This document shows positions 1 through 34,417 of a DNA stretch of 34,417 nucleotides, piece by piece. The notes below the pieces were generated by a model. The model had not been told where the DNA came from and ran no database searches. It was given only the letters and a program-made list of their open reading frames with translations. Location of the stretch: NCBI GenBank assembly GCA_003134695.1, contig PLCB01000019.1:14930-49346 (forward strand). The letters are read 5' to 3'. The translations under genes were made by a program, and so were the position numbers. This stretch comes from Candidatus Zemynaea palustris (GTDB taxonomy: Bacteria; Vulcanimicrobiota; Vulcanimicrobiia; Vulcanimicrobiales; Vulcanimicrobiaceae). Numbering within the stretch: the stretch's first letter is position 1; each line of letters begins with the position of its first letter.

Positions 1-113
1 CGTAGAGAAACCGTGCGCTTGCGACGCGTCTGCGCGGCGGCACGAGCGACGCGCGCCGTGCTACGCGGGCGGTGAGCTGGTTGCGTGCGATCGTTCAGCG
101 CCGAGGCGGTCAT
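1..113 (-). CDS. Partial gene after rsmH, ftsL position
   Basis: The reading frame starts with ATG at 113-111, overlapping the rsmH stop as ATGA, and stays open to the left edge. About 37 residues are visible. They are hydrophilic and rich in Arg and Ala, ending in a basic stretch (TRRKRTVSL), with no membrane segment yet. In dcw clusters the gene after mraZ-rsmH is usually ftsL, whose product has a short basic cytoplasmic tail before one membrane helix and a coiled coil. The visible tail fits that layout, but FtsL is poorly conserved and the diagnostic part lies outside the window. The call rests on position and the 4-base coupling overlap. Confidence 0.55.
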   Translation of the reverse strand, partial: MTASALNDRTQPAHRPRSTARVARAAAQTRRKRTVSL

Positions 114-964
114 GCGACGCGCTCCGCGACGCGAAGCTTTGCGCTGCGGGCGCGTGGGTTGCCGACGACTTCGTCCCGACTCGGGAGGATCGGCTTCTTC
201 GTCAAGGCGCGCAGCCGCGCGTCGTCCCGAAAGGTCTGTTTCACAATGCGATCCTCCAAAGAATGGAAACTGATGACCGCGATGCGCCCGCCCGGACGCG
301 TCCGGTTTGCGGCCGCGTCGAGCCCGCGTCGAAGTGCGCCGAGTTCGTCGTTGACGGCGATCCGCAACGCCTGAAAGGTGCGCGTCGCGGGATGGATGCG
401 TTGCCAACCGCGAGCGCGCACGGCGCGCGCCACCAAGTCGGCGAAGCCGAGCGTGCGAGTGGGCAGCGTGCCGGCCGCGCGGGCCGCAATCACCGCACGC
501 GCGATCCTACGCGACGCGCGTTCTTCGCCGTACTCGTAGATGAGATCGGCCAGCGCGCGCTCGTCGAGCGTCGCAAGCAATTCGTAGGCGCTTCGGCCGG
601 CCTGCGGATTCAGACGCATGTCGAGCGGTCCGTCCCGCTGTAAGGAAAAGCCGCGTTCGGCGGCGGCGAGTTGAAGCGATGAGATTCCCAGATCGAAGAG
701 CGCGCCGTCCACCAGGGTGACGCCGAGCGCAGTGAGGCCATCCTCCAGATCGCCGAAATTGCCGCGCACCAGCGCAACCCGCTCGGCCAGATCGTTCGCG
801 AGCTCGACGCCGGGGTCGGCCTCGAACGCGATGACCCGTCCGCCCCGCTCGACGACGGCACGGGCGTGGCCGCCCGCCCCGTAAGTGGCGTCAACGTACG
901 TCCCAGATGGGGACACCGCGAGCGCCTCGACCGCTTCCCCAAGCAGGACGGGTAGATGATCCAC
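110..964 (-). CDS. rsmH: 16S rRNA (cytosine(1402)-N(4))-methyltransferase RsmH
   Basis: RsmH (MraW) uses S-adenosylmethionine to methylate N4 of C1402 in the 16S rRNA decoding site, in the cytoplasm. The N-terminal HLPVLLGEAVEAL, the SAM-binding VDATYGAGGHA loop, DLGISSLQL, DMRLNPQ, HPATRTFQALRIAVNDEL and VISFHSLEDRIVK are all classic family blocks in the right order. The GTG at 964 gives 284 residues. It lies one base after the mraZ stop and begins just before the conserved HLPVLL. An upstream TTG at 991 would overlap mraZ by 26 bases and add residues not typical of the family. The gene sits in the conserved mraZ-rsmH-(ftsL) order and is probably translated by coupling to mraZ. Confidence 0.95.
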   Translation of the reverse strand: MDHLPVLLGEAVEALAVSPSGTYVDATYGAGGHARAVVERGGRVIAFEADPGVELANDLAERVALVRGNFGDLEDGLTALGVTLVDGALFDLGISSLQLAAAERGFSLQRDGPLDMRLNPQAGRSAYELLATLDERALADLIYEYGEERASRRIARAVIAARAAGTLPTRTLGFADLVARAVRARGWQRIHPATRTFQALRIAVNDELGALRRGLDAAANRTRPGGRIAVISFHSLEDRIVKQTFRDDARLRALTKKPILPSRDEVVGNPRARSAKLRVAERVA

Positions 965-965
965 A

Positions 966-1424
966 TCAGTAGAGCCCCAGCTCCTCGGCAAACGCCGAGG
1001 CCTCGTCCTGGGACGGGGCGATCTCGCCGAGCCGCTCCTTCGCCCAGACCTCGATCCGAGTCAGGGTCCCGATCATGACGACGTCTCGCACCATGCCCGC
1101 GTAGGCCCGCAGGTTGGGGGGGATGACCAGCCGCCCTTGGGCGTCACACTGGCCCTCCTCCGAATGAGCGAAGAAGTGACGGACGAAGCGCCGATAGCGT
1201 TCGTCCTTGCGAGGGGCGTTTTCGAGCCGCTCGCAGACCGATTCCCATATAGAGAGTGGGTAAAGGGCCAGGCACGGGTCCGGCTGGGCGATCGTTACGA
1301 TGAAGCCGGGGCCCAGGCGTTCGCGGAACCGCGCCGGCACGACGAGCCGGCCCTTGTCATCAAGAGCGTGCTCGGCCTGCCCTGTGAAACGCGGAATATC
1401 GCGAGCCAGGAATGAACCCTCCAC
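966..1424 (-). CDS. mraZ: Transcriptional regulator MraZ
   Basis: MraZ is a ring-forming DNA-binding protein with two AbrB-like (SpoVT) folds. It represses its own dcw operon in species where this has been studied. Both signature repeats are present: ALDDKGRLVVPARFRE near residues 20-35 and DAQGRLVIPPNLR near 94-106. The length of about 150 aa is normal. The start is uncertain. The GTG at 1424 is the only standard start, but it lies inside the last operator repeat and has no ribosome binding site in front. A good GGAGGG (1423-1418) is followed eight bases later by an in-frame CTG at 1409. The family normally starts just before the FTGQ-like block, which favours the shorter form. The promoter and four operator repeats lie directly upstream. 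Confidence 0.94.
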   Translation of the reverse strand: MEGSFLARDIPRFTGQAEHALDDKGRLVVPARFRERLGPGFIVTIAQPDPCLALYPLSIWESVCERLENAPRKDERYRRFVRHFFAHSEEGQCDAQGRLVIPPNLRAYAGMVRDVVMIGTLTRIEVWAKERLGEIAPSQDEASAFAEELGLY

Positions 1425-1454
1425 CGGATACCACTAGGAACCACTCGCACCCAC
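1421..1454 (-). promoter_or_regulatory. Putative MraZ operator, four 10-bp repeats
   Basis: On the plus strand CCAC occurs at 1421, 1431, 1441 and 1451, exactly 10 bp apart; on the mraZ strand these read GTGG[G/T/T/A] with 5-bp spacers. MraZ of E. coli is known to bind direct TGGGN repeats separated by 5 bp upstream of mraZ, so spacing, copy type and location all match. The array runs from just after the -10 box through the expected start site to the GTG at 1424, so bound MraZ would block its own promoter. Confidence 0.8.
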
Positions 1455-1481
1455 TATACTAGTCACGGTCACCCCTGACAA
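1453..1481 (-). promoter_or_regulatory. Sigma-70-type promoter of mraZ-rsmH
   Basis: On the minus strand TTGTCA (1481-1476) is followed by a 17-bp spacer and TATAGT (1458-1453), close to the housekeeping consensus with ideal spacing. Transcription would begin near 1446, inside the GTGG repeat array. It should drive mraZ, rsmH and the following dcw genes. Confidence 0.8.
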
Positions 1482-1675
1482 GCCCGCTACTGGGGGGATT
1501 GCTATCTACGAAGCCGAGGGGCACTATCGATAAAGCTCTTGTGAGACCCGTCACACTCTCCCGAGCGAGGGGAATCCGTCGTACCGAACGGGGCAAGGTC
1601 GCGCCATCGAAGCGCCAGGCCGAGCGCTTGCCACAGGCGGCATTCCCGGGGCGGACGAACCTTGGTGGCGGCGTG

Positions 1676-2152
1676 ATGAGACTGTTGGTGGGCCTGCTGC
1701 TCCTGGGCGGCCTGTATGGCTGTAGCGGCGGGGGCTGGCTCCCGAACGGACCGCACGCGATGAATCCGCAAGCGCTGGCGCGCCTGGTGCGCCTCGAGGC
1801 CGCACAGAACGGCCTGTCGCCGAGATTGGTCAGTGCGGTGATCGACGTCGAATCCCGCGGCGATCCGAGCGCAATCAGCGCCACCGGCGCGGCGGGCTTG
1901 ATGCAGCTGATGCCGGACACCGCGCTCAACTACGGCGTCAGCAATCGTTTCGACCCGGAAGGGAACGTCGCGGCCGGCTGCCGCTATCTCCACGACTTGC
2001 TGGCGCGCTACCACAACAATCTTTCGTTGGCGCTGGCCGCGTACAACGCCGGCCCCGGCGCCGTCGACGCGCACCACCGCGTACCGTCCTTCCCGGAGAC
2101 GCGCGCGTACGTCGCACGCGTCAACGCCATGTTGCGGAACTCTACCTTCTAA
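1676..2152 (+). CDS. Lipoprotein lytic transglycosylase (SLT domain)
   Basis: This is a putative membrane-anchored peptidoglycan-cleaving lytic transglycosylase of the SLT/Slt70 C-terminal family (158 aa). A hydrophobic signal ends in LYGC, a lipobox with Cys16. The single SLT domain follows: AVIDVESRG with the catalytic Glu, ATGAAGLMQLMP, NVAAGCRYLHDLL and ALAAYNAGPGAVD. The start at 1676 is chosen because it places the signal at the N-terminus and has GGTGG seven bases upstream; the frame is open back to 1499, but that part looks non-coding. lptF/G starts six bases after the stop, so these genes are probably co-transcribed. The 3-prime neighbours concern LPS export, so this reads as an envelope operon. 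Lipid modification would depend on Lnt, encoded downstream. Confidence 0.88.
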   Translation: MRLLVGLLLLGGLYGCSGGGWLPNGPHAMNPQALARLVRLEAAQNGLSPRLVSAVIDVESRGDPSAISATGAAGLMQLMPDTALNYGVSNRFDPEGNVAAGCRYLHDLLARYHNNLSLALAAYNAGPGAVDAHHRVPSFPETRAYVARVNAMLRNSTF

Positions 2153-2157
2153 TTCAG

Positions 2158-3315
2158 ATGGCGACGATTCCCGGAGTACGCGCCGCACCCGCGCCGATAC
2201 ATCTGGGTTGGCGTCCGCCGATCTTGGACGCCTACATCGTGCGCGAACTGGCCGCGCCGTTCTTGTTCGCGTTCGGCGCGTTCTTGATGTTCTGGTTCAT
2301 CAACATCTTTTTCTTGGCGGCCGACTATATCATTAACGCGCACGCGTCGCCCTTCTTGCTCCTGCGCTTCCTATTGTTCAGAATTCCCCAGGCGACACCG
2401 TACGCGTTCCCATTCTCGTGCCTCATGGCGACCCTCCTCGCGGTTGGACGACTGGCGGCGGACAACGAGATTTCGGCGTTGCGGACGTCGGGCGTCTCGT
2501 TCCTGCGCATCTCGAGAACGCCGCTCGTGCTGGGAGTGGCGATGTTCGCTTTTTCGTACTACGTCAACGAGACCGTGGCGCCGAAGAGCGTCGAAATGTC
2601 GACCCGCACGTTCTATCAGATCGTGATGCATACGGCCGAGCTTCCGATCGTCCCACGCTTCTTCCGCGCCGACGAGTCGACCGGCCGCGTCTTCTACGTC
2701 GGAGACGTGATGCCGGACCACCGCACGATGAAGAACGTGATGATCTTCGAACCGGCGATCAACTCGCAGTACCGCCAGGTGACCAATGCCGATACGGCGA
2801 TCATCCAAGGCGCCTATCTGCACCTCATTCACGCGCGAGTGACGCGCTTCAAGGCGACCGGTGAGTACGACGCGGGATCCGTCCAGAAGACCGACATCGA
2901 CGTCGGCCTGCCGCTCGGCGAAACGCCCGAGCAATTCCTCAATGCCAACTCGAGCGATCCGTACACGACGAACTCGAAGCAGCTTTCGGCTCAGATCCAG
3001 TCCATGCAAGCGACCGGCCAGGGCGGGACGGCTCTCGACGTCCTCAAGATCACGCTCGCGCAGAAGCTGGCCTTCCCGTTCGCGTCGTTCGTCGCGGTCC
3101 TGATCGCGTTGCCGCTCGCGGCGCGATTGGGGAAGAAGGGTCGCACGATCGGAATCGCGCTTTCAATTCTGTTGCTCTTCGTCTACTATCTGATGATGTC
3201 GGCATTCTCCGCGCTTGGAAAGAACGCAGCACTTAACCCGTACCTCGCCGCCTGGCTGCCCAACCTCGTGATGCTGACGACCGGCGGCTACTTGTTCTAC
3301 CGAGTCGAGCACTAG
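2158..3315 (+). CDS. LptF/LptG family LPS export permease
   Basis: This is a YjgP/YjgQ family permease (385 aa), the inner-membrane part of the ABC machine that pulls lipopolysaccharide out of the membrane toward LptC/A/D. About three membrane helices lie near residues 24-55, 60-100 and 110-130 (LFAFGAFLMFWFINIFFLAAD, PYAFPFSCLMATLLAVGRLA). A periplasmic beta-jellyroll region covers about 140-290. Three more helices follow (FVAVLIALPLAARLGKKGRT, ILLLFVYYLMMSAFSALG, C-terminal region). The motif NEISALRTSGVS, a hallmark coupling region for LptB, is clear. Only one permease gene is present here, whereas proteobacteria have paired lptF and lptG, so I do not assign F or G. It sits between the transglycosylase and lptD. 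Confidence 0.92.
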   Translation: MATIPGVRAAPAPIHLGWRPPILDAYIVRELAAPFLFAFGAFLMFWFINIFFLAADYIINAHASPFLLLRFLLFRIPQATPYAFPFSCLMATLLAVGRLAADNEISALRTSGVSFLRISRTPLVLGVAMFAFSYYVNETVAPKSVEMSTRTFYQIVMHTAELPIVPRFFRADESTGRVFYVGDVMPDHRTMKNVMIFEPAINSQYRQVTNADTAIIQGAYLHLIHARVTRFKATGEYDAGSVQKTDIDVGLPLGETPEQFLNANSSDPYTTNSKQLSAQIQSMQATGQGGTALDVLKITLAQKLAFPFASFVAVLIALPLAARLGKKGRTIGIALSILLLFVYYLMMSAFSALGKNAALNPYLAAWLPNLVMLTTGGYLFYRVEH

Positions 3316-3325
3316 GACCGCGGCG

Positions 3326-5875
3326 ATGCTAGCGCGCGCCGCTCTCGCGACGTCCGCTCTGTGTGCGCTCCTTTTGCGCACGCTCGCACCGGTCGAGGCG
3401 GCGCCGCCGCCGACGGTGCAGGTCGATCCGCGCATCGTCAAACTAATCAAGACGGCCTGCGGCGACGAGCACGTCGTGGTCAAGCCGACGCCGGCGCCGT
3501 CGGGCGCACAGCACGTGCCCGCGATGCTCCTGTTGCTGGCGCAAGCTGAGTCGACCCCGACGCCGGCCCCTTCGGCGAGCGCGTCACCCGCGCCGAGCGG
3601 GGCACCCCCGACCGCCGCCCCGACCCCGACCGCCAGTCCGCTGCCCAAAGCGCCACCCGGCCCCGTCGAACTCGTGCCGCCGGCGCCTCAGGGGACGTTC
3701 TTTCCGACCCCTCCGCCGCCGCCCTCGCCGACGCCGCCGGGCGCCGCCGCAACCGGTCCCGTCTATCTCGTCGCCCCGAGCGGAACGCCGCCCGCGATTC
3801 CGGTAGCCGGTGGCTCGGCGACGCCGAGGCCGCGGCCGACCGCCCCGCCCCAAACGGGTCCGACACCCGTGCCGACGCTCGGACCGTTCCAGATGGCGAT
3901 CGCCGCCGACCAGATCCACGGCTGGAATAATGGCCAGCACCAACCCGGCGACGCGATCGGCAACGTCCACATCTTTTATTCCGAAGGCCAACTGATCGGC
4001 GACCGCGCCCACTTCGACGGCGACCACACGATCACGATCAGCGGCCACACGTATCTGATCAACAGGAATCAGGACTCGATCCTGTATGCCGACCTGATCA
4101 CGTTCGACACGCGGACGCGCCGTGCGACCTTGATCAACGGTCGAGGCGAATCGACCGAAGCCGTGCAGCGCGGTAAAATCCATTACAGCGCACAGTCATT
4201 GAACACTGACGACAGCGGCGTTACCCACGGCGAGCGCGCCTCGTTCACGACTTGCGAGAACCCGCACGGCGGTTACCACATCGAATCGCGCCAGCTCGAC
4301 GTTTACCCCAACAACAAATTGATCGCGCGAAAAGCGGTCGTCTTTCTCGGACCGCTCGCGATCCTCTACCTGCCGTTTCTGGTCATTCCCCTACGCCAGC
4401 TCCAAGATCCGAGGCGCCCGACGAGTTTTTTGCCATTGCTCGGCTACTCGCAGTTGGAAGGCTACTACGTCAAGATGAAGCTCGGGTTCAACCCGTCCGA
4501 TACCTACTACGGCTATTACCGGTTCGATTACATGTCCAAGCGCGGACTCGGTCTCGGTTACTCGGCTTTCTTCGGAACCAAGAGCCAGCGCCGCTTCGCC
4601 ACGTTCGACGGCTACACGATCGACGACCGTCTAGCCGGCGCCCGGGAGACCAACGCGACGCTGACCGAGACCGAATATTTTTCGAACCGGCTCAAAGGGA
4701 CAATTTCGGCGCAATATACGGGCGACTACGGCCCCGGCATTTCGCTGCCGGCGCAGTGGAACATCAACGCGGTCCTGGCACGAACGGGCCGCGCGAGCAC
4801 CGAAACCTTGACGTTCTCGCGCCAAACGCAAGGTGCGCTATCGGACAGCTACAACATCGGCTTCGTCGATTCGATCACGCTCAGTCCATCTCTCTCGGAG
4901 CGGGTCAACGTGACGTATGGGAAGTTCGCGACGCCCGGCGTATCGACGGATACCCTGCACCTGCAAGACCAAGTGCACTGGACGACCAAGGCGGCCGATT
5001 ACGACATCAACTACGACAAGACCGACAACAGCTCGCTCGGGCTCGGACTCGACAGACTTCCCGAACTGCAAGTGCTGCCGCACATCAACTTTCACAACTA
5101 CCGCTTTCCGTTCCAGGCCTCGCTCACGATGGGAGAGTACGCCGAGCCGAAGAACGGCTTCGCGACGCAGCGCGCCGAGCTACACTTCACCCAACCGGTC
5201 ACGCTCAAACTCGGCGTGAGCGACTTCAACGCGACCGAAGACATCCGGCAGGACTACTACGGTACGGGCGACGCGAAGGCGACCGAGATGCAGAACATGC
5301 AATTGACGACGCCGCTCGGCAACCACATCGTCAACGCGATTACGTACAGCGAGAGCCATCCCATCGGGCCGGCCGACGTTCCTTTCCAAACGCTGGACCG
5401 TCTATCGGGTGGTTTGCACACCGCCCAAGAGACGCTGCGTATCTTCAACGGCGACGTGTATCTCTTACAGATCGGAGCCGCCACGAACTTCGACCGCCAG
5501 GCGCAGGCGCTCACCTATCAGCTCACGATGCGGCCCTCGATGCGCTCGTATCTGTTGCTCGGCGGCTCGTACGTCCCCGGTCCCGGCAACGGTTTCTTCG
5601 CGACGAACGTACAGGCGATCACCGGCCTCGGGCGCGACACGACGCTGCAGTTTTCGACCAACGTCGACTGGAAGAACCGGGCCCGGCTCGAGAACAAGAC
5701 GATGTACTTGAGCAAAATCATCGGCAACTGCTACCGCACCGATCTCTCGTACAACCAGGATCTCAAGGCGTGGAATTTCGCGATCGCGATCCTGGCCTTC
5801 CCGAATCAAGCCATCGGCGGTCAGATCGGCACGTTCAATCCGACGGCCATTATTCCGGGCGGTCTGAATTACTAG
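3326..5875 (+). CDS. lptD: LPS assembly outer-membrane protein LptD (OstA)
   Basis: LptD is the outer-membrane barrel that inserts LPS into the outer leaflet (849 aa). A signal peptide ends near residue 25. A long Pro/Thr/Ala-rich low-complexity segment follows (about 54-187). An OstA/LptA-like beta-jellyroll starts near 188 (QMAIAADQIHGW, GNVHIFYSEGQLIGDRAHFDG). At about 307 comes FTTCENPHGGYHI, with the LYLPFLVIPLR block typical of the jellyroll-barrel junction. The barrel begins near 360 (RPTSFLPLLGYSQLEGYYVK) and shows alternating aromatic strands to the end. The Pro-rich insert is unusual for LptD and might let the N-terminal domain reach across the periplasm. The gene starts ten bases after lptF/G and its stop overlaps the convergent lipoprotein stop in a shared CTAG. 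Confidence 0.92.
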   Translation: MLARAALATSALCALLLRTLAPVEAAPPPTVQVDPRIVKLIKTACGDEHVVVKPTPAPSGAQHVPAMLLLLAQAESTPTPAPSASASPAPSGAPPTAAPTPTASPLPKAPPGPVELVPPAPQGTFFPTPPPPPSPTPPGAAATGPVYLVAPSGTPPAIPVAGGSATPRPRPTAPPQTGPTPVPTLGPFQMAIAADQIHGWNNGQHQPGDAIGNVHIFYSEGQLIGDRAHFDGDHTITISGHTYLINRNQDSILYADLITFDTRTRRATLINGRGESTEAVQRGKIHYSAQSLNTDDSGVTHGERASFTTCENPHGGYHIESRQLDVYPNNKLIARKAVVFLGPLAILYLPFLVIPLRQLQDPRRPTSFLPLLGYSQLEGYYVKMKLGFNPSDTYYGYYRFDYMSKRGLGLGYSAFFGTKSQRRFATFDGYTIDDRLAGARETNATLTETEYFSNRLKGTISAQYTGDYGPGISLPAQWNINAVLARTGRASTETLTFSRQTQGALSDSYNIGFVDSITLSPSLSERVNVTYGKFATPGVSTDTLHLQDQVHWTTKAADYDINYDKTDNSSLGLGLDRLPELQVLPHINFHNYRFPFQASLTMGEYAEPKNGFATQRAELHFTQPVTLKLGVSDFNATEDIRQDYYGTGDAKATEMQNMQLTTPLGNHIVNAITYSESHPIGPADVPFQTLDRLSGGLHTAQETLRIFNGDVYLLQIGAATNFDRQAQALTYQLTMRPSMRSYLLLGGSYVPGPGNGFFATNVQAITGLGRDTTLQFSTNVDWKNRARLENKTMYLSKIIGNCYRTDLSYNQDLKAWNFAIAILAFPNQAIGGQIGTFNPTAIIPGGLNY

Positions 5876-6564
5876 AGATAATTATCGATTTCGCCGCCGT
5901 CGATTTGCGCGGCGGGCGTCGACGGGAGGACGGACCCCGGCGCACGATTGACCGACGTCTGAAAAACGGTCGTCGTATCGTAGGCGGCCGAGTACGAAGT
6001 GTCGTTTGAGCCGCCCAAACCGAGTGAGTCCAAGACATGGCTCGTGGTATCGATCGTGAAGAAGTTGATGAACCATGTGGTCGTTTGGATCGTCCCGCTG
6101 ACGCAACCGTTGTTCGGTTGCGCGAGCGGGTTCTGAATCTGCGTCCTTGGAAACGTCAGGCTGAATTCAGTGTTCAAACCGTTGTCGTTGAGAGTGAGTT
6201 GGGTGGTTGAGGGCTGGATCTGGACCGAGACCGGGACGATCGACCCGGACGTGAGGATGTATTGGTAGAGCGTCGGCAGCGCGGTCGCGCCAGTTCCGCC
6301 CACGACGAACGCGTACGAGTAATTCGTATAGCCGGTGGCGTACGCGTTGGGGTATGGTTCGCTCCCCGGCGTACACGTGTTGAAGATAATGGCATACGCG
6401 ACGTGATTGAAGTCCATCGGGTTCTTGGTGCGGAAACGTATCACCATGTCGCCCGCCAGGATCGAATTCAGGCGTTCCGGCGTCACCTGACGGCCGCAGG
6501 CTGAGAGATCGAGGAACGCTAGCGCGAGGATGAAGACGGCGGAGAAGACGCGGCGAACGAACAT
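5872..6564 (-). CDS. Lipoprotein of unknown function
   Basis: This 230-aa protein matches no family I recognise. It begins with a signal (MFVRRVFSAVFILALAFLDL) and the lipobox LSAC, so Cys23 would be lipidated. The mature part is low in charge and rich in Thr, Ser, Asn, Gly and aromatic residues, with a beta-rich look and two further cysteines (FNTCTPGS and NNGCVSG) that could form a disulfide. The start at 6564 is backed by GAGG five bases upstream and by the signal; the frame is open back to 6756 but lacks those features. It is convergent with lptD and divergent from lnt, with start codons overlapping in CATG. Being a lipoprotein, it is a likely substrate of the adjacent Lnt. Confidence 0.8.
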   Translation of the reverse strand: MFVRRVFSAVFILALAFLDLSACGRQVTPERLNSILAGDMVIRFRTKNPMDFNHVAYAIIFNTCTPGSEPYPNAYATGYTNYSYAFVVGGTGATALPTLYQYILTSGSIVPVSVQIQPSTTQLTLNDNGLNTEFSLTFPRTQIQNPLAQPNNGCVSGTIQTTTWFINFFTIDTTSHVLDSLGLGGSNDTSYSAAYDTTTVFQTSVNRAPGSVLPSTPAAQIDGGEIDNYL

Positions 6565-8068
6565 GCTTTCCTCGTGGGCGGCGCTGCCGGTCGCGCTGGG
6601 CGGCGCGGTCCTGATGGCGCTCGCGTTTCCGAAAACGAATGCGACGGTATTGGCGCCGCTGGGGGCGGTGGCTCTGTATTGGGCCTGGTTTGGGCTCTCG
6701 CCGAAGCGCGCCTTCTTGGTCGGCTGGGCAGCCGGCAGCGTCTTCTTCGCGATCAACTATGCGTGGTTCGGCGAGACGGCCGGCGCGCTGATCGCGCCGT
6801 TCGGCGAATTCTTAACGCTCGGTCCCGGCATCGGCGACGCGCTCGTCGGCTTCGCGCTCCCGGCGTTCGCCGCCGCGCATCTGCAGCGGAGGGCGCCCGC
6901 GCCGCTCGTTCCGCTCGGCGCGGCGGCCATCTTCGCGTTCGCCGAATGGTTCCGGTGCGAGGGCCTCGGCGTCCTCGGCGTCCCGTTCGGCAGCCTCGGT
7001 TACTCGCAGGTCGACTCGCCGTTCGCTCCGCTGGGGGCGTACGTGGGAACGTACGGAATCACGTTCGCGATCGCGCTCCTCGGCGCGTACGCGGCCTACG
7101 TGTTGCGCCCACCGCTTGCTCTGGTCCCCCTGCGTCAGGCCGGAATCGCCTACGGCGCCGTCGTCGCCGCCGTCGCGTTCGCCTGGTTCGCATGGCCCGC
7201 GAAGGCGCTGGCGCCGCCGGATTTCAAAGTCGCCGCCGTCCAAGGCAACATTCCGCAGTCACTCAAGTTCACCGGCGCCGCTTACCAGAAGGCTCTGGCG
7301 CGCTACACTTCGCTGACCCTCGGGCTGCGTGACGCGCACGTCAAGCTGGTCGTCTGGCCGGAGACGGTGATCGTTCGCGCGCTCAACCTCGACGGTCCGC
7401 TCCAAGCTCGCTTCGGCGCGATCGCCAAGGCGATCGGTGCCGAACTCGTGGTTGGAACCTTCGAGGTCCTCAACCAAACCCAGGAATACAACACGCTCTT
7501 TTTCTTCCGGCCCGACGGCGGGCTCGACTCGGTTTACCAAAAACGCCAACTCGTTCCGTTCGCCGAGCATCTCCCGTTGCGGCCGTATCTTACCTGGATT
7601 CCGTGGACCAGAGAGGTGAACAACATCGGAACCGGCGACACGCCGGGTATCGTCGAGGCCAACGGCATGCGCATCGGTCCGATCATCTGCTGGGAGTCGG
7701 CGTTCAGTGGGCTGAACGTCGACGACGTCCAGCACGGAGCGCAGGCTTTCGCGATTTCGACCGACGACGCGTGGTTCGGAACGACCGCGGGCCCGTACAT
7801 GCACGCGCAGATCGCGCAGATGCGCGCGATCGAAACGGGCCGCTGGATCGTTCGCGCCGCCTCCACCGGCATCAGCGGAATCATCGCGCCGAACGGCAGG
7901 TATACGCAGCATAGCGATCTCGAAGTCACGACCGTCGTCATCGGTGCGATCGGGACGCCGGTCGCGACGGCGTACGATGCGATCGGGCCCATTCCGGTTG
8001 CTCTGGGCTGCTTGGCGATCTATGGAGGTATCTTCGCATGGCCGGCGCGACGTCGCGTTCGCCGCTAA
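6563..8068 (+). CDS. lnt: Apolipoprotein N-acyltransferase
   Basis: Lnt transfers an acyl chain from phospholipid to the N-terminal cysteine of lipoproteins, the last maturation step, at the periplasmic face of the inner membrane. The first 210 residues hold several membrane helices (GGAVLMALAFPKTN, APLGAVALYWAWFGLS and others). A nitrilase-like domain follows, opening with KVAAVQGNIPQSLKF. The catalytic triad is visible: Glu in VWPETVI (about residue 266), Lys in YQKRQLVPFAEHLPLR (about 326) and Cys in GPIICWESAF (about 376). A final hydrophobic segment precedes a basic tail. I chose ATG 6563 (501 aa); an in-frame ATG at 6530 is possible. The 3-prime end overlaps the lptC-like gene by 31 bases. 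Confidence 0.94.
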   Translation: MLSSWAALPVALGGAVLMALAFPKTNATVLAPLGAVALYWAWFGLSPKRAFLVGWAAGSVFFAINYAWFGETAGALIAPFGEFLTLGPGIGDALVGFALPAFAAAHLQRRAPAPLVPLGAAAIFAFAEWFRCEGLGVLGVPFGSLGYSQVDSPFAPLGAYVGTYGITFAIALLGAYAAYVLRPPLALVPLRQAGIAYGAVVAAVAFAWFAWPAKALAPPDFKVAAVQGNIPQSLKFTGAAYQKALARYTSLTLGLRDAHVKLVVWPETVIVRALNLDGPLQARFGAIAKAIGAELVVGTFEVLNQTQEYNTLFFFRPDGGLDSVYQKRQLVPFAEHLPLRPYLTWIPWTREVNNIGTGDTPGIVEANGMRIGPIICWESAFSGLNVDDVQHGAQAFAISTDDAWFGTTAGPYMHAQIAQMRAIETGRWIVRAASTGISGIIAPNGRYTQHSDLEVTTVVIGAIGTPVATAYDAIGPIPVALGCLAIYGGIFAWPARRRVRR

Positions 8069-8607
8069 AACTTCTCGCGCTGGCCGGCGGCGCGCTCCTA
8101 CTCGGATACGTCGCGGCTGGGATCTACGTCGCGGGGCTCGACCAAACCGGCCCACCCCCGAACAATGGGGCCGTCATCTTCCACCAAGGCTGCGCGCGCG
8201 GAGAACGTATCACAGGCCGCTCCTGGACGGCATGTTACGGGAGCATCGTGACCAGCGCCAACCAGACCGTGCTCGATCTCGACGACGTGACCGACGGGAT
8301 CATCTTCAAGAACAAGAAACCATATTTGAAGGTGCGCGCGAAACACATGGTCGTGAACGCGCTGACGCACGACTTCGCGGCGTCCGGGAAGATCGACATC
8401 GAGACTGCCGACCCGAACGCCATCCACCGCACCTTCGAAACCGACGCAGCGACCTGGAGCGATGCGACGCAACGGCTCGTGCTTCCGCACAAGAGCACTA
8501 TCGAGTCAGGGGCCGAACTGCCGTTGACGGTGGGCAACCTGACGCTCGACGTGAAAAGCGGCGAGGTTCAGATGAACAACGTCGCGGGAGCGGTGCGGAT
8601 CAAGTAG
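8038..8607 (+). CDS. LptC-like LPS export protein
   Basis: This is a 189-aa protein with one N-terminal membrane helix (LLALAGGALLLGYVAAGIYVAGL) followed by a periplasmic beta-rich region. The pattern around HMVVNALTHDFAASGKIDIETAD, then the threonine-type strand TFETDAATWSDATQRLVLP, and a last strand pair ending NNVAGAVRIK match the repeated turns of the LptC/LptA jellyroll. LptC anchors the periplasmic bridge on LptF/G. Two extra cysteines (HQGCARGE and TACYGS) could pair. The start is well defined by GGAGGT eight bases upstream, inside the end of lnt, which implies translational coupling. Nearby lptF/G and lptD support the role. Sequence similarity in this family is low, so the call is family-level. 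Confidence 0.78.
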   Translation: MAGATSRSPLKLLALAGGALLLGYVAAGIYVAGLDQTGPPPNNGAVIFHQGCARGERITGRSWTACYGSIVTSANQTVLDLDDVTDGIIFKNKKPYLKVRAKHMVVNALTHDFAASGKIDIETADPNAIHRTFETDAATWSDATQRLVLPHKSTIESGAELPLTVGNLTLDVKSGEVQMNNVAGAVRIK

Positions 8608-8613
8608 CCTGCT

Positions 8614-8650
8614 AAAAAAGAGCCGCTCAGATCATCCTGATCCGAGCGGC
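8614..8650 (-). terminator. Rho-independent terminator of KGG-protein gene
   Basis: GCCGCTC (8622-8628) pairs with GAGCGGC (8644-8650), and an inner GATC/GATC pairing extends the stem. The plus strand carries six A residues at 8614-8619, which read as a U-tract on the minus strand after the hairpin. It therefore ends minus-strand transcripts from the stress-protein gene at 8696. Plus-strand transcripts from the lptC-like gene also meet the hairpin but without a U-tract. Confidence 0.8.
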
Positions 8651-8695
8651 CCCCTGAAGTCCCGTGCTCCGAGACTACTCTGCAGTCTTCTGCAC

Positions 8696-9007
8696 CTACT
8701 CTAAAATCTTCTTCGCTTCCGCGATCAGACGCTTGACCTTCTGGCCGCCTTTGTGGCCGATCTCCTCGTAGAAATCGCTGCCGTACTTGTCCTTGACCAC
8801 GCGGCCGCCTTTTTGTCCGATCTGCTCGTAGAACTGCGCGCCGTGACGCTCGCGCGTCGCCTGACCGCCCTTCCGCCCGATCTGCTCGTAGAAGCCAGAG
8901 CCGTACCGCTCGCGAACGGTATCGCCGCCCTTCTTCCCGGCTTCGCGGACCGACATCTCGCCGCCAGGCTTACCGTTCTGCTCTTGTTTTACCGACTCGT
9001 CCGTCAT
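8696..9007 (-). CDS. KGG-repeat general stress protein
   Basis: This is a small, very hydrophilic protein (103 aa) built of repeated KGG motifs: AGKKGGDTVRERYG, IGRKGGQATRERHG, IGQKGGRVVKDKYG and IGHKGGQKVKR. Three copies of FYE[QE]IG lie 20 residues apart. It belongs to the stress-induced KGG family (GsiB/YciG-like hydrophilins), which are thought to protect cells from drying or starvation; the molecular role is not settled. At DNA level the repeats have a strict 60-bp period. The start has an excellent GGAGGG seven bases upstream. A sigma-B-like promoter and an own terminator mark it as a single-gene unit, divergent from the deacylase. Confidence 0.9.
   Translation of the reverse strand: MTDESVKQEQNGKPGGEMSVREAGKKGGDTVRERYGSGFYEQIGRKGGQATRERHGAQFYEQIGQKGGRVVKDKYGSDFYEEIGHKGGQKVKRLIAEAKKILE
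8757..8893 (-). repeat. Three 60-bp tandem repeat units in KGG gene
   Basis: The 17-base string CCGATCT[C/G]CTCGTAGAA starts at 8757, 8817 and 8877, exactly 60 bp apart on the plus strand, and codes for FYE[Q/E]IG in each unit. A fourth, N-terminal unit is diverged. The near identity suggests recent expansion or strong selection on the repeat. Confidence 0.85.
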
Positions 9008-9043
9008 ACGGAGACCCTCCGGAACATGAGATACGCCTTGGTC

Positions 9044-9068
9044 GTACCCAAAGCGGCCGTGCCTAAAC
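9044..9068 (-). promoter_or_regulatory. Sigma-B-like promoter of stress-protein gene
   Basis: On the minus strand GTTTAG (9068-9063) is followed by 13 bp and GGGTAC (9049-9044). The sigma-B class consensus is GTTT-N12-15-GGGWAW. The predicted start near 9037 leaves a leader of about 30 bases with GGAGGG at 9019-9014, which is a consistent layout. KGG/GsiB proteins are classic sigma-B targets in Bacillus. No sigma factor is encoded in this window, so the match is suggestive only. Confidence 0.5.
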
Positions 9069-9072
9069 TTGC

Positions 9073-10659
9073 ATGATAAGCACTCTCATCGAGGGGGCTG
9101 CCCTGTACGACGGCATTTCGAGCGTCCCCGTCCAAATGGACGTGGGACTGGTGGGCGACCGGGTGGTGCTGATCGGATCGCTCGGCGAGCGCGAGGCGGT
9201 GACGCGGGTTGATGGCCGCGGTCTGGCGCTAGCGCCAGGCTTCATCGACGTTCATTCCCACAGCGACGAGCTTTGGCTCGTCGATCCGCGCTGCGAAGGG
9301 AAAATCGCGCAGGGCGTGACCACCGAGATCGGGGGGAACTGCGGCAGTTCCGTCGCGCCGCTCTACGGGCTCGCCTACGAGCGGCGCCGTGAAGACCTCG
9401 CGACTTTCGGCCTCGAGGCCGAATGGCGTGATCTGGCTCAATTCTTCGACTTGGTCGCGCGCGGCGGCGTCGGCCTGAACGTTGCGACGCTCGTCGGTCT
9501 CGGCACGACGCGCCGCTGCGTTCGTGGCGATCTCGAGGGTCGTTTGGAGCCCGAGGAGTTGCTGGCAGAGCGCGCACACGTGCGAACGGCGATCGATCAA
9601 GGCGCGCTCGGCGTTTCGAGCGGCCTCATCTACACGCCGTCGCGTTACGCCGACGTCGACGAGTTGGCGGCGTGCGCGTCGGAAGCGGGCGCGGCCGGCG
9701 CGGCGCGCTACGTCTCGCACATTCGCAGCGAAGGCGACGCGTTGTTGGAAGCGGTCGACGAAGGCCTCGACGTCGGCCGGCGCGCCGAAGTCGCGGTGCA
9801 GTTCTCACACCACAAAGCGGCCGGAAAGAAGAATTGGGGGAAAGTGCATCGCTCGCTCGCCGCGATCGATCGCGCACGCGACCGGTCCGGGCTGGCGGTG
9901 AACGCCGACGTCTATCCGTACACAGCGAGCTGGACCGATCTGGTCACGATTCTTCCCGACGCGGTTCGCGACGGCGGACGAGATGCGACAATGGAACGTC
10001 TGCTCGACCCCGCCGCCGCAGCCTCGATTGCTTTGCAGCTCGAGCTCGAGTGGGACGGTCTCTGGCACGACATCTTGATCACCAGCGTCGCGACCGCGAA
10101 GAATGAAGAACTCGCGGGCTTCCGGCTGGATGAGATCGCGCAACGCTGGGGGCTCAAGCCCTCGTTCGCCGCGCTTCGGCTGTTGATCGAAGAGCGGCTC
10201 GAGACCCAAGCGATTTTTTTCACGATGAACGAGGACGACGTCGCCGCAGTACTATCGGCGTCGTTTACCTGCATCGGCAGCGACGCCTCGGCGCGCGCGC
10301 TGAGCGGGCCGACCGCGCGCGGCGTGCCGCATCCGCGGACGTTCGGCTGCTTCCCGCGCGTCTTCGGGCGCTTCGTGCGCGGACGTCAGACGCTCGAGAT
10401 CGGCGAAGCCATCCGCCGGATGACGTCGCTGCCGGCCGACATCTTCGGTTTGCGGGACCGCGGACGGATCGTCCAGGGTGCGTTCGCGGACTTGGTGCTG
10501 TTCGATCCCAAGACGATCGTCGACACGGCGACGTACGAGAAGCCGTACGCCTATCCGCGCGGCATCCACTCGGTTTGGGTCAACGGCGAGGCGGTGATGC
10601 GCGATGGGAGGCCGACCGGCGCGCTGCCCGGCAGCGTCTTGCGCGGCGGCCGCGGGTAA
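9073..10659 (+). CDS. N-acyl-D-amino-acid deacylase (amidohydrolase)
   Basis: This putative D-aminoacylase (528 aa) would release free D-amino acids from N-acyl-D-amino acids using zinc. The amidohydrolase opening LAPGFIDVHSHSDE has the metal HxH at 61-63. GGNCGSSVAPL at about 87 carries the Cys that acts as a metal ligand in characterised D-aminoacylases. GALGVSSGLIYTPSRYAD, the metal-region RYVSHIRSEGD and VQFSHHKAAGKKNWGK are family hallmarks. A C-terminal block, GRIVQGAFADLVLFDP, is the usual amidohydrolase beta-sandwich return. No ribosome binding site is obvious before the ATG at 9073. It could recycle peptidoglycan-derived or environmental D-amino acids. Substrate specificity (D-Glu, D-Asp or neutral) cannot be read from sequence. 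Confidence 0.88.
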   Translation: MISTLIEGAALYDGISSVPVQMDVGLVGDRVVLIGSLGEREAVTRVDGRGLALAPGFIDVHSHSDELWLVDPRCEGKIAQGVTTEIGGNCGSSVAPLYGLAYERRREDLATFGLEAEWRDLAQFFDLVARGGVGLNVATLVGLGTTRRCVRGDLEGRLEPEELLAERAHVRTAIDQGALGVSSGLIYTPSRYADVDELAACASEAGAAGAARYVSHIRSEGDALLEAVDEGLDVGRRAEVAVQFSHHKAAGKKNWGKVHRSLAAIDRARDRSGLAVNADVYPYTASWTDLVTILPDAVRDGGRDATMERLLDPAAAASIALQLELEWDGLWHDILITSVATAKNEELAGFRLDEIAQRWGLKPSFAALRLLIEERLETQAIFFTMNEDDVAAVLSASFTCIGSDASARALSGPTARGVPHPRTFGCFPRVFGRFVRGRQTLEIGEAIRRMTSLPADIFGLRDRGRIVQGAFADLVLFDPKTIVDTATYEKPYAYPRGIHSVWVNGEAVMRDGRPTGALPGSVLRGGRG

Positions 10660-10720
10660 ATGACCCCTAGGTCTGTAAGACGCCATAATCGTCGCTCTTC
10701 TAATTCAGAGAGGTAGATCC

Positions 10721-11011
10721 GTGCAGAATACAGATGCCAACAACGCCGCCATCGCAGCGTTGGCTTCGATTTGGCTCGTTCTCGTCGTCGTTTTCCTGGC
10801 GATTTTCATCCTCCAGCTCGTCATGGCTTGGCGAATTGCCGTGAAGGCCGGCTTTAGCGGCCCACTTTCGCTCTTGATGCTGATCCCGCTCGTAAACTTC
10901 GTTATCTTGTTGATCTTCGCGTTCGGCGAATGGCCGATCGAGGCGCAGCTGAAAGCATTGCGGGGGGGAATGCCGCCGGGAACGGCAGTCGTTCCGGGGA
11001 CGACGCCTTAG
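10721..11011 (+). CDS. Small two-helix membrane protein, unknown function
   Basis: This 96-aa protein has two strong membrane helices, at about residues 14-38 (LASIWLVLVVVFLAIFILQLV) and 50-67 (LSLLMLIPLVNFVILLIFAF). They are joined by a short basic turn, AWRIAVKAGFSGP. The C-terminal tail is Pro/Gly-rich. The motif WRIAVKAGFSG...LIPLVNFV...FGEWP is like small signal-peptidase-I-neighbour or DUF-type membrane proteins, but I cannot name the family. The start is GTG with AGAGAGG seven bases upstream. Its stop overlaps the convergent DUF4126 stop by four bases (TTAG). Confidence 0.75.
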   Translation: MQNTDANNAAIAALASIWLVLVVVFLAIFILQLVMAWRIAVKAGFSGPLSLLMLIPLVNFVILLIFAFGEWPIEAQLKALRGGMPPGTAVVPGTTP

Positions 11012-11601
11012 GCGAGTCGCGCAGGCGTCGCGCGCGGCCGGACGTGCCGGATGATTGCGCGTGCGGCGAAGATCAGCAGCAGCGTGACGACGAACGCGAG
11101 CGCCGCTCCGGCCAGCGGTGCGAGCAGCGCGAGCGCCGTTGTCACGACGGTCGCAGCGTCTTCGATCAGACTGATGAACGGATTGGCGAGACCGGCGGTC
11201 GTGGCGGTGGATGCGCCGCGGAGCGTCGCGACGCCGGCGTGAACGCCGAGCGCGTTGAGCGCGGCCGCACCCATGAGCGCATAGGTGTAGGCCGAGCCGT
11301 CGCCTTGCACCACGTCGGGAGCCACGCTACCCACGAGAATCGCCGCGGCCGCCGGCTTCGCCGCGATGTGGATGACGTGCAGCAGGTGGTCGACGGCCGG
11401 GACTTTTTCAGCGACGAACTCGAGCATCGCGAACGAGGCGAGCAGAACCGTCGCTCCATCGCTGCCTAGAAACGCGAACTCGTGCGCCGGATGGAGGTAG
11501 CCGAGGTGCATCGCAAACGACGCCAGCGCCAGGGTGAGAAACGGCCGAATGCCGATGCTCGTGCTGAGGGTGTAAGCGGTAGCGAAAAACAGCGGGTCCA
11601 A
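11008..11601 (-). CDS. DUF4126 family membrane protein
   Basis: This 197-aa protein is very hydrophobic and Ala-rich, with several membrane helices. The family marks are GIRPFLTLALASFA near the start, FVAEKVPAVDHLLHVIHIAAKPAAAAILVG and the later ANPFISLIEDAATVV. The function of DUF4126 is not established. The start is TTG at 11601, backed by a strong GGAGG seven bases upstream; no ATG or GTG is available there. The gene stands alone, divergent from the MFS transporter and convergent with the small membrane protein. A second, shorter DUF4126 protein is encoded at 18304-18717. Confidence 0.82.
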   Translation of the reverse strand: MDPLFFATAYTLSTSIGIRPFLTLALASFAMHLGYLHPAHEFAFLGSDGATVLLASFAMLEFVAEKVPAVDHLLHVIHIAAKPAAAAILVGSVAPDVVQGDGSAYTYALMGAAALNALGVHAGVATLRGASTATTAGLANPFISLIEDAATVVTTALALLAPLAGAALAFVVTLLLIFAARAIIRHVRPRATPARLA

Positions 11602-11695
11602 TTGAGCGCCTCCTGGGATATCGTATCCGGTTTTGAGCCGTCGGTTTCAGGCCTGCTGCAGGGCTTAGGACTTCCGGGTACCGTACGTCCGGCAA

Positions 11696-12874
11696 ATGAC
11701 GGGGACTTCGAAGGCGTCGGCGCTGCGGTTCGTCCTCGCGGTCGGCGTCGTCAACCTCTTTGCGGATTTTGCCTACGAAGGCGCGCGCAGTGTCACCGGC
11801 GCGTTTCTGGGAGTGCTCGGCGCAAGCGCGACGATCGTCGGAGTCACGGCCGGAGCGGGCGAGGCGATCGGTTATGCGGTGCGCTCGCTCTCCGGCGTGA
11901 TCGCCGACCGAACGCAGCGCTACTGGATAGAGATCGCGGTCGGTTACGCGATCAACATGCTCTGCGTTCCCGCGCTCGCGCTGGCCGGTGCGTGGCCGCT
12001 CGCGGCGGGACTCATCATCGGCGAACGGCTTGGACGCGGCATTCGCAAGCCTCCGATGGCGGCGATGCTCGCATCCGCCGGGAAAGAACTCGGCAGCGGC
12101 AAAGTTTTCGGCATCAACGAGGCGCTGGATCAGACCGGCGCCACGCTGGGTCCGATCCTGGTCGCGATCGTCCTCGCGCGCACGGGCGGCGATTTTCACG
12201 GGGCGTTCGCGGCGTTGCTGATCCCGGCGCTCCTGACGCTGGCGTTGCTCGCCGTCGCGGCGACGCAATTCCGAACGCGCGCAAATCTCGCAGCGTCGAC
12301 GACCGGCAAGAAAAGTACGCTGCGCGAAGGGCGCTATTGGCTGTTCGTCGCGGGCGGTTCGCTGATGGCGGCGGGATTCGCCGACTGGGCGCTGATCGCG
12401 TACCACTTTCAACACACGCACGTGATCGCGACGGCGCTGATTCCGATCGTCTACGTCCCTGCGATGCTCGTCGGCGCGGTGCTCTCTCCCTTTGCGGGCC
12501 TGCTACTCGACCGCTTCGGCGTCGCCGTCTTGGCGGTCGCGGTCATGCTCTCGTCGGCGTTCGCGCCGCTGGTCTTTTTCGGCGGCCCCGGACTTGCGAT
12601 TGCCGGCGTCATCTTGTGGGGCGTCGGGATGGGAACGCAGGAATCGCTCTTCCTGGCGACGCTCGCCAACATCACCCGCGAAGAGAAGAAGGCGACGACG
12701 TTCGGCGTGTACGATACCTTTTTCGGAGTCGCATGGTTCTTGGGGAGTGCGCTCTTGGGATTCTTGTATGACCGCTCGCTTTTGGCACTGGTGATATTTG
12801 CGGTCGTGGCGCAGCTCGCGTCGATCCCCTTCTTCGTCGCGTCGGCTCGCCGTGTGAGGTTCGCCGCGGAGTAA
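11696..12874 (+). CDS. MFS transporter
   Basis: This is a major facilitator superfamily permease (392 aa) with about 12 predicted membrane helices. The MFS signature after helix 2 appears as SGVIADRTQRYW. GERLGRGIRKPPMAAMLA, between helices 4 and 5, is typical of an MFS_1 subgroup with an RGIRKP motif, as are GINEALDQTGATLGPI and, in the second half, GLLLDRFG and GTQESLFLATLANIT. The substrate cannot be deduced; this subgroup is usually annotated as putative efflux or sugar-like transport. The central loop is short and basic (TTGKKSTLREG). Its stop is ten bases from the convergent coaE stop. No clear ribosome binding site precedes the ATG. Confidence 0.88.
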   Translation: MTGTSKASALRFVLAVGVVNLFADFAYEGARSVTGAFLGVLGASATIVGVTAGAGEAIGYAVRSLSGVIADRTQRYWIEIAVGYAINMLCVPALALAGAWPLAAGLIIGERLGRGIRKPPMAAMLASAGKELGSGKVFGINEALDQTGATLGPILVAIVLARTGGDFHGAFAALLIPALLTLALLAVAATQFRTRANLAASTTGKKSTLREGRYWLFVAGGSLMAAGFADWALIAYHFQHTHVIATALIPIVYVPAMLVGAVLSPFAGLLLDRFGVAVLAVAVMLSSAFAPLVFFGGPGLAIAGVILWGVGMGTQESLFLATLANITREEKKATTFGVYDTFFGVAWFLGSALLGFLYDRSLLALVIFAVVAQLASIPFFVASARRVRFAAE

Positions 12875-12884
12875 GACCGGACGG

Positions 12885-13493
12885 TTACGTCGGGGCTTGG
12901 TTCGAACGTTTGAGCAACGCGCGATAGACCTCGTTGGTGCGCTCGCGCAGCTGTTCGAGCGAGCCGTCGTTCTCGATGACGTAGTCGGCGAGCTTGCGAG
13001 CCTCGGCCGGATCCATCTGCGCCGCAATCCGGCGCTCGATCTTGTCGCGCGACAGGTTGCTGCGCGCCTGGACACGCTCGATGCGGACCTCGAGCGGAGC
13101 GACGACCACCACGTTCGCATCGCACTCTTTCGAGAAACCGGATTCGAACAACAGCGGGACGTCGTGGACGACGATCTGATTCGGCTTCCCTTTGGCCTCG
13201 CGTTCGGCCGCGAGCTTTCGGACGATCGGGTGGACGATCGCGTTCAACGCTTCGCGCGTCGCCTCGTCGTTGAAGCTGAGCGCAGCCAGCGCCGCGCGAT
13301 CGAGCGTGCCATCGTCGCTGACGACGTGAGGCCAACGCTCGCGAATCTGCGCGAGCCCCTCGCTGCCCGGCGCGACCGCGAGGCGCGCCATCTCGTCGGC
13401 GTCGATCACGAACGCGCCGAGTTCGCCGAAGATCCGCGCGACCTCGCTCTTGCCGGCCCCGATACCGCCGGTCAACCCGGCTCGCAATTTCAT
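12885..13493 (-). CDS. coaE: Dephospho-CoA kinase
   Basis: CoaE phosphorylates the ribose 3-prime hydroxyl of dephospho-CoA, the last step of coenzyme A synthesis, in the cytoplasm (202 aa, normal length). The P-loop LTGGIGAGKS is at residues 7-16. Then come the substrate-region VIDADEMAR, LNAIVHPIVR, the core strand VHDVPLLFESGF, VVVVAPLEVRIERVQARSNLSRDKIERRIAAQM and the C-terminal VIENDGSLEQL. All are standard CoaE blocks. The start is ATG 13493. It is transcribed away from the TonB-C gene pair and toward the MFS gene, apparently as a single gene. Confidence 0.95.
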   Translation of the reverse strand: MKLRAGLTGGIGAGKSEVARIFGELGAFVIDADEMARLAVAPGSEGLAQIRERWPHVVSDDGTLDRAALAALSFNDEATREALNAIVHPIVRKLAAEREAKGKPNQIVVHDVPLLFESGFSKECDANVVVVAPLEVRIERVQARSNLSRDKIERRIAAQMDPAEARKLADYVIENDGSLEQLRERTNEVYRALLKRSNQAPT

Positions 13494-13602
13494 AAAGATG
13501 GTCCGAGGCGCGATTCGGTTCGAGCGCCTGGCCGGCCTCGCTCAATACGGCCGGACTGGAACGCGCCACCCCCGAAGCCGACTGAAGAAGCGGAGCCTTA
13601 CG

Positions 13603-14454
13603 TTGAAAAGACTGGGTGCACTCGTTGGACCACTCTTGTGCGGAGTGATGTTTTCTTCGCCGGCGGCGGTCGGCGCGCCGGCGACCGCGCCGTGCGCGCT
13701 TCACGTCAAGACCGTGGTTTCCGTCGACGAGAAAGTCTATGCGGTAATCCTGCGCTCGAACGAGAGCGCGAACGACGTTCACGTGACGCTCTATTCGGAC
13801 GCCAACGACTATGTGATCTCGCTTCCGAGTTTGCGCTTCGAACCGAACGCGTCGGTCGCAGGTTCGTCGCCCTTCGCGCCGCAGTCCACTCTCGAATCGG
13901 CACCGATCTTCGTGGTCCTGCCGAAGGCCGATCTCATTACGGGCGCCCGCGTAGAACTCAGTGACGCCACGTTGCAAAGAGACCAAGCGTGCTTTGCGAC
14001 GTACGCGTACACCGATTTCTACCAGCAACTCGTGAATCCGAGCTTCGCACGCAGCGCGGAAGCTAGGGCCCTAAAGGTCGAACTCGCCCACGCCTACGTG
14101 CGCGGCGCGCCGACCGTCACCGCGCTGGCAACGATTGCGCGAACCTCGATGACCGAGAAGGACTGCCCCATTGCAGCATCACGGGCGACAACGATGAGAC
14201 CGGCCATGCCCGATTACCCGTCCGTTGCACGCGCCGCCGGCGTTACCGGAACGGTTCAAGTTTTCGTGCGACTCGACGCGTCCGGCAACGTCGTCGAGAC
14301 CGGCATCTATAAATCGAGCGGCAATGCCACTCTCGACGCTGCCGCGCGACGCGCCGCGCAGGACAGCAGCTACAGCCCCGAGATCTATCGCTGCGAGCCC
14401 ATCCCGGGCACGTATTTATTCCGAGCAGATTTTGCCGGTGTTCGGAGAATGTGA
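13603..14454 (+). CDS. Secreted TonB C-terminal-domain protein, copy 1
   Basis: This 283-aa exported protein has an unknown N-terminal domain and a TonB C-terminal-like domain. A signal peptide is visible (KRLGALVGPLLCGVMFSSPAAVGA). The middle (HVKTVVSVDEKVYAVILRS, TLYSDANDYVISLP, SLRFEP) is shared only with the next gene. The C-terminal PDYPSVARAAGVTGTVQVFV, SSGNATLDAAARRAAQ and GTYLFRADF fit the TonB_C fold. Unlike TonB it has no retained membrane anchor or Pro-rich linker. Mature cysteines at PCALH, QACFA, DCPIA and RCEPI recur in the neighbour. The start is TTG 13603 with GCGGAG seven bases upstream, which puts the signal at the N-terminus; upstream codons (to 13450) overlap coaE and look non-coding. 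Confidence 0.82.
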   Translation: MKRLGALVGPLLCGVMFSSPAAVGAPATAPCALHVKTVVSVDEKVYAVILRSNESANDVHVTLYSDANDYVISLPSLRFEPNASVAGSSPFAPQSTLESAPIFVVLPKADLITGARVELSDATLQRDQACFATYAYTDFYQQLVNPSFARSAEARALKVELAHAYVRGAPTVTALATIARTSMTEKDCPIAASRATTMRPAMPDYPSVARAAGVTGTVQVFVRLDASGNVVETGIYKSSGNATLDAAARRAAQDSSYSPEIYRCEPIPGTYLFRADFAGVRRM

Positions 14455-15332
14455 CCAACGTCGTGACGTGCCAATCGATGCGACCGCTTGTTCAAGGTAC
14501 TCTGGGGCTCGTACTGAGCGCCGCGTCCGTGTTCGGAGCGCCGCCGAAACCGCTGGAAGCTGCGCTGAAGCCGAGCTGCGACGTCTTCGTCCAGAATACG
14601 TACTCGATGCCCGACGGCAAGACGTATGCGGTCGCGCTTCGTTCGCGAGTGCGAGAAACGAGCGACCTCTATCTCCGTCTGTTTTCCGATCAGAGCGAAT
14701 ACGGCCTCGACCTCAAGAACGTCTCCTTCGAACCGATCCAAACGGAGTCAAATGCCACGCCGTCGCTTCTCGTGGCGAGTTTCATCGCGCCGCTGTTCTT
14801 CGTCAGCTTGCCGCGCAGCGACATCTTGCTCGGCCTCGTAGCAGAGCAGCGCGGGGCGACGGCGCCGGCCGCAAATAGCTGCCTCGCGGGCCTCAGTTAT
14901 ACCGACGCATACCGCCGCGCCGACGATCCGAATTACCAACCGACGGAGGCGGCCAAGGCCGATCTGCAAGAGCTGACGCGGCTCTTCATGGCCAGCGTCG
15001 CGCCGGAACGAGCCGTCGACGTGCCGGCGAAGCCGGCCGCCGACGCGAACTGCCCGGTTCGCTATCGAACGCCTGCGACTGTGAAGGTGTTGCAGCCCGA
15101 GTATCCGTTGGCCGCCCGAGCGAAGCGCATCGGCGGCACCACGATGGTCAGGATCCAGTTGGACACAGACGATTCGATCGTCGACGCGAGGATCTATCGT
15201 TCGAGCGGCAATACCGCGTTGGACGCCGAGGCACTCAAATCGGCTCGGCGCAGCGAGTATAAGGCCGCGATATTTCGCTGCCATGCCATGTCCGGAACGT
15301 ACATCTTTCGAGCGGACTTCATTCCGAACTAA
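14451..15332 (+). CDS. Secreted TonB C-terminal-domain protein, copy 2
   Basis: This is a tandem paralog of the preceding gene, with the same layout: signal peptide (MRPLVQGTLGLVLSAASVFGA), N-terminal domain (KTYAVALRS, LRLFSDQSEYGLDLKNVSFEP) and a TonB_C-like domain (PEYPLAARAKRIGGTTMVRIQL, RSSGNTALDAEALKSAR, GTYIFRADF). Four cysteines match copy 1 in position (PSCDV, NSCLA, NCPVR, FRCHA), suggesting two disulfides. The GTG at 14451 overlaps the previous stop (GTGA). An ATG at 14478 would give 284 aa, almost the length of copy 1 (283 aa), and may be the true start. It is clearly co-transcribed with copy 1. Whether the pair binds TonB boxes, peptidoglycan or something else is unknown. Confidence 0.82.
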   Translation: MTNVVTCQSMRPLVQGTLGLVLSAASVFGAPPKPLEAALKPSCDVFVQNTYSMPDGKTYAVALRSRVRETSDLYLRLFSDQSEYGLDLKNVSFEPIQTESNATPSLLVASFIAPLFFVSLPRSDILLGLVAEQRGATAPAANSCLAGLSYTDAYRRADDPNYQPTEAAKADLQELTRLFMASVAPERAVDVPAKPAADANCPVRYRTPATVKVLQPEYPLAARAKRIGGTTMVRIQLDTDDSIVDARIYRSSGNTALDAEALKSARRSEYKAAIFRCHAMSGTYIFRADFIPN

Positions 15333-15341
15333 CGCGAGGTC

Positions 15342-16541
15342 TTACTCGGTGACGCTCTCCAGTGCGTCCGCGACCGAGCCTACTTCGCCGTCGGCGGTAA
15401 ACGCCGCGATCTCCTCGGGCGGCACGTCCATCACGTGCTGGATCGAACCGGTGATGCGCCGCGTCGAATGGTTGACGGTCAGAATCGTGACCTCGACCTC
15501 TTCGCCGGGACTGTACTGCTTCGACGGCTCGAACTCGCCCTTCGGCACCATCGCGAGCACGCCCGGGATGATCTCGACGAGCAGATAGTTCGGCGTCACC
15601 TTCACCACTTGCGCGATCAGGCGCTGACCTTCGATGAGCTTGTCGGCGTGTTCGACCCACGGATCCGGCAGCGCGTGCTTGAGCGAAAGCGAGACTTTCT
15701 TCGCCTCGGGGTCGAACTTCATCACCTCGACCTGCACGATGTCGCCGATTTTGACGACTTCGCTCGGATGCTTGATCCGTGCGTACGAGAGTTCGCTGTT
15801 GTGGATCAGCCCGTCGATGCCGCCGAGGTCGACGAATGCCCCGAACTCGGCTAGGCGAACGACCACGCCTTCGCGGATCTGCCCGACCGCCAGCGTGCCG
15901 AGCAACTCGGTCTTCTTGGCGTTGAGTTCTTCCTCTAATACGAGGCGCTGCGAGAGCACCACGCGATGACGCTTGTGATCGAGATCGATCACCTTGAGTC
16001 GCAGATGCTTCCCGACGAGTTCGTCGAGATTGCCGACCGGTTGGCGACGAATCTGCGAAGCCGGCACGAAGCCGCGCATTCCTAGGTCGACCAAGACGCC
16101 GCCCTTGACGACTTGCGTGACCGTCGCTTCGATCACTTCGTCGTTCTCGTGGGCTTCGATCACTTTCTCCCACGTCTTGAGCGCGCGAGCGCGCCGCTCG
16201 GAGAGAAAGAGCGTTCCGTCCTGGTCGTCGATGCGGTGAATCATCACCTCGAGCTTGTCGCCGACGCGTAATTCTTTCGCCTCGATCGCGAGTGAAAGCT
16301 CGCGGAAGCTCAAGATGCCTTCCGACTTGCCCCCGATATCGACGAGTAACTCGTCTTGATACTTCGCGACGATGACGCCGGTGAGAACCTGGCCCTCGTC
16401 GAGCACTTTGAGGCTCTCTTCATACATGCGCTGCTCGAGCGCGAGTTGGTCTTCGAGTTCTTCCGCCGGTTGCGGTGCGATATCGGTGCTAGTAATACGG
16501 TTCCCCTTTACTCGGCACGCCGGATCGAATCGTCCGGTCAC
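15342..16541 (-). CDS. rpsA: Ribosomal protein S1 family protein
   Basis: This is a 30S ribosomal protein S1 homolog (up to 399 aa) with four S1 RNA-binding domains, near residues 48-117 (VLTGVIVAKYQDELLVDIGGKSEGIL), 134-200 (GVLVDLGMRGFVPASQI), 218-290 (EGVVVRLAEFGAFVDLGGIDGLIHNSEL) and 305-375 (AQVVKVTPNYLLVEIIPGVLAMVP). Four domains is usual outside proteobacteria. It helps mRNA bind the ribosome. The GTG at 16541 is the only standard start but has a weak ribosome site. A strong AAAGGGG is followed six bases later by an in-frame ATT at 16496, which would give a 384-aa protein. It is the last gene of a long minus-strand run, after mutM. Confidence 0.9.
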   Translation of the reverse strand: MTGRFDPACRVKGNRITSTDIAPQPAEELEDQLALEQRMYEESLKVLDEGQVLTGVIVAKYQDELLVDIGGKSEGILSFRELSLAIEAKELRVGDKLEVMIHRIDDQDGTLFLSERRARALKTWEKVIEAHENDEVIEATVTQVVKGGVLVDLGMRGFVPASQIRRQPVGNLDELVGKHLRLKVIDLDHKRHRVVLSQRLVLEEELNAKKTELLGTLAVGQIREGVVVRLAEFGAFVDLGGIDGLIHNSELSYARIKHPSEVVKIGDIVQVEVMKFDPEAKKVSLSLKHALPDPWVEHADKLIEGQRLIAQVVKVTPNYLLVEIIPGVLAMVPKGEFEPSKQYSPGEEVEVTILTVNHSTRRITGSIQHVMDVPPEEIAAFTADGEVGSVADALESVTE

Positions 16542-16585
16542 GCCGCCGCGCTATGCGCGGTTCCTCTTGCGAGGCTTTTTTGGTT

Positions 16586-17401
16586 TTAGTGTTGTTGGCA
16601 ACCGCGACACCACCAGGTGCCGCGTTGTGCGAGTACCGTTCGCACGACGGTTCGTCCACATCGGAAACAGTTGTTGCCGTCTCGGCTGTAGACACTGAGT
16701 TGGTTTTGAAATCCGCCCTTGAGCCCCTCGGCGTCGACGTAATCGTCGACGCTGGTCCCACGTTGTTCGATCGCGCGCCGGAGCACGGACTGAATCGAAC
16801 CGTGAAGACGGCGCCGTCTTTCCCGCGAGAGCGACCCGGCCGGACGACCCGGGTGAATCCGCGCCTCCCAGAGCGCTTCGCAGGCATAGATGTTGCCGAT
16901 CCCCGCAACGCGACGCTGGTCGAGCAAGAACACCTTGATCGGTGTCGTTCGCCCATCCAGCAGGCTGGAAAACCGCTCGAACGTGAAATCGTCCGAGAGG
17001 GGCTCCAAACCGACCTCGGCAGCCCACGTTTCTTCCGGTCGGACAAGGCGCATCCTGCCGAACTGCCGGACGTCCGCGAACGCGAGTCCGCTTTCGTCGT
17101 CGAACGTCAGCAGAACGTTCGTGTAGGCTTGGGAATTCGTGGCCCCCGCCGGCTGGACGATGAGACGCCCGGTCATCCGGAGATGAACGACGAGCGATCG
17201 CCCGGACCCGAGCGAGATGACCACGAACTTGCCGCGCCGGCCGACGGAGTCGATCGCCTCCCCGGTCAGCTCTCGGACGAAGCGTTTGGGCTTCGGCGAG
17301 ACGACTTTGGGAAGGGTGACTCGCACTGAGGCGATCCGCTTGCCCGCTATCGCGTTCTGCAACCCGCGGGCGATCGTTTCAACCTCGGGCAACTCCGGCA
17401 C
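16586..17401 (-). CDS. mutM: Formamidopyrimidine-DNA glycosylase
   Basis: MutM (Fpg) removes oxidised purines such as 8-oxoguanine and nicks the abasic site (271 aa, normal length). The mature N-terminus MPELPEVETIARGL carries the catalytic Pro2 and Glu3. LVVHLRMTGRL, FADVRQFGRM, RVAGIGNIYACEALWEARIHP and the C-terminal zinc finger NCFRCGRTV with WWCRGCQQH (four cysteines) are all present, so the enzyme looks intact. In the finger the usual Arg before GT is kept (QRGTWWC). It follows the secreted-protein gene by 45 bases and precedes rpsA by 44 bases. Confidence 0.96.
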   Translation of the reverse strand: MPELPEVETIARGLQNAIAGKRIASVRVTLPKVVSPKPKRFVRELTGEAIDSVGRRGKFVVISLGSGRSLVVHLRMTGRLIVQPAGATNSQAYTNVLLTFDDESGLAFADVRQFGRMRLVRPEETWAAEVGLEPLSDDFTFERFSSLLDGRTTPIKVFLLDQRRVAGIGNIYACEALWEARIHPGRPAGSLSRERRRRLHGSIQSVLRRAIEQRGTSVDDYVDAEGLKGGFQNQLSVYSRDGNNCFRCGRTVVRTVLAQRGTWWCRGCQQH

Positions 17402-17446
17402 GTCAAGTCCTTACAACGCGCCAGGGGCCCGAAAAGTTGCAGACCC

Positions 17447-18304
17447 TCAACGCAAGGCCGATTCGTTGAAATGTTGGCGATAGGTCTTCGGATCGAAATA
17501 CCAGTCCGGCAGGCTCGTGGCAAACACGACGTCGTCGTAGAAATACTGGCTCTCCTCGCGCTGCCCCAACCGTGTAATGCTCGGCGGGATTTGGCTCACC
17601 GCGCGGATTTTGTGCAAGACCGGGACGGCATCGTGCATTGCGAATTCGATGTCCAGGCGATCGGGGACGAAGACGCGATCGTTGGAAAGAAATAACCGGT
17701 CAACGGCGATCGTGCGACGCACCTCGAACGTCTCCGCGTCGACCCATAGTTCGCGCAGACGATTGCGGTCCCGATCGCGCAGCGGTTCGAGTTTGAGATC
17801 GTACGCGCCCCGATCGATGCCGGCGAAGGTAGCACGATAGTCGAGATCGGCGCTCGAGGCGACGACCGCGATCGTCCGAAGGCGTTCGGTTCCGGTCGGT
17901 TGCGGTGCCGGCGTCGGGGGCGGAGCGAGCGGAAAAATGTCTCCGGTCGGCGGTCCCGGATCGACCGCTTCGTTGAAGGCCGGCTGAATAAAGTGTAACC
18001 CCGCCAACGCACGATCGCGTCGCCGGTAGAATATCCGCCACATCGCGGCGTCGTCGCGCGTGCGGCACCAGATGCGCCACGTGTACGAGTTATTCACGTC
18101 CGGAAAATCGTCGATCCATTCGCGCCGCTCGAGAGTGTAGACGACGTATGGCGGTCGCACGTGCGCGTGGAACACGTCGCGCGCTTTCGCCAAGATCGCG
18201 TACGGATTCGGCTTCGGTGTTGCGCTCGGCGACGGCGACGGCGCCGGCTCGGGCTCGGCGCCAAGCAAGAGCGCGGCGCAGAGAACGACCGCGAACGCGC
18301 GCAT
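17447..18304 (-). CDS. Secreted protein of unknown function
   Basis: This 285-aa exported protein matches no family I can name. It has a signal peptide (MRAFAVVLCAALLLGA) and a Pro/Ser-rich linker (PEPAPSPSPSATPKPNP). A globular part begins NPYAILAKARDVFHAHVRPPYVVYTLERREW. It contains a Pro-rich loop (PLAPPPTPAPQPTGTE) and a stretch EPLRDRDRNRLRELWVDAETFEVRRTIAVDRLF. The alternation of long strands, with the phrase LRELWVDAETFEVRR, recalls outer-membrane lipoprotein carriers (LolA/MucB-like half-barrels), but this is only an impression. The ATG at 18304 overlaps the DUF4126 stop by one base (TGATG), so translation is coupled. It lies in the polA-mutM-rpsA run. Confidence 0.78.
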   Translation of the reverse strand: MRAFAVVLCAALLLGAEPEPAPSPSPSATPKPNPYAILAKARDVFHAHVRPPYVVYTLERREWIDDFPDVNNSYTWRIWCRTRDDAAMWRIFYRRRDRALAGLHFIQPAFNEAVDPGPPTGDIFPLAPPPTPAPQPTGTERLRTIAVVASSADLDYRATFAGIDRGAYDLKLEPLRDRDRNRLRELWVDAETFEVRRTIAVDRLFLSNDRVFVPDRLDIEFAMHDAVPVLHKIRAVSQIPPSITRLGQREESQYFYDDVVFATSLPDWYFDPKTYRQHFNESALR

Positions 18305-18717
18305 CAGCGCGTGACGGCGACGATCCCCAAGATGATCGCGGTCGCATCCTCCGCGAGCGCCGACTGGATCCGTCCCGTGCTTGGGATCGCCTTCATTCTC
18401 AAGGCGTATCCGCCGTACGTCCCGATCAGCGCCCCAGCGATACCCAGCAGAATGCACGCCACCGCCAGTCCGACGGGAGCCCCGACAAACCAGCCGACAA
18501 GTGCGCCGCTCAGCACTCGGCCTGCGAGCGGCAACGGGCCGGTTCGCGCAGGCGTAAACGGAAGTTTATCGCCGATCAGTTCTGCAACGGCGAGCACCGC
18601 CAAGACGATACCCGCCCAAAGCGGTCCCCGAACGAGAAAGTAGATCGCCGGCGCCATGAAGGTGCGAATCCCCGCCACGATTCCGAACAACAGCGCCACG
18701 ACCAGGGTTAGGACCAT
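18304..18717 (-). CDS. DUF4126 family membrane protein, short form
   Basis: This 137-aa protein has about four membrane helices. GIRTFMAPAIYFLVRG, AVAELIGDKLPFTPARTGPLPLAGRVLSGALVGWFVG and a Gly/Ala-rich last helix pair match DUF4126. The function is unknown. ATG 18717 is chosen because AGAGGT lies seven bases upstream and the first helix starts at once; upstream codons to 18804 overlap the DUF192 gene. Its stop overlaps the start of the secreted-protein gene. It shares the family with the 197-aa protein at 11008-11601, but the two are clearly diverged. Confidence 0.82.
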   Translation of the reverse strand: MVLTLVVALLFGIVAGIRTFMAPAIYFLVRGPLWAGIVLAVLAVAELIGDKLPFTPARTGPLPLAGRVLSGALVGWFVGAPVGLAVACILLGIAGALIGTYGGYALRMKAIPSTGRIQSALAEDATAIILGIVAVTR

Positions 18718-18742
18718 TTCGGTTACCTCTTCTCGCGCGCCG

Positions 18743-19333
18743 TTAGGTTTGCTCGAAGCAGTCGAGAAGTCCGCTCTGATGCGCTCGTAGGACGCCTCGT
18801 TCACAAATCGTTAATTTCGCGCCCTTGACGATCCCGTCGAGCACCGCCTCGCCGGCCGGCAACTCGATCACGTACAGGCCGTGACCCGTGCGCCGCGCCA
18901 CCGCATCGTCGGGCGTCGTGAGCGTCGAGGCCGGCACGTTCGCGGCCACGTTCGTGACGGTCCCGTCGGCCTCGAGCCAAATCATGTCGAGCGGCGTGAC
19001 GGTATTCTTCATCCAGAAAGCCCACGTCTGCGCCGTCTCGAACACGAAGATCATCCCGGTGTTCGGCCGCAACCGCGTGACGCACATCAGTCCGAGTTCA
19101 CGCGTCGCGAAGTCGTCGGCGACGGCGAGCCGAAGCTGCGCCTTCGGCGCTCGAACGCCGAACATGCTGAGCGTCCCCTGCGCCGCTCGTGCCGCCGGGC
19201 CGTTGAGGATCTCCGGCGGCAACGCCGGATTCGCGCAACTCAGCGCAGCAAGAGCGGGCGAAGCGAGCGGTGCGGGCGTAGCGCCGAAGCAGGCGAACGC
19301 AACAGCAAGTCCCAGAGCGACTCGTTTAAACAT
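18743..19333 (-). CDS. Exported DUF192 family protein
   Basis: This 196-aa protein has a signal peptide (FKRVALGLAVAFACFGATPAPLASPALA) and one DUF192 domain. The domain signature is clear: LRLAVADDFATRELGLMCVTRLRPNTGMIFVFE, then FWMKNTVTPLDMIWLEADGTVTNV and YVIELPAGEA. DUF192 proteins are common exported or membrane-linked proteins without a settled function. Cysteines near the start of the mature part (LSCANP) and at the C-terminus (ICERG, LLDCFEQT) are extra. The start overlaps the polA stop by eight bases, so it is translated by coupling to polA. DUF4126 follows 25 bases on. Confidence 0.88.
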   Translation of the reverse strand: MFKRVALGLAVAFACFGATPAPLASPALAALSCANPALPPEILNGPAARAAQGTLSMFGVRAPKAQLRLAVADDFATRELGLMCVTRLRPNTGMIFVFETAQTWAFWMKNTVTPLDMIWLEADGTVTNVAANVPASTLTTPDDAVARRTGHGLYVIELPAGEAVLDGIVKGAKLTICERGVLRAHQSGLLDCFEQT

Positions 19334-21980
19334 CGGCCGTCGCCAGGTCGAGCGGTTCGACGTCGTACCACGTGCGGCCGGTCTTGAGCGTCGCTTCGAG
19401 CGGGACGGCCAGTTCGTAGGCGTGCTCCATCTCGCGCTTGACCAACGCCGCGACGGCCTCGATCTGGTCGCGAGCGACCTCGAAGATCAGTTCGTCGTGA
19501 ATCTGCAACAACATCAGCGCGTCGAGTCCCCCAGACAATAACGCACGATCGATACGAACCATCGCGAGCTTCATCAAATCGGCGGCGCTGCCTTGCATCG
19601 GCGCGTTGGTCGCTTCGCGCTCAGCCGCCGAGCGCAGCGCGAAGTTCTTGGCCCGCAAGTCCGGAAAATACCGGCGCCGACCCAATATCGTTTTCACGTA
19701 GCCGTTCTCGCGCGCGAACTCGAGGTTTTGGTCGATCCACGTCCTCACGGTCGGGAAGCGCGCGAAGTAGGCTTCGGTCATCGCGCGCGCTTCGGCCCGC
19801 TCGATCTCGAGCCGCTGCGCCAAGCCGAAGTCGGACATCCCGTACAGTAATCCGAAGTTGACGGCTTTGGCGATCCGGCGCTGGTTCGCCGTCGCCTTGT
19901 CGCCCTTCGGCACGCCGAAGATCCCGCGCGCCGTCACGTCGTGAATGTCCTCGCCTCGCCGGAAGGCTTCGCGCATCGCCTCGTCGCCCGAGATATGCGC
20001 CATCACGCGCAGCTCGATCTGGCTATAATCGGCAGCCAGCAGCACCCGCGACTCCGACGGCGCGACGAACGCCCGGCGAACGCGCCGCCCGAGTTCGGTG
20101 CGTACGGGGATGTTCTGCAGATTCGGATTGTTCGACGAAAGCCGTCCCGTCGCGGTCCCCGTCTGATTGAAGTTCGTGTGCAAGCGACCATCGGAGCCGA
20201 GCAGCTTCGGAATCACGTCTATGTAGGTGTTCTTCAACTTCGTGACCTCGCGGTACTCGAGCACTTTCGCGACGATCTCGTGCTCGCGCGCGAGCGGCTG
20301 CAAGACCTCGATGCCCGTCGCCCAGCCCGTCTTGGTGCGCCCGCCGTCGGGCAGGCCGAGACGTTCGAACAGCACCGTTCCGAGTTGCTGTGGCGAGCCG
20401 ATGTTGAACGGCCCACCGGCAGCTACGTAGATCTCCTCTTGCAACCGCGCCGACGCGCGGTCGACCTCGCGCGACAACTCTTCGAGCGCCGTCGAATCGA
20501 CCGCGAAGCCGGCGCGTTCCATGCGCGCCAAGATGTCGACCAGCGGCAGTTCCAGATCATCATACAAAGAAAGCTGCTGGCGCAAACCAAGCCGTTCGCG
20601 CACGACGTGGCGCAACCGGAAGACGGCGTCGGCGTGCATCGCCGCTTCGTCGCTCAAACCCTTTCCAAGATATTCGCCCGCCGCGTCGTCGAGGTTCGCG
20701 TACGAGCGCGAAGGGTTCAACAGATGCGTCGCGATCATTACGTCGTCACGCGCGACGCCCTCGCCCGGTTCGACGCCATGCGTGCGCAGCGCCGACTGTA
20801 GGGTCTTCCAATCGTGCGCTCCGAGTCGCGAGCGCGCACCGGCCCACAGCTCGACGAACGCCGCGCGAACGTCGCCATAAGCGAGCGCCGCGGGCGGAAA
20901 TGAAAAACCGCTTCCCTCCTTCGCGCTCACGCCGATGTCGCCGCGCAGCGCCAGCGCGCTGGCTGGGGCGGCGGCCGCCTCGCGTAACGATTTCGCCAGC
21001 AAAGCAAACTCGGGCGGATCGACCGCCGCGGCAAACGAGCGATAGGTTCCGTCCAAGCGCTCGGCATCGTCGACCGGAAACAGCGTCGCGTCGTTCTTCG
21101 GAACCGGCAAGCGCGAAAGGAGCGTCTTGAACTCAAGATCGCGATAGAGCGGGTAGAGCGTCTCGGGCGACGGCGGCGTGTAACGCGCTTCGTCCCACGG
21201 AATCTCAACCGGCAGATCGCGCGCGACGATCGAGACGTCGCGACAGATGCGCGCGGTCTCGCCGTGTTCGCGCACCAGCCCTTCTAATTTCGGCGAGCCG
21301 GCGAGCGCCGGATTTTCCAGCAAGGCGTCGAGCGAGCCGGCGGCTTTGAGCAATTTGATCGCGGTTTTCTCGCCGATTCCCGGGATGCCCGGAAGGTTGT
21401 CCGACGGATCGCCTTTGAGGCCACGATAGTCCGGCAATTGCGAGGGCTGCAATTCGAAGCGTTCGCGCACCGCGGCCGGATCGTAGCGCCCGAGTTCGGT
21501 GATCCCGCGGCGCGTTACCAAGACGGTCGTGCGCTCGTCGACGATCTGCAACATGTCGAGATCGCCCGTCACGACGTCGACGCGCTGACCGGCCTCAGTC
21601 GCCTGACGCGCCAGGGTCGCGATCACGTCATCGGCTTCCTGACCTTCCAACTCGATCACCGGGATGTCGTACGCCTCGAGGATGCGGCGAACCAGCGCAA
21701 ACTGCGAACGGAGATCGTCGGGCATCGCCTCACGCTGCGCTTTGTATTCGCTGTACATCGCGACGCGCGCTTGCGGCAGCCCTTTGTCGAAGCAGGCGAT
21801 CACGTGCGTCGGCTTCTCATCGCCGACGATCTTGGTCAGCATCTGCGTAAAGCCGTAAGCGGCGTTGATCGGAACGCCTTTCGTCGTCGTTAACACCGGC
21901 AGCGCGAAAAACGCGCGGTAGACGAGCCCGTAGGTGTCGAGCAGCATGACGACCGCACTTTGCGGCGGCGGCGCGCTCAT
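19326..21980 (-). CDS. polA: DNA polymerase I
   Basis: This 884-aa family A polymerase acts in Okazaki fragment processing and repair. The N-terminal 5-prime nuclease domain (about 8-265) holds LLDTYGLVYRAFFALP, EGQEADDVIATLA, VVTGDLDMLQIVD and GLKGDPSDNLPGIPGIGEKTA. The middle region (about 300-480) has the 3-prime exonuclease fold but lacks the acidic metal ligands: LALRGDIGVS stands where DTE is expected, so proofreading is probably lost, as in Taq polymerase. Polymerase motifs are intact: A, DYSQIELR (about 648); B, RRIAKAVNFGLLYGM (about 697); C, QIHDELIFEV (about 823). ATG 21980 overlaps the MG2-protein stop (ATGA). The frame is open to 22235 upstream but that part is Arg-rich shadow sequence. 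Confidence 0.95.
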   Translation of the reverse strand: MSAPPPQSAVVMLLDTYGLVYRAFFALPVLTTTKGVPINAAYGFTQMLTKIVGDEKPTHVIACFDKGLPQARVAMYSEYKAQREAMPDDLRSQFALVRRILEAYDIPVIELEGQEADDVIATLARQATEAGQRVDVVTGDLDMLQIVDERTTVLVTRRGITELGRYDPAAVRERFELQPSQLPDYRGLKGDPSDNLPGIPGIGEKTAIKLLKAAGSLDALLENPALAGSPKLEGLVREHGETARICRDVSIVARDLPVEIPWDEARYTPPSPETLYPLYRDLEFKTLLSRLPVPKNDATLFPVDDAERLDGTYRSFAAAVDPPEFALLAKSLREAAAAPASALALRGDIGVSAKEGSGFSFPPAALAYGDVRAAFVELWAGARSRLGAHDWKTLQSALRTHGVEPGEGVARDDVMIATHLLNPSRSYANLDDAAGEYLGKGLSDEAAMHADAVFRLRHVVRERLGLRQQLSLYDDLELPLVDILARMERAGFAVDSTALEELSREVDRASARLQEEIYVAAGGPFNIGSPQQLGTVLFERLGLPDGGRTKTGWATGIEVLQPLAREHEIVAKVLEYREVTKLKNTYIDVIPKLLGSDGRLHTNFNQTGTATGRLSSNNPNLQNIPVRTELGRRVRRAFVAPSESRVLLAADYSQIELRVMAHISGDEAMREAFRRGEDIHDVTARGIFGVPKGDKATANQRRIAKAVNFGLLYGMSDFGLAQRLEIERAEARAMTEAYFARFPTVRTWIDQNLEFARENGYVKTILGRRRYFPDLRAKNFALRSAAEREATNAPMQGSAADLMKLAMVRIDRALLSGGLDALMLLQIHDELIFEVARDQIEAVAALVKREMEHAYELAVPLEATLKTGRTWYDVEPLDLATADV

Positions 21981-24406
21981 TGGACGTCGAACGCGATCGA
22001 TGAAGCGCCGACGCAGCCGTTCTCGGCGATCTTCAGCACCGATAAGATGTAGTGCCCATGCTCGCGCGGGACTTCGATGTCGAAGCTCTCGCCGGAAAGA
22101 TGCTCGACGCGCCAAAGCATGGTACGCGGCGCCGCCGCGGCGATCGACGGCACGTCGGTCGAAACCTTGCGCGGCTCCTCGGCGGCGAAGATATCGCTCG
22201 CCTTCGAGTTCGCCGGCGCGACGTAGGCGTGCCATCTCGGGTTTTCGGAGGCCGGATTCTGCGACGTCGTCCCGCCGCTCGAGAGCACCGCCGGCGCATC
22301 GTCGAACAGCGCCGAGCCGCTTTCACGACCGTCGGCGACGCGAATCGCGTAGGTCGCGCCGCTCTTTTCGGCGCCGTCGCGTACCGCTACGTGCGCGACG
22401 TCGCCCGGCGCGTAACGAGCGCGATCGAGCCCGAGATCGGTGGTGCGCGCGTGACCGGGTCCGTCAAGTTGGAGACGTGCGGCTCCGAGCGCGATCGCAC
22501 CGTCGCGTACGAAGGCGGCGGAGACGCGCACGTCGCCTTGCGGATCGCCGAGATCGAGCGTCGCCGTCGCTTCGCCGCCCGAGGCGATTCCCAGGCGCGT
22601 CGCATAGGTGCGCGCACCGTCGAGCGTGATCAAGGCGCTGCCGCTCGCGCCGGGAGCGTTCGCGCGAACCGTGATCTTGTCGCCGACGCGATAGCGCGCC
22701 TTGTCGAGCACGATCGCGACCGAGCCGATATCGGAGGGCGTCGAGCCGGCGAGCGCCCGCGGCTCGATCGTCACCGTCGAAGCGTCGAGCGCGTGCCGAC
22801 CGTCGACCTCGGCGGCGGCGAGCACCAAGTGCGAACCGAGACTGACGTTGCGGAAAACCGCGCGCGCGCGTCCATTTGCGTCGAGCGTGACGTCCTGATC
22901 TTGAACGGTCGAGCCGTGCGACAGTCGCACGTGAACGGGCAAGCCGCTCGCGGGCGAAGCAGTCGAAGCGTCGAAGCCGCGCACGTCGACGACGACGGGT
23001 TGTCCCGGGTCGACCGTCGTCGCCGCCGGATCGACCGCCAACGCGACGCGCGCATTGGGCACCGCGACGCGCGTCGTCGCTGACGCGCCGATCGCCGTCG
23101 CTTCGATGCCGTACGTCGAATCGAGTCCGTCGGTCGGCGGCGGCAGCGAGATGCTCGCGCGGCCGTTAGCGTCGGTGCGCAGCGCATAATTGTACACGAT
23201 CGTCGTCCCCCAGCGGGACGCTTCGTCGGAGGCATCGGGCGGAACGATGTGCGGCGTTCGCACGACGCGCACGTTAACCGTCGCGCCGGGAACGTTCGCC
23301 CCGGCGCGTGTCGCGCCGACCACGATGGTTACGGGCTTCTGCGGATTGCACGGACAGTTGGATTGAAGCGAGAGCACGAAATCGACCGCCGCGTCGACGT
23401 GGACGCTCGTCCCGCCGACGCCGCCGGCGGCGCTCGCGAGGATCGAGTAATCGCCCGACTCGACGGTCGCCGGCACGTCGATCGCGCCGTTGAAGGCGCC
23501 GGCCGAATCCAAGCGCGCCGTCGCGGCCGCGAGCGTGCGCCCCGCGCCGGCGAGCGTTATGCGAACGTCGCCGCCGGCGAGTTTGAGGCTGCCGTTGACG
23601 CGCCGCCGTACGAAACCGGCGAAGTGCACTTGCGAGCCCGCGCGCACGACCGCAGATTCGAGCCGCATGCCGACGATTGCGCTCGGGATCGGCGCCTGCG
23701 GAAGAATCGAGATGAAGGCTCGTCCCGCTCCGTTTTCCGCGAGCGCGAAAGCCGGTCGCTGGCGTAGGTCGCGCCAGTTGACGAAGCCGTTCGGATCGGT
23801 TTTTCTTTCAAGGAGTCGCAAGCCGACCAAGAACGAAACGTGCATGTTCGAAATCGGGCGTCCGCTGCGCAGATCGACTCCCCACAGCAGCAAGCCTTCG
23901 GGACTCTCTTTGGTCAGGAGCCCGATGTGCGTCCGGTTGATCCAGACTTGCTGGACCGCTTCGCCTCGCCTCGCCTCGATCACGTAGAAGCCCTCCTGGC
24001 TTCCGATCGGAACGGTTACGTCGCTCGACTCGAACCGGAAGCCCGGCGGCGGCGAGAACTTCCAGCGCGCGATCGGGTTGCGGTGCGACGTGTCGAGCGG
24101 CCGCGGTTGACGATTCTGACCCGCGATGATGACGTCGGCCGGGTCGACATTGTACGCGGCAAAGTCGACCGGCGCGCCCGAGTAGGTGTCGAGGCGCAAG
24201 GTCGCCGGCTTCCACGGCACGCTGACGTCGCGCGCAAACAGCGCGAAATACGCGTCCCACTGACCCTTGTCGAGTAGCGGACGCGCGGCTTCTGCAGGCA
24301 ACGCGGCGAGCGCGATCGCCAGCAACGCGGCGCCGATCGCGCGCCCTGTCCGGTTCCTAGGAGTCTGTCTAGAAATCCAGCGCGTAGTAGAGCGTTCCGT
24401 ACGCAC
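21977..24406 (-). CDS. Exported multi-domain MG2/Ig-like repeat protein
   Basis: This large exported protein (about 809 aa) is made of successive immunoglobulin-like MG folds, resembling the front half of bacterial alpha-2-macroglobulins. A signal (IGAALLAIALAALPAEA) opens it. MG1/MG2-like blocks follow (EGFYVIEARRGEAVQQVWINRTHIGLL, LLLWGVDLRSGRPISNMHVSFL, YSILASAAG, KARYRVGDKITVRANAPG, RARYAPGDVAHVAV). No thioester (CGEQ) or complement-like TED domain occurs before the stop, so it is not a full protease trap. A CPC motif (QSNCPCNPQ) is notable. The start is uncertain: GTG 24406 and GTG 24448 overlap the upstream lipoprotein gene, and non-standard codons nearer the signal are possible. polA follows with an ATGA overlap. 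Confidence 0.8.
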   Translation of the reverse strand: MRTERSTTRWISRQTPRNRTGRAIGAALLAIALAALPAEAARPLLDKGQWDAYFALFARDVSVPWKPATLRLDTYSGAPVDFAAYNVDPADVIIAGQNRQPRPLDTSHRNPIARWKFSPPPGFRFESSDVTVPIGSQEGFYVIEARRGEAVQQVWINRTHIGLLTKESPEGLLLWGVDLRSGRPISNMHVSFLVGLRLLERKTDPNGFVNWRDLRQRPAFALAENGAGRAFISILPQAPIPSAIVGMRLESAVVRAGSQVHFAGFVRRRVNGSLKLAGGDVRITLAGAGRTLAAATARLDSAGAFNGAIDVPATVESGDYSILASAAGGVGGTSVHVDAAVDFVLSLQSNCPCNPQKPVTIVVGATRAGANVPGATVNVRVVRTPHIVPPDASDEASRWGTTIVYNYALRTDANGRASISLPPPTDGLDSTYGIEATAIGASATTRVAVPNARVALAVDPAATTVDPGQPVVVDVRGFDASTASPASGLPVHVRLSHGSTVQDQDVTLDANGRARAVFRNVSLGSHLVLAAAEVDGRHALDASTVTIEPRALAGSTPSDIGSVAIVLDKARYRVGDKITVRANAPGASGSALITLDGARTYATRLGIASGGEATATLDLGDPQGDVRVSAAFVRDGAIALGAARLQLDGPGHARTTDLGLDRARYAPGDVAHVAVRDGAEKSGATYAIRVADGRESGSALFDDAPAVLSSGGTTSQNPASENPRWHAYVAPANSKASDIFAAEEPRKVSTDVPSIAAAAPRTMLWRVEHLSGESFDIEVPREHGHYILSVLKIAENGCVGASSIAFDVQ

Positions 24407-24791
24407 CCTGATAAACGAGGAACGCAGCCGTGTAATCGCGCGACTCACCCTTTTTCAGCAACTCGTCGGAGTTGTGGAACAGTCCGGCCAGCGCCGTGCT
24501 CCCCGAATCGATGCCCGTATGGCGGATTTTGTTCGCATCCTCGAACGTGAAGTGATTCAGTTGCGGGACAAGATCGCGGCCGACGTCGTTGGTGAACGTG
24601 AAGTTGACAACGTAGAGTGTGTCACCTTGCACGGAGTTTTCGGGGGCGGCGAGGATGCGCATCGATTTCACGACGATGTCGCTCGCCGGCTGCACGAGGG
24701 CGCTCGGGCCGTTGGCCCCCTGAGGTTGATCTTTGCACGCCGACAGCAGCGCGAGGCTGCCCAGCGCAAGTACATAGAGAAGACGTTTCAC
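24369..24791 (-). CDS. Small lipoprotein, DUF4352-like fold
   Basis: This 140-aa lipoprotein has the signal KRLLYVLALGSLALLSAC with lipobox LSAC (Cys19). The mature part (SDIVVKSMRILAAPENSV, TLYVVNFTFTNDVGRDLVPQLNHFTFED, KKGESRDYTAAFLVYQG) has the strand order of DUF4352/telokin-like Ig domains, which are often surface lipoproteins without a known role. The start is GTG 24791, chosen for the signal; no strong ribosome site is visible, and the frame upstream to 25127 overlaps the divergent gene. It is the first gene of the minus-strand run that continues through polA and mutM to rpsA. Confidence 0.78.
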   Translation of the reverse strand: MKRLLYVLALGSLALLSACKDQPQGANGPSALVQPASDIVVKSMRILAAPENSVQGDTLYVVNFTFTNDVGRDLVPQLNHFTFEDANKIRHTGIDSGSTALAGLFHNSDELLKKGESRDYTAAFLVYQGAYGTLYYALDF

Positions 24792-24837
24792 GGCGTCGGG
24801 ATTCGGCGGTCCTCGAGGGCACCCCCGCCCGGCTGGG

Positions 24838-24843
24838 TATAAG
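24838..24843 (+). promoter_or_regulatory. Possible -10 box of a leaderless transcript
   Basis: TATAAG at 24838-24843 lies six bases before the ATG at 24850, so transcription would begin at or next to the start codon. No ribosome binding site fits in between, consistent with a leaderless mRNA. No good -35 is visible in the GC-rich sequence upstream, so the call is weak. Confidence 0.35.
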
Positions 24844-24849
24844 CGTCGC

Positions 24850-25404
24850 ATGATGCGCACGCTCCCGTTTTTACTCGCCGCCGCGTTAGCGACGGCGATC
24901 CTGGGACGCCCGTGTTTGGCCGAGTCGACTCCCAGCCCCGGCGCGATCGGGTCGGCTCCGTCCGATGTCTCGAAATACCGCTCGCAATTCCCGAAGACAC
25001 CGCAGCACACGCAGTACGTCGTCGAGGTCAATCGCAAAGGCCAGGTCAGCAAGGTTCGTTCCGGGACGCACTCGCACGATCCGCGCTTCGACCAGGTCAC
25101 CTTTGGCAACGTCGTGCAGACCTTCATTCGCCGGAGCGACGGGCTCGCGATTTCCGGGCTCTATCGCGTCTCGTACGATTACGACCCCAAGACGCAATTC
25201 GTGCATCGTTCGGTGGCGCTGGTTCACGCCGGCGGCGTCGACGCGGCGGCTCCGGGCTTGGTCCAGGTTTTCACCGACATCAACAGGCGCAACGCGCAAA
25301 AGTATCAGGCCGACCTGCACCAGCGAAACCTCCAGCAGCAGTTGAAGGACCAGTTGAAGAAACTGAACGCGACGGCGGCTCCGCGAGCGACGCCGTCGCA
25401 CTGA
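24850..25404 (+). CDS. Secreted protein of unknown function
   Basis: This 184-aa exported protein has a signal peptide (MMRTLPFLLAAALATAILGRPCLA). A short domain follows with TQYVVEVNRKGQVSKVRSG, PRFDQVTFGNVVQTFIRRSDG and LYRVSYDYDPKTQFVHRSVALV, like a small beta-sheet fold. A charged C-terminal helix, rich in Gln and Lys and likely to form a coiled coil, spans about residues 148-172 (NAQKYQADLHQRNLQQQLKD). No family is recognised. Two ATG codons in tandem (24850, 24853) could start it. No ribosome site is seen and TATAAG stands six bases upstream. It is divergent from the lipoprotein gene; the small zinc-protein gene follows 17 bases after its stop. Confidence 0.75.
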   Translation: MMRTLPFLLAAALATAILGRPCLAESTPSPGAIGSAPSDVSKYRSQFPKTPQHTQYVVEVNRKGQVSKVRSGTHSHDPRFDQVTFGNVVQTFIRRSDGLAISGLYRVSYDYDPKTQFVHRSVALVHAGGVDAAAPGLVQVFTDINRRNAQKYQADLHQRNLQQQLKDQLKKLNATAAPRATPSH

Positions 25405-25421
25405 ACCGACAAGGCGGTACC

Positions 25422-25652
25422 ATGCCGGCACCCGAGTTCGATCCTCTCAAATGGTGGTTGGCGAGTCGCGAAGGCATCGACGATGCGACCGATCGCGACC
25501 TCGAACGCAGTTGCACGCGCAAAGACGGCTATCGGACGGAAGACGAAGCGCGCGCGCACGCGGCGATGAACGGGATGGGCGGCGTGCTCTTCACGTACCA
25601 CTGTCGCTATTGCGACCTCTGGCACCTCACGCGCCGACCATCGAGGGGATGA
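25422..25652 (+). CDS. Small putative zinc-binding protein
   Basis: This is a 76-aa cytoplasmic-looking protein. After an acidic N-terminus (EFDPLKWWLASREGIDDATDRD) comes a compact pattern: RSCTRKDGYRTEDEARAHAA, then FTYHCRYCDLWHLTRRP. The single Cys plus the CxxC-x3-H group could bind one zinc ion. Small proteins with C-x-x-K-x-x-Y...EA...Y-x-C-x-x-C-x-x-W-H-L-T patterns are widespread in phages and bacteria, without known function. The start ATG 25422 has AAGG about eight bases upstream. The frame is open to 24912, but upstream codons overlap the previous gene. It is probably co-transcribed with its neighbours. Confidence 0.75.
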   Translation: MPAPEFDPLKWWLASREGIDDATDRDLERSCTRKDGYRTEDEARAHAAMNGMGGVLFTYHCRYCDLWHLTRRPSRG

Positions 25653-25682
25653 CCTCTCGTTGAATCGAACGGACGCCCACAA

Positions 25683-26549
25683 ATGCGTTACCTTACGTTT
25701 CTGCTCGAGGGAAGCCCGCGGCCGGGGCTGCTGCGCGGCGCCGAGATCCACCCACTTCCGGTAAGCGTCGGGACACTGCGCGACTACATCGCGCTTTCGG
25801 CGCGCGAACGCGCTGCGCTCGGGACCGAGGGTTCGGTCCCGCTTGGGGCTGCGACGCTGCTCGCGCCCGTCCGCCCGCTCAAGAACGTCTTCGCCGTGGG
25901 GCGCAATTACATGGGCCACGCCGAGGAAGTAGCGCGGGCGCGCGGGATCGAGCTCAAGTTGCCGGCGGTACCGACCTTCTTCACCAAGGCGCCGACCGCG
26001 ATTTCCGACCCCGAAGCGACGCTCCATCTGTCGCCGGAGATTTCGTCGCAGTACGATTACGAGGCGGAGCTCGCGGTCGTGATCGGGGAACGTTGTCGCG
26101 ACGTGCCGGAAGATCGCGCACTATCGGTCGTCTTCGGCTACACGTGCCTCAACGACGTCACCGCGCGCGACCTGCAGCGCGACCACCAACAATGGTTCAA
26201 GGGAAAGAGCCTCGACGAGACGTGTCCGATCGGACCCTGGATCGTCGGTGCCGACGAGATTCCCGATCCCGGCAAACTCGACATCTCGCTGCGACTCAAC
26301 GGCGCAATCAAACAACACGCCGATACGGGCCAGTTGATCTTCAGCATTCCGAAGATCATCGCGTCGCTCTCGCGCGGCCTCACGCTCGAACCCGGCGACG
26401 TGATCGCGACGGGGACGCCCGACGGCGTCGGCTTCGCGCGAACGCCGCCCGAGTTTCTCAAGGACGGCGACGTGATGGAAGTCGACATCGGCGGAATCGG
26501 TGTCTTGCGCAACACCATCGTGCTCAAGGTTCCGGCGGTAGTGCGCTAG
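25683..26549 (+). CDS. Fumarylacetoacetate hydrolase family protein
   Basis: This 288-aa FAH-fold enzyme belongs to the group that includes ring-cleavage hydrolases, HpaG-type isomerase/decarboxylases and acylpyruvases. FAVGRNYMGHAEE opens the catalytic domain. FFTKAPTAISDPEATLHL, then the metal-binding YDYEAELAVVIGERC with its acidic residues, FGYTCLNDVTARDLQ, WFKGKSLDETCPIGPWIV and GDVIATGTPDGVGFARTPPEFLKDGDVMEVDIGGIG complete it. All metal and active-site blocks are kept, so it should be active, probably on a beta-keto or 2-oxo diacid-type substrate. The exact reaction cannot be told. No ring-cleavage genes are nearby. pntAA starts one base after its stop, which suggests one transcript. 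Confidence 0.88.
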   Translation: MRYLTFLLEGSPRPGLLRGAEIHPLPVSVGTLRDYIALSARERAALGTEGSVPLGAATLLAPVRPLKNVFAVGRNYMGHAEEVARARGIELKLPAVPTFFTKAPTAISDPEATLHLSPEISSQYDYEAELAVVIGERCRDVPEDRALSVVFGYTCLNDVTARDLQRDHQQWFKGKSLDETCPIGPWIVGADEIPDPGKLDISLRLNGAIKQHADTGQLIFSIPKIIASLSRGLTLEPGDVIATGTPDGVGFARTPPEFLKDGDVMEVDIGGIGVLRNTIVLKVPAVVR

Positions 26550-26550
26550 G

Positions 26551-27690
26551 ATGCTCATCGGCGTCCCGACCGAGATCGAGCCGGGCGAACGGCGCGTCGC
26601 GCTTGTCCCCGAGACGGTCGCGCGGCTCGTGAAATCGGGTACCGCAGTTCGCGTCCAGCGCGGCGCCGGTCACGCTGCCGCCTTCGTCGACGCCGCCTAC
26701 GAAGCAGCCGGTGCGACGCTGGCGCCGGACGCTGCCGGTGTCTTCGGCGAGGCGGATCTGATCGCCAAGGTTCAGCGCCCAAACGACGCCGAGCTGAAGT
26801 CGATGCGAGCCGGCCAGGCGCTCGTCGCTTTCCTCTCGCCGCTCGGCGATCCGGCCTCAGTCGAACGCTACGCGAAGCAAAAAATCACCGCACTTTCGAT
26901 GGACGCGATCCCGCGCATCACGCGTGCGCAAAGCATGGACGCGCTCTCGTCGCAAGCAAACATCGGCGGCTATAAAGCGGCGTTGCTCGCGGCCGAACAT
27001 CTGCCGCGTTTCTTTCCGATGCTCACGACCGCGGCCGGAACCGTCGCGCCCGCAAAAGTCCTGATTCTCGGCGCCGGCGTCGCCGGTTTGCAGGCGATCG
27101 CGACGGCTCGCCGTCTCGGCGCCGTCGTCTCGGGTTACGACACGCGCGCCGTCGTGAAAGAGCAGGTGCAGAGCCTCGGCGCAAGCTTTCTCGAACTCGA
27201 CCTCGGCGTCGACGCTGCCGGAGCCGGCGGATATGCGAAGGCGTTGACGCCCGAACAGGAGACGCGACAGCAAGAATTGTTGGCGCAGCACGTTGCGACG
27301 ATCGACGTCGTGATCACGACCGCGGCCGTACCGGGCCGTCGCGCGCCGTTGCTCTTGACCGAAGCGGCGGTCGTGGCGATGAGGCCGGGCTCGGTGATCG
27401 TCGACCTCGCCGCCGAGACCGGCGGCAACTGCGCGCTTACCAAACCCGGTGAGGTGAGCGTGGCGCACGACGTGACGATCGTCGGAACCACGAACCTACC
27501 GTCGACGATGCCCTACCACGCGAGCCTACTCTACTCCCGCAACGTCTACGCGCTCTTGCAGCTGCTGATCAAAGGCGGCGCGCTCAACCTCGATCTGGGG
27601 GACGAGATCGTCAAAGGAACGACGCTGACCAAGGACGGTGAGATCCTCCACGAACCGACCCTCGCCGCACTCGCCGGAAGCAAATCATGA
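26551..27690 (+). CDS. pntAA: NAD(P) transhydrogenase subunit alpha part 1 (PntAA)
   Basis: This is the soluble NAD(H)-binding dI subunit of proton-translocating transhydrogenase (379 aa). It begins MLIGVPTEIEPGERRVALVPETV, like alanine dehydrogenase. SMDAIPRITRAQSMDALSSQANIGGYKA, KVLILGAGVAGLQAIATARRLGAVVSGYDTR (Rossmann GxGxxG) and TTAAVPGRRAP follow. VIVDLAAETGGNCALTKPGE and LPSTMPYHASLLYSRNVYALLQ are transhydrogenase blocks. The enzyme couples hydride transfer from NADH to NADP+ with proton entry, supplying NADPH. pntAB starts within its last codons (ATGA overlap), then pntB. The three-gene split form is typical of many non-enteric bacteria. Confidence 0.95.
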   Translation: MLIGVPTEIEPGERRVALVPETVARLVKSGTAVRVQRGAGHAAAFVDAAYEAAGATLAPDAAGVFGEADLIAKVQRPNDAELKSMRAGQALVAFLSPLGDPASVERYAKQKITALSMDAIPRITRAQSMDALSSQANIGGYKAALLAAEHLPRFFPMLTTAAGTVAPAKVLILGAGVAGLQAIATARRLGAVVSGYDTRAVVKEQVQSLGASFLELDLGVDAAGAGGYAKALTPEQETRQQELLAQHVATIDVVITTAAVPGRRAPLLLTEAAVVAMRPGSVIVDLAAETGGNCALTKPGEVSVAHDVTIVGTTNLPSTMPYHASLLYSRNVYALLQLLIKGGALNLDLGDEIVKGTTLTKDGEILHEPTLAALAGSKS

Positions 27691-28000
27691 GCGCACATCT
27701 CCTCACCGAGCTGACCGTCTTCATCCTCGCCGTCTTCGTCGGGTTCGAGGTGATCTCGAAGGTACCGACGACCTTACACACGCCGCTGATGTCCGCCACC
27801 AACGCGATTCACGGCATCGTGCTCGTCGGCGCGCTGCTGGTCGCAGTCGTCGCCTCACCGAAACTCGGCCCCGTCCTTTCCGTCGCGGTCGTATTCCTCG
27901 CGTCCTTGAATGTCTTCGGCGGCTACGTCGTCACCGAGCGTATGCTCTCGATGTTCAAGCCGCGCGAGACGCCGACACCACGCGACGGAACGAAACGCTG

Positions 28001-28001
<1 letters not shown>
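27687..28001 (+). CDS. pntAB: NAD(P) transhydrogenase subunit alpha part 2 (PntAB)
   Basis: This is the small membrane part of the alpha subunit (104 aa), with about three helices: ELTVFILAVFVGFEVISKVP, NAIHGIVLVGALLVAVVA and LGPVLSVAVVFLASLNVFGGYVVTERML. The run VPTTLHTPLMSATNAIHGIVLVGA and the ending VTERMLSMFK are diagnostic. It helps form the proton channel with PntB. It overlaps pntAA by four bases and pntB by one (TGATG), showing tight coupling. Confidence 0.95.
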
Positions 28002-29416
<1,415 letters not shown>

Positions 29417-29419
29417 ACT

Positions 29420-29442
29420 GACGGCGAGCGCCCTTCGGCGTC
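29420..29442. terminator. Possible weak bidirectional hairpin between convergent genes
   Basis: Between the convergent pntB and binding-protein genes, GACG (29420-29423) pairs with CGTC (29439-29442). After one mismatch an inner 3-bp pairing follows. The stem is short, imperfect and has no U-tract on either strand. It is given only because it is the one structure in a 24-base gap where both transcripts must end. Confidence 0.25.
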
Positions 29443-31042
29443 ATTCAAGACTCCAGTTGTAGGCGTTCCAGGTCGGCGAGAAAGAGTTCGGAGCGAAACC
29501 GTGCAGACGCGTGTTGTACGCGTAGACGTAACCTGCGTTGAACAAATACACAATCGGGACGTCGCGGGCGACGATCCGGTCGATCGCGAGGTAGGCGTCG
29601 CGGCGCTCGGATTCGTGAGGTTCGGCGACGGCTTTGCGCTCGAGACGCTCGACGTCACGATTGCAATAGCGCATGTAGTTGGCCGTCGCCTCGCAACCCA
29701 GTAAGAAGAAATCGTCCGGGTCGGCGCCCATCGTCCAGGGGACGTACGCGAGATCGAAGTTTCCGCTCGCCAGCACGCCCGTTTTCGGAAGAAAGAATTG
29801 CGCTTGGGTGATTTGCCTGACGGGCGTTGACACGCCGCGCTCGTGAAGCTGACGCTCCGCGAAGGCCGCGACTCGCAGCCCGGTCGTCGTCTCGACGAAC
29901 TGCACGTAGTTCAATTCGAGCGGCATCCCGTTCTTCTGACGCCGCCCGCCGGGCCCGCGGCGCCAACCCGCCGCGTCGAACAGGCGGTCGGCGAGCGCCG
30001 GATCGTAGCCCGGTTCTTTGACCCTCGGATCGAACGCCCAGGAAAAGCGCGGACGGTCGGAGTCGGCGACCGGATAATTTCCGTAGGTGATCTTCCGGCT
30101 GATTGCGCCGCGATCGAGGGCCGCCGCGAAGGCGCGCCGGACGCGGACGTCGTCGAGCGGCGGGTGTTTCGTATTGAGGGCCAGCCCCGCGACGATCGCC
30201 GTCGGCACGTGAACGAACCCGATATTCTTGTTGTCTTTGAGGACGGGGATCTGCACCGGCGCGACCAGGTTGAAGTCGATCGCCCCGGAGCGCAAGAGCG
30301 TGAGGTTCGAGTTGGGATCGGGGACGATTTCGATGTCGAGCGCGTCGATTTTCGGGCGGCCGCGCCAGTAGCGCGGGTTGGCACGGTAGACGAGACGATC
30401 GCCACGATTCCAGCGTTCGAACAAATACGGCCCGTCGCCGACGTTCGGTGCGGCCGAGAATTGCGCGCGAACGAGCGGCTTTTGTTGCTCGAGAACGTGC
30501 GCCGGTAGCACGTACTGCGGCGCGGTGCCGTAGGTGAAGAAGGTCGCGACCGCCGGCGCCCACGCGCGTTTGAGATGGAAACGTACGGCATACGCGCCGA
30601 GCGCTTCGGCGCGATCGATCAACTCGTACCCTTCGCGCGACGGGACGGGATTGGCCGGATCGAGGATCGCGTGCAGCGTGAACAAGACGTCGCGCGAGCT
30701 GACCGGGACCCCGTCGCTCCAACGGACGCCGCGTCGTAAGTGGTAGACGATCGTTCGGCCGTCCGGTGAGACTCCGCCGTTGCGAACGCTCGGAACGATC
30801 GAGAGCAGTTCGGGGACGGGGTTGCCGCGCGCATCCAGATCGAAGAACGGCTCGAAGGCGAGATGCGCGAGTTGCTGATCGACGTTGGCGGCGTCTGAGC
30901 GTGCGAACAGCGGGTCGAGCGTCGCCGGGTCGGCCGTGACGTCGAAGCGGAGCGTGGAGACCGGGCGCGCCCCCGGCGCATCGGCCGGCGGGCCACAAGC
31001 AGCCAGAAGCGCCAACAAAAGAAGCACCACCAGCGGTCGCAT
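29441..31042 (-). CDS. Lipoprotein ABC-transporter solute-binding protein, family 5
   Basis: This 533-aa binding lipoprotein belongs to the peptide/nickel (SBP_bac_5, DppA/OppA-like) family. A signal with lipobox LLAAC (Cys16) is followed by LRFDVTADPATLDPLFARSDAAN, GRTIVYHLRRGVRWSDGVPVSSRDVLFTLHAILDPANP, GDGPYLFERWNRGDRLVYRANPRYWRGRPKIDALDIEIVPD, VRRAFAAALDRGAISR and the ligand-lobe C-terminus. These blocks are characteristic. No permease or ATPase genes are within the window, so it is an orphan here. ATG 31042 is chosen for the signal. Two perfect dyads lie in the leader. It is divergent from the lrp-kdd-kamA operon, so peptide supply for lysine use is an attractive but unproven link. Confidence 0.9.
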   Translation of the reverse strand: MRPLVVLLLLALLAACGPPADAPGARPVSTLRFDVTADPATLDPLFARSDAANVDQQLAHLAFEPFFDLDARGNPVPELLSIVPSVRNGGVSPDGRTIVYHLRRGVRWSDGVPVSSRDVLFTLHAILDPANPVPSREGYELIDRAEALGAYAVRFHLKRAWAPAVATFFTYGTAPQYVLPAHVLEQQKPLVRAQFSAAPNVGDGPYLFERWNRGDRLVYRANPRYWRGRPKIDALDIEIVPDPNSNLTLLRSGAIDFNLVAPVQIPVLKDNKNIGFVHVPTAIVAGLALNTKHPPLDDVRVRRAFAAALDRGAISRKITYGNYPVADSDRPRFSWAFDPRVKEPGYDPALADRLFDAAGWRRGPGGRRQKNGMPLELNYVQFVETTTGLRVAAFAERQLHERGVSTPVRQITQAQFFLPKTGVLASGNFDLAYVPWTMGADPDDFFLLGCEATANYMRYCNRDVERLERKAVAEPHESERRDAYLAIDRIVARDVPIVYLFNAGYVYAYNTRLHGFAPNSFSPTWNAYNWSLE

Positions 31043-31079
31043 CGGCGCAAACTGCGCCGCGAGGGGGGAGGCGCCTCCC
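31043..31079 (-). promoter_or_regulatory. Two dyads in the binding-protein leader
   Basis: CGGCGCA (31043-31049) and TGCGCCG (31053-31059) form a 7-bp stem with a 3-base loop touching the start codon. GGGAGGC (31066-31072) and GCCTCCC (31073-31079) form a loopless 14-bp perfect palindrome. On the minus strand the second contains GGGAGG, the best ribosome-binding string nearby. The first hairpin would sit where the ribosome must load. They could act as a protein operator or as an RNA structure limiting translation. Confidence 0.4.
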
Positions 31080-31138
31080 AAGGGCACGTGCGGCGAGGGC
31101 GGGGCTCGCTGCGGCCAATCTGGAAAATCGCACAATTG

Positions 31139-31196
31139 CCGGAAAGTATCCGTTAATATCTTGTAACCACCGGATAAACAGACTATACTAGTCCGG
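31139..31196 (+). promoter_or_regulatory. Phased CCGGA/TCCGG motifs, possible Lrp-type operator
   Basis: CCGGA occurs at 31139 and 31170; TCCG occurs at 31149 and TCCGG at 31192. The steps between successive motifs are 10, 21 and 22 bp, near whole helical turns, and they straddle the promoter. Lrp/AsnC regulators bind multiple phased half-sites and often control their own gene, which lies immediately downstream. GC-rich DNA makes such pentamers common, so this is suggestive only. Confidence 0.4.
31161..31189 (+). promoter_or_regulatory. Sigma-70-type promoter of lrp-kdd-kamA
   Basis: TTGTAA (31161-31166), a 17-bp spacer and TATACT (31184-31189) give a strong housekeeping promoter. The start would fall near 31196, leaving a leader of about 35 bases to the GTG at 31231. 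The -10 box sits inside GACTA-TAC-TAGTC (31181-31193), a perfect inverted repeat, so a regulator bound there would block polymerase. Confidence 0.75.
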
Positions 31197-31230
31197 CCTC
31201 ACACAAACTTCATTCATGCGGAGCCCTACC

Positions 31231-31737
31231 GTGCTCGACCACCCTGAACTCGACGATCTCGACCTTCGTCTCCTCGACGCCCTGCAGCGCAACGCGCGTT
31301 CGACCTTCGCCGAACTCGCGGGTGCGGTCGGCCTGGGCTCGTCCGCCGTACACGATCGTGTCAAGCGGCTCGAGCAGCGGGGCTACGTGAAAGGTTACGC
31401 GGCGCGCATCGACGGTCGCCGGCTCGGTATCGCGCTCATCGCGTTCGTCAGCGTCTATACGACGCCCGACGTTCAGTACGAAGCGTTCACGCGCGCCGTC
31501 GCGGCCCTACCGGAGATCGCGGAGATTCACAGCGTCGCCGGCGAGGAATCTTTCGTTCTAAAAGTCCTGACACGGTCCACCGCGCATCTCGACGATTTTC
31601 TTTCGCGTCTCAAGGCGACCGCCGGCATCGCGCGCACCAAGACGACGATCGTACTCTCCACCCCGTTCGAACGCGAAGGCTTCGCGCTCGCGGGCCTCGT
31701 CGGCAACGGCGCGACGCCGTCGGGAAACGGACGATGA
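31231..31737 (+). CDS. Lrp/AsnC family transcriptional regulator
   Basis: This 168-aa regulator has an N-terminal winged helix-turn-helix (LDDLDLRLLDALQRNARSTFAELAGAVGLGSSAVHDRVKRLEQRGYVKGYAARID) followed by a RAM/AsnC ligand domain (IALIAFVSVYTTP, EIAEIHSVAGEESFVLKVLTRSTAHLDDFL, TKTTIVLSTPFE). Such proteins sense amino acids and often regulate themselves and neighbours. GTG 31231 is preferred over ATG 31216 because GCGGAG lies seven bases before it. kdd starts within its last codons (ATGA), so the regulator is co-expressed with lysine-degradation genes. Lysine or a pathway intermediate is a reasonable guess for its ligand. Confidence 0.92.
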   Translation: MLDHPELDDLDLRLLDALQRNARSTFAELAGAVGLGSSAVHDRVKRLEQRGYVKGYAARIDGRRLGIALIAFVSVYTTPDVQYEAFTRAVAALPEIAEIHSVAGEESFVLKVLTRSTAHLDDFLSRLKATAGIARTKTTIVLSTPFEREGFALAGLVGNGATPSGNGR

Positions 31738-32801
31738 GACTCGACCTCCCGTCGGGCGGGCTCTGCCGGCTCGGTTCGCATCGCGTCCTCGAACCAGCCG
31801 GAGCACTGCCGCAAAACGCTTGGAAACTCGACGCGCGGCCGATCGCCTTCGCGAATGAGATCCTGTGCGACGTCGACGCGCTCAATATCGACTCCGTCTC
31901 TTTTCGCCAGATCGCCGACGTTTGCGGTGGTGACGCGAAGCGCGTCGCCGAGCACGTCGTTGCGCTCGTCGGGCAGCGTGGTAAGCAGCACAACGCCGCA
32001 ACCGGTAGCGGTGGGATGTTCGTCGGCCGCGTGCGCGAGATCGGCGAAGCGTTACGGTCTCGCCCGGACATCAAGGAAGGCGCACGCATCGCTTCACTCG
32101 TGTCGCTGACGATCACGCCGCTCGCAATCGACGAAGTGCTGCGCGTCGACATGGCCACCGGCCGCTTGTGGATTCGCGGCAGCGCGATTCTCTTCGAGAG
32201 TTGTCTCTACACGACGTTGCCCGACGACATCCCGGACGACGTGGCGCTCGCGGTGCTCGACGTCGCGGGCGCGCCCGCGCAAGTCCGCCGCCTCGCCAAA
32301 CCGGGGCAGACCATCGTCGTCCTCGGCGCCGACGGAAAATCCGGGATGCTCGCCGTCGCGCAAGCGCGCGAGCGTGCCGGGCCGACCGGCCGAATCGTCG
32401 GCGTCGCGCCCGACGCCGCAACCTCCGGGGCACGACTACTAGTCGAGCACGGATATGTGGATGCCTTCGTCGCCGCCGACGCGCGCGACCCACTCGGCCT
32501 CGTCGCCGCCGTCTCGGCTGCCGTCCCGGAACTGGCCGATCTCACGGTCAATTGCGTCAACGTCGCGGGCACGGAATCGGCCTCGATTCTCTGCACGAAA
32601 GACGAGGGAATGGTCTATTTCTTCTCGATGAGCACGTCGTTTACGGCGGCCGCGCTCAGCGCAGAAGGAATGGGGAAAGACGTGACCATGATCGTCGGCA
32701 ACGGCTACGCGAAGGGTCACGCCGACGTTGCGCTGCAAACGCTGCGCGATCACCCGCCGATCCAGCGCTACTTCACCGAGAAGTATGGTGCCCACGAATG
32801 A
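31734..32801 (+). CDS. kdd: L-erythro-3,5-diaminohexanoate dehydrogenase
   Basis: Kdd oxidatively deaminates L-erythro-3,5-diaminohexanoate to 5-amino-3-oxohexanoate with NAD(P)+, a middle step of the 3,5-diaminohexanoate lysine fermentation pathway (355 aa, normal length). RLGSHRVLEPAGALPQNAWKLD, ANEILCDVDALNIDS, RGKQHNAATGSGGMFVGRV, ITPLAIDEVLRVDMATGRLWI and the cofactor loop TIVVLGADGKSGMLAVAQARE match the family. AALSAEGMGKDVTMIVGNGYAKGH near the end is highly characteristic. It is coupled by ATGA overlaps both to the Lrp gene before it and to kamA after it. No kamDE, kce or kal genes lie in the window. Confidence 0.92.
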   Translation: MRLDLPSGGLCRLGSHRVLEPAGALPQNAWKLDARPIAFANEILCDVDALNIDSVSFRQIADVCGGDAKRVAEHVVALVGQRGKQHNAATGSGGMFVGRVREIGEALRSRPDIKEGARIASLVSLTITPLAIDEVLRVDMATGRLWIRGSAILFESCLYTTLPDDIPDDVALAVLDVAGAPAQVRRLAKPGQTIVVLGADGKSGMLAVAQARERAGPTGRIVGVAPDAATSGARLLVEHGYVDAFVAADARDPLGLVAAVSAAVPELADLTVNCVNVAGTESASILCTKDEGMVYFFSMSTSFTAAALSAEGMGKDVTMIVGNGYAKGHADVALQTLRDHPPIQRYFTEKYGAHE

Positions 32802-34153
32802 TAAAGCCGCCGGCGCCGCCCGAAGCGTTTGCTTATACCAAAATACGTCAAGGCGAGTTCTGGCGCGCCATCCCCAAGTATCGCGACGTCGACGAGAGGA
32901 CATTTCTCGATCATATCTGGCAGGGGCAGAACTCGGTAAAATCCCCGGACGAATTGCTCGCTACGGTCGAGGATCTCGTCGACCCGTCGTTTATCGAGGA
33001 CGCGCGCGAAGGGTTCCGCCGCGCGCCGATGGCCGTGCGCGTCTCGCCCTACATGATCGCGTCGATCGACTGGTCGAAACCGTACACCGACCCGATCCGG
33101 ACGCAGTTCATTCCGCTGGCCTCGCGGCTGCGGCCCGATCATCCACGCCTAACGCTCGACTCGTTGCACGAACTCGAAGACTCACCGGTTCCCGGACTGA
33201 CGCATCGCTACGTCGACAAGGCGCTCTTTCTGCCGCTGACCGTATGTCCGGTGTACTGCCGTTTCTGCACGCGCTCGTACGCGATCGGCGCGGATACGGA
33301 CGTCGTCGACAAAGTCCCGCTGGCGCGGACGCCCAAACAGTGGCAAGACGCTTTCGACTACATCGCCTCGCGTCCCGAGCTCGAAGATATCGTGATCTCC
33401 GGCGGCGACGTCTACCAGCTTCCGGCCAAATCGATTCTGACGATCGGTGAAGCGCTGCTCGCGATTCCGCACGTGCGCCGGATGCGCTTCGCGACCAAAG
33501 GCCCGGCCGTGATGCCGATGAAGATTTTAACCGATCACGCCTGGGTCGACGCGGTCACCGCGATCGTCGAGAAAGGCCGGAAGCTCGGGAAGGAAGTCGT
33601 GATCCACACGCACTTCAACAACCCCAACGAGATCAGCTGGATCACCGAGCGGGCGATGCGGCTCCTTTTCGAGCGCGCGATAACGGTGCGCAATCAAACC
33701 GTCTTGATTCGCGGCGTAAACGACGATCCGAACGTCATGCAACTGCTGGTGAAACAGCTCGGCTATCTCCACGTCCATCCGTATTACGTCTACATGCACG
33801 ACTTGGTGAAGGGCGTCGAGGATTTACGCACGTCGATTCAGACCGCCGTCGACGTCGAAAAATTCGTGCGCGGCTCGACCGCCGGCTTCAACACGCCGAC
33901 CTTCGTCTGCGACGCACCGGGCGGCGGCGGAAAGCGCGACGTCCACTCGTTCGATCACTACGATCGCGAAAACGGCATCTCGGTGTACTCGGCACCGAGC
34001 GTCAAGCCCGGCAAACACTTCGTCTACTTCGATCCGATCGACACGCTCGGGCCGGAAGCCCAAGCCCGCTGGCAGCATCCGGCGACGGCGGAAGCGATGA
34101 TCGCCGATGCGATCGTCGCCGCCGGCGGTCCGCGTACGTACGTCCCGGCTTAG
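32798..34153 (+). CDS. kamA: Lysine 2,3-aminomutase (radical SAM)
   Basis: This radical SAM, PLP-dependent enzyme (451 aa) converts L-lysine to L-beta-lysine. The [4Fe-4S] motif CPVYCRFCTRS gives Cys150, Cys154 and Cys157. VISGGDVYQLP, MRFATKGPAVMP, EVVIHTHFNNPNEI, TVRNQTVLIRGVND, LHVHPYYVYMHDLVKG and FVCDAPGGGGK follow; the final Lys379 should hold PLP. GGDVYQ stands where many homologs have GGDPL, a slight deviation. Length exceeds the EpmB (YjeK) group, which together with the adjacent kdd favours catabolic KamA. Many relatives have the dyad ending VVDAPGGGGK; here it is VCDAP. It overlaps kdd by four bases (ATGA). The frame open upstream to 32168 is shadow sequence. Confidence 0.93.
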   Translation: MIKPPAPPEAFAYTKIRQGEFWRAIPKYRDVDERTFLDHIWQGQNSVKSPDELLATVEDLVDPSFIEDAREGFRRAPMAVRVSPYMIASIDWSKPYTDPIRTQFIPLASRLRPDHPRLTLDSLHELEDSPVPGLTHRYVDKALFLPLTVCPVYCRFCTRSYAIGADTDVVDKVPLARTPKQWQDAFDYIASRPELEDIVISGGDVYQLPAKSILTIGEALLAIPHVRRMRFATKGPAVMPMKILTDHAWVDAVTAIVEKGRKLGKEVVIHTHFNNPNEISWITERAMRLLFERAITVRNQTVLIRGVNDDPNVMQLLVKQLGYLHVHPYYVYMHDLVKGVEDLRTSIQTAVDVEKFVRGSTAGFNTPTFVCDAPGGGGKRDVHSFDHYDRENGISVYSAPSVKPGKHFVYFDPIDTLGPEAQARWQHPATAEAMIADAIVAAGGPRTYVPA

Positions 34154-34201
34154 GCCGTGAGCGGCCGAACTGTTCGAATTGGACGGCCCGGACGTGTCCG
34201 G
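34153..34201 (+). terminator. GC-rich hairpins after kamA
   Basis: GGCCG-TGAG-CGGCC (34153-34166) and CCGGAC-GT-GTCCGG (34188-34201) can each form a hairpin directly after the kamA stop. No U-tract follows either, so intrinsic termination is doubtful; they may protect the 3-prime end or be part of the next gene's control region. Confidence 0.3.
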
Positions 34202-34221
34202 AACGACGACGACGTGATATG

Positions 34222-34417
34222 ATGGCCCCCGTGAAACCGGCGTTCAGCCGCGCGCTCGGCCTCGCGGTTCTGATTGGATCGCTCGCAGGGGCGATTGGCA
34301 CGCTTACCACGACACGATCCGCCGGTGCGGCCGCGACTGCGACCCCGACGGCTACGCCCGGCGGCGTCATCAAGGCGGCTCCGCTTTCGGCGAGCGCGCC
34401 CGGCGGAACGATCACGA
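34222..34417 (+). CDS. Partial exported-protein gene at right edge
   Basis: An open frame runs from ATG 34222 (or GTG 34231) off the right end, with about 65 codons visible. It begins with a signal-like segment (KPAFSRALGLAVLIGSLAGAIGTL) followed by an Ala/Thr/Pro-rich stretch (AAATATPTATPGG) like the linkers seen in other exported proteins of this window. The rest is missing, so no function can be given. No clear ribosome site is seen. The start lies 68 bases after kamA on the same strand; it may or may not share that transcript. Confidence 0.5.
   Translation, partial: MAPVKPAFSRALGLAVLIGSLAGAIGTLTTTRSAGAAATATPTATPGGVIKAAPLSASAPGGTIT

Follow-up and report, generated by a model that had tools for sequence, protein, structure and literature searches.

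The question raised by this locus is whether an operon holding a regulator and only two enzymes of lysine degradation works as a unit of its own, or as one portion of a pathway whose other genes lie elsewhere. The stretch of DNA analysed (the window, 34,417 nucleotides) comes from Candidatus Zemynaea palustris, a member of Ca. Eremiobacterota, and corresponds to positions 14930-49346 of contig C26 in a 2.70 Mb genome (97% complete, G000). Its 3' edge is the end of the contig, so the sequence can be read only as far as the gene that starts after kamA. A preliminary description, made from the window alone, had recognized three coupled genes for a regulator and two lysine-pathway enzymes, and this holds: the lrp/kdd and kdd/kamA junctions are ATGA overlaps, and the products match, respectively, PF01037 with HTH_AsnC (Lrp), NF052381 (Kdd), and TIGR00238 (KamA). 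The features are listed in Table 1.

Table 1. Position of the lrp operon, its promoter elements, and the adjoining gene, numbered from the first letter of the window.
Feature	Position	Strand	Remarks
Divergent SBP_bac_5 peptide-binding lipoprotein gene	29441-31050	-	Domain match; divergent from lrp in 25 of 30 family loci
Operator-like semi-palindrome CCGGA-AAGTA-TCCGT (9 of 10 palindrome positions), upstream of -35	31139-31153		Same place in nearest kin
Sigma-70-like promoter TTGTAA-17-TATACT of the lrp operon	31161-31189	+	Aligned in relatives
Half-site CCGGATAAA between -35 and -10	31170-31178	+	31 bp from palindrome start
TCCGG half-site near the expected transcription start	31192-31196		Motif position
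lrp, Lrp/AsnC-family regulator, 173 aa from ATG	31216-31737	+	PF01037, PF13404 (HTH_AsnC); kept in 30 of 30 loci
kdd, L-erythro-3,5-diaminohexanoate dehydrogenase, 355 aa	31734-32801	+	Sole copy in genome
kamA, lysine 2,3-aminomutase of divergent lineage, 451 aa	32798-34153	+	Sole copy in genome

The Lrp protein carries both the AsnC-type HTH and the Lrp/AsnC ligand-binding domain; a GTG codon at 31231, preceded by GGAG, is as likely a start as the ATG and gives 168 aa. Kdd scores 230 bits with its model (cut-off 200) and matches PDB 7dl3 with an E-value of 3e-91, and its named relatives, at 62-69% identity, come nearly all from Ca. Eremiobacterota / WPS-2. The operon is real and conserved, since lrp, kdd, and kamA are consecutive on one strand in all 30 family loci examined. 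The position of kdd before kamA had been taken as one sign of a lysine-responsive unit. The order itself is real, but it is common in other phyla and, therefore, ordinary; the internal lrp gene and the dispersal of the pathway are not. No RNA families were found in the window. Small proteins built of repeated FYEQIGxKGG-like units are encoded at 8696-9007 of the window and at 15511-15846 of the stretch around kce (L060), giving a total of two in the parts of the genome that were read.

In the canonical lysine fermentation cluster of Fusobacterium, Clostridium, and Bacteroidetes (kamA, kamB-E, kdd, kce, and kal), for which the pathway layout has been described (PMC3149608), the same enzymes occur, and kdd is often found immediately upstream of kamA, with both genes in a single cluster that also holds kamB-E and kce. 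Here, by contrast, the genes are spread over four places, an Lrp gene sits in the kdd-kamA operon, KamA is of another lineage, and KamC is missing. The genes kamD, kamE, kce, and kal are indeed absent from the window, as had been remarked, but not from the genome, where all were found at loci other than the operon. KamD (C41:137149-138660) scores 751 bits against an equivalog cut-off of 600, and KamE, encoded by the next gene, 335 bits against 280; genes for thiolase and 3-hydroxybutyryl-CoA dehydrogenase are found close by, within that stretch. Kal is encoded at C41:112432-112785 (196 bits, cut-off 160), and an AtoDA-type CoA-transferase pair on C21. Kce (C45:113452-114249) reaches 381 bits for a cut-off of 382, and its gene has as neighbours two Opp-type permease genes and a KamB-like gene with a weak score (161 versus 210). 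All five activities of the KamA-KamDE-Kdd-Kce-Kal route are encoded in the genome, with KamA assigned at the subfamily level only and Kce 0.9 bit under its cut-off. The clustering that is usual for these genes, although not required, is lacking, as they occupy C26, C41 at 137 kb, C41 at 112 kb, and C45. Of 41 family genomes, 36 gave a match to KamD, 37 to Kdd (weak in one of them), and 37 to BKACE/Kce. KamC was found neither in this genome nor in its genus mate G003; in most relatives, this MutS-like reactivase partner adjoins kce. The weak KamB score and the missing KamC count against the reading of a complete pathway.

These results bear directly on the earlier proposal that beta-lysine is an end product, for example for osmoprotection, with Kdd recruited for another 3-amino acid. 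Such a role would suit a window devoid of kamD/E, kce, and kal and a KamA of divergent lineage, but it is very improbable, given that the missing genes are encoded elsewhere in this genome and in its relatives, that kdd and kamA stay associated across the family, and that AblB, the beta-lysine acetyltransferase, is absent from the genome (best match 38 bits versus 205). An AblB role was, thus, rejected on the cut-off. Nor does a second pathway cluster with its own kdd or kamA exist, as each is present once genome-wide, in the lrp operon. Because kamD, kamE, kce, kal, and the CoA-transferase pair lie elsewhere in the genome, the operon reads as a quarter of a dispersed and complete pathway rather than as an osmolyte unit, and the idea of a self-contained unit is not supported. 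A complete, dispersed lysine degradation pathway would be the simplest reading of the scattered genes, the operon being part of a known pathway in rearranged form.

A transporter is possibly split between two of the pathway loci, as Opp-type permease genes adjoin kce (L060 7493-9360) and the peptide-binding-protein gene adjoins lrp; the SBP_bac_5 lipoprotein is a possible partner of these permeases.

The promoter of the operon had been described as surrounded by phased motifs at steps of 10, 21, and 22 bp. This is borne out, and the motifs are conserved in the family, with the correction that the second word is TCCGT, not TCCGG. The words start at 31139 (CCGGA), 31149 (TCCGT), 31170 (CCGGA), and 31192 (TCCGG), around the hexamers TTGTAA (31161-31166) and TATACT (31184-31189), which are 17 bp apart. 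Four motif words in 71 bp have a probability of about 0.0004 in dinucleotide-resampled sequence, for a count made after the motif had been seen; the independent test of the motifs is their conservation in relatives. The palindrome upstream of the -35 box is also found in the nearest kin (L013 of G003, L014, and partly L015), and it lies near +1 in most other relatives. The common family promoter follows the pattern TTG-N-CCGRAYRAA-spacer-TATANT, frequently accompanied by the 15-bp palindrome CCGRA-N5-TYCGG, and a CCGRAYRAA-like word occupies the -35/-10 spacer of most of the 30 family promoters. The perfect palindrome is present in 9 of these 30 promoters (0.10 expected from resampled sequence), and at least 9 of its 10 positions in 17 (1.4 expected), counts that come from related genomes sharing the promoter by descent and are, therefore, not independent events; the promoters L018, L020, L025, and L035 are without a good palindrome. 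In both arrangements, the palindrome and the spacer half-site are 31-32 bp, or three helical turns, apart, as seen for 19 of the 27 listed distances (-32 in six, +31 in ten, and +32 in three).

Lrp-family sites are known to be spaced by two or three helical turns (PMC2995911), and 15-bp semipalindromes have been described for BarR (PMC10201364). The geometry of the phased 15-bp semipalindromes is Lrp-like, and the protein that binds them would be Lrp. BarR and LysM, which are Lrp-family local regulators of amino-acid genes, resemble this system in having a gene adjoining the metabolic targets (BarR), 15-bp semipalindromes, and helical phasing; the motif differs, being CCGRA-N5-TYCGG, and both Lrp binding and its ligand are putative in the present case. 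The motifs could, alternatively, be bound by another regulator, with the lrp product acting elsewhere, given that Lrp is linked to them by position and spacing only. This is rather unlikely, as, beyond the Lrp-like geometry, the composite site is nearly confined to lrp promoters: a strict pattern gave seven matches in 41 genomes, five at lrp promoters and two in G021, and a reversed-pattern control gave none.

The motif counts cover the fetched loci and the pattern searches. A regulon extending to kamDE was rejected, since none of 14 kamD upstream regions has the palindrome at 9 or more of its 10 positions; no intergenic palindrome was found by kamD or by the kamB-kce block. As separate observations, the genus mate G003 has a perfect CCGGA-N5-TCCGG palindrome 4 bp before kce (L064 5878-5892), which does not occur in G000, and, in many relatives, the kamD ATG is closely preceded by a CCGTAAGATAG-like word, which suggests a -10 box followed by a short leader, or a transcript without any leader.

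An independent link of the regulator family to the lysine pathway is found in betaproteobacterial lysine clusters (Rhodoferax, Dechloromonas, and Paucibacter), where an Lrp-family regulator adjoins kamA, as here, and where the fetched stretches gave no KamC match. These clusters differ in that lrp is divergent from kamA (12 of 13 clusters) rather than co-transcribed, the genes are clustered, kamA precedes kdd, and KamA belongs to yet another lineage; inspection by eye revealed no CCGRA palindrome between lrp and kamA.

The identity of KamA requires more care. It passes TIGR00238 (220 bits, cut-off 199) and matches the lysine 2,3-aminomutase structure 2a5h (E-value 4e-64), but it scores only 243 bits with the AblA equivalog TIGR03820, whose cut-off is 525. 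Its structure model, of modest quality (mean pLDDT 66), has 2a5h as best Foldseek match (E-value 6e-21), so that a 2a5h-like fold is putative. An EpmB role (EF-P beta-lysylation) was rejected, with 159 bits for a TIGR03821 cut-off of 369. The protein is about 51% identical to plasmid-borne KamA-family proteins of Rhizobium and Sinorhizobium and about 46% to those of Klebsiella, versus 30-39% for KamAs from lysine clusters. In the tree, the Eremiobacterota KamAs and the plasmid proteins group together, apart from 56 cluster KamAs (100/100), and the betaproteobacterial KamAs form a further well-supported group, with finer placement unsure given the long branches. By its sequence, this KamA falls in a lineage distinct from that of canonical AblA. 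Its CX3CX2C motif, R159, D335, D372, and K379 align with C125/C129/C132, R134, D293, D330, and K337 of 2a5h. Among the residues compared, it keeps the Fe-S cysteines, the PLP lysine, and both substrate aspartates; it lacks the cysteines that most canonical KamAs have at the C-terminus.

Because KamA falls far under the AblA cut-off and outside the canonical cluster clade, lysine is not proven as its substrate. It could act on another amino acid (e.g., arginine, ornithine, or glutamate), with the operon serving a neighbouring pathway, and its score, its lack of C-terminal cysteines, and its nearest relatives found would agree with this, the latter being plasmid proteins whose genes have as neighbours a polyketide synthase gene, aminotransferase genes, or a tRNA-ligase-like gene and do not belong to lysine clusters. 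It is, nevertheless, unlikely: D335 and D372 are invariant in family KamAs, glutamate and arginine models score lower, and no second KamA is encoded in this genome, alongside KamDE, Kdd, Kce, and Kal. From these features, action on lysine would be expected. As for the plasmid genes themselves (L164, L165, and L166), their neighbours, including an MFS transporter beside the class I tRNA-ligase-like gene, hint at possible beta-amino-acid products in Rhizobium and Klebsiella.

Overall, it is likely that the operon is part of a dispersed canonical lysine degradation pathway, with Lrp regulating its own promoter. KamA would catalyze step 1, from lysine to beta-lysine, and Kdd step 3, from 3,5-diaminohexanoate to 3-keto-5-aminohexanoate, while the other parts would be supplied from three further places: kamDE, with thiolase and hydroxybutyryl-CoA dehydrogenase genes nearby, kamB-kce, with the Opp-type permeases, and kal. 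The lrp-kdd-kamA operon is probably self-regulated, Lrp most likely binding the palindrome and the half-sites three helical turns apart, which cover the -35/-10 spacer. A lysine-responsive operon is plausible, in which Lrp would restrain expression as long as its assembly is not altered by lysine or by a ligand derived from it. The products, crotonyl-CoA and acetoacetyl-CoA, may be oxidized rather than fermented; an acetate kinase and a haem-copper oxidase are both encoded in the genome, which is compatible with fermentation as well as respiration. Vulcanimicrobium alpinus, a cultivated aerobic relative, failed to grow with L-lysine as sole carbon source (PMC9758169), which counts against the proposed pathway as a whole. 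It can be suggested only tentatively, and with some doubt, that a mostly aerobic lineage respires lysine, instead of fermenting it, through a route that is sensitive to oxygen and depends on B12 and radical-SAM chemistry. Its KamA would come from a separate lineage, and a dedicated Lrp, regulating itself, would respond to lysine or a beta-amino acid and act on the kdd-kamA operon alone.

A search covering part of the literature found no paper linking Lrp with the lysine KamA-Kal pathway and none on this route in Eremiobacterota. Of most interest are the pairing of regulator and operator and the lineage of KamA. The former offers a concrete hypothesis on regulator, operator, and ligand for a pathway with no described regulator in the literature searched, and the latter suggests an exchange of KamA between lineages in which the remaining pathway enzymes were retained. 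The known range of the KamA-KamDE-Kdd-Kce-Kal route of lysine degradation would be extended to Eremiobacterota.
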